From NCBI RefSeq assembly GCF_000231445.1, contig NZ_AGFR01000009.1:372001-436000 (forward strand): a stretch of DNA of 64,000 nt, in the 5' to 3' direction. This DNA is from Commensalibacter intestini A911. GTDB lineage: Bacteria > Pseudomonadota > Alphaproteobacteria > Acetobacterales > Acetobacteraceae. Shown one piece after another: positions 1-64,000 of this stretch (positions within the stretch are counted from its first letter, which is position 1; each line of letters opens with the position of its first letter). The translations under genes and the position numbers were made by a program. Below the pieces are notes generated by a model, which was given only the letters and a program-made list of their open reading frames with translations, had not been told where the DNA came from and searched no databases.

Positions 1-1295
1 GCTTCGGAACAGTCAATTTTCTTTAAGGTTCGGTCAATACGACGACGTGCATAGCGTAAGAGGCTTTGTTGTTGGTTTTTATCATTGCCAGGATGTATGA
101 AGACTTCATTTATTAGCCCTTTGACTAACTCTTCTAATTCAACGCCTTGATAATGATTTGTTTTTGCGATTTCGGCTAAAACGTCTTCTAGTAAAAAGAT
201 ATTTTCTATCTCAGAAACAGCGAGGGGATAAATATTAAGGCCAGAAAAATATTTTTTTTCTTCATCTGAATAATCATCTCCATCAATAATCCCAGCACAT
301 TGATAATGATGAAGGTTTTTATTGTGATTAAGGGTAATGACTGCATACATTACTTCTTCGCATGAGTTCCTTGGTATAATTGTCCAATCAGGATAACAAG
401 CACGATAGATTGGTAAGTCTAGGCTTTTTTCATTACCTTCAATAAATAAAATGGGTTGTCTGCTTCCGAGAATAAGAGTGGTGAGTTCTTCAGAGAAAGC
501 ATTATTTTCTGTGAGTTCTTGGATATCCCATTTCTGATTGTCATATGCTTTGAGGATGTATTTTTGCCCATAACGATTCGCAAGAAATTCTAAATCATGG
601 GAAATCGTAATAAATGCACAATCGGGTCTTGCAGTTTCTAATTCATCCCAAAGGCGAGACATAATGGATCTGTGTAAATGTTGCTCTGGTTCATCAAAAA
701 TAAGCACAGTTCCAGAATCAGCAACAAATGTTTGTCCAAGAAGGTAAAAGACAGAGCGTTCACCATCGCTCATTTCACTAGCTGAATAGGGTGTTTGATT
801 TAAATTTTGAACCTGGATATCATCTCCAGTGATTAGAAGCTGTTTATTAGGAAAAATACGATTCCAAATATCATTTAATCGTTGAAAAAATGTTTTTTGA
901 AGAGGGGCATCATTTTTTGCATGAGCATTATTATGAGTTTGTAATGCGATATTAGATTGGTTTGCAAATAGAAGCTGAATTATAGCATTATAATTAGAAA
1001 AAAGAACAGTAGCATAACTGGCGCCCATAATGGCTGAAGAGGGTGTATATTGTTTTAGTGCATGTTTTGCTTGTGTCGCTGATATTTTATCAACAGTAGG
1101 ATTTAAAGTAAGATTACGATGTGCGGCAATACGATGTGCTTTTGCTCCTAGCTTATTTTCAATATAAACAGCTAATCTGGTTTTCCCAGAACCATTCGCA
1201 CCAATAAAGTAAATTCTTTCTTTTGGAGAACAGTTGATTGTTATTGTTTCATTATTTAGTGTGGGTATCGATAGATTGACAATGTCGTCGTCCAT
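1..1295 (-). CDS. AAA/ABC-type ATPase fused to DUF4435 (TOPRIM-like), PARIS-like, partial
   Basis: The gene runs off the left edge; 431 codons are visible and no stop is reached. The ATG at 1295 has a GGAG ribosome site just upstream. The N-terminal ATPase shows Walker A GANGSGKT (residues 32-39), an ABC-type signature SDGERS (about 175), Walker B VLIFDEPEQHLH (about 195-206) and SHD (about 228). From about residue 285 the protein changes to a DUF4435-like region with FIEGNEKSLD and, near 336, IDGDDYSDEE, plausible acidic metal ligands of a TOPRIM fold. Known: the PARIS anti-phage system pairs an ATPase (AriA) with a DUF4435 protein (AriB), and fused forms exist. Inference: this is a fused PARIS-type or OLD-like defence protein. 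It is the last gene of a leftward run behind ydcF; nothing else nearby looks phage-related. An ATPase-DUF4435 protein of unrelated function is the alternative. Confidence 0.8.
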   Translation of the reverse strand, partial: MDDDIVNLSIPTLNNETITINCSPKERIYFIGANGSGKTRLAVYIENKLGAKAHRIAAHRNLTLNPTVDKISATQAKHALKQYTPSSAIMGASYATVLFSNYNAIIQLLFANQSNIALQTHNNAHAKNDAPLQKTFFQRLNDIWNRIFPNKQLLITGDDIQVQNLNQTPYSASEMSDGERSVFYLLGQTFVADSGTVLIFDEPEQHLHRSIMSRLWDELETARPDCAFITISHDLEFLANRYGQKYILKAYDNQKWDIQELTENNAFSEELTTLILGSRQPILFIEGNEKSLDLPIYRACYPDWTIIPRNSCEEVMYAVITLNHNKNLHHYQCAGIIDGDDYSDEEKKYFSGLNIYPLAVSEIENIFLLEDVLAEIAKTNHYQGVELEELVKGLINEVFIHPGNDKNQQQSLLRYARRRIDRTLKKIDCSE

Positions 1296-1366
1296 TGCAT
1301 ATGCTCCAGATTTGAATCAATATAAAACTATATCTTGAAGTGTAACGACATGAAAAGTTGTTTATT

Positions 1367-2185
1367 TTAAATAAGAATTTTCCGATCTTGAACAGCTTCT
1401 TCCTGCGCGATCAATCCTTGTAAATGACGATAAGCTTCTTCGATTTCTGTTGGAATATCAACATGAGGGATAAACCCTTTTCCTTTGGGGCCATAGCCGT
1501 GTTCATCATCTCTCAGCCTTGGAATTTCACCGATTAGCAATGATAAAAATCGACTGGGACTCCATAATCCCACAATCTCAGGATTAGCATAATTGATCTG
1601 ATGATCTAAGAGCTTAAGTTGAGGCACAAAAGAAGGCTCACTATAAAATTGCATCTCAAAATTCGCTTGCTGCCACGCTTTTTGAAACGTCACCAAGGTG
1701 CGTAATTGCATCGTAGGGTCTTGGATAATGACTACTTTTTTAGGCGATAAACTTAACGCTGTCAGCTGATCTAAACTAAACGCAGCATTCGCCCCACAAT
1801 TCGTTGATTGAGTTTCTAGAATCAGTTTTTCTTTTGGAAACTCCCATAACGCAACCGCTAAATACCCCGTAATTTCTGCTTCAGATAGAGATTGAAAATC
1901 ATGAGTGATCTCAGGATAAAGTATCTTTACGGTATCGATTAAAAGCTGTGTAGAATGCCCAACGCCACCAGAGAATAACAAAGGACATTGCTTTTGTTTT
2001 GCAAGCTGGCACGCCGCAATGGCCGTTTCAAGCACAGCATTCCCTGCGTGAATGACAAGATCAATGTCAGTATTATGAATGGCTGCATGCTCACTAGGTG
2101 CCAGAAAAGCTGCAATTTGATTAACAGCGTGAACATCGTCTTGTGTTTTTAAAAGATCGTTAAATTGCAGCATGGACTTTCTCAT
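1367..2185 (-). CDS. ydcF: YdcF family protein (DUF218)
   Basis: The protein resembles E. coli YdcF along its whole length (272 residues against about 266). Shared blocks are the AGNAV strand, SGGVGHST, STNCGANA with the catalytic-looking polar residues of DUF218, QDPTMQ, and the C-terminal GEIPRLRDDEHGYGPKG. DUF218 proteins include SanA and ElyC, linked to envelope integrity, but YdcF has no signal peptide here and is probably cytoplasmic; reports that it binds S-adenosylmethionine leave its function open. Two starts are possible: ATG 2185 (MRKSM) without an obvious ribosome site, or ATG 2173 (MLQF) preceded by GAGAAAG. The gene lies 15 bp behind the MFS gene and is probably cotranscribed with it. 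Confidence 0.88.
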   Translation of the reverse strand: MRKSMLQFNDLLKTQDDVHAVNQIAAFLAPSEHAAIHNTDIDLVIHAGNAVLETAIAACQLAKQKQCPLLFSGGVGHSTQLLIDTVKILYPEITHDFQSLSEAEITGYLAVALWEFPKEKLILETQSTNCGANAAFSLDQLTALSLSPKKVVIIQDPTMQLRTLVTFQKAWQQANFEMQFYSEPSFVPQLKLLDHQINYANPEIVGLWSPSRFLSLLIGEIPRLRDDEHGYGPKGKGFIPHVDIPTEIEEAYRHLQGLIAQEEAVQDRKILI

Positions 2186-2200
2186 TGAATAAATACGCTA

Positions 2201-3592
2201 TTAAAATGTTGCTTGCACTCTTTGTGCGGATCGTTGTGCAAAGGCCATGCCTGTAATCCAAGAAAGAACAACCATCAAGATTCCCAAGGCTAATAATAGA
2301 TACCATCCTGCTGTTGCGGCATGTGTAAATGGATATCCTGCATGCATACGCCCGTTTAATAAAGCCCCAAGCACGGCAACTCCCAAAGATTGTCCAAATT
2401 GTCGAGCAGTTGCTGCTGTTGCACCTGCGACGCCAGCTCTGTGATTGGGCATGCCTGTTACAGCAATCACGGTAATTGAAGAATTCGCCATCCCCATTGC
2501 CATTCCAACAAACCATGCAGCAAGGAGGAAATAGAGTTCAGGGATATCGACTTCGATAATTAATAAAACAGCTCCAATGATTAAGGAGGTTCCTCCAGCC
2601 ATCATTGGTAATCGTGTGCCCCATCGTCCCACAGCCAACCCAGATAAAGGTGCAAACACCATATTTGCAGCTGCCAATGGAAGCATTAATAATCCAGCTT
2701 CCAGTGGCGGAATTAGTCGATAATCTTGTAAATAGAGAGATGCCACAAAAACAAAGCCTGCGTAGCTAAAAAACTCGATTAACCCAATAAAGGTCGCAAT
2801 TGAAAAGGGAATAGATTTAAAGAAGGTAATTTCAAGTAGAGGCTCTTTCACACGTTTTTCAACATATAGAAATACAAAGCCAGAGATTAGAGCGATAACA
2901 CCAGCAACTTTTACGATAGGATCAGAAAGTCCCATTTCGCCACAGTGAATAATAGTGAGGGTCAAACTACCAATAAAGATGATTGCTAATATTTGTCCTA
3001 GAACATCAATAGAGCGAACTTGCTTGTCATCAAAAAGAGGAATCACTTTGTGAATTAATGGGACTGCTATGATGACAATGGGAATGTTTAACAAGAATAT
3101 TCCTTGCCAGCTATAGTCCGCAACAACAAACCCACCAACGATGGGGCCTAATCCCATTCCTACCCCAAGGACTGTTCCCCACATTCCAATTGCAAATGCT
3201 TTTTCTTTTTTATCGGTAAACACTTTTGATATGATTGATAATGCAATAGGCCCCATGGAGGAGCCTCCGATGGCTTGCAATCCACGCATCAGAATGAGCA
3301 TATTCGGAGAGGTAGATAATGCACATAGTAAAGAGCCTAATCCAAAAATACTAATGCCGATGGCAAACATTCTTCTTTGACCAAATCGATCAGCAAGAGA
3401 TCCAGATAACATTAATAAAGAGGCTAATACCATTAAATATGCATCAACAATCCATTGTAATTGAGAGGTGGATGCATGGAGCTCTTTGGCAATGGAAGGG
3501 AGGCTAATGTTAACTGCAGTTGCATCAATTTGAACGATTAAAACAGCCATACAGCAAACGCAGAGTGCAGTATATTTTTGTTTATTGGTCAT
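2201..3592 (-). CDS. MFS drug-efflux transporter, DHA2 (EmrB/QacA-like)
   Basis: A 463-residue, very hydrophobic protein with the MFS motif A GSLADRFGQRRMF after the second helix and a motif-C-like antiporter stretch GVGMGLGPIVGG in helix 5. The N-terminus (VLIVQIDATAVNISLPSIAKEL) is typical of the DHA2 family of proton-coupled multidrug exporters, which usually have 14 helices. Known family role: export of lipophilic drugs or metabolites across the inner membrane using proton-motive force. No HlyD/EmrA partner is adjacent, so it probably acts alone. It starts the leftward unit MFS-ydcF-ATPase. The substrate cannot be read from sequence. Confidence 0.88.
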   Translation of the reverse strand: MTNKQKYTALCVCCMAVLIVQIDATAVNISLPSIAKELHASTSQLQWIVDAYLMVLASLLMLSGSLADRFGQRRMFAIGISIFGLGSLLCALSTSPNMLILMRGLQAIGGSSMGPIALSIISKVFTDKKEKAFAIGMWGTVLGVGMGLGPIVGGFVVADYSWQGIFLLNIPIVIIAVPLIHKVIPLFDDKQVRSIDVLGQILAIIFIGSLTLTIIHCGEMGLSDPIVKVAGVIALISGFVFLYVEKRVKEPLLEITFFKSIPFSIATFIGLIEFFSYAGFVFVASLYLQDYRLIPPLEAGLLMLPLAAANMVFAPLSGLAVGRWGTRLPMMAGGTSLIIGAVLLIIEVDIPELYFLLAAWFVGMAMGMANSSITVIAVTGMPNHRAGVAGATAATARQFGQSLGVAVLGALLNGRMHAGYPFTHAATAGWYLLLALGILMVVLSWITGMAFAQRSAQRVQATF

Positions 3593-3725
3593 TAAAAAAT
3601 ACCAGAAAAGAAAATAATTTTTAGGAATATAAAATATTATGTTAGATGATGAGCTAGAATAAATAAATAAATAATTCTATATTATTAGTTATCGTAAGCA
3701 ATCATTACATATTGAGAGAAATAGG

Positions 3726-3968
3726 ATGAGAGAACAATTTTTTAAAAAAAATATAATTGAAATTGTACTTAGTTTTTTTTTAGGGATAGTGATAGCATTT
3801 AGTTCTCTTATATATATATTATTGTACATTTATACAGGTCTTCGTAGTCTAATTATTCCTATCATTATACTGATTATTGGCCTTATTATAACAGGATGGG
3901 GAGTTTATAAAGTAAAAACACTTGGTCAAATCATAGATGCTGAAGAAGTTGATTTTGGTGAAAAGTAA
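3726..3968 (+). CDS. Small two-helix membrane protein, unknown
   Basis: An 80-residue ORF with two clear hydrophobic segments (about residues 11-35 and 40-58) and a charged tail ending DAEEVDFGEK. GAGAAATAGG upstream of the ATG gives a weak ribosome site. It is divergent from the MFS gene and convergent with the DUF475 gene. I do not recognise a family. The clean amphipathic pattern and stop-free length in AT-rich DNA support a real gene, but only moderately. Confidence 0.5.
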   Translation: MREQFFKKNIIEIVLSFFLGIVIAFSSLIYILLYIYTGLRSLIIPIIILIIGLIITGWGVYKVKTLGQIIDAEEVDFGEK

Positions 3969-4145
3969 AAGTTAGCATCACTATGAATATGACTATTTTA
4001 TTGAGTAAAATATTCAATCAAGACTAATAAGGCCGATGTCTAAATATTTTATTGGTTTTGCTAATGATACAATAAGCACCTTTGTATAATATGATTGCTA
4101 TATAATTTTCTTTTATAAAAATAACGTTGAGATATTTAGATATAA

Positions 4146-5183
4146 TTAATTTTTAGATTCTTCTTCTGGATGTTTTTTATTCCAACAGATTGAGGAAAGC
4201 AGCGCAAGAAGAATGCATGCTGCTCCAATAAGACCGGTAACGACTTCAGGCACCTCATGAGAAACGCTAACAAACATTAATCCTGATAATGCAAGGATAG
4301 CCCAAAAAGCACCGTGTTCAAGGTAACGATATTTTGTAAGTGTATCCAGTTCAACAAGCATAATTGTTAAAGATCTAACGAACATAGCACCAATTCCTAA
4401 CCCTAGGACAATGACAAAAAGGTTAGTGGATAATGCAAACGCTCCGATAACACCATCAAAGCTGAAAGAAGCATCAAGCACTTCTAAATATAAAAAGGCA
4501 CCAAGTCCTGCTTTGGCAACTGTTGTTGTAGCGTCTTCAGCCTCAAGCATAGTTCCAATTGCTTCAACAGCAATAAAGGTAATAATGCCAAAGATACCAG
4601 AGATGATAAAAGTTAATGCTTCTGCTTCTGGTAATAATTTAGACATGCCGAAAATTGCTAAAAGAACAATAACAATTTCTATAGCTTCTAATTTAGAGAA
4701 TTTAGCCAGTTGATTTTCAATAAAAGTAATCCAATGAATATCTTTTTCAGCATCGAAGAAAAACTTTAGTCCAACAAGAGCTAGGAATGATCCGCCAAAT
4801 CCCATAATGCCAATATGAGCACCAGATAAAATCTCTGCATATTTTTCAGGTTGTTTAATGGCTAGGTCAAGTGCAGCAACAGGATCAAGGTGAGCAGCGA
4901 TACCTACAATAATTAATGGGAACAAAAGGCGCATTCCAAAAACAGCGATCAGCATTCCCCATGTTAGGAAACGTCCTCGCCATATATGATTCATGTCTTT
5001 TAAAACAGTTGCGTTGACAACAGCATTATCAAAAGAAAGAGAAACTTCCAATACACCAAGAATTGCACAGATTAATACAGTTGATAAAGCACCTGTTGAG
5101 GTTCCTGTGGCATTGTAACCTAGAAAAGCCGCAAGGAAAAGGCAAATGATAGTAAAGAAAAATGAGCCTTTAAAGTATTTCAT
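4146..5183 (-). CDS. DUF475 / TerC-like integral membrane protein
   Basis: A 345-residue protein with about nine hydrophobic segments and the DUF475 hallmarks EVSLSFDNAVVNA near the N-terminus and LDASFSFDGVIGAFAL in the second half. These duplicated acidic motifs (SFDNA and SFDG) are what relate DUF475 to TerC, a family implicated in metal ion (manganese or calcium) homeostasis and tellurite resistance. Location is the inner membrane. The gene is alone on its strand with more than 500 bp of non-coding DNA upstream. The transported ion is not known from sequence. Confidence 0.85.
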   Translation of the reverse strand: MKYFKGSFFFTIICLFLAAFLGYNATGTSTGALSTVLICAILGVLEVSLSFDNAVVNATVLKDMNHIWRGRFLTWGMLIAVFGMRLLFPLIIVGIAAHLDPVAALDLAIKQPEKYAEILSGAHIGIMGFGGSFLALVGLKFFFDAEKDIHWITFIENQLAKFSKLEAIEIVIVLLAIFGMSKLLPEAEALTFIISGIFGIITFIAVEAIGTMLEAEDATTTVAKAGLGAFLYLEVLDASFSFDGVIGAFALSTNLFVIVLGLGIGAMFVRSLTIMLVELDTLTKYRYLEHGAFWAILALSGLMFVSVSHEVPEVVTGLIGAACILLALLSSICWNKKHPEEESKN

Positions 5184-5673
5184 AAATTATATATCCAGAT
5201 ATCTAAGAATAGAGATATTAGTCTTTTAACGCGGCAATCTATTATAAGTAAATACCAATATTATTCGTGAGATCGTTATAGTCTTTAAAATATTAAAAGA
5301 GGTGGTTAATTTTCATTATTAATAAAAATTATCTTATATATACATTATTTGATTGCTATGCTCTTTTGTCATATGAACTATGTATTTATAATCTAAGTTC
5401 GTTCAGTTACAACTTGTCGTTTAACATCAGTGTTTTGTGCCTATTACTATAAAAATAGTATATTCATCGTATCTGATTTGTTGATTAATATATAAGCCGC
5501 TTTGATTATGATAGAGTTAGGAATATTTATATTGTTTTGTGTTGAGGAAGTGTAGGCTGGATGAATATCATAACTTTGATGAATATCTAACAGTCTTTAT
5601 TTTATATGGTTTTCTGATTACAAGGTGTTTGTACATAGTATGACTTAAAAGAAACACAAAAAAGTCTATGTAT

Positions 5674-5785
5674 CAGTGTTCTCAATTTTCAATTAATGAC
5701 TTGTCGACGATTGGGTAAAGTAAAATGATGTTACCTTTATAATTAGGACGTCATTTTTTCTATTTATCGGTTATTGAGAACACTG
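5674..5785. repeat. Long-range inverted repeat, 13-bp arms
   Basis: CAGTGTTCTCAAT (5674-5686) and its exact reverse complement ATTGAGAACACTG (5773-5785) are separated by 86 bp. The enclosed DNA contains another hairpin (5722-5757), so a transcript could fold into a nested structure of about 112 nt. This could be a small RNA, a degenerate MITE-like element or an extended terminator; nothing distinguishes these. Confidence 0.55.
5722..5757. terminator. Bidirectional terminator-like hairpin after the efflux operon
   Basis: AAAATGATGT (5722-5731) pairs with ACGTCATTTT with one G-U wobble, extended by CCT/AGG around an AT loop. T-rich tracts follow on both strands (TTTTTT on plus; CATTTTACTTT on minus). 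It lies about 45 bp beyond the stop of the outer-membrane efflux gene, so it probably ends that leftward transcript. Confidence 0.55.
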
Positions 5786-5801
5786 AGGTATGATTTTGTC
5801 T

Positions 5802-7310
5802 TTATTGTTTAATCGCTTTTGCCCATATATTTTGTTGTTCTAAGCTAACTGGTAATTCTGTTTTAGTAATTTCAACGCCTTGCCATCCAGCACCTAATGC
5901 TGTGAATAAATTAACAGCATCTTGGAAACGGTCTAGCATTGCAACAGCTTCTGAGTTAGTTGCAGCTGTTGCTGTTCTTTGTGCGGTTAAGACATCAAGA
6001 TATCCTGTCAAACCAGCTTGATATAATTTTTGGGCACGTTGTAAAGCAAGTTGGCTGCTTAATTTTGATTTATGCAATAATTCAACATGTTCAGCATCAT
6101 CACCCCAAGCTGCAATAATATCCTCAATTTCTTTTAATGCACCTAAAATAGTTTGACGATATTGTAGTCTTGAAGCCTCTGCCAATGCTTGCGCGGCTTG
6201 AACTTGCGCCGTTAAACGACCACCATGAAACCCTGGAATAGCCATATTAATGAAACTGCTTGATACTAAACTTGCAATATTGGCCATTTGACTAGTGTAA
6301 GACGTTGTTGGCATTGCACTAAGGTCAATGGTAAATTGAGGATATAGTTCGGCAACAGCAATCCCTACATTAGCTGTTGCTACAGCATAGTTTCGTTCTG
6401 CTTCTCGAACATCTGGGCGGTTGGCTAATGCAATCGAAGGAATAGATGCTGGAAAAGCGGGAAGGTTAGGTTGAGGTTTTTCAATTTTTAAAAGTGCTTC
6501 AGTTGAACCAGGTGTTTTTCCCAATAGCACATCGATTGTATGGGTAATTTGTGTAATATTGGTTTTTATCGGTTCTCTAGAAGCACGTTGGCTTTCTAAC
6601 TCTGCTTGGGCTTGGGCCGTGCTAAGTGTTGTCCCTGTTCCCTCTAAATATTGTTTTTGAGCTAAGTTATAAATATATTGAGCAATAGCAACGTTTTCAT
6701 CAGCAATGCGTAAACGAAGTTGCATATTTCTTAATGTTACATAGTTATTAGCTAATTGTGATAACATCGTTAATAAAACAACACGACGATCTTCAATAGA
6801 AGCCTTCACAGCTTCATCTTGAGATTGCACCATACGACGGATCATACCGAATGCATCGACTTGCCAACTGACGCTTGCACCATAACGACGAATAACAGCA
6901 TCATTAGGTTGTCCTTTTAGCATCGTGCTGGTTCCTAATGTATAGGAAGTGGTTGTGTAACCATAACCAGCAGAGCCATCAAGTTGCGGATACCAATTCG
7001 AAGATTGTTGATCTCTTAAAGCTCTGGCTGCTAAAATGCTTTGGCTAGCAATTTGTAGATTGTAGTTATTTTTAATTGCTTCTTCGACAAGTTCATTAAG
7101 CAAAGGATCATGGAACTGTTCCCACCAACGGCGCATTTCATTTGTTGCATCTGCAATTTCTTTAGCTGTTGCAGGACGTTTCCAAACTTTTTCTGTCCAT
7201 TGATCTGGAATTTGCATATGATCACGATGAAAGTTAGGCCCTACTGTACAAGCTGTTAATCCAAATAAAAGAACAAGCGGCGTTGTATAACGAAAGAAGT
7301 GTTTATACAT
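5802..7310 (-). CDS. Outer-membrane efflux lipoprotein, NodT/OMF family (TolC-like)
   Basis: Starts at ATG 7310, giving the lipoprotein signal MYKHFFRYTTPLVLLFGLTAC with Cys at the lipobox and AAGGAA upstream; the 11-codon longer reading overlaps the previous gene and hides the signal. About 502 residues. The mature start TVGPNFHRDHMQIPDQW and later AERNYAVATANVGIAVAELYPQF and YQAGLTGYLDVLTAQRT are typical of NodT-family outer-membrane factors, which trimerise into a beta-barrel plus periplasmic tunnel. It is the last gene of the operon DUF1656-HlyD-OMF, 11 bp behind the adaptor gene, and should form the exit duct of that pump. Confidence 0.92.
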   Translation of the reverse strand: MYKHFFRYTTPLVLLFGLTACTVGPNFHRDHMQIPDQWTEKVWKRPATAKEIADATNEMRRWWEQFHDPLLNELVEEAIKNNYNLQIASQSILAARALRDQQSSNWYPQLDGSAGYGYTTTSYTLGTSTMLKGQPNDAVIRRYGASVSWQVDAFGMIRRMVQSQDEAVKASIEDRRVVLLTMLSQLANNYVTLRNMQLRLRIADENVAIAQYIYNLAQKQYLEGTGTTLSTAQAQAELESQRASREPIKTNITQITHTIDVLLGKTPGSTEALLKIEKPQPNLPAFPASIPSIALANRPDVREAERNYAVATANVGIAVAELYPQFTIDLSAMPTTSYTSQMANIASLVSSSFINMAIPGFHGGRLTAQVQAAQALAEASRLQYRQTILGALKEIEDIIAAWGDDAEHVELLHKSKLSSQLALQRAQKLYQAGLTGYLDVLTAQRTATAATNSEAVAMLDRFQDAVNLFTALGAGWQGVEITKTELPVSLEQQNIWAKAIKQ

Positions 7311-7321
7311 TACGTTGTTCC

Positions 7322-8233
7322 TTATAAATGATTTTGTAACCAAGAGGATAATAAGCCACGGCGTCCTTTGGTTTCTGGACCAATGCTGACGGTTGCGGTC
7401 ATCCCTGCTGATAAATGAATAGTATCAGGAACATGATCAATATGTATTCTTACTGGAATACGTTGAGCCAAACGAACCCATGTGAAAATCGGGCTAACAT
7501 TTTGTAATCCAAAGGCATCAGCATCAGCGTTGCTATCATTAATACCTCGAGAGATACTAACGACGTGGCCAGGAAGGATTTGTTTATATCCCATTAACTT
7601 AATACGGGCAACATCGCCTATGTGAATACCCCACATTTTGGTTTCTTCAAAATATCCGTAAACCCAAAAAGAATCTGCATCAACAATAGATAAGTAAGAT
7701 TGTCCAGAACTGACGTAATCACCAACTCGTAAATTAAGGTTTGTGATATATCCGTTGACTGGAGAGTATAAAATAGAACGTTGCATATTCAATTTTGCTG
7801 CGCTTAATGCTGCTTGTGCACTATCAACGCTGGCCTGAGCTGTTGCAACTTTGGTGTTATACCCTTCTTTTTCTTCTGTAGAAACGATACCCTCTAATCC
7901 TTTTCGGCGCATCGCGTTACGGCGTTGTAATGTCAAGTCAGCTTCAGCAGTTTCTAAGTTAGCTTGAGCTTGTTGAATTGCGATTCTAAAACGAAGTGGA
8001 TCGATAATAAATAAAGGTTCGCCTTTACGGACATATTGGTTGTCTTTTACTGGGACTTGCACCACAGTCCCAGAGACTTCGGGGGCGATCTTAACGACGT
8101 AAACCCTGACGCGTCCATCACGTGTCCAAGGGGCAATCATATAAGTATCCCAAAGGGTTACCCCAAGGATAATCGCAATGACAACAACGATAAGAGTTAA
8201 GCTAATACGGATAATATTGCTGAAAGAAAACAT
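7322..8233 (-). CDS. HlyD-family periplasmic adaptor (AaeA-like)
   Basis: A 303-residue membrane-fusion protein: one N-terminal membrane helix (about residues 8-30), then WDTYMIAPWTRDGRVRVYVVKIAPEVSGTVVQVPVKDNQYVRKGEPLF, the lipoyl-like half motif, a coiled coil rich in Ala/Gln/Lys (about 85-150), the second half motif around SPVNGYITNLNLRVGDYVSSGQ, and a beta-barrel. The TRDGRV start is characteristic of AaeA/EmrA-like adaptors that work with DUF1656 and FUSC proteins to export aromatic acids. It sits between DUF1656 (upstream) and the outer-membrane factor (downstream). Confidence 0.92.
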   Translation of the reverse strand: MFSFSNIIRISLTLIVVVIAIILGVTLWDTYMIAPWTRDGRVRVYVVKIAPEVSGTVVQVPVKDNQYVRKGEPLFIIDPLRFRIAIQQAQANLETAEADLTLQRRNAMRRKGLEGIVSTEEKEGYNTKVATAQASVDSAQAALSAAKLNMQRSILYSPVNGYITNLNLRVGDYVSSGQSYLSIVDADSFWVYGYFEETKMWGIHIGDVARIKLMGYKQILPGHVVSISRGINDSNADADAFGLQNVSPIFTWVRLAQRIPVRIHIDHVPDTIHLSAGMTATVSIGPETKGRRGLLSSWLQNHL

Positions 8234-8267
8234 GGTGCGAGATCAAAACTTAATAAAGATAAAAGGG

Positions 8268-8462
8268 TTACATATAGAGAATAAGTAGACACAAAATACA
8301 AAAGTATAAGGCAACTTCAAACAAAGCAAGGTGCCAAAATATTTTTATTAATCCTGTTCGCCATAAAATAGATCGAACAATCATTGTTACGACCAAGGCA
8401 AGCAATGTATATACTACAAAAGGGGCAATAAATATGCCAAAAAAGTCAAATTCTGCGATCAT
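8268..8462 (-). CDS. DUF1656 family small membrane protein (AaeX-like)
   Basis: A 64-residue protein with two hydrophobic helices and the DUF1656 pattern: an acidic N-terminus (MIAEFDFFGIFIAPFVVY) and an Arg-Thr-Gly turn before the second helix (ILWRTGLIKIFWHLALFEVALYF). DUF1656 proteins are always small inner-membrane partners of AaeA/AaeB-type efflux pumps. First gene of the operon, 34 bp before the adaptor. The usual FUSC/AaeB gene that should precede it is missing; about 270 bp of non-coding DNA and an unrelated gene lie there. Confidence 0.85.
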   Translation of the reverse strand: MIAEFDFFGIFIAPFVVYTLLALVVTMIVRSILWRTGLIKIFWHLALFEVALYFCILCLLILYM

Positions 8463-8731
8463 TTCATGGTTACTAACAGGAAAAGCCTAAAAAAACATAG
8501 CGAAAAATCGTATAGATGAAAAGAAATCTCTTTCTGAGTTAAAGGATGAGAAAACGTTTCATATAATCGATACTAAAGATATAAAGAAACATTGTAAAAT
8601 TAAATATGTATCATACAAATATTGTGGCAATAATGTCGATATATATAATTTCATTTTTTAAAAATACATAATGCGAATAAGTCTTTGTTCCACTTCAGTC
8701 AAGATATTTCATCATTTATTGTTAATTAATT

Positions 8732-9673
8732 TTATTTGGGGTTGCTTAAGTGTAACCATTCGTCAAAGATTTTATCTAATGAAATCGAAGAGTCTGGAGA
8801 AGAAAAGTTAAACTGTTTGATTGTTGGATATTTTGTTGAATAATCCAAATTTGTAGAGGGAAATGGAAATAAAGGATTTTTTTTGAGTAAATTGTATATT
8901 ATTTTAATTCTACTTGTTTGGATTGTAATAGGGATACTAAAGACAATTGAATTCTCTATTGTGTTATTTTGCTGAAGCTTAAAATGTAAATTAGGGTGTT
9001 GTTGTTGAAAAGAAAGTATGCTGAGAACAGAGGCACTAGTCATTAATACTTGATTATTTTTTAATAAAAAGTTGGCATCATTTGGCGTTGTCCACCATAC
9101 AATATAAGGACGAAGTTGATTCAGTTTTTTGAATGCTCGTAAAATTCCAGATGGGGTCGATAAAGTTTCAATAATTTCATCAGGAGGAACGTTATCTGCT
9201 AATAATGCAATGGATAATGCGCTAAAAGCATCTTTTTGCAATCCTCTTCTTCCTGGATATTGAGTGATATTCCAAAAATCTTTCCAAGTTGGGTTAAAAT
9301 GAATCTTACGTGTGTCCCATGCCAAGGCGATATGATCTGTTATTGTTTGAAAATCACATTGTTTGGTGTCGGAAGAGAGTAAATCATCAGGTAAGGAAAT
9401 TAATAATCCACGCTCGCATGCTTGGTCAGCAGTAGTTTTGTTGAGTAATAAAATATCTACAGGAGATTTATTTAGGGATAATGCTTGCTCTAGTGTTGTA
9501 ATATTACCATCCCATGTCACAAGATGGTATTTTTTATCATAAGTCTTAAAATAAAATTGATAGCCGTTTAGAACGCCTAAATTTGGCCGATTTACCTTAG
9601 TATCTGCAAAGCAAAAAGAGGTTGATAGTATGCTTGAAAAGATAAATATGAATATAAATTTAAGTAAATGCAT
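8732..9673 (-). CDS. Periplasmic solute-binding protein (polyamine-type, orphan)
   Basis: A 313-residue protein with a signal peptide (MHLLKFIFIFIFSSILSTSFCFA). The body has patterns of extracellular solute-binding proteins of the PotD/PotF type: DILLLNKTTADQACERGLL, TWKDFWNITQYPGRRGLQKDAFSALSIALLADNVPPDE, and VWWTTPNDANFLLKNNQVLMTSASV. Such proteins deliver substrates to an ABC importer. No permease or ATPase gene is adjacent on either side, so its transporter must be elsewhere, or it has another role. The ligand (polyamine or other) is a guess from family resemblance only. Confidence 0.75.
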   Translation of the reverse strand: MHLLKFIFIFIFSSILSTSFCFADTKVNRPNLGVLNGYQFYFKTYDKKYHLVTWDGNITTLEQALSLNKSPVDILLLNKTTADQACERGLLISLPDDLLSSDTKQCDFQTITDHIALAWDTRKIHFNPTWKDFWNITQYPGRRGLQKDAFSALSIALLADNVPPDEIIETLSTPSGILRAFKKLNQLRPYIVWWTTPNDANFLLKNNQVLMTSASVLSILSFQQQHPNLHFKLQQNNTIENSIVFSIPITIQTSRIKIIYNLLKKNPLFPFPSTNLDYSTKYPTIKQFNFSSPDSSISLDKIFDEWLHLSNPK

Positions 9674-9812
9674 ATAAATTTGTTAAATAATATGTAAGTA
9701 TAGTGAGTGACTATAAATTGTTTATACGAAGATGTAAAATATATTATCGTAAATACATGTTGTTGAAGATAAATTATTTGAATGTTTTCTCGGTATAGAA
9801 AGGAAAAACAGA

Positions 9813-10106
9813 ATGTTTTTTGGTAAAAAAGATAAGAAAAAAGCTGCAAAAGCTGCTGTTGCATTGCAAAAGAGTGCTCAAGACGAAATTAGATCTTTAA
9901 AGGAACAAGTTGAAGAGTTATTAAATGATCGAGTAACTCCAGCGATTGTACAAGCTGCGGATAAAGCTGATCAAGTTGTGCATAATACAAAAGAACTTAC
10001 AGATCATCAAATGAAGCATGTTTCTGATAAAGTGCAATCTAAACCTTTAATTGCTATTGTTCTCTCTATCGTCATTGGGTATTTATTAGGTCGAGTTATC
10101 CGTTAA
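9813..10106 (+). CDS. DUF883 family protein (YqjD/ElaB-like)
   Basis: A 97-residue protein with a Lys-rich N-terminus, an amphipathic coiled-coil centre (about 22-70) and a single C-terminal membrane helix ending IGYLLGRVIR, the layout of YqjD/ElaB/YgaM. In E. coli those C-tail-anchored proteins bind ribosomes in stationary phase. GAAAGGAAAAACAG upstream of the ATG is a good ribosome site. It is followed 34 bp later by a multi-helix protein, like the yqjD-yqjE arrangement, so the pair is likely an operon. Confidence 0.82.
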   Translation: MFFGKKDKKKAAKAAVALQKSAQDEIRSLKEQVEELLNDRVTPAIVQAADKADQVVHNTKELTDHQMKHVSDKVQSKPLIAIVLSIVIGYLLGRVIR

Positions 10107-10140
10107 TTTTGTTATCATTTAGAAAGTGATTTAAAGAATC

Positions 10141-10569
10141 ATGAAGATTGCTGAGTATGGTAAAGCCGCAGTTGATGCTGAGGTTATACTTCTGAAAAAA
10201 AAGTCAATTAGAATTAGCAAGCAAATTGTTTTGTGTTTGGTTGGAGCTCTTTTTGGCTTATTTGCATTGATTTCCATTCATGCTGTTTTGGCCGCACTTT
10301 GTTGGAATTTACTCCATACAGGTTTTTTGGGAACGTCATTGATTATTCTCGTGTTTGATGGTGTTTGTGCAGCTTTCTTATTTTGGTGTGCTTTCAAGCA
10401 AAGAGTTAGTGTGGCTGAGTTAGAAGCAAAAGTCGTTCGTAATCATAATTTAAAAGAATTACGAAATTCGCTTGCGATTACGGCATTAATTGGAACGTTA
10501 AGTGGCCCTATTGGGGGATACGTGCGTGGGATTATTTGGCAATTTATCAAAAAGATATTTAAGAAATAA
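10141..10569 (+). CDS. Small integral membrane protein, YqjE/holin-X-like
   Basis: A 142-residue protein with an amphipathic N-terminus, two strong membrane helices (about 28-52 and 58-80) separated by a short loop, a charged cytoplasmic stretch, and a Gly-rich weaker hydrophobic stretch ending in a basic tail (FIKKIFKK). Position behind the DUF883 gene and general shape fit the YqjE or putative-holin group. That holin label is only a family name; no lysis function or prophage context exists here. Function unknown. Confidence 0.65.
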   Translation: MKIAEYGKAAVDAEVILLKKKSIRISKQIVLCLVGALFGLFALISIHAVLAALCWNLLHTGFLGTSLIILVFDGVCAAFLFWCAFKQRVSVAELEAKVVRNHNLKELRNSLAITALIGTLSGPIGGYVRGIIWQFIKKIFKK

Positions 10570-10588
10570 TTTGAATTAATAAAATAAA

Positions 10589-10626
10589 ATTGAGGTTTGT
10601 ATATATTGATTTTTACAAACCTCGAT
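10589..10626 (+). terminator. Strong hairpin after the DUF883 pair, no U-tract
   Basis: ATTGAGGTTTGTA (10589-10601) pairs with TACAAACCTCGAT (10614-10626) with a single G-U wobble, leaving a 12-nt loop. It lies 20 bp after the stop of the membrane-protein gene, where a terminator is expected, but no T run follows on the plus strand. It could equally be an mRNA-stabilising hairpin or part of the ctrA-like leader. Confidence 0.45.
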
Positions 10627-10639
10627 ATTATCTAAATAG

Positions 10640-10665
10640 TTAATAAAGTATTAATTCTTTCTTAA
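10640..10665 (+). promoter_or_regulatory. Two overlapping CtrA boxes (TTAA-N7-TTAA)
   Basis: TTAA occurs at 10640-10643, 10651-10654 and 10662-10665, each exactly 11 bp apart, giving two overlapping perfect TTAA-N7-TTAA sites 68-93 bp before the start of the CtrA-like gene. TTAA-N7-TTAA is the full CtrA recognition site in Caulobacter and relatives. TTAA is common in AT-rich DNA, but the one-turn phasing of three copies is notable. Inference: autoregulation of the downstream gene. Confidence 0.55.
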
Positions 10666-10732
10666 GTTTTAATTGATTTTTGTTTTCAACTTATGATAGT
10701 TATTAGCTAAAGAGCTATCTGGAGTAGATACT

Positions 10733-11437
10733 ATGCATGTTCTTCTTATGGGCGAAATATTCTTTTCTGAGCATGAGTTCTATCAAGAGTTGAAGGCAGC
10801 GGGCTTTTCAATTGATCGTGTTCCTTATGATACCCAGCTTTTATCGGCGTCGCGTTTCTACGATTATGATATGCTTATTATCGAGCCAGACATTTTAGAT
10901 AAGCAGTTTTTTTCTACAATTAAATTTTTAAGATCGCTTAGTGAAAAACTACCTATGCTTGTTGTTTCTAAGAAAAACGATCTTGATCTTAAAGTTCAAT
11001 CATTCCAAGTTGGTGTAGATGACTTTGTTGCTATTCCTTTTGCGATGCAGGAGCTATTAGCTCGGTGTAAGGCGCTTTTAAGGCGTGCGAATAAAGTTGT
11101 TGCAGATCGTATTGTCAAGGCAGGTCCATTACAGATTAATTTAGAAACACGTGAAGTTTCAGTTAATAATAATATGGTGCGTTTAACGGCTAAAGAATAT
11201 GCAATTCTAGAAATGCTTATTCTAAGGCGAGGTGTTTTAATTAGTAAAACAACCATTCTGAATTATTTGTATGCAGATAGCGATGATGAACCAGATATGA
11301 AAATTATCGATGTTTTTGTTTGTAAGCTTAGAAAAAAGCTACAAAATGCTGGTGCTGGAGATTTAATTTCTACGATGTGGGGGCAAGGATATATTTTTCA
11401 CAATACCCACTCTGCCTCTTCTAAAGAAGAAGCCTAG
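10733..11437 (+). CDS. ctrA: CtrA-like response regulator with Glu at the phospho-acceptor site
   Basis: 234 residues, colinear without gaps with Caulobacter CtrA (from memory) through the first 100 positions. The C-terminal OmpR-type winged helix is strongly CtrA-like: VRLTAKEYAILEMLILRRG, then DEPDMKIIDVFVCKLRKKL and WGQGYIFH. The receiver domain is unusual: acceptor Asp51 is Glu51 (YDYDMLIIE), the acidic pocket EDD is GEI (7-9), and the conserved Lys of KPF is Ile101 (AIPF). It therefore probably cannot be phosphorylated normally; E51 matches the laboratory phosphomimetic D51E. GGAG lies 8 bp before the ATG. Tandem CtrA boxes lie upstream. In Alphaproteobacteria CtrA controls cell cycle, motility or envelope genes. 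Whether this is the only CtrA or a paralogue cannot be told from the window. Confidence 0.8.
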   Translation: MHVLLMGEIFFSEHEFYQELKAAGFSIDRVPYDTQLLSASRFYDYDMLIIEPDILDKQFFSTIKFLRSLSEKLPMLVVSKKNDLDLKVQSFQVGVDDFVAIPFAMQELLARCKALLRRANKVVADRIVKAGPLQINLETREVSVNNNMVRLTAKEYAILEMLILRRGVLISKTTILNYLYADSDDEPDMKIIDVFVCKLRKKLQNAGAGDLISTMWGQGYIFHNTHSASSKEEA

Positions 11438-11469
11438 TAATTTATTATAGCAGTTTATTTAAGTCGCGG

Positions 11470-12258
11470 TTAAACAGTGAATTGCTCTGCGACTATTCTT
11501 TCTGACAGTTCATGTCCTTGGTTAAATAAAATCGTTGATTTGATTGTGCGATTTTCTTTTACAAAAACCTGTGTCACATCTCTTATTTCTGTAAAATCAG
11601 CGACAGCGGCAATAGGGCGTTTTTTTTCTTCCATGGTTAAAAATTGAATAGAAGTGTTGGAAGGAAGTAGGGCGCCTCTCCATCGACGAGGACGAAAAGG
11701 GCAGATCGGGGTCAAAGGTAAAAGCCCAGAATTTAAAGGTACAATAGGGCCATGAGCCGACAAATTATAAGCTGTTGATCCTGCTGGTGTTGATACAATA
11801 ATACCATCGCAAATAAGTTCAGGAAGTCTAATTTCATCATTGGTAATAATTTGTATTTTTGCAGCTTGTCTTGTCTGTCTATAAAGGAAAATGTCATTAA
11901 AAGCTAAAGCTGTATGTGTTTTTCCATCTGCAGTGTAAGCAGTCATGGCTAGAGGATGTAGAGAAGTTGGTTGGGCCTCGTGTAAAATTAGCGGTAAATC
12001 TTTTTCTATAGATATTTTGGGGTTGGTTAAAAAACCCACAGATCCAAAATTAATACTATAAATAGGGATTTGGTAATTTAAATAATTATGTAATGTTTCC
12101 AACATAAAGCCGTCACCACCAATACAGATGATCACTTCTGTTTCATTAATATCTGCATTGCCATATTTTTTTATCAGGTCATTTTTATATTTAATTGCTT
12201 CAGAGCTTTTAACAGATAAAAAATGTATTTTTTTTGGTGGATCAATTAGGGGCCACAT
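11470..12258 (-). CDS. nadK: NAD kinase
   Basis: Phosphorylates NAD to NADP in the cytoplasm. About 262 residues, normal for the short bacterial form. Diagnostic motifs: IGGDGFMLETLH (the GGDG phosphate-binding loop), NFGSVGFLTN, ALAFNDIF (NE/D motif) and TPAGSTAYNLSAHGPIVPL. The start ATG 12258 (MWPLIDPPKK) is chosen because GGAAATATCT precedes it; a TTG four codons upstream is also possible. It is convergent with the ctrA-like gene and leaves a 465-bp AT-rich spacer upstream. Confidence 0.95.
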   Translation of the reverse strand: MWPLIDPPKKIHFLSVKSSEAIKYKNDLIKKYGNADINETEVIICIGGDGFMLETLHNYLNYQIPIYSINFGSVGFLTNPKISIEKDLPLILHEAQPTSLHPLAMTAYTADGKTHTALAFNDIFLYRQTRQAAKIQIITNDEIRLPELICDGIIVSTPAGSTAYNLSAHGPIVPLNSGLLPLTPICPFRPRRWRGALLPSNTSIQFLTMEEKKRPIAAVADFTEIRDVTQVFVKENRTIKSTILFNQGHELSERIVAEQFTV

Positions 12259-12723
12259 AGATATTTCCAAGATAATTTAGAGTTTAGTAACTTAATATAT
12301 GGAGGCGGAGGAAAATAATTTTGCTTTATAATTTATAGTTAATGTAGTTATCTTACTTTATTTTGAAATTATTCATAGCCTATTAGACTAATTTAGTCCT
12401 TTATTTTTTTTATACAATATAATATTAAATCAAAATTAAAGTAAATTATCATTATATTTGTTTTATAATCGTTATTATTTCTGTGTATATAACATTTTGT
12501 AGAAATTGAATGTTAAAGTAAAGCAATTATTTCAACTTTTAATTGTATTTAATTGTTTTAATACAATTAAAAGTTTTGTTCATCTATAATTATTTATTTA
12601 AATTTCGTATCTATACTTGAATTTATTCGCTTGTGCTGTTAATTATTATAAGATTTATAATAAATTTTTATTTAAGCAAAATATTGTTGAATAATTATTT
12701 TTATTACGAGAGTAAATATTTTT
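12259..12723. other. Very AT-rich intergenic region, 465 bp
   Basis: Divergent spacer between nadK and the XRE regulator. It has no ORF with coding character. It contains a perfect 15-bp inverted repeat at 12534-12575 and several TTAA tetramers at irregular spacing (9-10 bp, so not CtrA boxes). It must hold both promoters, but base composition makes -10 elements impossible to single out. Confidence 0.6.
12534..12575. repeat. Perfect 15-bp inverted repeat
   Basis: AACTTTTAATTGTAT (12534-12548) and ATACAATTAAAAGTT (12561-12575) are exact reverse complements around a 12-bp spacer. It lies about 150 bp upstream of the XRE-family regulator. It could be an operator for that dimeric regulator or a hairpin in its leader; the very low GC makes a terminator unlikely. 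Confidence 0.6.
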
Positions 12724-13242
12724 ATGGCTGAAAATAAAAAAATTTCAGATGTATATATGAAAGATAATCTGATAGAATCTAACTTTATTGATAAAAGAGT
12801 TGGAGGACGTATTCGTTTAAGAAGAAGACTTTTAGGTTACTCTCAAGAAAAGCTTGCTTTGGCTCTTGGTCTTTCTTTTCAACAGGTCCAAAAATATGAA
12901 AAAGGAAGTAATCGTGTTGGTGCATCAAGGTTATTTGATATAGCGCAGATTTTACAAGTTCCTATTAATTTCTTTTTTGATGAATTTTTAAATCCACTTT
13001 ATATTGAAGAAAAAATATTAGGTGCTGACATGTCATCTGCTATTGCACAAGATGTTCATAGTAGTTTAGATGATACATCAGAATCTGTATCCTCGCCTGA
13101 AGATGAAAAAGATACGATATTTGAGTTGATGAGTAATAAAGAGGCTATTCATCTTTTAAAAGCGTATTATGCGATTGCAGATCTTGAAATTCGTCAAAAA
13201 TTATTACATTTAATTCGTGCTATGGGAGATAACAGAGAATAA
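12724..13242 (+). CDS. XRE-family helix-turn-helix regulator
   Basis: 172 residues. A Cro/C1-type helix-turn-helix spans about 23-83: VGGRIRLRRRLLGYSQEKLALALGLSFQQVQKYEKGSNRVGASRLFDIAQILQVPINFFFDE, where SFQQVQKYEKG is the recognition helix. The C-terminal part (SNKEAIHLLKAYYAIADLEIRQKLLHLIRAM) is the short helical extension seen in the alphaproteobacterial group that includes the PraR/PhrR regulators of rhizobia. Targets are unknown. The N-terminal 22 residues are poorly structured. Single gene with a long upstream region carrying an inverted repeat, compatible with autoregulation. Confidence 0.88.
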   Translation: MAENKKISDVYMKDNLIESNFIDKRVGGRIRLRRRLLGYSQEKLALALGLSFQQVQKYEKGSNRVGASRLFDIAQILQVPINFFFDEFLNPLYIEEKILGADMSSAIAQDVHSSLDDTSESVSSPEDEKDTIFELMSNKEAIHLLKAYYAIADLEIRQKLLHLIRAMGDNRE

Positions 13243-13249
13243 GCTTATT

Positions 13250-13927
13250 TTATTCTCTATGAAGAATTTTATCGGTTATAAAAGAAGAGATTTTTTTAGC
13301 TTTGAATTCTTTTCTTAAAAAATCTTCATGGTAATCTTGGTTTATCCATGTGAGGAAATCTATTTTTCCTTGAGTTTGTTGATAATAGTAAACGAAAAAA
13401 CGGTCTAAAATACCTGTTTTTGCTTGTTTAAAATGTCCAAATTTCCAAGAGAGTTGAGCAATAGCATCATCGAGAGTTTTGCCTTCGAACAAAGTAATTA
13501 ATGCTGAAACTAATCCAGCACGATCCGCACCAGATTTACAATGAATGAGGATCGGAAACTCAAGGTTGGGGTAAAGTTGTGCAAGATTTAAAATACGATC
13601 TTTATGAGGGGCTCCGCGACTTTCAAATGGTAAATCAAGCTGTGTAATTCCAAGTTGTTTGGCGGCTTGTCGAGAAAGGGCATCTGATCCACAATCACGT
13701 TTGCCACGTAAGTTAATAATTGTTTTAATATGATGTTTTTGAACAAGTTTGCGTAATCTTGCAGGCGTTGGATGATTGCAACGATAGACTTTGCTTGGAA
13801 TAACAGCGTGAAAATTTGTCCAGACCAGCCTAAATATAGAATGGTCAATAAATAGACTATCTAACCATGCTTTGTAACGGTCAGAGGGAGTGGAAAGTGA
13901 TGGATCAAAAGATATTTTCTTGCTCAT
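13250..13927 (-). CDS. Tyrosine/dual-specificity phosphatase-like protein
   Basis: 225 residues. The phosphatase signature Cys-X5-Arg is present as HCKSGADRAG (about residue 132), with the preceding strand FPILI. Upstream, VYRCNHPTPARLRKLVQKHHIKTIINLRGKRD is the typical start of bacterial DSP-like phosphatases (DUF442/Siw14-related), where the RG loop approaches the active site. Known family substrates are phosphotyrosine, inositol phosphates or lipid phosphates; none can be assigned here. It ends 8 bp from the convergent XRE gene, and its start lies 18 bp downstream of the sdhB stop, so it may be the last gene of the sdh transcript. Confidence 0.82.
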   Translation of the reverse strand: MSKKISFDPSLSTPSDRYKAWLDSLFIDHSIFRLVWTNFHAVIPSKVYRCNHPTPARLRKLVQKHHIKTIINLRGKRDCGSDALSRQAAKQLGITQLDLPFESRGAPHKDRILNLAQLYPNLEFPILIHCKSGADRAGLVSALITLFEGKTLDDAIAQLSWKFGHFKQAKTGILDRFFVYYYQQTQGKIDFLTWINQDYHEDFLRKEFKAKKISSFITDKILHRE

Positions 13928-13945
13928 GATCCATCTTTATATGAT

Positions 13946-14728
13946 TTAGATTTTACGTTCAACTTGTAAATGCTTTAACTCTGCAATTGCTTTGGCAGGA
14001 TTTAAACCTTTTGGACAAGTTTGCGTACAATTCATAATTGTACGGCATGCATATAAACGCATGGAATCTTCTAGTTCATTCAAGCGCTCACCAGCATATT
14101 CGTCACGACTATCAGAAACCCAACGCATTGCGGCTAATAAAACTGCTGGGCCTAAATATTTATCGCCATTCCACCAATAAGAGGGGCAAGAAGTTGAGCA
14201 ACAAAAACATAAAATACACTCATAAAGTCCATCCATTTTCTTGCGTTCTTCAACACTTTGAAGACGTTCTTTATCAGGTGGTGGTGGTGTATCAGATTTT
14301 AGCCAAGGTTCTACTTCGCGTAATTGGGCATAAGGGCCACTGAGGTCTGGGATAAGATCTTTAACGACAGGCATATGCGGTAAAGGATAGATAGGCACAT
14401 CAGAATTAATGTCTTTGATATATTTCAAACAAGCCAGAGTATTGTGACCATCGATGTTCATGGCGCATGAACCACAAACCCCCTCACGACAAGAACGACG
14501 GAAGGAAAGGGTAGGATCAATTTCATTTTTAATGTAAATCAATGCATCCAATACCATAGGACCGATTTTATCTAAGTCGACTTCGTAAGTGTCGGTGACA
14601 GGATTACGATCATCGTCGGGGCTCCAGCGATATATTTTAAAACGTTTAACGTTTTTCGCATCAGGAGCAGCATGAAAGGTCTTGCCAACACCGATACGGC
14701 TATTTTGAGGTAATCTAAATTCAACCAT
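13946..14728 (-). CDS. sdhB: Succinate dehydrogenase iron-sulfur subunit
   Basis: 260 residues. Three Fe-S clusters are visible: 2Fe-2S ligands in [15 protein letters not shown] with the later Cys of LACLKY, 4Fe-4S ligands in [11 protein letters not shown], and 3Fe-4S ligands in [17 protein letters not shown]. It passes electrons from SdhA to the membrane quinone site. Last sdh gene of sdhCDAB, 18 bp after sdhA. The full sdh operon is a meaningful marker, since some acetic acid bacteria (Gluconobacter) lack it. Confidence 0.97.
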
Positions 14729-14746
14729 AATTTTAACCTTTCTTAC

Positions 14747-16558
14747 CTAATATACGCGTTTTTTCGGAGGGAAAGTTTGAACTTCATCGGTCAGCGTATG
14801 CATATGCACTGGACGATAATCCAAAGAGACTTTTCCTTTGTTGTTTAGGAAAGAAACGGTATGTTTTAACCAATCTTTGTCATCACGATCAGGATGATCA
14901 TCATGGGCATGTGCACCTCGGCTTTCTTTGCGAGCTTCTGCACTAACCATGGTTACCGTTGCATTGGCAAGAAGGTTTTCAAATTCTAATGCTTCCATTA
15001 GGTCTGTATTCCAAATCAAAGATTCGTCTGCAACAGAGATATCTGCAAGTTCGGGCCAGATTTTTTCTATTTTTTCTACACCATCTTTGAGGTTCTGGTT
15101 ATTTCGGAAAACAGCAGCGTGACGTTGCATTGTGCGTTGTAAGTTATCACGTAATTTAGCAACTCTGGTATTTCCTTTGGCGTATCTGAGGGTATCCAGA
15201 CGCGCAATGGCATCTTCACCTGCATTGGCAGGTAATGGAGGAATGTTATCGTTTGGTTTTAAGGTTTCTTTAGCACGTAAGGCAGCTGCACGGCCAAAAA
15301 CAATTAAGTCGAGTAAAGAGTTTGTTCCTAAACGGTTAGCCCCATGAACAGAAACGCAAGCGGCTTCTCCGATAGCCATTAAGCCAAGGACTGTTGCATC
15401 TGGATTATCTTTGGTTGGACGGATGACTTCGGCATGAATATTCGTTGGAATACCACCCATATTATAATGAACCGTTGGCAGAACAGGAACGGGATCTTTG
15501 GTAACATCAATGCCAGCAAAGACTTTAGAAGTCTCAACAATGCTAGGAAGGCGTTCATGTAAAATATCTGCACCTAAATGTTCCAAGTGCAACATGATAT
15601 GATCTTTGTTTGGACCACAACCACGACCTTCGTTAATTTCCACAATCATTGCACGAGATACAACGTCACGAGAGGCAAGGTCTTTGGCATGAGGGGCATA
15701 ACGCTCCATGAAGCGTTCACCTTCAGAGTTGGTTAAATACCCACCTTCACCACGGCAACCTTCGGTTAATAAACAACCAGCTGGGAAAATACCTGTTGGA
15801 TGGAATTGAACAAATTCCATATCTTGGGTTGGAATACCTGCACGCATAGCCATGGCGTTTCCATCACCAGTACATGTATGTGCAGAAGTGCAAGATTGGA
15901 ATGCACGTCCATAACCACCTGTTGCTAAGACAACTAAGTTCGCACGAAAACGATGCATGGTGCCGTCATCAAGACACCAAGCCATGACGCCTTTACAAGC
16001 CCCTTTATCATCCATAATCAAGTCAATAGCGAAATACTCGACAAAAAATTCAACGTCGTGTTTAAGGCTTTGTTGGTATAATGTATGTAAAATTGCATGT
16101 CCTGTTCTGTCAGCAGCAGCACAAGCGCGTTGTACGGGTTCTTTCCCAAAATCACGCATATGTCCACCAAAAGGACGTTGGTAAATCTTACCGTCTTCTG
16201 TGCGGGTAAAAGGAACGCCCATATGTTCTAGTTCATAGACGGCAGGAACAGCTTCGCGACATAAATATTCAATAGCGTCTTGGTCGCCTAACCAGTCTGA
16301 GCCTTTGACGGTATCATACATATGCCATTGCCAGTGATCTTCGGCCATGTTGCCTAAAGAGGCGGCAATGCCTCCTTGAGCTGCTGTTGTATGACTGCGT
16401 GTTGGGAAAACTTTGGTAATACAAGCGGTACGTAATCCAGCGGCACCCATTCCTAATGTTGCACGAAGCCCAGAGCCACCAGCACCCACAACAATAACGT
16501 CATATGCATGATCAACAATACGATAACTGCGTTGTGAAGGTAAGGTTATGGTATTCAT
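14747..16558 (-). CDS. sdhA: Succinate dehydrogenase flavoprotein subunit
   Basis: 603 residues, the usual length. [18 protein letters not shown] binds the FAD ADP moiety; His56 in [11 protein letters not shown] is the expected covalent FAD attachment site. Substrate-site motifs [22 protein letters not shown] and [19 protein letters not shown] are intact. It oxidises succinate to fumarate at the cytoplasmic face of the inner membrane as part of both the TCA cycle and the respiratory chain. Third gene of sdhCDAB. Confidence 0.98.
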
Positions 16559-16590
16559 TATTTCATATATCCTGTTTCTTTTATTTTTAA

Positions 16591-17001
16591 TTATTTTTTA
16601 GCTGGAGCCAAAGCAAGTTTCAAAATGGAAATAACGGATAATAATCCCAAGAAGAAAGTTCCACCTTTAATGATTAAATCAAGGATTGATTTACTTTTTC
16701 CTCGTGAATAATCGCTGGTAATCACTTGTAGCCCCATTTGCATATGATGAAAGGTGATAATCATCAAAGAAAGAAGCAAAACAGTATTCACAGGTTTTCC
16801 AGCCCATTGCACAACAGCTTTATGATCTGCATCGGCCAACCTTAACATCTGGATAATAAACCAAATAGACAATGGGGCGCTGCCAATTGCGGTGATGCGC
16901 TCTGCTTTCCAATGCTCAACAACATGATGACCTGCACCGAGTTGGCGCATGCGACCTAAGTTAGAACGTAAAACGGTGGGATGATCGGAAGATATTCTCA
17001 C
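16591..17001 (-). CDS. sdhD: Succinate dehydrogenase membrane anchor subunit D
   Basis: 136 residues with three membrane helices (about 42-60, 69-88, 108-130). [14 protein letters not shown] carries the His that ligates heme b and residues near the quinone site, as in alphaproteobacterial SdhD. The basic N-terminus ([27 protein letters not shown]) matches family members. Lies between sdhC and sdhA. Confidence 0.92.
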
Positions 17002-17065
17002 GGATAGTTTCTCCTAAAGTAATAAATTAAAAATATGAGTGATTATTGATTGTGTAATTAATTGA

Positions 17066-17518
17066 TTACTTATTCTTTTTACTTAATCGCTTGCCGATAA
17101 TGATTGTCCATAACCCAAGGGTTAACGCTGAAATACCAACGATATCGATCTTGCTATCTTTATTAATTTCTTCTTTTTCCAAGCGTTTTGCGGTGCTGTC
17201 CCACATTAAATGGCGTATGCCACGAATGAAATGTAAAAAGAAAGAAGCAGAAAAGCCAAATAAAACAACTTGCCCAGGAAAACTGCCAGTGACTTTTTGA
17301 ACGGTTTTAAAAGATTTAGGCCCTTTTGCAGCAGAAGCAAGCCACGCAACCATTAATGTTGATCCGAAGGCTAAAGCCGCCCCAGTTATTCTATTTAAAA
17401 TAGATAAGGACATTGAAGGGATAGGTTTATAGACTTGTAAATGTGGTGACATAGGTCGTTTTTGTAACGTACCATCACTTTTATGACCGACATAAAAAGT
17501 CTCGCGTATATCCGACAT
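17066..17518 (-). CDS. sdhC: Succinate dehydrogenase cytochrome b556 subunit
   Basis: 150 residues. The family signature RPMSPHLQVYKPIPSMSLSILNRITGAAL covers the N-terminus and first helix, and the heme-ligand His is in FFLHFIRGIRHLMWD. Three membrane helices. The C-terminal segment between helices 2 and 3 is slightly longer and charged (KRLEKEEINKDSK). First gene of sdhCDAB; the leader upstream contains a short palindrome CGGCATGATGCCG (17539-17551). Confidence 0.92.
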   Translation of the reverse strand: MSDIRETFYVGHKSDGTLQKRPMSPHLQVYKPIPSMSLSILNRITGAALAFGSTLMVAWLASAAKGPKSFKTVQKVTGSFPGQVVLFGFSASFFLHFIRGIRHLMWDSTAKRLEKEEINKDSKIDIVGISALTLGLWTIIIGKRLSKKNK

Positions 17519-17761
17519 AATTCTTTCCTAATGTATCGTTTTCGGCATGATGCCGAGCAAAATTACTTAGCCTCAGCCTATACCGCGTTATTCTATCGGT
17601 CTAGTCAAATTATTAGGAGAAATAGGGTTTTTCGATCAAAAAAATGATAGTTTCTGGCGTGTAATATATTGTAAGGTTTTGTTTATAATCGAAACTAATT
17701 GTAGATTACTATGCTTACAAAGCATGTTGATAAGTTATGGGAAGTTTTAGAAGAGACTAAG

Positions 17762-18346
17762 ATGCAACGAAAAGTATTGAGAAGTTTTTTAATTTTAATA
17801 GGGCTATTTTATAATATTTCTGGTTTTGCGCAAATATCGGATACTAAAATAGTACAAGGCCCTTTTAAAACAAGTTTATATCCAAATGGCAAAATTTATT
17901 TTACCAGAAAAGAAGATGATCAGAATACAATTGTACAACAATGCTATCCGATTTCTTTCTTTTTAGAAAATGTTCAGAATGGTGCAGTTCAAAAAGAAAA
18001 AATTGATCAGTATGAGGAGGATGGAGGATGTCCAGAAATAAAATCTGTCTTTTTTAGTATTATCAAGAATCAAAAATATATTTTTGTGATGGTCGTTTGG
18101 GATTCAAAGCATGCAGGGGCTGGTACGTATGGTGATGTATACCAAACCTACGCTTATACTAAAAATGATAAAGGGATATTGTCTCTCGATAAAAATATTT
18201 CAGACGATGAGAATTTGTCGGGTTTTAACGGTGACAATAATTGTAAAAGTGATCTTAATCCTGACGGTGACACTGATTGTTATAAGAACTATAAATATAA
18301 AACTGCAGCAGATATCAAAAAATATTTAAAACAAAAATATCATTAG
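17762..18346 (+). CDS. Secreted protein of unknown function
   Basis: I do not recognise this protein. The ATG at 17762 gives a clean signal peptide (MQRKVLRSFLILIGLFYNISGFAQ); an upstream ATG at 17711 would add 17 residues and bury it. The mature part, about 170 residues, has paired cysteines (QQCYPI, GGCPEI, NNCKSD, TDCYKNY), an aromatic-rich beta-like middle (VFFSIIKNQKYIFVMVVWDSKHAGAGTYGDVYQTYAY) and an Asp-rich stretch near DLNPDGDTD that could bind calcium. Probably periplasmic with two disulfides. Followed 45 bp later by another unknown gene on the same strand; together they form a small accessory block between sdh and asd. Confidence 0.65.
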   Translation: MQRKVLRSFLILIGLFYNISGFAQISDTKIVQGPFKTSLYPNGKIYFTRKEDDQNTIVQQCYPISFFLENVQNGAVQKEKIDQYEEDGGCPEIKSVFFSIIKNQKYIFVMVVWDSKHAGAGTYGDVYQTYAYTKNDKGILSLDKNISDDENLSGFNGDNNCKSDLNPDGDTDCYKNYKYKTAADIKKYLKQKYH

Positions 18347-18391
18347 CTGTTGAATAATATTTTATTTTTTTAATTCTCTAGGAGAAAAGAA

Positions 18392-18706
18392 GTGGATTTT
18401 TATACAGGAAAACCAGATCGTCCGATTGAGCATTATGGGATTGTTTCTTATACTTTTCAACAATTACCATTTATGGAAAAAGCGTCAGGTGCATTAAAAG
18501 AACTGTTTAAGAATAAGGTAAAAAAAGTTGAACCACAATCTGATGAAGAAGCAATGCAATCAATAAAGCTGTTAGTTTTAGAAAAAAACTCAAAAACAAA
18601 TGTTATTTATGATATGAAAATTTCTACCATTTATGTTCCTGCTTTTTATGCTTACTGTATGATTACAAAAATATATGCAAGTTATGGACGTTATAAAGAT
18701 GAATAA
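18392..18706 (+). CDS. Small protein of unknown function
   Basis: 104 residues, starting with GTG at 18392 behind a good AGGAGAAAAG ribosome site. No signal peptide and no certain membrane helix, although the end (IYVPAFYAYCMITKIYASYGRY) is aromatic and mildly hydrophobic. Composition is Lys/Glu-rich in the middle. No family recognised. Its tandem position behind the secreted protein suggests cotranscription. Confidence 0.5.
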   Translation: MDFYTGKPDRPIEHYGIVSYTFQQLPFMEKASGALKELFKNKVKKVEPQSDEEAMQSIKLLVLEKNSKTNVIYDMKISTIYVPAFYAYCMITKIYASYGRYKDE

Positions 18707-18713
18707 AACAATA

Positions 18714-18738
18714 AAAAAAGCGAGAATGTCTCGCCTTT
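18714..18738 (-). terminator. Rho-independent terminator of asd
   Basis: GCGAGA (18720-18725) and TCTCGC (18729-18734) form a 6-bp GC-rich stem with a 3-nt loop, extended by A/T pairs. On the minus strand it is followed by seven T residues, 33 bp beyond the asd stop. On the plus strand a shorter CTTT follows, so it may also stop the upstream unknown gene. Confidence 0.8.
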
Positions 18739-18766
18739 AATGTAGATCAACTCTTGTGATTGTAGA

Positions 18767-19789
18767 TTATTTCTTAGAAACGAGATTTTGTTCAATCATT
18801 GATTCAGCAATTTGCACAGTGTTTAATGCAGCGCCTTTGCGGAGGTTGTCAGACACGCACCACAAAGCCAAACCATTTGGCACAGTTGGATCAATGCGTA
18901 ATCTGGAAACGTAAGACGCATCTTCACCAGCAGCTTCGATTTGAGTAACATAGCCTTCATCTTGGCGTTCATCATATAAAATAACACCATCTGCTTTACG
19001 AAGGGCTTTACGTGCTTTTTCGAGGTCAACAGGGCGTTCACATTCAATGGTAATGGCTTCACCATGGCCAATAAAGACAGGAACGCGCACACAAGTTGCC
19101 ACAACAGCGATATCTGGATCTAGAATTTTTCTGGTTTCTACTGCCATTTTCCATTCTTCTTTGGTAAATCCATCATCCATGAATTTATCAATGTGAGGAA
19201 TACAGTTGAAAGCGATTTGTTTCGTGAAATTACCACGAGAAATGCTTTCTCCGATTAAAGAAGATTTGGTTTGGGTGAATAATTCATCCATGCCTTTTTT
19301 ACCAGCACCACCTACCGCTTGATAGGTTGATACAACCACTCTTTTAATTTTAAAAAGCTCGTGTAATGGTTTCAGTGCAACAACCATTTGAATGGTTGAG
19401 CAATTTGGGTTCGCAATGATGTTGCGTTTCGCTTTTTTTAGATCTTCTGGGTTTACTTCAGGCACAACCAAAGGAACATCAGGTTCCATACGGAAGTATG
19501 AAGTATTGTCAACGACGATACATCCTGCTTCTGCGGCTTTAGGGGCATAGATTGCAGAGACAGAAGCGCCAGCAGAAGAAAGAACAAAATCCCATCCGTT
19601 AAAATCGAATGTTTCTAGGTTTTGAACCTTTAGAACTTTTTTATCGCCAAAAGAAATTTCTTTTCCAGCAGAGCGAGGTGAAGCTAATGCTGCAATATCT
19701 TTAATTGGAAAGTCCCGTTCAGCAAGAATTTTCAAAATTTCTCTGCCCACAGCTCCAGTGGCACCCATAACGGCTACGCGATAACCCAT
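18767..19789 (-). CDS. asd: Aspartate-semialdehyde dehydrogenase
   Basis: 340 residues. NADPH site near the start (VAVMGATGAVGREILKIL), catalytic Cys in NPNCSTIQMVVAL, the loop STYQAVGGAGKKGMDEL, and substrate-binding residues in RVPVFIGHGEAITIE. It reduces aspartyl phosphate to the semialdehyde, the branch point to lysine/diaminopimelate, threonine and methionine, so it is essential for the cell wall. Monocistronic, with its own terminator. Confidence 0.97.
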   Translation of the reverse strand: MGYRVAVMGATGAVGREILKILAERDFPIKDIAALASPRSAGKEISFGDKKVLKVQNLETFDFNGWDFVLSSAGASVSAIYAPKAAEAGCIVVDNTSYFRMEPDVPLVVPEVNPEDLKKAKRNIIANPNCSTIQMVVALKPLHELFKIKRVVVSTYQAVGGAGKKGMDELFTQTKSSLIGESISRGNFTKQIAFNCIPHIDKFMDDGFTKEEWKMAVETRKILDPDIAVVATCVRVPVFIGHGEAITIECERPVDLEKARKALRKADGVILYDERQDEGYVTQIEAAGEDASYVSRLRIDPTVPNGLALWCVSDNLRKGAALNTVQIAESMIEQNLVSKK

Positions 19790-20000
19790 AGTTCTTTTAT
19801 CCTTAGATTAGGTTCATAAATCTTAAAACTGAAAAGAATATATTTACAGGTTTATTCTTGCTTGTAAACGCATGAAAACAAAAAAGGCTTAAAAGAGATC
19901 ACAATTGTAAGAGCTATATAAAAATTACTATGAATTTTCATTTATAACATTAAATAGAAGGGGTATTATTAGATAAAAATTGACTGAAAAAGAGTGGAAT

Positions 20001-21119
20001 ATGAATTTACCCAGTGCTGTTTATCAGGAAAGAGTAAAAGCAGAAACGTTAAAGCAAGATGCTGCACAACAAAAAATTGTTTTTATGTTGGATCAACTCT
20101 GTAAATCTCTGGCTACGTATCAACCTGCTGTTCATTCTGCTGGTGGGATGTTGGGTGCTTTAAAAAGTATCTGGCAAAAGCCTGTTCAACCTCCTAAAGG
20201 GCTTTATTTGGTTGGATCTGTGGGGCGTGGGAAATCGATGTTAATGGATTTGTTCTATGCTCAGGTTCCTGTGCAATATAAGATCAGGACGCATTTTCAT
20301 ATTTTTATGCAAGAAACCTATAAAAGATTTCATGTCTTAAAACAGCGATCAGGAAAAGGTGGCGATCCTATTCCTACATTGGCAAGAGAGCTGGCTCAAA
20401 AAGCATGGCTTTTATGTTTTGATGAGTTTCAAATTAATGATATTGCCGATGCTGTTTTGTTGGGTCGTTTGTTTGAACAGCTTTTTGCATTAGGCGTCGT
20501 GGTGGTTGCAACATCGAATGTGAGAATTAAAAATCTCTTTCAAAATCGACCTGGTGCGGATGCTTTTAAGCCATTTATAAAAATTTTATCTCAGCAAATG
20601 AATGAGGTTGAATTAAATGCAGCACAGGATTATCGTTTAGGTCGTAGTGAAAATGAACAACGGTGGTTAATTCCCTGTACGATGCATAATAAAGAGCAAT
20701 TAGATCATGTATTTTTGCGTGAATCGCATGGTGTTCCTGAGAAAGAAGAAATGCTTTTGGTGATGGGTAGAAAGCTGAATGTTCCTCATGCTGCAGGTGA
20801 TGTTGCACGTTTTAAATTTGCTGACTTATGTGATGTAGCGTTGGGAGTTGGGGATTACCTTGCTTTGGCCCAACGATTTAAAACAATCATTTTAGATGAT
20901 ATTCCCGTATTTAACCCAGAGAATGTTAATGTCATTGAACGTTTTACAATGTTAATTGATGTATTGTATGAGCAAAATGTGAAACTATATGTTTCGGCAG
21001 AGACAGATTTTGAACATATTTATCGTAAAGAAGATCGCAGATCCTTTTTCGAACGTACAATTTCGCGGTTAAATGAAATGCAAGGTCAGAATTGGGGTAA
21101 TGTCGCCCGAGCAGTGTAA
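20001..21119 (+). CDS. zapE: Cell division ATPase ZapE (AFG1 family)
   Basis: About 372 residues from ATG 20001, preferred over an in-frame TTG at 19980 because GAGTGG directly precedes it. Walker A is GSVGRGKSMLMDLFY, followed by HFHIFMQETYKRFH, and Walker B is LLCFDEFQINDIADA; VVVATSNVRIKNLFQ is sensor 1. AFG1/ZapE proteins are membrane-associated AAA-like ATPases; ZapE in E. coli acts at the Z-ring, and the mitochondrial homologue is in protein quality control. In Alphaproteobacteria it commonly lies near TCA genes, as here directly before sucA (55 bp). Confidence 0.93.
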   Translation: MNLPSAVYQERVKAETLKQDAAQQKIVFMLDQLCKSLATYQPAVHSAGGMLGALKSIWQKPVQPPKGLYLVGSVGRGKSMLMDLFYAQVPVQYKIRTHFHIFMQETYKRFHVLKQRSGKGGDPIPTLARELAQKAWLLCFDEFQINDIADAVLLGRLFEQLFALGVVVVATSNVRIKNLFQNRPGADAFKPFIKILSQQMNEVELNAAQDYRLGRSENEQRWLIPCTMHNKEQLDHVFLRESHGVPEKEEMLLVMGRKLNVPHAAGDVARFKFADLCDVALGVGDYLALAQRFKTIILDDIPVFNPENVNVIERFTMLIDVLYEQNVKLYVSAETDFEHIYRKEDRRSFFERTISRLNEMQGQNWGNVARAV

Positions 21120-21174
21120 GAGATTGCTGATAATAGTAAATTTGCATAAAGAGTTTTAAGGAACGAAAGAGACA

Positions 21175-24045
21175 ATGGCGGCTAAGGATCAGATTGAAAG
21201 TATATTTAGCGGATCAAATGGTGCTTATCTGGCTGATCTTTACGCACAATGGGTTGAAAATCCAGAAAGTGTTGATCCTTCATTCTCTGATTTATTTATG
21301 ATGCTGGATGATGCACATAATATTATTGTTAAAGACGCCCGAGGAGCCTCCTGGTCTCCACGTCCATTAACAGATATTTTGCATGATATTGATGAAAAAG
21401 CAGCCTCTACCCCTCAAAAAACAACTCAAATTACTCATGTGCAAATTGAGGCTGCTGTTCATGATAGTATACGTGCAATTGCATTAATCAATGCATATCG
21501 TAATTTTGGACATCAGTATGCGCAACTTGATCCATTAAAACTAGCTCATAGAATTGTAGTCGCAGATCTTGATCCAAAAACATATGGGTTTGCTGCGCAA
21601 GATATGGATCGTCCTATTTTTGTGGGGAATAAGGTTGCTTCTTTTTTACCCAAAGAGATCCATACGTTAAGTGAAATTATTGCTGGATTAAAGCGTGTTT
21701 ATTGTCGTTCTATTGCTTGGGAATATATGTATTTACAAGATTTAGAACAACGTCATTGGTTGATGCAGAAAATAGAAAGTCAGGGCGTTATTAATCTAGC
21801 AACTGAAGATAAACAAAGAATTTTACAGCAAATTACAGAAGCTGTTGGTTTAGAAAATTTCTGTCAAAAAAGATATGTTGGTGTTAAACGGTTTGGTCTA
21901 GATGGCGCCGAAGTTACTATTCCAGCACTTCATGCGCTCATTCGTCAGGCAGTTCAATATGATGTCCAGTCAATCAGTATGGGAATGGCACATCGTGGGC
22001 GGTTAAATGTTTTAACCAATGTGATTGGTAAATCTTTTACAGCGTTATTCCATGAATTTGCAGGAGGCTCTTATAAACCAGAAGGGATTTCTGGTGCTGC
22101 TGATGTAAAGTATCATCTTGGATATCGTAAAACAGTTGAAGTTGCAGGGAAAACAATAGAGCTTTCGATGGCATTCAATCCTTCACATTTAGAAGTAGTA
22201 GGGGCTGCTGTTGAAGGGCAAGTACGAGCCGAGCAAGATCGTCGTTCAGGTAAGCATTTAGCAGTTATTTTACATGGAGATGCTGCTTTTGCTGGGCAAG
22301 GGGTTGTTTATGAGATTTTGGCAATGTCACAATTGCCTGCTTATCAAACAGATGGCTCTATTCATATTGTTATTAATAATCAAATTGGTTTTACAACCGC
22401 TCCGGAAGAGTCCTCTTCTGGATATTACAGCACAGATGTTGCAAAAGTTGCTCGTGCGCCAATTATTCATGTGAACGGCGATGACCCAGAGGCCGTTGTA
22501 AAAGTAATGCAGCTGGCTGTGGCGTTTAGAGAACGTTTTTCAACGGATGTTGTCGTTGATTTGGTTTGTTATCGTCGACATGGTCACAATGAAACTGACG
22601 AGCCTGTTTTTACACAACCTGTGATGACGCAAGCCATTCGTAAGCATGATAATCTTTATAAAGTCTATGCGGATAAATTAGCAAAAGAAGGCGTGATCTC
22701 TTTTGTCGAAAGTGAAGCAAATTGGAGTGAGTTCCAAGAATATTTGCAAGAAAGTTATGTTGTTGCACAGAATTATCGTGTGAACGAGATGGAGTGGATT
22801 GCCAAAGAGTGGCAAGAAATGAAATTTCGAGGGCAAGATCGTCAGAATTTCTCAACGGCGATTTCTCATGATATAGTACAAAAAATCGGAAAAGCTTTAT
22901 CTTCTTATGCAGAAGGATTTGATTGTCATCCTAAACTCATCCGTCAATTAGAAGTCAAAGCACAAATGTTCTCAACAGGAGTTGGGATTGATTGGGCAAC
23001 AGCCGAAGCATTAGCATTTGGGAGTTTATTGGTTGAGGGATATCCTGTTCGATTAACGGGTCAAGATTGTCAAAGAGGCACATTTAGTCATCGAAACGCG
23101 GTTTTATTCGATCAAAAGACGCAACAGCCTTACGTTTTATTAAACCATATACAGCCAGAGCAGGCAAAGATAGATATTTATAACTCTCATTTGTCTGAAT
23201 TTGCTGTGTTGGGATTTGAGTATGGATATAGCTGCACGAATGCAAATGCATTAATTTTGTGGGAAGCTCAATTTGGAGACTTCGTCAATAGTGCACAAAT
23301 TATTATAGACCAGTTTATTAGTGCAGGCGAAAGCAAGTGGCTGCAAATGTCTGGTTTAGTGATGTTGTTACCTCATGCACAAGAAGGGCAAGGTGCAGAA
23401 CATTCTTCCGCACGGTTGGAACGTTTTTTACAACTATGTGCAGAAGATAATATGCAGATTTGTAACTTAACGACACCAGCGAATTATTTCCATGCTTTAC
23501 GCCGTCAATTAAAAAGAAATTATCGTCAGCCCTTGGTGATTATGTCTCCCAAATCCTTGTTAAGACATAAACTAGCCCAATCTCCTTTATCTGGGTTTAC
23601 TGATCAAACGCAGTTCTTACCAGTGATTGATGAAGTGGATCCAACGGTTACAGATAAAGAGGCTATTAAACGAGTCGTGATTTGTTCCGGTAAAGTCTAT
23701 TATGACTTGTTAATGAGGCGACTTGAGTTGCGTTGTGAATTGCAATCAGAACAAATTACTTTGGTAAGATTGGAGCAATTTTATCCTTTCCCAGCTTCAG
23801 AGTTGGCGGAGATCTTATCTGGTTATCCGAATGCAGAAATGGTGTGGTGTCAGGAAGAGCCAGAAAATATGGGTGGATGGAATTTTGTTGATCGTAAAAT
23901 TGAAAAGATTTTACGAGAAATGAATCATAAAACAAGTTTTGTGAAGTATGTTGGACGATTGTCAGCAGCCAGTCCGGCGACTGGATTAGCTTCTGTTTAT
24001 AAGGCAGAGCAAGCGACTTTAGTAGATCAAGCATTAGATCATTAA
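21175..24045 (+). CDS. sucA: 2-oxoglutarate dehydrogenase E1 component
   Basis: 956 residues, normal length. The N-terminal E2-binding segment (SIFSGSNGAYLADLYAQWVENPESVDPSFSDLF) is present. The thiamine diphosphate region includes MGMAHRGRLNVLTNV, the GDG-like motif HGDAAFAGQGVVYE and INNQIGFTT; the C-terminal half has GQDCQRGTFSHRNAV and EAQFGDFVNSAQ. It decarboxylates 2-oxoglutarate and transfers the succinyl group to SucB. With sdhCDAB it supports an oxidative TCA cycle. First gene of sucA-sucB, 61 bp apart. Confidence 0.98.
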   Translation: MAAKDQIESIFSGSNGAYLADLYAQWVENPESVDPSFSDLFMMLDDAHNIIVKDARGASWSPRPLTDILHDIDEKAASTPQKTTQITHVQIEAAVHDSIRAIALINAYRNFGHQYAQLDPLKLAHRIVVADLDPKTYGFAAQDMDRPIFVGNKVASFLPKEIHTLSEIIAGLKRVYCRSIAWEYMYLQDLEQRHWLMQKIESQGVINLATEDKQRILQQITEAVGLENFCQKRYVGVKRFGLDGAEVTIPALHALIRQAVQYDVQSISMGMAHRGRLNVLTNVIGKSFTALFHEFAGGSYKPEGISGAADVKYHLGYRKTVEVAGKTIELSMAFNPSHLEVVGAAVEGQVRAEQDRRSGKHLAVILHGDAAFAGQGVVYEILAMSQLPAYQTDGSIHIVINNQIGFTTAPEESSSGYYSTDVAKVARAPIIHVNGDDPEAVVKVMQLAVAFRERFSTDVVVDLVCYRRHGHNETDEPVFTQPVMTQAIRKHDNLYKVYADKLAKEGVISFVESEANWSEFQEYLQESYVVAQNYRVNEMEWIAKEWQEMKFRGQDRQNFSTAISHDIVQKIGKALSSYAEGFDCHPKLIRQLEVKAQMFSTGVGIDWATAEALAFGSLLVEGYPVRLTGQDCQRGTFSHRNAVLFDQKTQQPYVLLNHIQPEQAKIDIYNSHLSEFAVLGFEYGYSCTNANALILWEAQFGDFVNSAQIIIDQFISAGESKWLQMSGLVMLLPHAQEGQGAEHSSARLERFLQLCAEDNMQICNLTTPANYFHALRRQLKRNYRQPLVIMSPKSLLRHKLAQSPLSGFTDQTQFLPVIDEVDPTVTDKEAIKRVVICSGKVYYDLLMRRLELRCELQSEQITLVRLEQFYPFPASELAEILSGYPNAEMVWCQEEPENMGGWNFVDRKIEKILREMNHKTSFVKYVGRLSAASPATGLASVYKAEQATLVDQALDH

Positions 24046-24106
24046 AAAGCTTAATTTTATTACGATAAAAATGATAAAGACAGCATAAATAAGAAAGTAA
24101 GTAATA

Positions 24107-25318
24107 ATGTCAGTAGAGATTAAAGTCCCTCAACTTGGAGAAAGTATTTCAGTTGCAACGATTGCAAAATGGCTTAAGCAACCAGGCGAATTAGTCGCAA
24201 TAGATGAGGCTGTTATCGAGTTGGAAACGGATAAAGTGAGTGTTGAGGTTGTAGCACCACAAGCGGGGATTTTGGGAGTTCATTTTGTTCAAGCTGGAGA
24301 TGAAGTGGCGGTTGGAGCTGTACTGACAACAATTGAAGAGGGAAATGCACAAGTTGTAAAGTCTCAAGGCCTAACAGCAATTTCACAGGTTGAAACATCT
24401 AAGCGCGTGGAGACAGTTGGTCAAGAGCCTCAAACACATCAACCAATGCCAGCAGCACGTAAAATGATGGATGAAAAACAGATTACTGCGACACAAATCG
24501 GACAAGGCACAGGGAAAGATGGTCGTATTACGCGAGATGATGTGGTGAATTTTGTTGAGAGTGATGGGCATAAACTTGTAACTGCACCATCGCCTGTTTC
24601 GGCTCGTGAAGATGACCCTCGTGAAGAGCGTGTCAAAATGACAAGGTTGCGTCGCACGATTGCTAGACGCTTAAAAAATGCCCAAGAAACAGCAGCAATG
24701 TTAACGACTTTTAATGAAGTCGATATGTCTGCGATTATGAAAATGCGCACAGAATATAAAGACGCATTTAATAAAAGACATGAGGGTGCGCGGCTTGGGT
24801 TTATGTCTTTTTTTGTAAAAGCAACCGTATCTGCTTTGCAAGAATATCCTGCGATTAACGCACAAATTGATGGGGAAGATATTATCTATCGTCATTTTGT
24901 AAATATGGGGATTGCAATCGGTGGGCCGAATGGATTGGTGGTGCCTGTCTTGCGTGATGCAGATCAAATGAGCTTTGCTGAAATTGAAATGCAGATTGCG
25001 AATTTCGCACAAAAAGCACGTAGTAATCAGTTAAAACTTGATGATTTATCAAATGGCACGTTCTCTATTACGAATGGTGGGATTTATGGGTCTTTGATGT
25101 CTACTCCAATTATCAATATGCCTCAGTCAGGTATTTTGGGGATGCATGCAATTAAAGAACGTCCGATTGCTGAAAATGGCCAAGTCGTTATTCGTCCAAT
25201 GATGTATTTGGCGTTGTCTTATGATCATCGTATTGTGGATGGTAAAGAAGCTGTGAGCTTTTTAGTGCATATCAAAGATAAAATTGAGCATCCAGAGCGT
25301 TTATTATTGGATGTTTAG
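24107..25318 (+). CDS. sucB: Dihydrolipoamide succinyltransferase (E2 of 2-oxoglutarate dehydrogenase)
   Basis: 403 residues with three domains. The lipoyl domain (1-75) carries the lipoylated Lys in [12 protein letters not shown] linker leads to the peripheral-subunit-binding domain (about 110-145, [10 protein letters not shown] to GRITRDDVV). The catalytic domain contains [15 protein letters not shown] and the active-site His in [13 protein letters not shown]. It builds the core of the complex and passes reducing equivalents to E3. The usual close spacing to lpdA is lost: 840 bp with a decayed gene lies downstream. Confidence 0.97.
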
Positions 25319-25438
25319 AGATTTATCTTTAATTGGATGTGGTCAATATAAAAGGGTAAATAATAGCGTTTTTGGTTCCATTTGCGCAGAATGTTATTTT
25401 CGATATATTAACGATCAATAAAATGCTTATCATTCAGG

Positions 25439-26037
25439 ATGAATCATAAAAAAAACTTTTTGTAGCCCTTGCACTATTGGCAATCCCGATGGTTTCTCAT
25501 ACAGAAGGAACAAAAAGGGAAGGAAATATTCTTACGGCTACCACAAAAAACATTTGATGTAGCCGTTATGCCTTGGCTCCAGCTATTGTTCGCTTAACTT
25601 AATCGACAGGCTTCACAGAATTATTGATGTCGTCAAACAATGTTACAATGATACAGATGCACGTACTTCTGCAAATGATATTTGTGTATTCGAAGACATG
25701 TAGCTGAAAGCCATGGCTGATACATATCGATATAATAGTGAACAAATGGGCGATGATGATCCAACCGTTGGAATAAAATATCCCCCCTGATTCCATAGTA
25801 TATAGTTATGATTTCAGAACGATATATTTTTATAATTATACTCTACATCAAGCTGATATTGATAATGATCAAGAAATCAATTTAGAATTCCATTATTTCC
25901 GAGATCGAGTTAGCGAATTAATTGATGTTTTAAACGCTACATGTAAAAAACTTAGGCAATGGTCCCTCTGGCACCAGGATTGGTATAACCATCACTGGCA
26001 ACCGCTTTGTTTCCCATTGCAGAGGCAACATTTTTGA
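25439..26037 (+). pseudogene. Decayed gene for a small secreted protein, between sucB and lpdA
   Basis: ATG 25439 is followed by an A8 run (25448-25455); if one A is restored the frame reads a perfect signal peptide (MNHKKKLFVALALLAIPMVS). Then come a stop near 25555 and a shift near 25600. The frame IDRLHRIIDVVKQCYNDTD (about 25601 onward) continues coding-like through SANDICVFEDM to a TAG at 25699, resumes as LKAMADTYRYNSEQMGDDD, and ends around 25790. A last fragment, FRTIYFYNYTLHQADIDNDQ to RVSELIDVLNATCKKL (25811-25955), looks like the C-terminal part. Several independent lesions mean a dead gene, originally perhaps 170-190 residues, with no recognised family. Confidence 0.65.
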
Positions 26038-26056
26038 TAGTATGTTTATAAATGGC
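25952..26056 (-). pseudogene. Possible 3' remnant of a second gene
   Basis: On the minus strand a 35-codon open stretch reads KNVASAMGNKAVASDGY then TNPGARGTIA and stops at 25952. The Gly/Ala/Asn-rich composition differs from the surrounding decayed DNA and looks like a coding end, but it is too short to assign and has no start signal. It overlaps the end of the plus-strand pseudogene, so one of the two is chance. Confidence 0.2.
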
Positions 26057-26158
26057 TTATCTATAATTAAAGATAAATAATGAAGTGATTGTTTGTATCA
26101 ATAATGCTTTACGTAGAACGAATATATTGATTCTTATTATTAAAGGAAGGTTACCCTG

Positions 26159-27865
26159 ATGGCTGCGGAAATTATTGTTCCAGTTTTAGGCGAAAGTATT
26201 ACTTCTGCAGTTGTTTCTAAATGGTTAAAACAACCTGGGGATTCGGTTTGCGCTGATGAAGCTGTCGTTGAGTTAGAAACAGATAAGGTGAATGTGGAAG
26301 TTTCAGCACCTATTGCTGGCGTAGTAGGGCAGTATCAAGTTGCCGTAGGCGATGAGGTCTCTGTTGGTAAGTTATTGGTAACTATTCATGATGCAACTGA
26401 TGTAGGGGCTTTGGATCCCGTTGTTTCAGTTGCTCCTGTTGTTGAGACGGAGGTTCAAAAAGCAAGTTTAGCAGAGGTCACAGATTATGATTTAATTGTG
26501 ATCGGCGCAGGGCCTGGGGGATATGTGGCTGCTATTCGTGCGGCTCAACTCGGAATGAAAGTGGCTTGTGTTGAGAAAAGATCCACCTTGGGTGGGACTT
26601 GTCTGAATGTTGGCTGTATTCCATCAAAAGCTTTGTTATATGCGTCTGAACAATATGAAGCAGTCCAAACTCAATTTGAGAATCTAGGCGTTATTGTTAA
26701 AGATGTACAGCTTGATTTGGCAAAAATGCAGGCACATAAACAATCCGTTATTGATGCCAATGTTGCTGGAGTAGAATTTCTCTTAAAGAAAAATAAAATC
26801 ACGTGGTTAAAAGGAACCGCAACCATTACTGCGCCTGGTCATGTTTCAATAGATGATACAATCGTAACTGCACGTTCTATTTTGATTGCTACGGGAAGCG
26901 AAAGTGTTTCTTTGTCAGGAGTAGAGATTGATGAGAAACAAGTTATAACTTCGACAGGAGCATTGGCTCTTGAAAAAGTGCCAGAACATATGGTGGTGAT
27001 TGGCGGAGGAGTGATTGGTATCGAGTTAGGTAGCGTTTGGCATCGTTTAGGCGCAAAAGTAACGATTATTGAATATTTTGATCGTTTGCTGCCAAGGTTT
27101 GATAAAGAGGTTTCTTTGACGTTTGCTAAGATTTTAGAAAAACAAGGGATCTCGTTAAAGTTGGCTCATAAGGTCGAAAAAATTGATAAAGAAGGTTTAC
27201 AATCCCAGCTAACTATTACAAATGCTGCTGGAGATAAGACTGAACATTTATCGGCAGATGTGGTGTTGGTTTCTGTGGGGCGTCGTCCTGTAACTCAAGG
27301 GTTAGGTCTAGAAGTTTTGGGTATTATATTGGATGACAAAGGACGTATTGCGGTAAATACTGAATTCCAAACCAATATTGCTGGAATATATGCGATTGGG
27401 GATGTGATTACGGGGCCTATGTTGGCGCATAAAGCTGAAGAGGAGGGGGTTGCTGTAGCTGAGTTATTAGCAGGACAGAAGCCTCATGTGAATTATGAAC
27501 TTATTCCTAGCGTTGTCTATACGGATCCAGAGATTGCGATGGTAGGAAAAACAGAGGAGGCTTTACAGGCTGAGTCTATTGAATACACAATTGGTAAATT
27601 TCCATTTAGTGCTAATGGACGTGCACGTGCAATGAATAAGACGGATGGTTTTGTAAAGATTTTGTCAGACAAACGAACGAATAAAGTCTTGGGAGCTCAC
27701 ATTATCGGCCCACATTGTAGCGAAATGATTGCTGAAATTGTATTGGCAATGAATTTCGGAGCCTCTGCAGAGGATATTGCATTGACCTGTCATGCTCATC
27801 CGACTTTGACAGAATCGATTAAAGAAGCAGCTTTGGGAACACAGAAAAGATCAATTCACCTGTAA
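26159..27865 (+). CDS. lpdA: Dihydrolipoyl dehydrogenase (E3) with N-terminal lipoyl domain
   Basis: 568 residues, about 100 longer than plain E3. Residues 1-78 are a complete lipoyl domain with the modifiable Lys in [11 protein letters not shown]. After a linker the flavoprotein begins ([23 protein letters not shown]), with the redox disulfide in [16 protein letters not shown], an NAD site ([19 protein letters not shown]), and the His-Glu pair in [13 protein letters not shown]. It reoxidises dihydrolipoamide on E2 with NAD. AAGGAAGG upstream of the ATG. Position after sucAB suggests the 2-oxoglutarate complex, though lipoyl-E3 fusions are also used by pyruvate dehydrogenase in other bacteria. 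Confidence 0.95.
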
Positions 27866-27957
27866 CAATATAAAATCTATTTTCTTTGTTTTGATATTCT
27901 ATTACAGTAAATTTTCTGTAAATTTATTAAAAAATAGAGTTTAAAGGGGAAGACAGG

Positions 27958-28941
27958 ATGAGGCATCATGTATTTGCGATTAGTGTTCTTGGCGCTTTGG
28001 CAATATGGACGCAAATACAAGTGCAAGCAGTACCTACCTCTTTTAATGTGCAGGATGATATTAAAGGGTTAGAGGATACACCTCCTTATACACCTATTCC
28101 TGATCCTAATGCTAATCGCTCCTATGTTCATTTTTATGAGTATGCCGACACATCTTTATTTAAAAAAGAACATGAGATACACGGGTTACCATTTTTACCT
28201 TCTTTAACGTCGGAGCAAGCTTATAAAGAAGCAGCTCGACTAACTGCGTTGTTGAAGAAATCCGTTCCGAATGCCATGATTTATTCAGAGCAACGAAATC
28301 GCAAGTGGGTTCAATTAGCAAAAGAAGAAATGGAACGTAAAGGTCCCCCTGTTAAAAGACCACAATTATTAATTGTGGTTGATAGAAATCCAAAAGTACA
28401 AGAATTATGCTTTGTTTTGGCGTTTCCAAAAGGGCAAGGAGAGTGGAGAGCGCTTGGAGGTGGTAAAGTCTCAACAGGAAATACAGGACGTAAACTTTAT
28501 TATATTACGCCAACAGGTGTTTTTTATAATACGATTGAACGTATAGGCTATCGAGCATTAGGTACTAAAAATAAAAATGGCATTCGAGGTAATGGCGTTA
28601 AAGGGATGCGTGTTTGGGATTTCGGATGGCAATGGGCTGAAAAAGGCTGGTTACCTAATAGGGAAAAAGGGCAAATTCGTTTGGAAATGCACGCAACCGA
28701 CCCTGATTTTTTAGAACAACGCTTGGGACGACCGGCGTCTGAAGGATGTGTTCGTGTAGCTGCAAAAATGAATCAGTTTATTGATCAGAATGGGATTATT
28801 GATGCCTTGTATAATCAAGCGGCCCATAAAGATAAGCGTTTTAGTTCTGTTTTATTAAAAAACCGACAGTCTACGCCTTTGGCTGGGGATAAGTTAGTTG
28901 TGGTTGATTCATCACAAATACATGATTCGCAAAGAAGCTAA
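27958..28941 (+). CDS. L,D-transpeptidase (YkuD) family protein, exported
   Basis: 327 residues with a signal peptide (MRHHVFAISVLGALAIWTQIQVQA). The C-terminal half has the YkuD pattern: GGGKVSTGN strand, ITPTGVFYN, RLEMHATDP with the conserved His, and the catalytic Cys-Arg segment RPASEGCVRVAAKMNQFID. Such enzymes make 3-3 peptidoglycan cross-links or attach lipoproteins to the wall in the periplasm. The spacing from His to SEGC is within family range. The N-terminal 100 residues are specific to the group and Pro/charged-rich. Monocistronic. Confidence 0.85.
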   Translation: MRHHVFAISVLGALAIWTQIQVQAVPTSFNVQDDIKGLEDTPPYTPIPDPNANRSYVHFYEYADTSLFKKEHEIHGLPFLPSLTSEQAYKEAARLTALLKKSVPNAMIYSEQRNRKWVQLAKEEMERKGPPVKRPQLLIVVDRNPKVQELCFVLAFPKGQGEWRALGGGKVSTGNTGRKLYYITPTGVFYNTIERIGYRALGTKNKNGIRGNGVKGMRVWDFGWQWAEKGWLPNREKGQIRLEMHATDPDFLEQRLGRPASEGCVRVAAKMNQFIDQNGIIDALYNQAAHKDKRFSSVLLKNRQSTPLAGDKLVVVDSSQIHDSQRS

Positions 28942-29007
28942 GGACATACAAAGTTTGTTGTTAAGGTTTATCGGGTTGTATTTTACTGAGTAGACGTTTT
29001 TATTTTG

Positions 29008-29262
29008 CTAGTTTATTTTTAGTTCTGTTGGTAAAAAGGGAAGTAGTTCGTGGACCAAAGTATCTCTTTTAAGACTCATGATGCTTTGTAATTGGCTACT
29101 TGATAACATATCAGGAGGTCTAACTTGTGTTGATATATGATTGTTAGCAAAGGCGTAGTTTGATTTTGTGCTATTGTGAATATGTGTAATGACGAATATT
29201 AGTAACAACATTGGTAGTAAAATAATGCTGTAACGAATAACGTGAAAAGTGTATTTTTTCAT
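29008..29262 (-). CDS. Small single-helix membrane protein, unknown
   Basis: About 84 residues from ATG 29262 (MKKYTFHVIRYSIILLPMLLLIFVITHIH); a TTG four codons upstream is possible. One N-terminal membrane helix or uncleaved signal is followed by a Ser/Gln-rich outside region (QVRPPDMLSSSQLQSIMSLKRDTLVHELLPFLP). No family recognised. It may be an envelope-associated short protein; support is limited to hydrophobic pattern and a stop-free length. Confidence 0.42.
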   Translation of the reverse strand: MKKYTFHVIRYSIILLPMLLLIFVITHIHNSTKSNYAFANNHISTQVRPPDMLSSSQLQSIMSLKRDTLVHELLPFLPTELKIN

Positions 29263-29404
29263 ATTTTTTACCAAAATTGTATAAGTTAACTAAATAAAGT
29301 AAATTGTTTTACTAAAAAATGGCATAATAATGGTATAAAATTAGCAGAAAATTGTTTATATAACTCATATCTGTGAGTATGATGATTAAAGGAGTGCAGT
29401 AAAA

Positions 29405-29632
29405 ATGCCAATACAAGCTAAAGAAGCAGAAGTTTTAGAACAGTATTTGCAAAAAAAATTGGGCAGTGATTGTCTTAAAGTTATTTTGCCAAAGCGTTCC
29501 GGGCAACCCGTAGAATTATATGTTCAAAATGGTAAGAACTTAGAATCCATTGGTACTGTATATCGTGACGAAGATGAGGGAGAAGTTTCTTATGCGATTT
29601 CTTTGACGATATTAGAAGAAGATTTGACATAA
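29405..29632 (+). CDS. DUF3126 family protein
   Basis: 75 residues matching the alphaproteobacterial DUF3126 pattern: an N-terminal helix (EAEVLEQYLQKKLGSDCLKVILPKR), ELYVQNGKNLESIGTVYRDEDEGEVSYAISLTILEEDL. GGAGTGCAG lies upstream of the ATG. The family is conserved across Alphaproteobacteria but has no assigned function; likely cytosolic. It is convergent with the next gene with only 3 bp between the stops. Confidence 0.85.
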   Translation: MPIQAKEAEVLEQYLQKKLGSDCLKVILPKRSGQPVELYVQNGKNLESIGTVYRDEDEGEVSYAISLTILEEDLT

Positions 29633-29635
29633 ATT

Positions 29636-30196
29636 TTATAGATTTGATTGTTGAAAAAATTGGAAAGTACGTTGTTCAGAGAATTTAAAAGATGTTACTT
29701 TCCATCTCCAATGTTGTAGCTGCATAGTCATTTGAATAGGATCTTTTTGTTCTCCAGGAGTGATAATATTCGCCTTTAAATAGGTAGGAGACATAAAGTG
29801 AATATGTGTGTCCATAAAAGATTGTAATAAAGCCGCCATTATAGATAAATGTTGTTGCGAAGAATCTTCTTTTATTTGATTAATAAATCGTGTGAGATTT
29901 TCAGGTGTTACATGGAGATCTACAGCATTTGAAATGGCAGTCGTCGCAAAAGAGTTTCCAAAGTCAGGAAGTTCGTCATTAGTTGTGGGAGTGCTTTGGA
30001 TGCTGTGTGCAAGGTCTGTTTGCAAATTTGTTTTGATGGCCTGCCAATCTAGGTAAGTTAATAATTGTTTTGTATCATGCGTTTGCATTGCTTTTGAAAT
30101 AGACCATAGGGTCATGTAGGGGTAAGTCATATAAAACCCACCTAAAAAAGCAAAGATAAAGAAAAAATTCCATTTTTTTGAAAATAAAAAACGCAT
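29636..30196 (-). CDS. DUF2939 family protein
   Basis: 186 residues with one N-terminal membrane helix (about 10-28, NFFFIFAFLGGFYMTYPYMTLW). After it comes the DUF2939 pattern: SISKAMQTHDTKQLLTYLDWQAIKTNLQTDL, then a long linker and a C-terminal beta-rich segment (TMQLQHWRWKVTSFKF). The family is a periplasm-facing membrane-anchored protein of unknown role that is widespread in Proteobacteria. Single gene. Confidence 0.75.
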   Translation of the reverse strand: MRFLFSKKWNFFFIFAFLGGFYMTYPYMTLWSISKAMQTHDTKQLLTYLDWQAIKTNLQTDLAHSIQSTPTTNDELPDFGNSFATTAISNAVDLHVTPENLTRFINQIKEDSSQQHLSIMAALLQSFMDTHIHFMSPTYLKANIITPGEQKDPIQMTMQLQHWRWKVTSFKFSEQRTFQFFQQSNL

Positions 30197-30510
30197 GCAT
30201 TACTCCTTTAAAATTAAATTCTATCATTTAAACATGCTAACATAAAATCAATAAATGAAATTTTCATAGCAAATATCTATTAATGAGCTACGATATAGCC
30301 AAAATATAAACATTTTCTTATTATAAGGCAAAATGAACGAGATGAATATTGTTTTTGTAAAAGAGAGAGTTTCTCATTTGTAGAGTGTTTATATAAATAA
30401 TCTTAAGATGGAATATTAACATTAGCGCGTTTTTATATTATGAATATAAAAGCTATTAAATTATTTATTTATTTCGAAGTAAAATTTATATCTTTGAAAG
30501 ATAGAATCGT
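30197..30510. other. Divergent intergenic region, 314 bp, nothing assigned
   Basis: AT-rich spacer between the divergent DUF2939 and SH3-protein genes. It should contain both promoters. A short near-palindrome (TTTATATTATGAATATAAA, 30432-30450) is present. No ORF, tRNA or regulatory RNA was recognised. Confidence 0.5.
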
Positions 30511-31356
30511 ATGAAATATTGTTTTTCTAAATTATTGATGTCTAAAAATCTGAGTCGGCATAAAGTTAGTACATGTTTTTTAGGGGGAGTTTTGGCTTTA
30601 GGGTTTGCTTTCCCTTTATCTGGATATGCACAAACTCAACAAGAAAAACAATATGCACCCAGTGTTGCACCTAATAAAGCTTCTCTTCTTGCTTCAGGAT
30701 CAGTTCAAACCTTACCACCACAAAGTGGGAATCTTCCTGTTGTTAATGGTACAGGTCAAGTCGTTCCAGCCACCCCTGATGCGTCTGAACAAGGAGCAGT
30801 AACAAAGAAACCACTACCTTATTTTGCGTCCTTACGCTCTGATGAGGTCAATATGCGTGCAGGGCCAGGGGCTCGTTATCCTGTAATTTGGACGTATCAT
30901 CGTCGTGGAATGCCAGTTAAAATAATTCGTGAGTTTGATATCTGGCGTTTAGTAGAAGATGCTGATGGGCAAAAAGGATGGATACAGCAAGCTATTTTGT
31001 CTGGAGGTCGTTCGTTTTTGATTTCAGGTGCGCCTTTGTCTACTGGACAAGAAATGGCTGGCTCAGAAAATAAAGATGCCGATAAAAAGAAAACAGAGCA
31101 TATGGACAGCCGTATTGTTGGATATATTGCGGATGCTCAATCCATACAATCTGGAAAAAATAGCATTATTCTTAGATCTGAAGCAAAAGATACAGCAACT
31201 CCTGTGGCGGTTTTAAAGCCTGGGGTTGTTGGAAGTATTAAAGAATGTCCAGCAGGTTCAGATTGGTGTAAAGTTGCAATTAAGGGGTATAATGGCTGGA
31301 TACCTCGAAACAGTTTTTGGGGAATTATGCCTCAAGAAGTGATAGAAGCACATTAG
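30511..31356 (+). CDS. Exported bacterial SH3-domain protein
   Basis: 281 residues. A long basic N-terminus leads to a signal sequence (STCFLGGVLALGFAFPLSGYAQ). A Pro/Gln-rich linker follows, then an SH3_3/SH3_4-type domain (about 108-165: SLRSDEVNMRAGPGARYPVIWTY, IWRLVEDADGQKGWIQQAIL) and a second, shorter SH3-like repeat (about 215-275: NSIILRSEAKDTATPVAVLKPGVVG, CKVAIKGYNGWIPRNSFWG). These domains bind peptidoglycan or peptides in the periplasm. Alphaproteobacterial members often lie beside metabolic genes as here. The first ATG was kept; ATG 30538 is an alternative start. Confidence 0.85.
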   Translation: MKYCFSKLLMSKNLSRHKVSTCFLGGVLALGFAFPLSGYAQTQQEKQYAPSVAPNKASLLASGSVQTLPPQSGNLPVVNGTGQVVPATPDASEQGAVTKKPLPYFASLRSDEVNMRAGPGARYPVIWTYHRRGMPVKIIREFDIWRLVEDADGQKGWIQQAILSGGRSFLISGAPLSTGQEMAGSENKDADKKKTEHMDSRIVGYIADAQSIQSGKNSIILRSEAKDTATPVAVLKPGVVGSIKECPAGSDWCKVAIKGYNGWIPRNSFWGIMPQEVIEAH

Positions 31357-31442
31357 GTTATTTGAGAATCAATTTTTATCTATGATCGCGGTGAAACGCA
31401 AAATAGTTGATTCATTAATTTAGAATATAAGGAATTAGATAC

Positions 31443-32888
31443 ATGGAAGATAAAGCTAGCTTGTTAAGAGGTCGTCGCACTAAAATTGTTTCTACTTTAG
31501 GGCCAGCATCTTCGACAAAAGAAATGATCAGAACATTGTTTTTTGCCGGTGTTGATGTTTTTCGTTTAAACTTCTCTCATGGTTCTCATGAAGAGCAAGG
31601 TGCACGATATAACATTATTCGTGAACTTGAAAAAGAAACAGGTAAAGTCATTGGTGTTCTTGCCGATATTCAAGGACCTAAATTACGCGTTGGTGACTTT
31701 GCTGAAGGTAAAGTGACTTTAAAAACAGGCGCAACATTTCGTTTGGATCTAGATAAAGAACTTGGAACAGATAAACGCGTTTGTTTACCACATCCAGAAA
31801 TTATCAACAGTGCAGAACCTGGGTGTCGTTTGTTGCTAGATGATGGCAAACTTTGTTTGATTGTTCGTAAAGTTGGTAAAGATTTCTTAGAAACTGAAGT
31901 TGTTGTTGGTGGCGCTTTGTCAAATCATAAAGGGGTTAACGTTCCTGATATGGTATTGCCAATTCCAGCATTAACAGAAAAAGATCATAAAGATCTTAAG
32001 TTTGCATTGGAATTAGGGGTTGATTTCATTGGTCTTTCTTTTGTTCAACGTCCAGAAGATGTTCAAGAAGCAAAAGATATTTCTAATGGTCGTGCATGGA
32101 TTGTGACCAAAATGGAAAAACCACAAGCAATGCAAAACATTGATGCTATCTTAGAATTGACAGATGGTGTGATGGTTGCTCGTGGTGATCTTGGGGTTGA
32201 AATGCCTCCTGAAGAAGTTCCATTGGCTCAAATTAAAATCATCCGTAAAGCTCGTAGCTTGGGCAAACCAGTAATCGTGGCAACTCAAATGTTGGAAAGC
32301 ATGATTTCGTCTCCAACACCAACACGTGCAGAAGCTTCTGATATTGCAACCGCTGTGTTTGAAGGTGCGGATGCCGTGATGCTTTCAGCAGAAAGTGCTG
32401 CTGGTCAATATCCAAAAGAAGCTGTAAGCATCATGGATCGTATCATTAGTCGTGTTGAAAAAGATGAAGAATGGCGTAAGCTTATGGAAGCAACACGTGA
32501 AGAACCTCATCACAATGTTGCAGATGCGATTGTTGCTGCTGCTCAAACAATTTGTAATACGTTGGCAACACCTGCTGTTGTTGCGTTTACAAGAAGAGGT
32601 AAAACCGCACAACGTATGTCCAGAGAACGTCCAAATTCAATGATTTTTGGGGTAACACCAACATTAGAAGCTGCTAGAAAATTAGCATTAGCTTGGGGTG
32701 TTCATCCTTATCATTCAGTGACAGTTGATAATCCAGCTTGTAGCGTTGAAGATATGGTTGCAGAAGCTTCTCGTATTGTGAAAAGCTATAAAGTTGTGAC
32801 AAAAGGGGATCATATGGTTGTGATCGCTGGTATGCCTTTTGGTCAAGCAGGTAGCACGAATCTTATTCGTGTTGTTGATGTTGAATAA
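31443..32888 (+). CDS. pyk: Pyruvate kinase
   Basis: 481 residues. RRTKIVSTLGPASS and FRLNFSHGSHEEQ mark the N-terminal barrel; the active-site signature is IVTKMEKPQAMQNIDAIL (the Lys-Glu pair); MVARGDLGVEMP binds Mg/ADP; and the C-terminal allosteric domain ends near AGSTNLIRVVDV. Converts phosphoenolpyruvate and ADP to pyruvate and ATP. Acetic acid bacteria use it mostly downstream of the pentose phosphate and Entner-Doudoroff routes. Monocistronic, with a terminator-like structure downstream. Confidence 0.97.
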   Translation: MEDKASLLRGRRTKIVSTLGPASSTKEMIRTLFFAGVDVFRLNFSHGSHEEQGARYNIIRELEKETGKVIGVLADIQGPKLRVGDFAEGKVTLKTGATFRLDLDKELGTDKRVCLPHPEIINSAEPGCRLLLDDGKLCLIVRKVGKDFLETEVVVGGALSNHKGVNVPDMVLPIPALTEKDHKDLKFALELGVDFIGLSFVQRPEDVQEAKDISNGRAWIVTKMEKPQAMQNIDAILELTDGVMVARGDLGVEMPPEEVPLAQIKIIRKARSLGKPVIVATQMLESMISSPTPTRAEASDIATAVFEGADAVMLSAESAAGQYPKEAVSIMDRIISRVEKDEEWRKLMEATREEPHHNVADAIVAAAQTICNTLATPAVVAFTRRGKTAQRMSRERPNSMIFGVTPTLEAARKLALAWGVHPYHSVTVDNPACSVEDMVAEASRIVKSYKVVTKGDHMVVIAGMPFGQAGSTNLIRVVDVE

Positions 32889-32896
32889 TATTTAAC

Positions 32897-32940
32897 AAAC
32901 GTAAGGGGAAGATTTATTCTTCTCTTTACGACTTACGTTT
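32897..32940. terminator. Two mutually exclusive hairpins between convergent pyk and histidine kinase
   Basis: AAACGTAAG (32897-32905) can pair with CTTACGTTT (32932-32940). Alternatively the inner CGTAAGGGGAAGA (32900-32912) pairs with TCTTCTCTTTACG (32918-32930), allowing two G-U pairs. TTTTAC follows on the plus strand and the end of the histidine kinase gene lies inside the structure. Probably a shared terminator. Confidence 0.55.
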
Positions 32941-34555
32941 TACTTCTGGCGTTTTCCATTGCTTTGATACAATCAGCCAACATAGTATGTGTAATTGGTT
33001 TTCTAATAACAAAACTCTGCGCATTAATAAATTTTTTCAACTTGCTTGGTGTTTCTTCGTATCCTGTAATAAATAAAATAGATATTTTAGGGCAGATTTG
33101 CTGAATCGCGTCTATAAATTCTTCTTTTACATCTGGTAAAAGACGGATATCAATAGCAACAAAATTGAAAAAACCATCATTTTTTAAAAGTGCAAGTGTT
33201 TCTTTTCTAGTTTGAGCAATCGCCATGGAGTAACCTAAATCTTCTAAGTTTTCACTTAGCAGCATACATAAGTGACTATCTTGTGAAATTAGCAGTGCTT
33301 TATATATTTTTGCTTTTTCATGATGATTATCCAATGTTTGTATCATTAAAGGGCGATGATAGCGTGGCAAATAAAGGCTGACAGTCGTTCCTTTATGAGG
33401 GTGGGAAATAATGCCTAAATGTCCGTTAGATTGTTTCGTAAATCCATAAGCCATTGACAATCCAAGCCCAGCCCGTTTACCTAAAGGCTTAGTTGTAAAG
33501 AATGGGTCTGTTGCTCTGCTGATCATCTCTGGAGGCATGCCTTCGCCATTATCTTCAATCATAATGACAATATAATCATCAGGTTTAATGAATTGGCGCA
33601 GAGGATTCGTGGAGGTAATGGTTATATTCTGTGTGGTGATTAAAATATGACCGCCTGAAGAGTGAATAGATTCACAAGAATTTTTAAAAATATGAAAAAG
33701 GGCATTCTTTAAGTGTTCAGGGTCGCAGAAAATAGACCAGATCATAGGTTCTAGCTGGATCTGTATATTAATAAGCTGTTTAATGCTGTCTTCTTTAATA
33801 AAATTATAAAAGGTATCCAGCAATGCTTTTATGGTATGGTTGGGATCAATTACATGTGGAATTAAAGTTTGTCGTCTTGAAAAAGAGAGTAGCTGATGAG
33901 TGATCTCTGTGGCTTTGGTTGCGGCTTTTTGTGCAGCTTCAATATAAGAAGGCAACATATTAAGTTTGCTTTGATCAATACGCATCTGCATGAGTTCTAA
34001 GTTGCCAATAATTCCTGCGAGTAATGTATTAAAATCATGTGCCAATCCACCAATTAATTGTTCAATAGTTTGGGTAGATGAAGGGACTGTTGGTTCCTTG
34101 ATATGTGTGATCATACTTAACATGCCTTGTACGAGGTTATGATCGTCAAGGATTGGGCTGAAAGTAACCTCAATTTGTGTATTGGTTAAGTGTTGGTTAT
34201 CAAGTCCTGGAATATGGTAGTCTGTCGTATATTTAATGGTTTCTTTTTGATAAATAGAGCTGACAATTTGGTTGAAATAAGCTTTACGTTCTGGCCATAC
34301 ATCCATTAACGGTCTGCCTAATAAAGCAGGATGTTTAGAACCAATCAGCTTTGCATAAGCATCATTATATAAAGCAACATTTCCTTTTCCCCAATAAATC
34401 ACCATGGGTAATGAGGTATCTAATACTAAAGATAAAATGATTTTTAAATTAGCAGGCCACGAATTTTGAGCGCCTAAAGAAGTTCCGTTCCAATCAAAGC
34501 TGTTAATCAGTTGTTTTACCGTTAAAGGCTCTGGAACGGAGGGGGTGTGTGTCAT
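32933..34555 (-). CDS. Hybrid sensor histidine kinase with C-terminal receiver domain
   Basis: 540 residues without membrane helices, so a cytoplasmic sensor. A PAS-like domain (about 25-150) has the pattern LGAQNSWPANLK to GNVALYNDAYAKLIG. The H-box is IGGLAHDFNTLLAG (His173), the N-box NALFHIFKNSCES, and the ATP lid DNGEGMPPEMISRATDPFFTTKPLG with RAGLGLSMAYG. A receiver (about 420-535) has a candidate acceptor Asp in FVAIDIRLLPD and the conserved Lys in VIRKPI, while the first acidic residue is Gln (SQDS). No response regulator is adjacent; the signal is unknown. Confidence 0.9.
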   Translation of the reverse strand: MTHTPSVPEPLTVKQLINSFDWNGTSLGAQNSWPANLKIILSLVLDTSLPMVIYWGKGNVALYNDAYAKLIGSKHPALLGRPLMDVWPERKAYFNQIVSSIYQKETIKYTTDYHIPGLDNQHLTNTQIEVTFSPILDDHNLVQGMLSMITHIKEPTVPSSTQTIEQLIGGLAHDFNTLLAGIIGNLELMQMRIDQSKLNMLPSYIEAAQKAATKATEITHQLLSFSRRQTLIPHVIDPNHTIKALLDTFYNFIKEDSIKQLINIQIQLEPMIWSIFCDPEHLKNALFHIFKNSCESIHSSGGHILITTQNITITSTNPLRQFIKPDDYIVIMIEDNGEGMPPEMISRATDPFFTTKPLGKRAGLGLSMAYGFTKQSNGHLGIISHPHKGTTVSLYLPRYHRPLMIQTLDNHHEKAKIYKALLISQDSHLCMLLSENLEDLGYSMAIAQTRKETLALLKNDGFFNFVAIDIRLLPDVKEEFIDAIQQICPKISILFITGYEETPSKLKKFINAQSFVIRKPITHTMLADCIKAMENARSKT

Positions 34556-34644
34556 TACAATAACCTTATTCTTTTGTATTTCAGAATAATACAGAACTAA
34601 AGTAAAGGATAAATGGATCTGGTGATAGTATATTCTTTAGTTTG

Positions 34645-35535
34645 CTACTGCACTTGTTTGTTATCGATCAGAGATTTTCGGATACGACGCCCTTTTTGTA
34701 TGGTCTCAGTAATATAGTCTTCATCTTTCCAGCGAATAGCTTTGGCCATGGCTTGGGCATCTTCGGTAAAACGTGCGAGCATTTCTAAAATCGCTTCACG
34801 ATTATTGATAAAGACATCACGCCACATGGTGGGGTCGGAAGAAGCCACGCGAGTGAAGTCTCTGAAACCAGAAGCTGCATAGTCTAAGACTTCAGATCTT
34901 GTTTCTTCTTCTAAACTATCAGCGGTATTACAAATGGTAAATGCAATTAAATGTGGTAAGTGACTGACGATTGCACAGACTTTATCATGATGTTTTATGG
35001 CTAAGATCCGTGTGTTTGCGCCCATTGTTTGCCAAAAAGTCGTAATTTTATTGATCCCTTCTTGGGATGTGTTGGCAGTTGGGGTAATTAAGCACCAGCG
35101 ATTTTCAAATAATGTATCAAATCCAGCATCGGGTCCAGAAAATTCAGTGCCAGCCATAGGATGAGCAGGAACAAAAATAATATCTGGGGTAAGGTGCGGT
35201 TCAATGGCAGCAATGACAGAGGCTTTGGTTGATCCTGTATCTGTTAGGATGGCTCCTTTTTTCATATAAGGGATAATTTGTTTTGTAACTTCCTCCATAG
35301 CACCAACAGGAATGGCGAGGACAACGCAGTCTGCATTTTCTACAGCTGACTTTGGATCGAAACAAACTTCATCTGCGATTTGTAGTTCTTTAACGCGATT
35401 ACAGACGTCTGGATTACTATCATAAGCAACGCTGTGGGTCGCGATTGAGCGATCTTTTTTAATACGTCTTAAAATAGAAGAGCCAATAAGGCCAGGCCCG
35501 ATAACAGTAACGCAATTAAAGATAGGTGTGTTCAT
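34645..35535 (-). CDS. tyrC: Prephenate / cyclohexadienyl dehydrogenase
   Basis: 296 residues. NAD-binding start FNCVTVIGPGLIGSSILRRI, DCVVLAIPVGAMEEV, LTDTGSTKASV, and the catalytic/substrate region FVPAHPMAGTEFSGPDAGFDTLFENRWCLITPT with the key His. It oxidises prephenate (or arogenate) toward tyrosine. The product lies 36 bp behind hpnL in the same orientation, a combination I associate with Acetobacteraceae. The name tyrC rather than tyrA is used because there is no chorismate mutase domain. Confidence 0.93.
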   Translation of the reverse strand: MNTPIFNCVTVIGPGLIGSSILRRIKKDRSIATHSVAYDSNPDVCNRVKELQIADEVCFDPKSAVENADCVVLAIPVGAMEEVTKQIIPYMKKGAILTDTGSTKASVIAAIEPHLTPDIIFVPAHPMAGTEFSGPDAGFDTLFENRWCLITPTANTSQEGINKITTFWQTMGANTRILAIKHHDKVCAIVSHLPHLIAFTICNTADSLEEETRSEVLDYAASGFRDFTRVASSDPTMWRDVFINNREAILEMLARFTEDAQAMAKAIRWKDEDYITETIQKGRRIRKSLIDNKQVQ

Positions 35536-35571
35536 GATATATAATCGATATTAAAAGTTGAAAATAAAAAT

Positions 35572-36639
35572 TTAATTGGGGGTGATCTCGAGTTTAGCTT
35601 CTTTTTCTGGGTTCTTACGCAAATATCGAATTTCACCTAATTGCCATAACAGTAAGACTGGAATGCCGATAATAAGATCGCGGGCGCGACGTAAGATTGA
35701 AAGGCCAAAAGATAGTGATGGGTCGATACCAAAGATAGCGCCAATAATAACATAAGCCCCTTCTTGTATGCCCATATTGGCAGGGACTAAGAAACCAATG
35801 GATAAAACAACACAGACAAGGGCTTCAATGGTAATTGCTTCAAGTAAGCTAATATCTGCCCCTAAGAAATGATAACACATCCACGTGCCAATGCCACTGC
35901 CTATCCATCCTGCGAGGTGGACTAAGCAACTGATCGCGACTCTTTTAGGATGAGCCCAGATTTGATCTAAAGCTTCTTGTAGTGCATCTGCACTAGAAAC
36001 GATTTTTCCGCTCCATTGTTGTGCAATATTAGAGCTTAATGAATTAACAATCTTACGAAAAAATAGATTTCCTTGTCTTTGTGTCCAAATAAAAGGAACT
36101 AAACCACAAATTAATAGAAGAACTCCAAAAATAATGAACCATTTTAGGTTGATTTGAGTTCCAAACATATGGATATCTTGTAATTGCGTATGATAACCGC
36201 CGACTAAGAGTGTCGTAATGCCAATGATAATAAAGACGACTTGTCCCAATGTTTCTGTGGTAATATCAACGATATTAGAGCTAATTCCTTGTGCTGTGGA
36301 GAGGTCGGCAGGGTTTTTAATATATCGATAGTCTTTGAAACAAACAGCACGAACCCCAAGAACGATTCCTCCGATTTGAGAAAAGGGAAGGCAGGTTGCG
36401 CCAGCTTCTCTTAGATTCCTGGCCCAAAAAAGTCGTATAACTCCTAAAGCTGGACAAATTGTATGCCAAGCCCAACTCAGGACGACAATAATTAAAAGTT
36501 GCCATGCACATAAAATTAAAAGGTTGCCAAATCCAATTGAAAAGACAGATTTAAAAATACTATCTGCCCCGATCCAAGCCGCGCCACCTATAATGAGGCT
36601 GAGCCCCAGAAAAAAGAGTATAATTGAAATTTTTTTCAA
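35572..36639 (-). CDS. hpnL: Hopanoid-associated integral membrane protein HpnL (flippase-like/LPG-synthase TM family)
   Basis: 355 residues with about eight membrane helices. The pattern (WRNLREAGATCLPFSQIGGIVLGVRAV-like segment at about 73-100, and LVPANMGIQEGAYVIIGAIFGI near 285) belongs to the lysylphosphatidylglycerol synthase transmembrane family, in which HpnL is the hopanoid-cluster subgroup. Proposed role is lipid movement across the membrane or hopanoid transport; not proved. It is divergent from hpnA with a 157-bp spacer to the chosen hpnA start, which fits coregulation with the hopanoid genes. Confidence 0.82.
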   Translation of the reverse strand: MKKISIILFFLGLSLIIGGAAWIGADSIFKSVFSIGFGNLLILCAWQLLIIVVLSWAWHTICPALGVIRLFWARNLREAGATCLPFSQIGGIVLGVRAVCFKDYRYIKNPADLSTAQGISSNIVDITTETLGQVVFIIIGITTLLVGGYHTQLQDIHMFGTQINLKWFIIFGVLLLICGLVPFIWTQRQGNLFFRKIVNSLSSNIAQQWSGKIVSSADALQEALDQIWAHPKRVAISCLVHLAGWIGSGIGTWMCYHFLGADISLLEAITIEALVCVVLSIGFLVPANMGIQEGAYVIIGAIFGIDPSLSFGLSILRRARDLIIGIPVLLLWQLGEIRYLRKNPEKEAKLEITPN

Positions 36640-36796
36640 AACAGACCGTGTATCTTTTAAAAAGAGAAATTATTATTTCGTTGAATGGTATCCATAGTAA
36701 TTATATGTGAAATCCATTACAATATATTTCGACGTAATTTTGAATAGCAGATTCAGCGTTATATGGGAAATTTTTATATTTAGATCAGGGGGATTT

Positions 36797-37789
36797 ATGG
36801 TTGCCTCAACATTTGTTACTGGGGTTACAGGTTTCGTAGGTTCAGCAGTTGCACGTAAATTAATTGAACGAGGACACAGCCTAAAACTGTTAACGCGTTC
36901 AACGAGTGATAAAACGAATTTACAGGGACTGGATGCAGAAATTGTTGAGGGAGATTTATTAAATCCAGAAGCTTTTGAAGAGTCCTTGAAAGGGTGTAAA
37001 TATCTTTTCCATGTTGCAGCAGATTATCGTCTATGGGTTCCAGATCCTGCACGTATGATGCAAATTAACGTCGAAGGAACTCGTCGTTTAATGCTAGCTG
37101 CCCAAAGGGCAGGCGTTGAAAAAATTGTTTATTGCTCTTCTGTTGCTGCCTTGGGGTTGATTGGCGATGGGAGTATTGCTGATGAAAACACCCCTGTGCA
37201 TAAGATTATTGGTGTTTATAAACAGTCTAAATATGAAGCAGAACAAGCAGTTTTGAAGTTAATTAAAGAGAATCAACTGCCTGCAGTTATTGTTAATCCT
37301 TCTACACCGATTGGCCCCAGAGATATTAAACCAACACCAACAGGGCAGATGATCTTGGACTGTGCAAAAGGGAAAATGCCTGCTTATGTGGATACGGGGT
37401 TAAATATTGTTCATGTGGATGATGTTGCCGAAGGACATTTGTTGGCGTTAGAAAAAGGTGTGATTGGCGAGAAATATATTCTTGGAGGAGAAAATATGTC
37501 TCTCTGTGACTTTTTTGCCATGACAGCTAAGATTGCGAATGTAAAACCGCCTTTAATGCGTTTGAATCAAAAGGTAATTTGGCCAGTAGCGATAGTTTCT
37601 GAGTGGATGGCTAATCGATTTAATATTCAACCCAGAGTAACGCGTGAAATGCTGATGATGTCTTATAAAAAGATGTTTTTTTCTTCTGCTAAAGCTGAAA
37701 AAGGGTTGGGATACAAGCATCGTCCCGCACATGAGGCTATTAAAGACGCAGTCGATTGGTTTCATCAACAAGGCTATGTTCGCAAGTAG
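36797..37789 (+). CDS. hpnA: Hopanoid-associated sugar epimerase HpnA
   Basis: About 330 residues from ATG 36797, directly after the strong site AGGGGGATTT; an upstream in-frame ATG (36707) would add 30 unlikely residues. An SDR-type NAD-dependent epimerase: STFVTGVTGFVGSAVARKL, VAADYRLWVPDP, catalytic YKQSKYEAE, and IVNPSTPIGPRDIKPTPTG. HpnA is thought to modify a sugar for hopanoid or related lipids, but its substrate is not established. First gene of the rightward hpn operon; 103 bp before hpnB. Confidence 0.93.
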   Translation: MVASTFVTGVTGFVGSAVARKLIERGHSLKLLTRSTSDKTNLQGLDAEIVEGDLLNPEAFEESLKGCKYLFHVAADYRLWVPDPARMMQINVEGTRRLMLAAQRAGVEKIVYCSSVAALGLIGDGSIADENTPVHKIIGVYKQSKYEAEQAVLKLIKENQLPAVIVNPSTPIGPRDIKPTPTGQMILDCAKGKMPAYVDTGLNIVHVDDVAEGHLLALEKGVIGEKYILGGENMSLCDFFAMTAKIANVKPPLMRLNQKVIWPVAIVSEWMANRFNIQPRVTREMLMMSYKKMFFSSAKAEKGLGYKHRPAHEAIKDAVDWFHQQGYVRK

Positions 37790-37892
37790 ATTCATTTAAA
37801 AAAATATATTAACATAATTTTAATGATTTAATGGATATCCTATTTATTAAAGTGATATCCAGATATTTAATGTAGTATTTAGAGAATTTAAG

Positions 37893-39161
37893 ATGATGCT
37901 TATTGTTGCAGCTTGCTCATTTATCCTATGGATTGTGCTTTTTTTCTTTCATGGACGTTTTTGGCGTAGAGGTCCTATTCTTTATTCTATTCCAAAAACA
38001 ACGTTAGAATCTATTAAAGAAAAATGGCCTGACGTTTACGTGATTATTCCTGCACGTGATGAAGCTGAAACAATAGAAAAAGTTACAAATTCTTTATTGC
38101 ATCAGGATTATATGGGGCAATATAGAGTTCTAGTTGTTGATGATGGAAGCAGCGATAATACAGGTGGCATTATTCGGAATTATCGACAAACTTTGTCGCT
38201 TGAAGATCAGGAGCGTTTGGATGTTATCGAAACGTCAACCCGTCCAACGGGATGGAGTGGTAAGTTATGGGGCTTATCTACTGGCGTTGATTATATTAAA
38301 CAACGATACTCAACGGAAAACGCATTTTTCTTTTTTACGGATGCAGATATTGATCATGAACTTTCTCATCTCTCTACATTAGTCTATAAAGCACAAAAAG
38401 ATCAGTTGGATCAGGTTTCTGAAATGGTTCAATTGCGCTGTGAAAATATTTACGAAAAAGCATGTATTCCGGCCTTTGTTTATTTCTTTTGCATGTTGTA
38501 TCCTTTTCCTTGTGTGAATAAAAAGAGCTCTAAAGTTGCTGCTGGAGCAGGCGGAACGGTGCTTATTCGTAGCAAGATGTTGAATAAAATCGGTGGTGTT
38601 GCATCACTAAAATCAGCATTAATTGATGATGTGACTTTGGCGACTTTGGTTAAGAAGCATGGTGGGAATATTTATCTTGGGCATAGTAGCCTTGCATCTT
38701 CTTTAAGACCTTATGATGAACTAAGCGATATTTGGAATATGATTACCAGAACAGCTTATGTGCAGTTACGTTATTCTGTTCCTTTTCTTTTATTAACGAT
38801 TGCTCTTATGTCTTTTATGTGGTTTGTGCCTTTGATACAAATCTTCACAGCACAAGGGCTGGCACATAAACTGGCTGTTGTTGCTTATTGTATTTCTATT
38901 TGTTCTTTTATTCCAACTTTGTCACGTTTTCGTCTGTCGTTTTTATGGATTTTTGCGTTACCTTTTATTGCTTTATTTTATTTATTGGCAACGATTGGAT
39001 CTGCGGTAAATTATTACCGTGGTAAAGGAATGATGTGGAAAGGTAGGGCTTATACTGCTCCTGCAATTGGGGATGGTAAAAAAGAATTGCATCTTCATTT
39101 ACCAGATATGGTAAGCTCTGATAATATTCAACAAGCCAACATACAAAGAGATAGTGAATGA
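37893..39161 (+). CDS. hpnB: Hopanoid-associated glycosyltransferase HpnB
   Basis: 422 residues: an N-terminal membrane helix (about 2-20), a GT-A family 2 glycosyltransferase domain (VYVIIPARDEAETIEKV, VLVVDDGSSDNTGGI, FFFTDADIDHE) and two or three C-terminal membrane helices (about 300-390). It is a processive-type or membrane glycosyltransferase of the hopanoid cluster; the sugar donor and acceptor are unknown. It overlaps hpnC by 4 bp (ATGA), so translation is coupled. Confidence 0.92.
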   Translation: MMLIVAACSFILWIVLFFFHGRFWRRGPILYSIPKTTLESIKEKWPDVYVIIPARDEAETIEKVTNSLLHQDYMGQYRVLVVDDGSSDNTGGIIRNYRQTLSLEDQERLDVIETSTRPTGWSGKLWGLSTGVDYIKQRYSTENAFFFFTDADIDHELSHLSTLVYKAQKDQLDQVSEMVQLRCENIYEKACIPAFVYFFCMLYPFPCVNKKSSKVAAGAGGTVLIRSKMLNKIGGVASLKSALIDDVTLATLVKKHGGNIYLGHSSLASSLRPYDELSDIWNMITRTAYVQLRYSVPFLLLTIALMSFMWFVPLIQIFTAQGLAHKLAVVAYCISICSFIPTLSRFRLSFLWIFALPFIALFYLLATIGSAVNYYRGKGMMWKGRAYTAPAIGDGKKELHLHLPDMVSSDNIQQANIQRDSE

Positions 39162-40045
39162 CATCCGCTCAGCAAAGTAAATCGCATTTATATGATTCTT
39201 CTATTTGGGGAGAAGAGGATGTTTCCTCTGGAAAAGCCGCAAAAGATGAAAATTTTCCTGTGGGTTCTTTGCTGATTAGTCGTCAATTGAGGCCTCATGT
39301 CCAAGCCTATTATGATTTTGCACGAGTCATTGATGATATTGCTGATTCTGAAACACTGAGTGCCGAAGAAAAAATTAATCGCTTAAATGGAATGGAAGCT
39401 GTTGTATGTAAAGATGTTCCTGCACCAGATCGTTCTGATGTGTGGACTGCACGACATTTATATAATAGCTTTCTTGAAACTGGGGTTCCATTTGATACTG
39501 CAACTGATTTAATTATCGCTTTTCGTCAGGATGCTGTAAAAACACGTTATCAAACTTTAGAAGAGTTAACGCATTATTGTCGTTATTCTGCTAATCCTGT
39601 CGGACGGTTTTTATTGAGTTTACATAAAGAGGGACCAGATACGGTTCCTGCTTCTGATGCACTATGTACGTCTTTGCAGATTTTAAATCATTTGCAAGAT
39701 TGTAAAACTGACCTAATTAAGTTGGATCGTTGTTATATCCCTTTGGATTTGATGCAAGAGCATCACGTGGTTGTTGAAGATTTACTTGCTGATAAAGCAA
39801 GCTTTGCATTACGAAAAATCTTTAATATATTGTTAGATTATGTTGATGCGTTGAATAAAGAAGCAGAAGATTTACCTCGTTTAACTCATGATCGACGCTT
39901 ACGTTTAGAATCTGCTGTGATTGTTTATTTAGCTAAATTTTTAGCCCAGAGATTGCGGAATGAAGATCCTGTGGCAGGACGTGTGAAGTTAAGCAAAAAA
40001 GATGTAATTTTGTCAGTTTCGAAATCCTTTCGTTATTTTATGTAA
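39158..40045 (+). CDS. hpnC: Squalene-pathway synthase HpnC (hydroxysqualene synthase)
   Basis: 295 residues of the squalene/phytoene synthase fold. The two aspartate-rich motifs are FARVIDDIADSE (about 50) and LNHLQDCKTD (about 185). Known: HpnD makes presqualene diphosphate from two farnesyl diphosphates, HpnC converts it to hydroxysqualene, and HpnE reduces that to squalene. The second motif reads QDCKTD rather than the usual DIxED, a normal variation in HpnC. Overlaps hpnB by 4 bp. Confidence 0.94.
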   Translation: MTSAQQSKSHLYDSSIWGEEDVSSGKAAKDENFPVGSLLISRQLRPHVQAYYDFARVIDDIADSETLSAEEKINRLNGMEAVVCKDVPAPDRSDVWTARHLYNSFLETGVPFDTATDLIIAFRQDAVKTRYQTLEELTHYCRYSANPVGRFLLSLHKEGPDTVPASDALCTSLQILNHLQDCKTDLIKLDRCYIPLDLMQEHHVVVEDLLADKASFALRKIFNILLDYVDALNKEAEDLPRLTHDRRLRLESAVIVYLAKFLAQRLRNEDPVAGRVKLSKKDVILSVSKSFRYFM

Positions 40046-40189
40046 TATTATGTTATGTAGGATGCACAAAATTCGTTTGTATTTAATTTGTATAAAAAGA
40101 TATATAGCTTAAGGTTGTATATTGATTTACAAATTGGTAGTTGTGACACTTGTTTATTGTGTCGTTAAAGAAAGGTCTGATCAGAAACT

Positions 40190-41086
40190 ATGCGTAAGCC
40201 GTTAGCAGAAGCAGCACAGATTATCGGGTGCAGCGAACTTGATTTGACTTATGTAGAAGATATTGTGAACAGATCAAAGACTTCTTTTGCGGCAGGGATG
40301 CAAGTTTTGTCCCCAGAACGTCGTTATGGAATGTATGCTCTTTATAGCTTTTGTCGGATTGTTGACGATATTGCTGATGAAGAAGGTGAAGTTCCAACAA
40401 AGCATCGTTTATTACAAGAGTGGCGAGAGCGTTTATCTCGGTTATATGCTGGTCAGGAAGAGGATGCAGTTGACCGTGTATTAATGGCGACGATTCAGCG
40501 TTTTGATCTTAAGCAAAAAGACTTTGTTGATATTATTGAGGGCATGGAGATGGATATTGAACATCCAATTATTGCCCCTGATGAAAAAACGTTAGATCTA
40601 TATTGTGACCGAGTTGCTTCCGCTGTGGGTCGTTTGGCTGTTTGTATTTTTGGTGATAGCTCTCAGGCAGCACAAGAGGTGGCTTATCATCTTGGCCGAG
40701 CTTTACAATTAACAAATATTCTAAGAGATATCGAAGAAGACGCTGAGCGTGGGCGTTTATATTTACCCAAAGAATTATTAGAACGGTTTCGCTTACCATT
40801 AGATCCCAAAGGATGTATTTCTAATCCTGATGTTGATCAAGTTTGTAATATTTTAGCTTATAGAGCTGCGGATCATTTTAAACTCGCACGTCAATTTATG
40901 GCGCAGTGTAATCAAAAAGCATTACTTCCTGCAAAAATTATGGCGATTACCTATGGGTTTATATTGTCTAAACAAAAAAAGGTAGGATGGAAGCCTCCTT
41001 TTAAGAGAGCATCGTTGTCTTTGCCTGAGAAAATTGCAGTGGCGGGCAGTGGGGTGTTCATGAATTTTATTGGATTGAAGAGATAG
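40190..41086 (+). CDS. hpnD: Presqualene diphosphate synthase HpnD
   Basis: 298 residues, squalene/phytoene synthase fold with both motifs intact: YSFCRIVDDIADEEGE (about 60-72) and LTNILRDIEEDAERGRLYLP (about 173-193). It condenses two farnesyl diphosphates. Start ATG 40190; a 144-bp gap separates it from hpnC, the only notable gap between hpnA and hpnE, and it contains a small stem GACAC/GTGTC (40145-40163), so a second promoter may exist. Followed 10 bp later by hpnE. Confidence 0.95.
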   Translation: MRKPLAEAAQIIGCSELDLTYVEDIVNRSKTSFAAGMQVLSPERRYGMYALYSFCRIVDDIADEEGEVPTKHRLLQEWRERLSRLYAGQEEDAVDRVLMATIQRFDLKQKDFVDIIEGMEMDIEHPIIAPDEKTLDLYCDRVASAVGRLAVCIFGDSSQAAQEVAYHLGRALQLTNILRDIEEDAERGRLYLPKELLERFRLPLDPKGCISNPDVDQVCNILAYRAADHFKLARQFMAQCNQKALLPAKIMAITYGFILSKQKKVGWKPPFKRASLSLPEKIAVAGSGVFMNFIGLKR

Positions 41087-41096
41087 ATATTTTGAG

Positions 41097-42401
41097 ATGG
41101 TAAAAAAACATATTCATATTATTGGTGGTGGATTAGCAGGGCTTTCCGCCGCGGTTTCTTTATCTCAGAGATCTGATGCTCAGGTTATTTTATATGAGAG
41201 CAGTCCTTCTTTGGGGGGCAGAGCACGTTCTTTTTATGATACGCATTTAGAGAGAACCATTGATAATGGCAATCATTTGATTTTATCTGGAAATGATGCT
41301 GTTTTTAAATATTTGCGTTTGATCGATGCAACAAATAGCTTGATTGGGTCTGGATATCCTCTATTTCCATTTGTTGACTTGGAATTAGGAAAGCGTTGGG
41401 ATTTATTGTTATCTAAAGGGCGTTTCCCTTGGTGGTTATTCCTTGCAAAACATCGTGTGCCAGATTTTAAATTTCCAGAATTATTTGCTTTATGGAAGTT
41501 ATTAAAGGCAGATACACAACAAACGGTTGCGGATTGTTTGGTTAATGGACAGTTTGCCCGTCGCTTATTAAAACCTTTTGCTGTTTCTGCGCTGAATACC
41601 TCTTGTGATGCGGGCAGTGCTTTGTTACTAGGTTCTGTGATGCGTCAATCGTTGATGAAGGGGGGGAAAGCTTGTATTCCTTACTTCCCTAAAGAAGGAT
41701 TATCTGAAACATTTGTCCAACCAGCGACATCTTTGATTGAATTACAAGGTGGTAAGATTCATTTGAAATCTCGTCTTTCAGAGTTACATGTTGAAGATGG
41801 TAAAATTGATTATTTTGTTATGAATAATAATAAAATAGAAGTTGGCTCTCAGGATACGGTTATTCTTGCATTAAGCGCGCATGTAGCGGAACAAATATTA
41901 GGGGCTGTTTGTCCAAAAGTTAAAGTGCCTAATCAATTTGAAAGTATTTTGAATCTACATTATGCCGTTGATCCAAATTTGCGGATTAAGGGCAGTGTTG
42001 ATAAGGCAAAATTTGTTGGTGTTATTGGTGGTATCAGCGAATGGATTTTTGTAAAACCAGGTGTCATTTCTATTACGGTAAGTGCGGCTAATCGCTTTAT
42101 TGGATGTCAATCTGAAAACCTGGCCGAGTTAATTTGGCAAGAAGTTAAAGAGGTTTTATCTCCTGTGGTAGAGACACCGTTACCTGAAGAAATTCCAAAC
42201 TATCGTCTTTTATGGGAAAAACGCGCTAGTTTTGTGGCCACGGTTGAGCAAAACTATCGTCGCCCATCCTGTTATACGCCATATTATAATTTGTTCTTGG
42301 CTGGAGATTGGGTTGCTACAGGCCTTCCTGCAACGATTGAAGGTGCAATTCGTTCTGGGTTTAGTGCGGCAGATGCTGTTTTTGCTTCAAAACCTGATTA
42401 A
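41097..42401 (+). CDS. hpnE: Hydroxysqualene dehydroxylase HpnE
   Basis: 434 residues, FAD-dependent amine-oxidase fold. The dinucleotide site is HIIGGGLAGLSAAVSLSQRS with the following GGRARSF; the C-terminal FAD contact is LFLAGDWVATGLPATIEGAIRSG. Completes squalene synthesis by reducing hydroxysqualene. The short start (MVKKHIHII) agrees with its neighbours. The 79-bp gap to shc has a 12-bp palindrome GAGAGATCTCTC (42433-42444). Confidence 0.94.
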   Translation: MVKKHIHIIGGGLAGLSAAVSLSQRSDAQVILYESSPSLGGRARSFYDTHLERTIDNGNHLILSGNDAVFKYLRLIDATNSLIGSGYPLFPFVDLELGKRWDLLLSKGRFPWWLFLAKHRVPDFKFPELFALWKLLKADTQQTVADCLVNGQFARRLLKPFAVSALNTSCDAGSALLLGSVMRQSLMKGGKACIPYFPKEGLSETFVQPATSLIELQGGKIHLKSRLSELHVEDGKIDYFVMNNNKIEVGSQDTVILALSAHVAEQILGAVCPKVKVPNQFESILNLHYAVDPNLRIKGSVDKAKFVGVIGGISEWIFVKPGVISITVSAANRFIGCQSENLAELIWQEVKEVLSPVVETPLPEEIPNYRLLWEKRASFVATVEQNYRRPSCYTPYYNLFLAGDWVATGLPATIEGAIRSGFSAADAVFASKPD

Positions 42402-42480
42402 TAATCGATATGATTGCCGATGTTAAACGGATGAGAGATCTCTCAAAGACTTTGATATTGTATAAACAAAAAGGAAATAT

Positions 42481-44451
42481 TTGACTATGCTTGACCATGT
42501 TGACTCTTTGGAAAATACGATAAAGGACGATGCATTAGATCATGCTATTCTACAAGCACAAAACGTCTTAGCCGGTCTTCAAAATGATGATGGACATTGG
42601 GTTTTTGAGTTAGAGGCCGATGCAACTATCCCTGCTGAGTATGTATTACTAGAACATTTTCTTGACCGTATCGATACAAAGTTAGAAGAAAAAATCGGTG
42701 TATATTTACGTCGAATTCAAGGGGATCATGGCGGTTGGCCACTTTATTATGGTGGTAAATTTGATATTTCAGCCTCTGTTAAAGCATATTTCGCATTAAA
42801 AGCAATTGGGGATGATGTTGATGCCCCTCATATGAAGCGCGCAAGAACTGCAATTTTAGCACATGGTGGCGCAGAAACTGCAAATGTTTTTACTCGTACA
42901 CAATTGGCTTTATTTGGTGAAGTTCCTTGGCGCGCAACGCCTGCGATGCCTGTTGAATTAATGTTAATGCCAAAATGGGCGTTATTCTCAGTATGGAATA
43001 TGTCCTATTGGTCTAGAACGGTTATTGCGCCTTTGGTTTTGTTGGTTTCATTAAAACCTCGTGCTGTTAATCGTCATAACATTCATGTTCAAGAGTTATT
43101 TGTAACCCATCCTGAACAAATTAAAGAATGGATTAAAGGGCCGTTTCGTTCTAACTGGGGATATTTATTTAAATATTTGGACAAAGTTGTTCGTCCAGTT
43201 GAAAAAATAATTCCAAAATTTTTCCGTCGTTATGCTCAAAAAAAAGCAATTGAGTTTATTAGAGAACGTCTCAATGGTGAAGATGGTTTGGGGGCGATTT
43301 ATCCTGCGATGGCAAATACTGTGATGGGTTTCCGTTGCTTTGGTATTCCGGATAGTGATCCAAGAGCAGAGATTGCTTGGCAATCTGTTAAAAAATTATT
43401 AGTTATTAAAGATGATGAGGCTTATTGCCAACCTTGTGTGTCTCCGATTTGGGATACAGCGTTAACAGGGCATGCAATGATTGAAACGGCTTCTGGTGTT
43501 CGTGCTGTAGATCGTGAAAAAACGATGGAAAAGCTTGCTAAGGCAACAGAATGGTTGAAAGATCGTCAAATCTTGGATGTCAAAGGTGATTGGGCAATTA
43601 ACTGTCCAGACGTGGCTCCTGGTGGTTGGGCTTTCCAATATCGTAATGATTATTACCCTGATGTTGATGACACTGCGGTTGTTGGAATGCTACTTCATAG
43701 AGAGGGTAAGCCTGAATATAAAGAATCAATAGAGCGTGCGCGTCAATGGATTATTGGAATGCAAAGTTCCAATGGTGGTTGGGGAGCATTTGATATTGAT
43801 AATAACAAAATGCTTTTAAATCATATTCCATTCTCTGATCATGGTGCGCTGCTTGATCCACCAACAGTTGATGTGGCAGCACGATGTATTTCTTTCTTGG
43901 CACAGTTAGGACATCCAGAAGATAAGCCTGTTATTGATCGAGGTATCCAATATCTTCGTGATGAACAAGAGAAATGTGGTGCATGGTTTGGTCGCTGGGG
44001 AACAAATTATATCTATGGCACTTGGTCTGCATTATGTGCATTTAATGCTGTTGGAATTTCAGATCAAGATCCTGCAGTTCAAAAGGCTGTGGATTGGTTA
44101 ACTTGCGTTCAGCGTCCTGATGGTGGGTGGGGTGAAAGTGAAGAGTCTTACGAGGGGGGCACTCCTGGTCAATATCATACCAGTCTTCCTTCTCAAACAG
44201 CTTGGGCACTATTGGGGTTAATGGCTGCAAAGCAGCATAAACATCCAGCTGTGCAAAAAGGTATTCGTTGGCTGATGGAAACTCAAGAAACAGATGGTCA
44301 ATGGGCTGAAGATCCTTATAATGCAGTCGGTTTTCCAAGAGTATTCTATTTGCGTTATCATGGATATCGTCAGTTCTTTCCGTTATTTGCGTTATCTCGT
44401 TATCGCAATTTACAATCCAGTAATACTGGTAAAGTTGAGGTAGGTTTTTAA
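42481..44451 (+). CDS. shc: Squalene-hopene cyclase
   Basis: 656 residues. The catalytic motif DVDDTA lies near residue 394 (YPDVDDTAVVG). Several QW-type repeats are visible, for example QSSNGGWGAFDI, WLTCVQRPDGGWGES and QETDGQWAED. A monotopic inner-membrane enzyme that cyclises squalene to hopene and diplopterol, giving sterol-like membrane lipids. The start may be TTG 42481 (spaced well from AAGGAAATA) or ATG 42487. It overlaps hpnG by one base (TAATG). Confidence 0.97.
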   Translation: MTMLDHVDSLENTIKDDALDHAILQAQNVLAGLQNDDGHWVFELEADATIPAEYVLLEHFLDRIDTKLEEKIGVYLRRIQGDHGGWPLYYGGKFDISASVKAYFALKAIGDDVDAPHMKRARTAILAHGGAETANVFTRTQLALFGEVPWRATPAMPVELMLMPKWALFSVWNMSYWSRTVIAPLVLLVSLKPRAVNRHNIHVQELFVTHPEQIKEWIKGPFRSNWGYLFKYLDKVVRPVEKIIPKFFRRYAQKKAIEFIRERLNGEDGLGAIYPAMANTVMGFRCFGIPDSDPRAEIAWQSVKKLLVIKDDEAYCQPCVSPIWDTALTGHAMIETASGVRAVDREKTMEKLAKATEWLKDRQILDVKGDWAINCPDVAPGGWAFQYRNDYYPDVDDTAVVGMLLHREGKPEYKESIERARQWIIGMQSSNGGWGAFDIDNNKMLLNHIPFSDHGALLDPPTVDVAARCISFLAQLGHPEDKPVIDRGIQYLRDEQEKCGAWFGRWGTNYIYGTWSALCAFNAVGISDQDPAVQKAVDWLTCVQRPDGGWGESEESYEGGTPGQYHTSLPSQTAWALLGLMAAKQHKHPAVQKGIRWLMETQETDGQWAEDPYNAVGFPRVFYLRYHGYRQFFPLFALSRYRNLQSSNTGKVEVGF

Positions 44452-45113
44452 TGCAACGTATTGGTGTTTTGGTTGGAATGCAATCAGAGGCGAAGCTAGC
44501 TCGTCACTTATATCCAGCGGCGATTGAGGCTAGTGGAGCTACTAAAGAAGGAGCTAAAGCAGCATTAAATCGTTTAATTGCTGCGAATGTGACGTCTATT
44601 GTTTCTTTTGGATTTGCAGCTGGATTGGATCCATTGATCAAAGCAGGTACGATTTTACTTCCGAACGTCATTCATGTAGAGGATAAGGATTATATTTCAG
44701 ATCCAGCATTACGGTTAAAGCTTGGGTCTGAAAGATCTAAAGTAAGGCTAGGTGCTTTGCTTCATAGTGATGAGATTATTACGTCAGCTGCTGAAAAACA
44801 AAAGCTTTTTGAGCAGACAGGTTGTGTTTCTGTGGATATGGAAAGTGGTATTGTTGCGAAATACTGTCATGAACACAATATTCCTTTTGCTGTATTAAGA
44901 GTGGTTTGTGATTCAGCATCGAGAGATCTTCCACCTCTTGCTTGTATGGCATTATCTCATGATGGAAAATTAAATACATCTAAAATGATCAGAAATCTTT
45001 TGACCAATCCAGCTCAGATTTCTAGCCTTATTAAACTAGGGGTTGATGCAGGAATTGCGCATCGGCAGTTAAATAACTTTGTGAATAATCAGAGTTTATT
45101 TCAAGCAATTTAA
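44451..45113 (+). CDS. hpnG: Hopanoid-associated nucleoside phosphorylase HpnG
   Basis: 220 residues of the PNP/UDP phosphorylase superfamily: start RIGVLVGMQSEAKLARHL, glycine-rich IVSFGFAAGLDPLIKAG, and the nucleoside-binding VDMESGIVAKYCHEHNIPFAVLRVVCDSASRDLPP. HpnG removes adenine from adenosylhopane on the way to bacteriohopanetetrol-type hopanoids. HpnH, the radical-SAM enzyme that makes adenosylhopane, is not in this window and must be elsewhere if side-chain extension occurs. Last gene of the hpn operon. Confidence 0.92.
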   Translation: MQRIGVLVGMQSEAKLARHLYPAAIEASGATKEGAKAALNRLIAANVTSIVSFGFAAGLDPLIKAGTILLPNVIHVEDKDYISDPALRLKLGSERSKVRLGALLHSDEIITSAAEKQKLFEQTGCVSVDMESGIVAKYCHEHNIPFAVLRVVCDSASRDLPPLACMALSHDGKLNTSKMIRNLLTNPAQISSLIKLGVDAGIAHRQLNNFVNNQSLFQAI

Positions 45114-45148
45114 GTCTATAATACTTTGCTTATTAATATAATAAATGG

Positions 45149-45190
45149 AATCACAATCTATTATTAATATAGATTGTGATTTTTAGTTTT
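45149..45190 (+). terminator. Rho-independent terminator of the hpn operon
   Basis: AATCACAATCTAT (45149-45161) pairs perfectly with ATAGATTGTGATT (45169-45181) around a 7-nt loop, followed by TTTAGTTTTTT. Lies 36 bp beyond the hpnG stop, between it and a convergent gene. Confidence 0.82.
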
Positions 45191-45197
45191 TTAGTCC

Positions 45198-45755
45198 TTA
45201 TACAAGCACTTCTTTTAAGCGGTTTAGTGTGCTTGGAACATCGTCAATAATTTCAAATAATTCTAAAATACTAGAATCAGCAAAATCTTGCTCAACAATG
45301 ATGTGGAGTTGTTTAATGACAATTTCTGCCCAATTGTCGATATTTACAATAATAATTGGTTTGTTATGCAGTTGTAGATGTTTCCAAGTGAGGATTTCAA
45401 AGAACTCATCAAATGTTCCAATTCCACCAGGTAGACAAAGAAAAGCATCCGCTTCGTTATAAAGTATTTGCTTACGGGTATGCATATCTTCTGTAATAAT
45501 TAAGTCTGTTAAGCGAGAATGCTCACCTTCTTTTTTCTGTAAGAATTTAGGGATAATTCCTTTTACCGCACCGTTTAGATCAATCATTGTATTAGAGATT
45601 TCTCCCATAATACCAACATTTCCTCCTCCAAATACGAGGCGTAGATTATGTTGAACTAATCCAGTACCAAGGTCTTTGGCAGTTTGTTGATATACAGGTT
45701 TATTTCCAAGACGAGAGCCACAGAAAACGGTAACAGAATGTGTATATTTAGACAT
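45198..45755 (-). CDS. LOG family protein (putative cytokinin-riboside-monophosphate phosphoribohydrolase type)
   Basis: 185 residues. LVFGGGNVGIMGEISN and the family motif PGGIGTFDEFFE (PGGxGTxxE) define the LOG/TIGR00730 group, with substrate-contacting Arg in MHTRKQILYNEADAFL. Family members release adenine or purine bases from nucleotide monophosphates; several bacterial ones were long misnamed lysine decarboxylases. The true substrate here is unknown. Convergent with hpnG. Confidence 0.9.
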   Translation of the reverse strand: MSKYTHSVTVFCGSRLGNKPVYQQTAKDLGTGLVQHNLRLVFGGGNVGIMGEISNTMIDLNGAVKGIIPKFLQKKEGEHSRLTDLIITEDMHTRKQILYNEADAFLCLPGGIGTFDEFFEILTWKHLQLHNKPIIIVNIDNWAEIVIKQLHIIVEQDFADSSILELFEIIDDVPSTLNRLKEVLV

Positions 45756-45776
45756 TAATTTTAAACTTTTATAATA

Positions 45777-46994
45777 TTAATTAGGTGTAACTATTGTACG
45801 ATGTTTTGATTGATAATGCAAAATTGAGGTTAGGATAATCCCTGCACATGTAAAAACAGCAGAGCTTAGGAATAACCAGTAATATCCCCAATGTAAATGA
45901 ATAAAGCCTAATAAAGGGCCTGCAATAAAGAGTGCGATATCCAGGAATAAAGAGAAGAATGCTAAAGCAGAACCTCTATTTTCTGCACCGACTGTAGAAA
46001 TAGCGATGATGCCTAATGCAGGATACATCAAAGAAAATCCACATCCTGTTAATCCAGCACCAATGTAGGTTCCAATGATAGAGTGCGTAAAAGCAATTAG
46101 GCATAATCCAAAGGTTTCAACGCAGAGTGATACGATGGCGACAATATACCCACCATATCGATCGATAGAGCTTTTAAAGATAAAGCGTATAAGAACAAAA
46201 CATCCGCCGAAGAGGGAAATCGCGTATGCTGAACCATTCCAGTTATTAAATACAAAGTATAAAGCCATGAAGGCTTGAATGCTACCAAAGCCGATTGTGG
46301 CTAACCCAAGACCTGCACCTGTTGGTAAAACACGCATAAAGACTTTAGTGAACGAAAGGCGTGGTTCACTGGATGGAGTGGGGGGAATGTTCTGATAAGT
46401 GGAGGCCAGTAAAGCACCAGCAGCAGCAAGAATGGTCGTTAAAATAGCAATGCTATTTAAGCCTCCCCAAAAACCGGGTAATCTAGAAAGAAAAATGCCT
46501 AAAGGAGCACCAATGGCCATGCCTCCATAAGAAGTCACACCATTCCAAGAAATGACTTGAGTTGCGTTTTCGACGCCTACGCGACTAATATTCCAAAGGT
46601 TCGTTCCTGTTGATGCCCAGCTTTCTGATGCCCCCATACAAAAACGCCCAAGAATAATAATAAAAAGGGCTGTAAGTGGTTGTGCAATAAAGAAAGAAGA
46701 GCCGAGTGTAAATAATCCTCCACAAGCGCTAACAATTAAACCGATGACAACAGAGCTTTTGGCGCCTTTTGTATCAATCCATTTGCCTGCCCCGGGTCTA
46801 CTGAGAAATGTTCCAATATAAGCAATCGAAACAGCCATACCTGCGACTACGGAATTATAGCCGAGTTGTTGGTGTACATATAATGGAACTGCAGCAAAAG
46901 GCATACCAACATTAATATAACAAATGAGGTTAAAAATAACGGCGGCAAGGATCTTCGTAGTAACAGGGCTAGGTTTTAGATGATTTATAGGCAT
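45777..46994 (-). CDS. MFS transporter (YhhS/YfcJ-like)
   Basis: 405 residues, 12 hydrophobic helices. N-terminal FNLICYINVGMPFAAVPLYVHQQLGYNSVVAGMAVSIAYIGTFLSRPGAGKWIDTKGAK contains a motif-A-like RPGAGKWIDTKGAK, and ASTGTNLWNISRVG is typical of the YhhS/YfcJ subgroup of inner-membrane exporters. Substrate unknown. It may share a transcript with the LOG gene 21 bp downstream. Confidence 0.85.
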   Translation of the reverse strand: MPINHLKPSPVTTKILAAVIFNLICYINVGMPFAAVPLYVHQQLGYNSVVAGMAVSIAYIGTFLSRPGAGKWIDTKGAKSSVVIGLIVSACGGLFTLGSSFFIAQPLTALFIIILGRFCMGASESWASTGTNLWNISRVGVENATQVISWNGVTSYGGMAIGAPLGIFLSRLPGFWGGLNSIAILTTILAAAGALLASTYQNIPPTPSSEPRLSFTKVFMRVLPTGAGLGLATIGFGSIQAFMALYFVFNNWNGSAYAISLFGGCFVLIRFIFKSSIDRYGGYIVAIVSLCVETFGLCLIAFTHSIIGTYIGAGLTGCGFSLMYPALGIIAISTVGAENRGSALAFFSLFLDIALFIAGPLLGFIHLHWGYYWLFLSSAVFTCAGIILTSILHYQSKHRTIVTPN

Positions 46995-47127
46995 CGTATC
47001 AGAACAATTCTTTGATTGGATAAAAGAGTGACATATGAAATAGTTAGCATAGATAATTATTTATATTTCAATAAAATATATGTTTTTGATGATAAAATGA
47101 TTGCACGTATAAGGAAAGGAAAAAATT

Positions 47128-48513
47128 GTGGAAAGCATTTTAAAAGATATTGATCAAGGATTACCTCAATCTTTAGAAAGATTATTTGAGCTATTACGAA
47201 TTCCGAGTATTTCGGCAGACCCTGATTATGCACATGAATGTCGTCATGCAGCAAATTGGTTAAAAGAATATTTAGAAACTTTCAATTTTACGACACAGAT
47301 TTGTGAAACAGAAGGGCATCCGATTATATTGGCTCAAGAGTTGTCAGCTACAGATGCGCCACATATTTTATTTTATGGTCATTATGATGTGCAGCCTGTT
47401 GATCCCTTAGAGTTATGGCATACCCCTCCTTTTGAACCTGCGATTATCAAAGATGCTTCAGGGTGCGATGTTATTCATGGACGAGGATCTTCTGATGATA
47501 AAGGACAAATCTTAACGTTCTTAGAAGCCTGTCGTGCAATTTATAATCAAACAGGACAACTTCCTGTGCGTGTGACGGTTATTTTAGAAGGCGAAGAAGA
47601 AAGTGGTGGAGAGCATCTACCAGGCTTTTTAGAAGCACAAAAGAATTCTCTTCATCCAGATATGGCGTTTATTTGTGATACAGATATGGCAACGCCAGAT
47701 GTTCCCGCGATTACAGCGATGGTGCGTGGTTTAGTAGGGGAAGAGGTCACTATTTATGCTGCGAATAGAGATTTACATTCTGGGTTATATGGGAATGCGG
47801 CACGCAACTCTATTCAAGTATTATCGGAAATGATTACTGCGCTGCGAGATGGTCAAGGGCGTGTCACTGTTCCAGAATTCTATGAAGGTGTTCCGCATAT
47901 TCCTGAAGAGATTAAGTCTAAATGGCAAGAGATCGGAAAAACAGATGAAGCACTCTTATCCCCGATTGGGTTAAAAGAGGCTGCTGGAGAAAAAGCTTTT
48001 AAAGCTGTAGAGCAAACTTGGTGTCGGCCATCTTGTGAAATTAATGGGATTAGTGGTGGATATGAAGGGGCAGGATTTAAAACGGTTATTCCCGCAAAAG
48101 CTTCAGCAAAGATTTCTTTTCGATTGGTTGGGCAACAAGATCCTTTGAAAATCAGAAAGAATTTTCGTGAATTTGTGAAGTCCTTTATTCCTCAAGATTG
48201 TCGCGTTGAGTTTGAATCTCATGGTGCTTCTAGAGCAGGGATGGTGTCATTGGATGGCCCTGTTCTAGGAACTGTTTGTGACGCTTTACGAGATGAATGG
48301 CATTGTGAAACGGCTATTGTTGGCAGTGGAGGGGCTATTCCTGTTGTGAATGATTTACAACGCGTCTTTGGAATCGAGTCTTTTTTGGTTGGATTTGCAA
48401 ATGTAGATGATTGTATTCATTCCCCGAATGAAAAATATAACCTTCGTTCATTTCATAAGGGGATACGTTCTTGGGTAAGAATTTTATATGCGTTACAAAC
48501 TGTAAAACTATAA
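47128..48513 (+). CDS. M20-family metallopeptidase (dipeptidase)
   Basis: 461 residues from GTG 47128 with AAGGAAAGGA upstream. The metal ligands of the M20 family are visible: FYGHYDVQPVDP (His, Asp), GRGSSDDKGQILTFLEA (Asp), ILEGEEESGGEH (Glu-Glu), ICDTDM and the late His of DDCIHSPNEKYNLRSFHKG. A dimerisation (lid) domain lies in the middle (about 180-330). Cytoplasmic, with substrates likely to be dipeptides. It overlaps the end of the convergent MTHFR-like gene by 6 bp. Confidence 0.92.
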   Translation: MESILKDIDQGLPQSLERLFELLRIPSISADPDYAHECRHAANWLKEYLETFNFTTQICETEGHPIILAQELSATDAPHILFYGHYDVQPVDPLELWHTPPFEPAIIKDASGCDVIHGRGSSDDKGQILTFLEACRAIYNQTGQLPVRVTVILEGEEESGGEHLPGFLEAQKNSLHPDMAFICDTDMATPDVPAITAMVRGLVGEEVTIYAANRDLHSGLYGNAARNSIQVLSEMITALRDGQGRVTVPEFYEGVPHIPEEIKSKWQEIGKTDEALLSPIGLKEAAGEKAFKAVEQTWCRPSCEINGISGGYEGAGFKTVIPAKASAKISFRLVGQQDPLKIRKNFREFVKSFIPQDCRVEFESHGASRAGMVSLDGPVLGTVCDALRDEWHCETAIVGSGGAIPVVNDLQRVFGIESFLVGFANVDDCIHSPNEKYNLRSFHKGIRSWVRILYALQTVKL

Positions 48514-49251
48514 AAATACTTCGAGTAAAGGGGGTAAATATTTTTCAAGTTTTACCCGTAGTGGCATTAAGTAAGTATTGCTATTTGTTTGTTTAATAAG
48601 GTTTAACGCACGCTTTGCGAAAGCAATATTTGCTTCTAAGGTTGGTTCAAACTGTTGAGGAAAAATGACATTGTTGGTAACTTCCCAATAAGATTTCGAT
48701 CTTGGACCAACCACAGGAGATAGCCCCCAAAATACGTTTTTATCGTGAAGCCAATCCATACAAACCTCTAGTAATTTTTCGTCAAAAATAGGTTGAGTAA
48801 AGAAGCCCTTTGCCCCAGCGGCTTCTTTGGACTGAATATGTTCTAGCTCCTCTTTAGGGGAGCGACGATAAGGATCAAAAGCAGCATATAATGTTAAATG
48901 AGGCAGCTCTTTTTGATAACGACGTAGGATAGTTTCTGTTGTATTGGGATAGGTGATTTTGTGTAAATCAGCAGGAGGATCCCCTTGAATGACTAAAACT
49001 TCTTTAAGGTTCTTTTGGTTATATCCAGGCAAAGGGGCATTAGGATCAATATCGATTGCTCTGACATGAGGAATGGTATTTGGATATAAAGGATAAGTAA
49101 TATCAAAAGCTTCCCAACTATGTAAAGGAAAGCGCATTAGGTCTGGAATATTAATTGTATTAGCGACAGGAAAATATTCTTTGATATTTTGCATATCGGT
49201 AATAAGGTTTTGTTTATCTCTAGGGATAAGCTCGATTGAGATACGTGTCAT
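48508..49251 (-). CDS. Methylenetetrahydrofolate reductase-like protein (short, divergent)
   Basis: 247 residues, about 45-50 shorter than E. coli MetF. Family traits: ISIELIPRDK at the start (EFFPP-like strand), LKEVLVIQGDPPADL (the RGDPP-like motif), LTLYAAFDPYRRSPKEELEHIQSKEAAGAKGFFTQPIFD (the TQ-F motif) and GLSPVVGP. The usual THxxC-like strand is not obvious, so activity on folate is uncertain. It lies 1.5 kb from folD, in a one-carbon neighbourhood. Could be a MetF with altered cofactor binding. Confidence 0.7.
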   Translation of the reverse strand: MTRISIELIPRDKQNLITDMQNIKEYFPVANTINIPDLMRFPLHSWEAFDITYPLYPNTIPHVRAIDIDPNAPLPGYNQKNLKEVLVIQGDPPADLHKITYPNTTETILRRYQKELPHLTLYAAFDPYRRSPKEELEHIQSKEAAGAKGFFTQPIFDEKLLEVCMDWLHDKNVFWGLSPVVGPRSKSYWEVTNNVIFPQQFEPTLEANIAFAKRALNLIKQTNSNTYLMPLRVKLEKYLPPLLEVFL

Positions 49252-49371
49252 TTTTTATCCTTTATTGTTTGATTTATAGTATAAAGGTTTGTAATTGACT
49301 GCAAGTCACTCTAATCAAGTTTATTTTATAGATTTCATAATGATAAAAAATTATTGAAATAGGTTGTTCTT

Positions 49372-49866
49372 ATGGTTGTTCCGTATCTTCAGTGTATGAT
49401 GATGGTTTCTACTTTTCATCATTTACCTCCCAATGTTTTGCCATCAATACAGCGTGTTGAAGGGGGGAGGCCAGGTCTTGTTTCTAATAATAAAAACGGA
49501 ACACAAGATTTGGGGGTAATGCAGATTAATACACGATGGATTGAACCATTGCAAAGAACGACTCATGAAGCTGGAGATGTGATTTATAAAAGATTACAAA
49601 ATGATAGTTGCTATAATATTGCGGTCGCAGGCGCAATTATGAAGCTTTATTTACGTGAGACAAATGGAAATTTAATGCAGGCGATTGGGAATTATCATTC
49701 CCATACACCTTATTTTAATAATCAATATCAGCTACGAATTATCCAGGCATCTTATAAAACAAACTCGACTTCTGCTTCTTTAGGAGATCGTTTGTCTCCT
49801 TATCAAAGACGCCTACTAAAAGCAAAACAAAGGTCTAATAAACATCACTATCGCAAAAGATCATAA
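49372..49866 (+). CDS. Lytic transglycosylase-like protein
   Basis: 164 residues. The lysozyme-like core is recognisable: LPSIQRVEGGRPGLVSNN (catalytic Glu in RVEGG), DLGVMQINTRWI (the GxMQIN motif), NDSCYNIAVAGAIMKLYL, and YHSHTPYFNNQYQLRIIQA. This is the form usual in Acetobacteraceae and resembles VirB1-type transglycosylases. There is no cleavable signal peptide from this start (MVVPYLQCMMMV), so export is unclear. It is not linked to a secretion system here; a basic tail (KAKQRSNKHHYRKRS) follows the domain. Confidence 0.75.
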   Translation: MVVPYLQCMMMVSTFHHLPPNVLPSIQRVEGGRPGLVSNNKNGTQDLGVMQINTRWIEPLQRTTHEAGDVIYKRLQNDSCYNIAVAGAIMKLYLRETNGNLMQAIGNYHSHTPYFNNQYQLRIIQASYKTNSTSASLGDRLSPYQRRLLKAKQRSNKHHYRKRS

Positions 49867-49894
49867 TGATCGCGTTGCTTCTAGTAACAAATCA

Positions 49895-50137
49895 TTAAGA
49901 TTTAACTTTTTTTCTTTTTTGTACAAGAGTCGATGTCTTTGTTTGAGAAATTGGTTTTTCAATTACTTTTTTATTTTTTGTTGCAGTTGAACTATCGTCT
50001 TTTGTAGCTACTTTAATATCGATCTTATCTAAAGAATGATCATTCCCTTTAGTAGTTGGAGGGTTAACTTTTTTAATATTTTTTGTAATGACTTTAGGCT
50101 CTGCACTATCTTTAGTATTGTTTAAGGCTGTGTCGCT
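49895..50137 (-). other. Out-of-frame continuation of the FDxxWYL-repeat gene
   Basis: After the A8 tracts at 50137-50168 the minus strand stays open in a different frame for 80 residues ending at TAA 49895. It begins SDTALNNTKDSAEPKVITKN and ends KTSTLVQKRKKVKS. Composition (Lys/Thr/Ser-rich, charged) continues that of the tail before the shift, so it appears to be the original C-terminus. Removing one A (or adding two) in one tract joins both parts into a protein of about 235 residues. Confidence 0.6.
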
Positions 50138-50603
50138 TTTTTTTGTACTTTTTTTTGTACTTTTTTTTCGCTATTTCAGATTTTTGAGGTGCAGCAACAG
50201 CGTCTTTTTTTATAATTTTACTAGTTGTTTCTTTTGCTTTGTTTGTGTTTTCTTCAACGATTATATCGTGCTTTTCAATAGTAATTTCTGTTTCATCCTC
50301 ATCAAGAAAGACTTCAAACGTTATCGGAGGTAATGGAGATTCGTGAGGAGAGCGAGGTAATCTACCTTCTGATGCACCATATAAAATATAGTGAATAAAA
50401 GGATTTAAATGACATTCTGCGATATCTGTATAAGTGCTTAAGTAAAATTTGGTGTTAAAAAAACGATTAGGATTGCGTCCTTCTTTGTAACCAAAAGATA
50501 AATAATGTTCTAAAGGATCACAATTTGCAAGTGTAACATCTTGATAGGTTGCAAGATACCAAGCAGAGTCAAATAAAAGAGATAGAGTTTCGATTTCAGA
50601 CAT
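50112..50603 (-). CDS. FDxxWYLxxYxDV-repeat protein, frame interrupted in A8 tracts
   Basis: As written, 163 residues ending at a TAA shortly after three A8 tracts. Residues about 10-90 contain two copies of a repeat: FDSAWYLATYQDV to DPLEHYLSFGYKEGRNPN, and FNTKFYLSTYTDI to NPFIHYILYGASEGRLPR. This repeat is common beside glycosyltransferase domains in cell-surface polysaccharide proteins, but none is present here. A charged linker follows (EVFLDEDETEITIEKHDIIVEE) and a Lys tail (KKKYKKKYKKK). The second reading frame continues the tail. Thus it is a frameshifted gene, a slippage-controlled gene, or a sequencing error. Confidence 0.7.
   Translation of the reverse strand: MSEIETLSLLFDSAWYLATYQDVTLANCDPLEHYLSFGYKEGRNPNRFFNTKFYLSTYTDIAECHLNPFIHYILYGASEGRLPRSPHESPLPPITFEVFLDEDETEITIEKHDIIVEENTNKAKETTSKIIKKDAVAAPQKSEIAKKKYKKKYKKKRHSLKQY
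50137..50168. repeat. Three A8/T8 homopolymer tracts in 12-bp direct repeats
   Basis: On the plus strand T8-GTAC-T8-GTAC-T8, flanked by CGC on both sides; on the coding (minus) strand A8 repeats give Lys-Lys-Lys-Tyr units. Such tracts are prone to RNA polymerase slippage and replication slippage. The reading frame of the gene at 49895-50603 changes precisely here. Confidence 0.85.
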
Positions 50604-50780
50604 TGGTGTTATTGATCCATTTGTATTTTTTAATTGTAATAAAATATTTTGTTAGGCTCAAAAAACATAACAAATCGTTTTGTTTTTTTAATATAATAGT
50701 CTTTTCATTAAATAGATAGTTGTAACGATCTCGTTTTACAAGGCTTATGATCTTATTTCAGTTAAGTTTCTAAATAAAAT

Positions 50781-51665
50781 TTATATTGATAGATGTTTTT
50801 TTGTTGCGCATAGGGTGTTATGTAATAAGCAAGATATTGTAATCGGCCCTACGCCGCCTGGTACAGGGGTAATTTTACTTGCAATACCTAGGGCTTCTTG
50901 GAAAGCAACATCTCCTACCAATTTTATTTTCTTATCATCAGAAATAATACGGTTAATACCTACATCAATAATAATAGCACCTTTTTTAATCCAAGATCCT
51001 TTTACGAGTTCTCTGCATCCTGTCGCTACAATGATAATATCAGCTTGTTTGGCTAGCTCAGCAGTATTACGTGTATCAATATGCGCAATTGTTACTGTGC
51101 ATCCTTGGTTTAAAAGTAATTGTGCCATGGGTTTTCCCATGAGGTTGGAGGCGCCTATAACTAACGCATTCAATCCGCGTAAATTAGGGACTTCCTGTTG
51201 TAGTAATAGTAGACAGCCTAAAGGTGTGCATGGAATAAAACCATCCATATGCCCGAGTGCTAATTTGCCAGCATTATAAGCTGTTAACCCATCAACATCT
51301 TTTTCAGGACGAATAGCTTGAATAATGGGATCTGCAACTAGATGTTTAGGTAAGGGAAGTTGTACTAGAATACCATGAATATCAGGATCGTTATTAAGTC
51401 TTTGAATTAAAGATAGCAACTCTTGTTGTGTTGTGGTTTCTGGTAACAAGTGCATAAAAGAACGCATGCCAACTTTATGTGTTTGTTTTGTTTTATTACG
51501 CACATAAACTTCGCTTGCCGGATCGTTGCCAACTAGAATAACAGCAAGTCCAGGAGTAATGCCTGTGGTTTTTTGTAGTTCTGCAACTTCTTCAGTTACT
51601 TTCTGTGTCATACGTTCGGCAAATGCCTTACCATCAATCAGTTGTGTTTCGATAGGTGTATTCAT
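50781..51665 (-). CDS. folD: Bifunctional methylenetetrahydrofolate dehydrogenase/cyclohydrolase
   Basis: 294 residues. Family motifs: VGNDPASEVYVRNKTKQTHKVGM with the catalytic Lys, GILVQLPLPKHL, PEKDVDGLTAYNAGKLAL, IGASNLMGKPMAQLL (NADP site) and TPVPGGVGPITISCLLHNT. Interconverts methylene-, methenyl- and formyl-tetrahydrofolate for purine and formyl-methionine synthesis. Usual length. Confidence 0.97.
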   Translation of the reverse strand: MNTPIETQLIDGKAFAERMTQKVTEEVAELQKTTGITPGLAVILVGNDPASEVYVRNKTKQTHKVGMRSFMHLLPETTTQQELLSLIQRLNNDPDIHGILVQLPLPKHLVADPIIQAIRPEKDVDGLTAYNAGKLALGHMDGFIPCTPLGCLLLLQQEVPNLRGLNALVIGASNLMGKPMAQLLLNQGCTVTIAHIDTRNTAELAKQADIIIVATGCRELVKGSWIKKGAIIIDVGINRIISDDKKIKLVGDVAFQEALGIASKITPVPGGVGPITISCLLHNTLCATKKHLSI

Positions 51666-51714
51666 TATTCTTAGTCTCTATATTCAATTAACAAATAGTA
51701 TGCTTAAGAAAGTT

Positions 51715-53037
51715 TTATACGATCGTTTTGTCTTTCTTTTTTTCTTTTTTTGTTTCTGCTTTTTGATCCCATTCATCAGCAATTGCGGCAACAATACCAT
51801 TTCCTAAAACACTTGTTGCCGTTCTAGCCATATCAAGGAATTGATCAACAGCGATGATTAATGTCATTCCTGATGCAGGAATGCCAAAACCAGGCATAAC
51901 AGATTGCAACATAACAGTTGATGCTCTTGGAACGCCCGCAATTCCTTTGCTACTAATCATCATGACAAGCAGCATCATAATCTGTTTATCCCAAGGCATA
52001 TCAATATGATAGATTTGCGCAATGAATAAAGCTGCAAAAGAAAGGAATACCATCGTTCCACAGAGGTTAAATGTATATCCTAGAGGTAAAACAAATCCAG
52101 ATATTTTTGGTGAAATTCCAAATTTTGTGAGTTGTTCGAGAGAACGTGGATATGCAGATTCACTACTTGCTGTTGCAAATCCAATCATAACAGGCTCAGA
52201 GATATAAGATAACAGAGGAAAGATTTTCTTGCCTATGACTAAATATCCAGTACCAATAAGTAGGCTCCACATAATAAGTACAAGAATGTAAAACTCTGCA
52301 ATAAATATTCCATATTGTGGAATAATTTGTATGCCATTTTTTGTTGAAATTGATAGTAGAGAAGAAAAAACAACCAAAGGAACAATTTTCATAACCATGT
52401 CGGTAATATTCAACATAACTTTGGCTAAAGTATCAATACCATCACGTAGAACTTGAGCTGTTTTCCCTGGGATTTTTGCTAAAGCTAATCCAAAGAAAAG
52501 TGAAAAAACAACAACTTGTATGATTTTATCATTTTTGATCATGGCTCCGATAATACTATCTGGTACAATGTCGATAATAAAATGAATAATATCAAAATGA
52601 TAGTTTGAATGTACCTCAGTAATAGGAGGAGGGTTTTCCATAAATCCAATGCCAGGTTTAACAATATTAGCATAAACCATCCCTACAGCCAAAGAAACAA
52701 AAGAGGCTGCAATAAACCATAAAACGACTCTGATTCCAATACGTTTAAAAGTGCTTGTATCTTGGACGTTACTGATGCCTGAAATTAAAGTGGCTAGAAC
52801 AAGAGGGCCAACGATCATACTGATTAATCGTAAGAAAATCTTGACGACCAAATCGGCAGAAGTTGTTACAAAAGTTGCCAGATTTGTTGTTTTAGTAATA
52901 TTAATACTATAACCGTAATTATGGAAGATAATACCCAAAATAAGCCCAGATATCATCGCAATTCCGATAACGAGGGTATGCCTTAAAAGAGAATTGGATG
53001 AAGATATTGGGGTTTGTTCAACCTGTTCTGATGCCAT
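51715..53037 (-). CDS. Dicarboxylate/amino-acid:cation symporter (DAACS family)
   Basis: 440 residues with eight membrane helices and two re-entrant loops. The serine-rich hairpin (FATASSESAYPRSLEQL, about 290), the NMDGT-like motif replaced by TFNLCGTMVFLSFAALFIAQ (about 325), and SKGIAGVPRASTVML (the second hairpin) identify the glutamate/aspartate/C4-dicarboxylate transporter family (GltP/DctA). Imports dicarboxylates with protons or sodium across the inner membrane. Precise substrate not certain. A Lys-rich tail (KKEKKKDK) ends the protein. Confidence 0.9.
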   Translation of the reverse strand: MASEQVEQTPISSSNSLLRHTLVIGIAMISGLILGIIFHNYGYSINITKTTNLATFVTTSADLVVKIFLRLISMIVGPLVLATLISGISNVQDTSTFKRIGIRVVLWFIAASFVSLAVGMVYANIVKPGIGFMENPPPITEVHSNYHFDIIHFIIDIVPDSIIGAMIKNDKIIQVVVFSLFFGLALAKIPGKTAQVLRDGIDTLAKVMLNITDMVMKIVPLVVFSSLLSISTKNGIQIIPQYGIFIAEFYILVLIMWSLLIGTGYLVIGKKIFPLLSYISEPVMIGFATASSESAYPRSLEQLTKFGISPKISGFVLPLGYTFNLCGTMVFLSFAALFIAQIYHIDMPWDKQIMMLLVMMISSKGIAGVPRASTVMLQSVMPGFGIPASGMTLIIAVDQFLDMARTATSVLGNGIVAAIADEWDQKAETKKEKKKDKTIV

Positions 53038-53110
53038 ACGGAAATATTCCCTCGTTAATTATGGTTTTTTTATGAAAGATTATAGTTTTAAAAAACTATA
53101 GGTAACTGTG

Positions 53111-53695
53111 TCAAACTAATTTTTTGCTACGCAACAAACAAAATGCTGCGATTGAAACCATACAGGTCACTTCACCTGTTTCAATCATCTTTTCAAATTG
53201 CGCCAATGGTACCGTATGGCAAGTCATATTTTGCTCAGTAGCTTCACGATTGGTTGAATGTTGGGTTAGATTTGTTGCGAGGAATACATGTCCTTTTTGT
53301 GTGGAGTAACCAGCACCTTGATAAAAACTACCTGCACGAATAAGTGTTTTAGCACGTAGTCCGGTTTCTTCTTCCAGTTCTCCTGCAGCCACCATTTCTG
53401 GAGTTGCATCAGGTTTTAACTCCCACATGCCCATAGGAAGTTCCCACATAAATTCACCTACAGGATATCGATATTGTCGAATGAGAGTGACCGTTTGGGT
53501 ATTTTCATCTTGGCCAAGAGGGAGAATAACAGCAAACTCGTTACGCTCTACAACTCCAAACATACCGTCTAAGTTGTTGGGATATTTGATAATATCTTCA
53601 CGAATTTTTAACCAACGATTTTCGTAAGCAATCCGTGACGAGATAGGAGTGATCCCGCCAGCATCGGGTTGACCAATAATTTTCTTTGCTGTCAT
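53111..53695 (-). CDS. NUDIX hydrolase (ADP-ribose pyrophosphatase-like)
   Basis: 194 residues. The Nudix helix is AAGELEEETGL preceded by MGMWELKPDATPEM, matching the Nudix box except that the first Arg is Gly. Further traits of the ADPRase subfamily: LIRQYRYPVGEFMWELP and GAGYSTQKGHVFLATNL. Likely hydrolyses ADP-ribose or a related nucleotide sugar. Lies upstream of the symporter gene on the same strand, without obvious functional link. Confidence 0.88.
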   Translation of the reverse strand: MTAKKIIGQPDAGGITPISSRIAYENRWLKIREDIIKYPNNLDGMFGVVERNEFAVILPLGQDENTQTVTLIRQYRYPVGEFMWELPMGMWELKPDATPEMVAAGELEEETGLRAKTLIRAGSFYQGAGYSTQKGHVFLATNLTQHSTNREATEQNMTCHTVPLAQFEKMIETGEVTCMVSIAAFCLLRSKKLV

Positions 53696-53740
53696 AATTC
53701 AAATATCCTGTATGCTGAAAGTGAAATAGAAAAGAAAGAT

Positions 53741-54274
53741 TTATTTTGTATCAGGATTGATATCAATTTCTGTAATATTTTGGTTTTCTTGTCTTTTTTC
53801 TTTCCACATTGTTGCAAAATCAATACGCTGTAAAATAACAGGGGGTAAATTTGCTTCGCGAGTGATGTTTAAAATGACATTTCTAATTTCAGGGAAGAGT
53901 AAATCTGGTGTGTGAACCATTAATAATTCTTCTAAATTGGAAGTCTCCAATGTTGGAAAGCTAATCAAAGCAGCATATTGCAAAGTTAAATTAAAAATCA
54001 CTTTTGCTTTTTCATCATTATTAGGAGGAGCTGTCGTGCTAATACAAGCAATAAACACAGTTACATCAAAATTAGGTTCTCCCTCAATCATTTGTTGTGC
54101 ATTCACATCAACAGTGACTGTGAGACTAGGGGAAGATGGCATGGTTTTAAAAATATGAGGGGCATCAGGAATTTTAAGACTGATGTCCTTAATATACTGA
54201 GTATTTAAACTGAGATTTGATAATTTTGTTGGTTCAATTAACTGTTCGTTTTCAGACATTTTCATTTTTCTCAT
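53741..54274 (-). CDS. secB: Protein-export chaperone SecB
   Basis: 177 residues. Typical SecB traits: LNTQYIKDISLKIPDAPHIF, VTVDVNAQQ, LTLQYAALISF, and PELLFPEIRNVILNI-like FPEIRNVILNITREANLPPVILQRIDFATMW. Tetrameric chaperone that holds presecretory proteins unfolded and delivers them to SecA. Three in-frame ATGs (54274, 54265, 54259) are possible starts; MSENEQ (54259) resembles other SecB N-termini. The end is slightly extended (KEKRQENQNITEIDINPDTK). Confidence 0.93.
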   Translation of the reverse strand: MRKMKMSENEQLIEPTKLSNLSLNTQYIKDISLKIPDAPHIFKTMPSSPSLTVTVDVNAQQMIEGEPNFDVTVFIACISTTAPPNNDEKAKVIFNLTLQYAALISFPTLETSNLEELLMVHTPDLLFPEIRNVILNITREANLPPVILQRIDFATMWKEKRQENQNITEIDINPDTK

Positions 54275-54357
54275 TAATTATAATAGAGTGGTATAAACTG
54301 TTCTCAATAAGCTTATATAGCAAGAATTGAAAAGAATATGAAATTAAAGAATTCATT

Positions 54358-54648
54358 TTAGTAAAATTTTGTTTGAAGGAGAAACCCTAAAGCTGGTGAA
54401 GGTTTCCAATTTTTAGGGAGCTCTGATCGATGTACAGTCGTGATAAAATACTCGGGTATTGGTTGTTTATTGCTAATTAAAAGCTGTTTATAAGCTTGCA
54501 CTTCTTTTTCTCGCCATAAGCAATCTTCTATAGCTTGCTGATGCGAGCTATAAATGTTTGTAATATATCTTTTGCCTTTTAAATAGAAAGCAGTAGCCCA
54601 TAGTTTATTTGTGCTGATTGTTTTTTTTAATGGGATAATTGTGCTCAT
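54358..54648 (-). CDS. Small protein of unknown function
   Basis: 96 residues, no membrane helix or signal. A basic N-terminal half (PLKKTISTNKLWATAFYLKGKRYITNIY) is followed by an aromatic- and Glu-rich middle (CLWREKEVQAYKQLL). Upstream of secB on the same strand with 84 bp between. No family recognised and no strong ribosome site, so it could be spurious. Confidence 0.42.
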   Translation of the reverse strand: MSTIIPLKKTISTNKLWATAFYLKGKRYITNIYSSHQQAIEDCLWREKEVQAYKQLLISNKQPIPEYFITTVHRSELPKNWKPSPALGFLLQTKFY

Positions 54649-54835
54649 TTTTTAAAATCTTTACTTTAATTTATTGGCAACAGGACTTGAAACGCCTCAG
54701 AAAATAATATTCTTTACTGCTAATTTTATATTAAAAAATGCTTTTGATATAAAAATTCTTACTCTATGTCTTGAAATATACTATATACTATTATGCAAGC
54801 GACACTTAAATTTAATGATTAAGGAGAATTTTTAC

Positions 54836-55222
54836 GTGCTGCGTCTAATAATTGTTGTACCGTTTCTAGCGGTTTTGGGTATTTTTTTCTTCAAGAATGA
54901 AGAGTTATACGCAATGAGCTTCCCTTTCTTCAGCTGGCAAATGTCTGTTGGCTTTTTTGCTGTGCTGGTTGGGTTGGCTTCTTTTGTAATCGGTGCTTTG
55001 ACGGTTTCTATTGCTTTGGTAAAACAATGGCGCAAGGTAAGGAAAGCAAATAAGCAAGTACAGGATTTAGAAAAGAAATTAAATGAGTTGCGTGAGCAAT
55101 ATATTAGTTTGACTCAAACTTCTGCTTCTACAGTGCCTGCGGCTGTTAATATTCCTGTTCAGGAACCTGTGACAGTTATTGGAAATTCTGCTGAGGCAGA
55201 TGCTGCAAAAGCACTGACATAA
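54836..55222 (+). CDS. lapA: LapA-like (DUF1049) membrane protein
   Basis: About 128 residues from GTG 54836, which follows the site AAGGAG at 9 bp; earlier ATGs lie before that site. Two membrane helices (about 2-18 and 37-60), with the DUF1049 pattern FFFKNEELYAMSFPFFSWQMSVGFFAVLVGLASFVIGAL, then a coiled coil (KVRKANKQVQDLEKKLNELREQY) and a flexible tail. LapA assists LapB in controlling LPS synthesis in E. coli. First gene of lapA-pyrF-trpF, as in other Acetobacteraceae. Confidence 0.82.
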   Translation: MLRLIIVVPFLAVLGIFFFKNEELYAMSFPFFSWQMSVGFFAVLVGLASFVIGALTVSIALVKQWRKVRKANKQVQDLEKKLNELREQYISLTQTSASTVPAAVNIPVQEPVTVIGNSAEADAAKALT

Positions 55223-55239
55223 AGCAGTATAGTAAGATT

Positions 55240-55944
55240 ATGGTTAAAAATACAGGATTGATCCTTGCGTTGGATACGAAGGATCCTGCTCAAGCAGAGC
55301 AATGGGCAAAGATTGCTGATGCTACTGGGCAAATGATTAAAATAGGTATGGAATTTACTTATGCCTGTGGCTTTGATGCTGTTGCTCGTCTGGCTCAGGG
55401 TAGAAAGATTTTTTTAGATCTTAAACTGCATGATATTCCTAATACAGTTGCTTCAGCAATTGCGAGTTTGGCATCTGTAAAACCTGCGATGTTAACGATC
55501 CATGCTTTGGGTGGTAAGGATATGATTGCTGCTGCACGAAAATCGGTAGATGCAAATTTCCTAAGTGGTCAGAAACCGATTTTACTGGCGGTGACTGTGT
55601 TGACCAGTATGAATCAAGAGAACTTAAATTCTATTGGTATCTCAGTGACACCTTTAGAGCAGGTTTTACTTCTTGGGAAAATGGCACTCGCGGCAGGAGC
55701 TGATGGTTTAGTATGTTCTCCACAGGAAGTTGCTTACTTACGGGAACATTTAGGCGAGGATGTTGTTTTAGTTGTGCCTGGTATTCGGATGCAAGATGCG
55801 GTTGCAGATGATCAACAAAGAGTAATGACACCAGCACAAGCACGTCAAGCAGGAGCCAGCTGGGTTGTGGTAGGTCGTCCTATTACCAAAGCTGTTGATC
55901 CAGAAGCAATGGCCAAACATATTGTGCAGGAATTACAAGGGTAA
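55240..55944 (+). CDS. pyrF: Orotidine 5'-phosphate decarboxylase
   Basis: 234 residues. LILALDTKDPAQAEQWA at the start, the catalytic FLDLKLHDIPNTVASAI (Lys-Asp dyad), TIHALGGKDMIAAA, VVPGIRMQ and the phosphate-binding GASWVVVGRPITKAVDP. Last step of UMP synthesis. 17 bp after lapA and 6 bp before trpF: tight operon. Confidence 0.97.
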   Translation: MVKNTGLILALDTKDPAQAEQWAKIADATGQMIKIGMEFTYACGFDAVARLAQGRKIFLDLKLHDIPNTVASAIASLASVKPAMLTIHALGGKDMIAAARKSVDANFLSGQKPILLAVTVLTSMNQENLNSIGISVTPLEQVLLLGKMALAAGADGLVCSPQEVAYLREHLGEDVVLVVPGIRMQDAVADDQQRVMTPAQARQAGASWVVVGRPITKAVDPEAMAKHIVQELQG

Positions 55945-55950
55945 AGAGCT

Positions 55951-56595
55951 GTGACAGCGATTAAGATTTGTGGTGTCAAAGAAACTCATACTTATGATTT
56001 ATTAGCTGAACTTAAAGTGGATTGGGTGGGACTTGTTTTTTATCCACCTTCTCCACGTTATATTACGATAGATCAAGCTCGTCAGTTACCTGATTATAAA
56101 AACCAAGGATTATTAAGAGTTGGTTTGTTTGTAAAGCCAACGCTTGATGATATTAAAGCGGTTCTTGATAAGGTAAATCTGGATATATTGCAGCTTTATA
56201 CATCCCTTGAGACTGCACAAATAATTCGAGATGAATTTGGTATTCCCGTTTGGTTAGCAAAAGGTGTTCAAACAATCTCTGATTTACCAACAAATTGTTC
56301 TGTTGATGGGTTGGTTATTGAAGCGCCGTCTAATCAGTCAGATTTACGTCCTGGAGGGAATGGTCGAACCTTTGATTGGCAATTAACTTCTGGTTGGCAT
56401 TCTCCAAAACCTTGGCTGCTAGCAGGTGGTTTAACGTCAGAGAATGTAACGCAAGCCATTCAACAGTCAGGTGCTAAGGCGGTGGATGTATCTTCTGGAG
56501 TAGAGCGTCAAAAAGGAGAGAAAGATACTGCGTTAATTAAGCAGTTTGTCGAGAGTATTCGTCGTTTGGATCGGTCAAGTCAACCATATGAGTAA
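55951..56595 (+). CDS. trpF: Phosphoribosylanthranilate isomerase
   Basis: 214 residues from GTG 55951. TAIKICGVKETHTYDLL carries the catalytic Cys, WVGLVFYPPSPRYI the substrate loop, and FDWQLTSGWHSPKPWLLAGGLTSENVTQAI with VDVSSGVERQKGEKD the phosphate site. Third step of tryptophan synthesis. trpBA do not follow it here as they do in many relatives; instead a MerR-like gene overlaps its end (ATGAGTAA). Confidence 0.96.
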   Translation: MTAIKICGVKETHTYDLLAELKVDWVGLVFYPPSPRYITIDQARQLPDYKNQGLLRVGLFVKPTLDDIKAVLDKVNLDILQLYTSLETAQIIRDEFGIPVWLAKGVQTISDLPTNCSVDGLVIEAPSNQSDLRPGGNGRTFDWQLTSGWHSPKPWLLAGGLTSENVTQAIQQSGAKAVDVSSGVERQKGEKDTALIKQFVESIRRLDRSSQPYE

Positions 56596-56890
56596 AAACA
56601 ATCTTAATTATTCTTATATGGATTTTTTGTCTAAGGTTATTGTCGGAATTCATGAAGTTTCAACAATAACCAATATTCCTGTTCGTAAATTACGTTATTG
56701 GGAGGAAAAAGGAATCATCCAAGCTGTTGATCCTACAGCGAAATCTCGTCAGTTTAATTTGGCAAATATAAAAAAAATCATTCTAGTCCAAGAGCTTTTA
56801 GATGACGGTTATAGTTTAGATGGTGCTGCAAGGAAAGTAGAGGATCGAATTGCAAAGTTAGATTCTCTAATGAGTCTCATAGAAATATAA
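56588..56890 (+). CDS. Short MerR-type regulator
   Basis: About 100 residues from ATG 56588, which overlaps the trpF stop by 8 bp. A MerR-type winged helix: VGIHEVSTITNIPVRKLRYWEEKGIIQAVDPTAKSRQFNLANIKKIILVQELLDDGYSLDGAARKV. After it only a short helical end (EDRIAKLDSLMSLIEI) remains, so a metal- or drug-binding domain is absent. Coupled to trpF by overlap. Targets unknown. Confidence 0.85.
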   Translation: MSKNNLNYSYMDFLSKVIVGIHEVSTITNIPVRKLRYWEEKGIIQAVDPTAKSRQFNLANIKKIILVQELLDDGYSLDGAARKVEDRIAKLDSLMSLIEI

Positions 56891-56899
56891 TTTTGTGTT

Positions 56900-57673
56900 T
56901 TAGTTCGTTGTTAGGCCACCATCTACTTTAAATATCGTGCTTGTTATCCACTGTGCATCTTCAGAAGCAAGGAAAGCAGCTGCTTTTCCAATATCTTCGG
57001 GAGCCCCTATTTTTTCTAAAGGATAGACATCTTTAATCATCTTATAAAAATTATTCTGTTGATGGGTGGATAATAGTTGTAAGTTGTTGTTTAACTGTTC
57101 GGTAGAAACACTGCCAGGGGCAATGGCATTCACGCGCACTCCTAAATGTCCAATTTCAAATGCTAAAGATTTTGTAAACGAATTTAATGCACCTTTTGTT
57201 AAAGAGTAGGCAGTTGTTGTTCGCTCAGGAAGCATTCTTTCTGCAAAATAAGATGAAATATTAATGATATTTCCTTTGGTTTTTATAAGGGAAGGGAGTA
57301 AGGCTTGGGTTAATAAATACGGTGTTTTGACGTTCAAATTTAAATGTAAATCAAGTAAAGCTTCATCAGTTTCAATAAATGGTTTGAATTGTCCAATTCC
57401 AGCATTATGGATCAGCACATCAATTTGTGGCGTTAGTGATATAATTTGTTGGCTAATTGTTGGAATATTATGGAGATTGGATAAATCGGCTGAGATGATT
57501 TGAACAGAAGAATGATCGTTGGTTAATTCTCTTTGTATATTGAGTAACTTTGTTTTGTTACGACCAATCAAGATGAGGTTAGCTTTTTTTTGAGCAAATA
57601 CTCTGGCAATTCCAAGACCAATCCCGTCGCTACCTCCTGTGATAATAATATTTTTATTTTTAAAATATGACAT
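56900..57673 (-). CDS. Short-chain dehydrogenase/reductase
   Basis: 257 residues, classical SDR: cofactor loop IIITGGSDGIGLGIARVF, NNAG-like HNAGIGQFKPF, catalytic Ser (NIISSYFAERML), YxxxK as AYSLTKGALNSF, and a C-terminal PEDIGKAAAFLASEDAQWITSTIFKVDGGLTTN. FabG-like architecture, but the substrate is unknown. Likely NADP-dependent (an Arg follows the second strand: LIGRNKTKL). Convergent with the MerR-like gene. Confidence 0.9.
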   Translation of the reverse strand: MSYFKNKNIIITGGSDGIGLGIARVFAQKKANLILIGRNKTKLLNIQRELTNDHSSVQIISADLSNLHNIPTISQQIISLTPQIDVLIHNAGIGQFKPFIETDEALLDLHLNLNVKTPYLLTQALLPSLIKTKGNIINISSYFAERMLPERTTTAYSLTKGALNSFTKSLAFEIGHLGVRVNAIAPGSVSTEQLNNNLQLLSTHQQNNFYKMIKDVYPLEKIGAPEDIGKAAAFLASEDAQWITSTIFKVDGGLTTN

Positions 57674-57991
57674 ATGTTTTCCTTGTTATAATTGTTATTA
57701 ACATACAATTAATTTATTTTAAATTCAAATTTTGTAGTTTAACTACATTTAAGATAATGCATCATCAAGAGCCTCTTAAAACTTTCTGTGTTATGTGAGA
57801 ATAACAATAATCTGTATATATGCGATCATGTGGTTTGTTCTTATACTCATGTATTAATAGGATGAGTTTTTTGTCGATTGTAAAATTATAGAGATGCTCT
57901 GTGCGTTTTATGTAAGGCATGTTACAAGGACACAGCATTCATGCAAGAGTTTGTTTAAATAATAGGTAATTTTGGTTTTATAAGGAGCAAT
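57674..57991. other. Intergenic region with an element shared with the copZ-copA spacer
   Basis: 318 bp upstream of the CxxC-less HMA-like gene. It contains the 44-bp element 57787-57830, which matches 58638-58681 at 35 of 44 positions. Downstream of it the segment ATGCTCTGTGCG to CACAGCATTCATGC (57894-57945) contains GTGC/GCAT-rich partial inverted repeats. No other ORF seen. Confidence 0.6.
57787..57830. promoter_or_regulatory. Copy A of the duplicated copper-cluster element
   Basis: Matches copy B (58638-58681) at 35 of 44 positions without gaps, including the block CTGTATATATG and TTATGTGA. It lies about 160 bp upstream of the HMA-like membrane protein gene. Its Fur-box resemblance is weaker than that of copy B. 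Shared regulation with copZ/copA is inferred. Confidence 0.5.
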
Positions 57992-58357
57992 ATGATGCCG
58001 AAAACTCTTAACAGCCCATCAAAAGCGATTGAGTTTTTTATTGAAAATAAAAACTCAGAAACGAGTTTACAGGATATGGATACATTCATAAAAAATTTAG
58101 ATGGCGTTAAGTCTGCTGAAGTTAATCTATCAACAGGGCAAACAAAAATTACTTTAAACGAAGACTCTGTATTTGATCAAAAGCTAATAGAAATACAAAG
58201 AATGATTTTCCAAAAAGGTTACGAAGTTAAAGCGAAAAATACAAATGCGATTCAAGCATATTTATTTTTTGGAACGATGGTGTTGGGCTTTTTAGTCGTA
58301 GCTGTTGTGATGACTCTGTTTTATTATTACGGGTCTTCTTTGCCATCTTTGGTGTAA
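57992..58357 (+). CDS. HMA-like domain without CxxC, fused to a membrane helix
   Basis: 121 residues. Residues about 27-78 follow the beta-alpha-beta-beta-alpha-beta pattern of heavy-metal-associated domains (TFIKNLDGVKSAEVNLSTGQTKITL to QKGYEVKAK), but the metal-binding MxCxxC is replaced (LQDMDTFIKN), so copper binding through the usual cysteines is impossible. A C-terminal membrane helix (about 88-113) follows. It is next to copZ and copA and has an upstream element resembling theirs. A role as a membrane-bound regulator, partner or decoy is guesswork. Confidence 0.68.
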   Translation: MMPKTLNSPSKAIEFFIENKNSETSLQDMDTFIKNLDGVKSAEVNLSTGQTKITLNEDSVFDQKLIEIQRMIFQKGYEVKAKNTNAIQAYLFFGTMVLGFLVVAVVMTLFYYYGSSLPSLV

Positions 58358-58377
58358 TAGATATTATAGAGTTAAAT

Positions 58378-58417
58378 AAAAAAAGCCTCCTACTATAAAT
58401 GTAAGAGGCTTTTTTTA
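58378..58417. terminator. Bidirectional rho-independent terminator
   Basis: AAAAGCCTC (58381-58389) pairs with GAGGCTTTT (58405-58413), with an inner TAC/GTA stem; A and T runs flank both sides (AAAAAAA before, TTTTTTT after). It separates the convergent HMA-like gene and copZ and serves both. Confidence 0.85.
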
Positions 58418-58418
58418 T

Positions 58419-58610
58419 TTAGACTAATTCATAGCCCTCTTCTTCGATAGCAGCTTTGATTGCTGCATGATCTGGATTGCCTTTTACAGTCACTGTTTTT
58501 GCTTCTAAATTAACCGTTGCTTCATCAACATTGGCTAAAGCTTCAACAGCTTCTTTGACTGCCTTTGCACAATGTTGGCAGGTCATTCCTTCGACTTTAA
58601 ACGTTTGCAT
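58419..58610 (-). CDS. copZ: Copper chaperone (CopZ-like)
   Basis: 63 residues, a single HMA domain with the metal motif GMTCQHCAKAV and the closing AAIEEEGYELV. Carries Cu(I) to CopA or to a regulator in the cytoplasm. Divergent from copA with a 115-bp spacer that holds copy B of the duplicated element and should contain both promoters. Confidence 0.93.
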   Translation of the reverse strand: MQTFKVEGMTCQHCAKAVKEAVEALANVDEATVNLEAKTVTVKGNPDHAAIKAAIEEEGYELV

Positions 58611-58637
58611 GATATGATACTCCTAAATAAGATTTGT

Positions 58638-58681
58638 TGTATTATGTGATAATGATAATTATTTGTATATATGTAATCATA
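58638..58681. promoter_or_regulatory. Copy B of the duplicated element with a Fur-box-like core
   Basis: Between divergent copZ and copA. The core GATAATGATAATTATTTGT (58648-58666) agrees with the E. coli Fur box consensus at about 15 of 19 positions, better than to a CueR operator, for which no candidate dyad was seen. This is inference by eye in AT-rich DNA. It is possible that the element is instead a -10/-35 region shared by the promoters. Confidence 0.45.
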
Positions 58682-58725
58682 ATCAAGATTTTTATATTAG
58701 GCTATAAAAATAGGACGAAGTAAAG

Positions 58726-60960
58726 ATGTCTAATCCCTCTGAGACTACAGAAATTGCTGATTTTAAAATTACAGATATGACTTGTGCGTCTTGTGTTAGG
58801 CGTGTTGAAAAGGCAATTAAAAAAGTGGAGGGAGTTCAAGATGTCAGTGTTAATTTGACGTTAGAGCAAGCTCGTGTTGAATTTACACAAAACTCCAATG
58901 CTCATCATATGATTTCAGGTGTCGAAGAAGCTGTAACCAAGGCGGGATATGGGGCCTCTTGGATTGATCATAATAAAAAAAACAAAGAGCCTTTATCCTC
59001 TGAACAGCCTAAAGAGCTTTCTCATTTAATTTGGGCAGCATGCTTGTCTGTGCCTTTGTTGGTTTCTATGATTGCAGGGACAATTCATCATCATTGGATG
59101 TTACCAGGATGGGTGCAGTTTTTACTAGCAACACCAGTTCAGTTCTGGTTGGGAAAACGTTTTTACGTTGCAGGCTTTCGTGCCTTGATGTCTGGCGCTG
59201 GGAATATGGATCTCTTGGTGGCTTTGGGGTCAAGTGCCGCTTGGGGATTAAGCACGGTTGTTTTACTCTTAACGACCTTTGGACATGCAGCATCATTAGG
59301 GGCAGAGCCTCCTTTATATTATGAAAGCTCCTCTTTGATTATTACCTTCATTCTTTTTGGGCATTGGTTAGAGAAAAGAGCACGTTCAAAAGCAGCCTCT
59401 TCCATTCGCGCGTTACAGTCTTTACAGCCAGGTACGGTTTGTAAATGGGTGGGTGGTCAAGAAACTGTGGTCGCCATTGATACGATGAAGGTCGGTGATA
59501 TTGTTGTTGTACGTCCTGGTGAACGTATTCCATCTGATGGCGTGATTACGCAAGGTGAAAGTGCTGTTGATGAATCGATGTTAACAGGGGAAAGTGTTCC
59601 TGTTGAGAAAAAAGAAAACGATGCGGTGACGGGTGGTTCGTTAAATACCAATGGACGTTTGTTAATTAAAGTTGAAAAGGTTGGTGGTGAAACACGCCTG
59701 GCTGCGATTGTGCGCTTGGTGGAAGATGCCCAAGCCTCAAAGGCATCGATACAAAAATTAGTTGATCGTATTAGTGCTATTTTTGTGCCGATTGTCATTG
59801 GTCTTGCGTTGGTAACTTTTTTCTGGTGGTGGTTAGGATATGGATTGTTTATCGCAGGGTTACTACATGGTGCCTCTGTTTTAGTGATTGCTTGTCCTTG
59901 TGCTTTGGGGCTGGCAACGCCAACAGCATTGGCGACAGGATGTGGTGCTGCAGCACGCTCCGGGATTTTAATCCGTAATGCAGAAGCCATTGATCGTGCG
60001 ATTCATGTACAAGCTGTGGCTTTTGATAAAACGGGAACTTTAACTGAAGGACGCTTGTCCGTTGTTGCGGTGAAGCCTGTTGAAGGTGTTACTCAAGAGC
60101 AGCTGCTATTGTTAGCAGGGAGTCTCTCTGTTGGGAGTGAGCATCCTTTATCCAAAGCGTTAATCAAGAAAGCTCAAGAAGATCAGCTTTCTTTAAAAGA
60201 TCCTGAAAAATTCAAAATGATTAAGGATCAAGGACGTGGCATTTCTGGAGTTATTGATAATGTTGAATATTTCTTTGGTAATCAAAGACTAGTCGAATCT
60301 TTGGGAGTATCAACGGATTCAGTCGTCATCGATGTGACAGGAGTTAGTTTATCTTGGTTAGTGTCCAATCAGAATAATCAGTATCAACTATTGGGGGCTA
60401 TTGCCTTTGAAGATCACGTTCGTGATGGCGCTGCAATTGCGATTGCACGATTAGAAAAGAAACATATTCTTCCTGTTATTTTAACGGGTGACAATGCTCA
60501 GGCAGCGGCAAAAATAGCGAGTATTTTAAAAATTAAAGAGGTTAAAGCGAATTTAACGCCTGAAGATAAACAAAATACGATTATTGCCATGCAAAATGAA
60601 GGATCAGAGAAAAAATCTGTGGCAATGGTTGGGGATGGGATTAATGATGCCCCAGCTTTGGCAGCAGCTGATTTGGCGATTGCAATTGGCGAAGGTACTG
60701 ATGTGGCAGCAGAAGTTGCAGATATTGTTTTAATGCGTAACCATCCTGCGTTGGTTGTGGATACGATTGATATTGCACAAAAAACGCATCAGCGGATTAA
60801 AGAAGGGCTATTTTGGGCGTTTATTTATAATGTGATTGGTATTCCATTGGCTGCGTGTGGATTTTTAAGTCCAGCGGTGGCAGGGGGAGCAATGGCGATG
60901 AGCAGTGTTTGTGTGGTGATGAATGCGTTACGATTATTAAGATGGAAAGCTCAAGTTTAA
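58726..60960 (+). CDS. copA: Copper-exporting P1B-type ATPase
   Basis: 744 residues. One N-terminal HMA domain ([11 protein letters not shown], about 16-26), eight membrane helices, actuator loop motif [13 protein letters not shown], the copper-transport motif [11 protein letters not shown], phosphorylation site [15 protein letters not shown] of the nucleotide domain and [20 protein letters not shown]. Pumps Cu(I) out of the cytoplasm to the periplasm. 18 bp before a secreted-protein gene with which it likely forms an operon. Confidence 0.97.
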
Positions 60961-60978
60961 CATAAGGATTGGTAAACA

Positions 60979-61461
60979 ATGGATTTGAAACAGTTGATGA
61001 TAGGTTTGTTGGTTGTAGCGAGTTCTCCTATGATTGCATCAAGCGCAATGGCACAGCAACAACCCATGACGGCTCAAACAATGGATAGTCAGCTTGATGG
61101 TCTCTATGGCACTCATGAGATTTATCATCATTTCTTTGATGCTTTAAAAGATAGTATTATTCAACGTCATAAAGATCAAGTTGCTGCGGTGATAAGATAT
61201 CCTTTGATAGTGCAGTTAAATAAAAAACAAGTTAAAATTAAGAATAAACAGCAATTTATCAAGCATTACGATCAGATTATCACGCCTAAAATTGAGCAAG
61301 TTGTTAAAGAGCAACAATATGTTGGTATGTTATCGACTTACCGAGGTATGGCTTTTGGAAATGGTGAGATTTGGTTTGCTGGACTATGTCCAAAGAAGAC
61401 TTGTAAAGACCACAGCAAAACAGTTGTGAAAATTATTGGAATTAATAATTTTATGCAATAA
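60979..61461 (+). CDS. Secreted NTF2-like protein downstream of copA
   Basis: 160 residues with a signal peptide (MDLKQLMIGLLVVASSPMIASSAMA). The mature part (GTHEIYHHFFDALKDSIIQRHKDQVAAVIRYPLIVQ, FIKHYDQIITPKIEQVV, GMAFGNGEIWFAGLC) has the helix-sheet rhythm of NTF2-like/SnoaL folds in periplasmic proteins. Two Cys near the end (LCPKKTC) resemble a CxxxxC metal or disulfide pair, and several His occur near the start. Given the position it may handle periplasmic copper, but this is a guess. Confidence 0.6.
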   Translation: MDLKQLMIGLLVVASSPMIASSAMAQQQPMTAQTMDSQLDGLYGTHEIYHHFFDALKDSIIQRHKDQVAAVIRYPLIVQLNKKQVKIKNKQQFIKHYDQIITPKIEQVVKEQQYVGMLSTYRGMAFGNGEIWFAGLCPKKTCKDHSKTVVKIIGINNFMQ

Positions 61462-61468
61462 AGACGAA

Positions 61469-61498
61469 ATAGGATCTTGATTGGGTTCAAGATCCTAT
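61469..61498. terminator. Stem between the secreted-protein gene and bioB
   Basis: ATAGGATCTTGA (61469-61480) pairs perfectly with TCAAGATCCTAT (61487-61498) around a 6-nt loop, just after the stop of the secreted-protein gene and just before the bioB stop. No strong U tract, so termination efficiency is uncertain; it may also protect the 3' ends of both convergent transcripts. Confidence 0.6.
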
Positions 61499-61505
61499 AG
61501 AATAA

Positions 61506-62552
61506 TTAGGCAGAGGCTTCGACCATCTTATCAGCGATTTGTAAGCCTAATTTATTGAATAAAGTTAAATCGCTACTTTTTTCTGGGTTTGGACAGGTTA
61601 ATAAACGTTGTCCAAGAAAAATAGAGTTTACACCAGCCAAATAACAAAGCGTTTGCATTTCTGGACTCATTTCTGTACGACCAGCAGCAAGTCTAACGTA
61701 ACTTTGTGGCATGACAATGCGAGTAACAGCAATGGTGCGCACAAAATCCAATGGATCAATGGTTTCTGCATCTTCCAAAGGGGTACCTTTAACGCGGATT
61801 AGGAGATTGATGGGCACGCTTTCTGGGTGTTTAGGTAAGTTTGCAAGGCTTTTAATCATACTGGCACGATCGACTTCTTGCTCATTCATGCCTAAGATCC
61901 CACCACAGCAAACTTTGATGCCCGCGTCACGAACAAAAGCTAAGGTATCTAAACGATCTTGATAAGTGCGGGTAGAAATGATTTTCTCGTAATGCTCTTC
62001 GGAAGTATCAAGGTTATGATTATAGTAATCTAGTCCTGCTTTTTTCAACTTGAGCGTTTGTTCAAGGTTTAACATGCCTAGGGTTACGCAAGTTTCAAGC
62101 CCTAAATCTTTGACTCCTTCGATCATGGCACAAACAGTTTCCAAGTCATGATCTTTGGGAGAGCGCCAAGCAGCCCCCATACAAAAACGGGTTGCGCCTT
62201 CAGCTTTTGCTTCTCTGGCTTTTTTCAAAACTTCATCCACAGCCATTAAGCGATCTGCTTTGATTTTTTCCTCATGTCTGGCACTTTGTGGACAATAAGC
62301 GCAATCCTCTGGACATCCACCACTTTTAATGGAAAGTAAGGTAGAGACTTGGATTTTGGTCGGATCGAAGTAAAGTCGGTGTGCAGATTGTGCTCTAAAC
62401 ATCAATTCTGGTAAAGGAAGCTCAAATAAAGCAACGACTTCCTCTTTTGTCCAATCATGACGAATAGGAAAGGCCTCTTCTGTTGTAAGGTCAGGAGAGG
62501 AAATTTGTTGGGCAAACATGGATATATCTTTCATTACATGATGCGAGGTCAT
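61506..62552 (-). CDS. bioB: Biotin synthase
   Basis: 348 residues. Radical-SAM cluster [15 protein letters not shown], followed by [33 protein letters not shown], and [12 protein letters not shown] with the auxiliary-cluster Cys. The C-terminal Arg ligand is within [15 protein letters not shown]. Converts dethiobiotin to biotin. The rest of the biotin operon is not adjacent. The first ATG ([16 protein letters not shown]) is followed by others at 62534 and 62519. Confidence 0.96.
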
Positions 62553-62748
62553 TGAAGTAAAATAATGCTTAATATAGTTTTTAAAAAGATTAAAAAAACA
62601 GTTACAAAAATAATAGAGAAAAATAAAGCGAATATAAAAGATATATTTTATATAAAATGGATAAGAGAAAATTGTTTCTATTTTATAAAGAGATTATTTA
62701 TAACTAAAACGACATGAAGGCTAGTCAGTAAATTTTTTAGGAGTTTTT

Positions 62749-63756
62749 ATGAATCGGTTGATTATCATTCAGCAAAAAGGGGGCTTAGGGATTTTAACGT
62801 TAAATCGCCCTAAGGCTTTGAATGCGATTAATGTTGATTTACAACGTGAAATTATGTCTCAACTAGAGTTGTGGAAAACCGACCCTTCTATTAAAGCCGT
62901 TGTGTTTAATAGCTCTCATGCCAGAGCCTTTTGCGCAGGGGGAGATATTCGCCAGATTGCGTCGTTCATAAAAGAAGGCCATTTTGAGCAAGGTCTTAGT
63001 ATTTTTACTCATAATTATCAGCTATTTTATTATGTTTCCCAATATCCAAAACCGACGATTAGTATCATGGATGGGATTACCATGGGGGGTGGTATTGGGC
63101 TTGGTTGTTTTGCCACTCATCGCATTGTTACAGAGCGTGTTGTTATGGCAATGCCAGAGGTAAAGATTGCCCTTACGCCTGACGCAGGGAGTAACTTTTT
63201 GTTTGGTAACGCTCCAGGATATACAGGATTACGTATGATGTTAACGGGGCAAAGTTTTTATGCTGATGATGCTATAAAGCTAGGCTTTGCGGATTATGTT
63301 GTTTCTTCTTCGATGGTGCCTGCTATTTTAGATCAGATCGAAAAAAGGAATATTAGCGATGTGCTAACCCCTTTAAAGCGAGACAGGAAATATGATCCTA
63401 ATTTTTTACAAGATGTTGAGGATATCTATGGTGCGCCTGATGTTGAAACGATTATTGGTCGATTAAGGCGTAGCTTTTTGCCGTGGGCAAAAGAAGATTT
63501 AAAAGAGATTTCTCAAGCTTGTCCATTTTCGTTAGAAGTGACCTATAAATCTTGGCATAAGAAAATTTCTAATTTAAAAGATGCTTTACAACATGAATTG
63601 AATATGAATAGTCATTTGTTGTGGCGTTCAGATTTTCTAGAAGGGGTTCGTGCAGTTGTTGTCGATAAAGATCGTTGCCCTAAATGGGATAAGGCACCTA
63701 TTTTATCTCAAACGGTAGATACCTGCTTTGTTTCGTCACATAAATTATATAGTTAA
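62749..63756 (+). CDS. Enoyl-CoA hydratase/isomerase family protein, 3-hydroxyisobutyryl-CoA hydrolase-like
   Basis: 335 residues, longer than plain enoyl-CoA hydratases and of the length of HIBYL-CoA hydrolases. The crotonase fold starts GILTLNRPKALNAI; the oxyanion loop is FCAGGDIRQIA and the second, YPKPTISIMDGITMGGGIGLGCFATH; MPEVKIALTPDAGSNFLFG supplies the catalytic Glu and Asp. The extended C-terminus (CPFSLEVTYK, LNMNSHLLWRSDFLEGVRAVVVDKDRCPKW) is characteristic of the HIBCH type, used in valine breakdown. GGAG lies before the ATG. Confidence 0.9.
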   Translation: MNRLIIIQQKGGLGILTLNRPKALNAINVDLQREIMSQLELWKTDPSIKAVVFNSSHARAFCAGGDIRQIASFIKEGHFEQGLSIFTHNYQLFYYVSQYPKPTISIMDGITMGGGIGLGCFATHRIVTERVVMAMPEVKIALTPDAGSNFLFGNAPGYTGLRMMLTGQSFYADDAIKLGFADYVVSSSMVPAILDQIEKRNISDVLTPLKRDRKYDPNFLQDVEDIYGAPDVETIIGRLRRSFLPWAKEDLKEISQACPFSLEVTYKSWHKKISNLKDALQHELNMNSHLLWRSDFLEGVRAVVVDKDRCPKWDKAPILSQTVDTCFVSSHKLYS

Positions 63757-63847
63757 CAAGTTCTTTATATTTTCTTTTGCCCTTATGTCGTCAAAAATAT
63801 ATAGTCTAGAGAATGACGATTATTAATCATTTTTAAGGTATAGAATA

Positions 63848-64000
63848 ATGAAGCATTGGGATATGGAGCAGATCAAGTGGGATCGGTTTGACCCTTCTCT
63901 TGTTGATCCAAAGGTTGTACCGTTAATCAAAGCAGCTTCGGTTGTTGAGCGTAACAGTGTTGATTATACAGTTTATTTAAATAATGTCTTTGCGCATGAT
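63848..64000 (+). CDS. Ferritin-like domain protein, partial (right edge)
   Basis: 51 codons from ATG 63848 run to the end of the window. The N-terminus reads MKHWDMEQIKWDRFDPSLVD then PKVVPLIKAASVVERNSVDYTVYLNNVFAHD, resembling a widespread alphaproteobacterial ferritin-like family whose start has DRFDPSxVDP. With only the first 51 residues, di-iron ligands cannot be checked. Follows the hydrolase gene by 91 bp. Confidence 0.65.
   Translation, partial: MKHWDMEQIKWDRFDPSLVDPKVVPLIKAASVVERNSVDYTVYLNNVFAHD

Follow-up and report, generated by a model that had tools for sequence, protein, structure and literature searches.

A ctrA gene with glutamate in place of the phospho-acceptor aspartate in Commensalibacter intestini A911 and its probable independence of the CckA-ChpT relay

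Introduction

The cell-cycle-dependent phosphorylation of CtrA is a textbook case, and D51E is the classical active form of this regulator in Caulobacter. In the insect-associated bacterium Commensalibacter intestini A911, a ctrA-like gene lies within a 64,000-nucleotide stretch of contig NZ_AGFR01000009.1 (hereafter the window), and its product naturally carries glutamate at this very position. This raises the question of whether Glu51 stands in for the phosphate, as a preliminary description of the locus proposed, or whether the protein has ceased to use a phosphate switch. The laboratory allele has been called phosphomimetic (PMC4241560, PMC6363796), and overexpressed D51E and D51A are reported to differ in gene-transfer-agent output in Rhodobacter capsulatus (PMC4241560). 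A search of limited extent, covering literature on CtrA of Acetobacteraceae and Rhodospirillales, D51E and pseudo-receivers, found no report of a natural CtrA with E51. The patchy occurrence of cckA and chpT in Rhodospirillales is already published: as reported by Brilli et al. (2010; PMC2877005), the relay is degenerate in part of the Rhodospirillales, with cckA present without chpT, and Granulibacter is without ctrA; PMC8116508, which warns that detection may be imperfect, gives 72-82% for ctrA, gcrA and ccrM and 27-36% for chpT, cckA and divL among the Rhodospirillales that it covers.

The ctrA gene and its phosphorylation site

The gene occupies positions 10733..11437 (+) and starts with ATG; open reading frame, profile and homology searches identified its product as a divergent, single-copy CtrA, an OmpR-family regulator of 234 residues. 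The genome carrying it, labelled G000, is placed in Commensalibacter, Acetobacteraceae. The top NCBIfam match is the CtrA model (residues 2-224 against model positions 2-223), at 203.3 bits and thus under the equivalog cut-off of 350 bits. Among 10 other proteins tested with this model, the cut-off was passed by the D51 proteins L170, L110 and L045 and barely passed by the E51 protein L056 (351.6 bits), and was missed by L039, L048, L102, L132, L015 and L154.

Pfam and alignment delimit a receiver domain with a degenerate phosphorylation site at residues 1-118 (10733..11086, +; the boundary at 118 is our placement), and Pfam finds a winged-helix DNA-binding domain, Trans_reg_C, at residues 148-222 (11174..11398, +). 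Response_reg scores 31.3 bits against a cut-off of 30.2, which together with glutamate at 51 classes the protein as an aspartate-less (pseudo-) receiver. Direct reading of the codons, together with the alignment, gave G7 (GGC), E8 (GAA) and I9 (ATA) in place of E-D-D (codons 7-9, 10751..10759, +), Glu (GAG) in place of the phospho-acceptor Asp51 (10883..10885, +), S79 (TCT), and Ile (ATT) in place of the KPF lysine at 101 (11033..11035, +). The five phosphorylation positions, in CtrA numbering, are hence G7, E8, E51, S79 and I101, against E, D, D, S and K in canonical CtrA. These substitutions bear out the preliminary description, except that its degenerate acidic pocket holds for the GEI triplet as a whole but not for E8, which is still acidic. 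Its intact DNA-binding domain is likewise confirmed by the Trans_reg_C score of 68.1 bits and by the CtrA signature DEPDMKIIDVFVCKLRKKL, with two qualifications: one residue is inserted (SDDEP), and Gln replaces the wing Arg of WGRGY. The wing Gln is found in 8/9 Commensalibacter CtrA proteins and may alter DNA binding. A structure predicted from three sequences reached a mean pLDDT of only 50.9 and was left out of the evidence.

Copy number and locus

A second CtrA with Asp51, which the preliminary description named as evidence against its proposal because it would make this gene a paralogue, was not found: only the window gene is CtrA-like among the six OmpR-family regulators of G000 (over the Trans_reg_C cut-off). 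One ctrA copy occurs in each of the nine Commensalibacter genomes, with 58-100% identity and the next match at 30% or less; CtrA of Commensalibacter relatives is 58-82% identical to the window protein (C. papalotli 82%, C. communis 75%). Two neighbouring open reading frames were assigned by our own reading: a small, YqjE-like membrane protein upstream (10141..10569, +) and a convergent NAD kinase downstream (11470..12270, -). The latter gene, nadK, adjoins ctrA in all eight other Commensalibacter loci and in 15 other Acetobacteraceae loci (14 D51 and one A51) of the 131 non-Commensalibacter loci searched, many of which had short flanks, the remainder giving no match; the locus of genome G021 has further neighbours in common with Commensalibacter. 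The shared nadK in Commensalibacter and in mostly D51 relatives indicates the same locus by descent. Together with the single copy, this rejects a paralogue, and the window gene is a vertically inherited ctrA.

Distribution of Glu51 in Acetobacteraceae and beyond

Scanning the family at E 1e-30 gave a match in 291 of 328 genomes; some of these matches may not be CtrA. Residue 51 in 136 CtrA-like proteins, a count that contains one gene twice (L052 and L169), was D in 82, E in 39, R in four, N, H and A in two each, S and Q in one each, and unreadable in three. The alignment suggested by the preliminary description showed that E51 prevails in a clade around Commensalibacter, which we take to be acetic acid bacteria. 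The 48 proteins of this clade, assigned by tree and genus, have E (37), D (6), N (2), H (2) or A (1) at 51, so that the Glu51 of the window protein is real but not peculiar to it. Within Commensalibacter, eight of nine genomes have E and one (G007) combines Asn51 with Ala101; this recurrence shows that E51 is not a chance feature of one genome. Apart from the duplicate L052, the sole E51 protein of the family outside the clade is L132 (genome G088). E51 is probably older than the genus Commensalibacter.

The remaining site positions are uneven in the clade, with D at position 8 in only 7/48 proteins and K (27), R (9), I (8), D (2), A (1) or L (1) at 101. Two proteins, L039 and L056, combine E51 with four intact residues at the rest of the site and represent an intermediate stage of site decay. 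Inside the same clade, genus g31 includes two proteins with an intact five-residue site and no detected ChpT (L102, L103), as well as His51 members (L040, L043); this mix may reflect reversion or separate histories. Five further CtrA-like proteins (L154, L156, L157, L158 and L160) have Arg or Ser in place of Asp51 and a residue other than lysine at 101, which is a second, different decay in another ChpT-less lineage.

Outside the family, 101 genomes of a class-wide sample had a match, and 70 CtrA were read, the best 30 and 40 weaker ones; the N terminus of L367 was unreadable. D51 was found in 68/70 and E51 with a decayed pocket in 2/70, L341 (G400, 1.1 Mb) and L349 (G401, 1.2 Mb), which belong to two small-genome alphaproteobacterial lineages. 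In these two proteins position 8 is N or Q and position 101 is E or R, the dimer face is kept (RDDER and KDDER), and the top NCBIfam model is CtrA, at 254 and 314.5 bits, under the cut-off.

These distributions bear on the proposal that Glu51, like the engineered D51E, keeps the receiver in its active state and was favoured by selection once the relay had gone. The prevalence of E51 in the clade agrees with it, as does the lower variability of residue 51 (entropy 1.16) compared with positions 7, 8 and 101 (1.49, 2.37 and 1.77). According to PMC12632262, the phosphomimetic hypothesis has Glu pairing with the conserved Thr/Ser and Lys; among the 37 E51 proteins of the clade, S or T is present at 79 in all, K at 101 in 24 and R in five (29/37 with K or R). 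The otherwise intact sites of L039 and L056, and the recurrence of E51 in L132, whose genome has no ChpT, and in L341 and L349, point in the same direction. PMC12632262 names Glu as the most usual replacement for Asp in aspartate-less receivers and considers a partial phosphomimetic effect possible, but also describes the hypothesis as disproved for some pseudo-receivers. Moreover, the Lys101 partner is Ile in 8/8 E51 Commensalibacter proteins, residue 51 can also be N, H, A or D within this clade and A, R or S in related ChpT-less lineages, and Asp turns into Glu through one base substitution, an easy and conservative step. Since other residues (D, N, H or A) stand at this position in relatives, E51 can be dispensed with, and the phosphomimetic claim is not supported in the form in which it was made. 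Glu51 as a phosphate mimic is unproven, and we regard it as a tenable though rather doubtful explanation.

The CckA-ChpT relay

The preliminary description also held that the regulator was freed from the CckA/ChpT relay. ChpT was absent from 9/9 Commensalibacter genomes in that no PF10090 match exceeded the cut-off, a search that a very divergent ChpT could escape; the best PF10090 match in G000 had an E-value of 0.23, and a free-standing phosphotransferase of ChpT type was not found there. The 13 HATPase_c matches in G000 comprise, by our reading, nine histidine kinases together with GyrB, ParE, MutL and HtpG, and none of the nine kinases has the CckA architecture. The best match to the CckA model in G000, at 232.8 bits, is a 568-residue kinase with an N-terminal and no C-terminal receiver. 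This model exceeded 400 bits in seven genomes of the panel described below and reached only about 350 in other ChpT-positive genomes; CckA assignment by profile was rejected, there being too many related hybrid kinases. The window itself encodes a hybrid kinase of PRK13557 type (32933-34555, -), built of PAS, histidine kinase and receiver domains, with a weak receiver under the Pfam cut-off; reading this hybrid as a CckA remnant was rejected as unsupported because PRK13557 (224.6 bits, cut-off 631) outranks CckA (166.4 bits). Among 13 receiver matches in G000, the stand-alone receiver L229 has CpdR as its best NCBIfam match, at 73.1 bits against a cut-off of 180, and L233 matched no NCBIfam model at 1e-10. 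The search for relay genes yielded neither ChpT nor a protein of CckA architecture. These results support the view that the window CtrA would be free of CckA and ChpT.

We chose a panel of 80 genomes to cover the residue-51 states. PF10090 matches over the cut-off occurred in 24, of which 21 were counted as ChpT, G009, G025 and G106 being dropped because the match lies inside a large kinase; 10 panel genomes had no readable CtrA, two of them with ChpT. All five residues (E/D7-D8-D51-S/T79-K101) were kept in 19/19 genomes with ChpT and a full-length CtrA, and in 4/51 with a full-length CtrA and no ChpT (G038, G317, G021 and G106). Fisher's exact test, which ignores relatedness, gave p 1.4e-13, a value that is too strong because the genomes are related; well-supported branches provide only three independent ChpT contrasts, all concordant (sign test p 0.25). 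L153 (G069), L159 (G040) and L155 (G093) were excluded from the intact and decayed counts. In L153 and L159, ctrA is split across two frames, through sequencing error or as a broken gene, and L155 is truncated at a contig end, so that receiver loss was rejected for all three.

The order of events was approached with a gyrB+parE tree of 50 genomes, obtained by a quick search, in which the outgroup is not monophyletic and one row is misplaced. A clade of 36 genomes (SH-aLRT 93) has ChpT in none and holds lineages with R, S, A and D at 51 together with an inner, E-dominated clade of 29 genomes (98; 19 E, 4 D, 2 N, 1 H, 1 A and 2 without CtrA). As the ChpT-less clade spans all these states, relay loss probably occurred before or with the site change. 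Residue 51 requires at least 13 changes on this tree, and E51 is therefore not frozen. The sister of Commensalibacter on this tree is G021 (89), a long-branched genome that has an intact D51 site and in which ChpT was not detected; E51 may hence have had several origins, or have reverted. The ClpXP adaptor RcdA and SciP were over the cut-off in 0/80 panel genomes, G000 included, an absence that is uninformative because the D51 relatives are also without them.

Selection on the receiver

The five dimer-face residues K87, D96, D97, E107 and R111 (span of codons 87-111, 10991..11065, +, by alignment) are retained in the window protein, and they are nearly invariant in the 48 clade proteins (47, 48, 48, 47 and 48, respectively). 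Their roles are taken from a study of RegX3 that describes K87-E107 and D97-R111 as family dimer-interface pairs and whose numbering coincides (PMC4511772). The five exceed random sets of D51-conserved receiver positions in conservation, with p about 0.002 when 71 D51 rows were used, after removal by hand of the paralogue-like L161, L162 and L152 and the ChpT-negative D51 rows L122 and L128, and p 0.007 with 76 rows. Excess decay of the five textbook phosphorylation residues over other conserved receiver positions is weaker than the dimer-face result and depends on the set chosen: p was 0.087 with 71 rows, 0.013 with 76 rows, 0.032 without S79, and 0.0016 for the set first used, in which position 55 replaced S79.

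Purifying selection acts on the receiver. Three Commensalibacter pairs had dS estimable in both domains, and their receiver dN/dS was 0.106/1.04 (L007/L008), 0.004/0.65 (L009/L010) and 0.093/1.11 (L012/L014), giving ratios of 0.10, 0.006 and 0.08; receiver dS was saturated in the three other pairs tried. A degenerating gene or functionless paralogue, with E51 as a random step of decay, is very improbable. The greater receiver diversity of the clade (mean entropy 1.69, against 0.89 in D51 CtrA) and the absence of CtrA from some relatives (G037, G084, G107 and G124) would suit such decay, but the frame is open in 9/9 Commensalibacter genomes, dN is low, the gene is single at a locus common to D51 relatives, and the DNA-binding domain is conserved (mean entropy 0.94 in the clade, 0.71 in D51 CtrA).

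A full-length receiver in 9/9 Commensalibacter genomes, with dN about a tenth of dS or less, would also be expected if, as in other pseudo-receivers, the domain were gated otherwise: by a protein partner, by a small molecule, or by a phosphate on some other residue. S79 and Y98 are each conserved in 46/48 clade proteins, T and F occurring otherwise, with F98 in the window protein. We consider such gating unlikely, as no partner or ligand is indicated and dimerisation accounts for the conserved surface. The retention of S79, a residue needed for phospho-switching, nevertheless counts against reading the receiver as a mere dimerisation scaffold.

Upstream sequence

Two overlapping TTAA-N7-TTAA matches were found by pattern search upstream of ctrA (10640..10665). 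They were rejected as a CtrA box, the pattern occurring in 0/8 other Commensalibacter and spacing N7 showing no clear excess there, and are probably chance matches in AT-rich DNA; no binding site is conserved upstream of ctrA in Commensalibacter. An element TTAAGTTTT..TTGA (10662-10676) overlaps a possible -35 region upstream of the window gene and was seen by eye also in L008, L012 and L013. Among the 39 other clade members, N7 is the commonest exact TTAA-TTAA spacing (10 upstream regions, against 1-5 for other spacings). In genus g60, the motif is placed at -141/-142 in 5/5 members with differing spacers (L047 and L149 with E51, L143 with N51, L165 and L124 with D51), which suggests autoregulation in this genus only, through a likely CtrA site.

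Discussion

We propose, with a probability of about 0.7, that the window gene encodes a relay-free CtrA whose receiver now serves as a phosphorylation-independent dimerisation scaffold, ChpT loss having been followed by decay of the site and the protein remaining constitutively competent. Under this reading, an ancestor of Commensalibacter and its relatives would have lost ChpT, and the CckA-ChpT-CtrA relay would have gone too. Decay of the phosphorylation site would have come next, Asp51 becoming Glu in most of the clade, followed by the acidic pocket at position 8 and, in Commensalibacter, by Lys101, while selection retained the alpha4-beta5-alpha5 dimer face and the DNA-binding domain. Given the replacement of Asp51 and the failure to find the phosphate-delivering proteins, the window CtrA probably works without a phosphate switch; the kept dimer face and DNA-binding domain make it most likely that it dimerises and binds DNA unphosphorylated, as a constitutively competent pseudo-receiver regulator. 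CtrA output could then be set by the amount of protein, as the preliminary description supposed, or by a further partner.

With CtrA of Caulobacter and most Alphaproteobacteria, which relies on CckA-ChpT and Asp51, the window protein shares domain order, DNA-binding signature and dimer face, but it is without Asp51 and Lys101, its pocket is decayed, and no ChpT or CckA was found. It has Glu51 in common with laboratory CtrA(D51E), whose site L039 and L056 match in full, and has additionally lost K101 and the pocket. ChxR of Chlamydia, an atypical OmpR-family regulator described as forming dimers, binding DNA and activating without phosphorylation, may be likened to it, although the two are of unrelated descent. 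As in aspartate-less receivers generally, Asp is replaced by what PMC12632262 gives as its commonest substitute; unlike in other pseudo-receivers, the change can be traced within one orthologous regulator, along with loss of the phosphotransferase.

A bolder interpretation, which we hold only tentatively and at somewhat under even odds, is that evolution has repeated the classical D51E experiment: after relay loss, the clade, G088 and the two small-genome lineages may have arrived at Glu51 and a permanently competent CtrA that runs its regulon. If true, a master switch of the cell cycle would have become a constitutive regulator governed by its own amount. By keeping CtrA and its dimer face while dismantling the site stepwise alongside ChpT loss, the clade offers a natural experiment on what CtrA gains from being phosphorylated, for which L039 and L056, with E51 in an otherwise intact site, are ready-made intermediates, and on how true receivers become pseudo-receivers, a process called poorly understood in PMC12632262.
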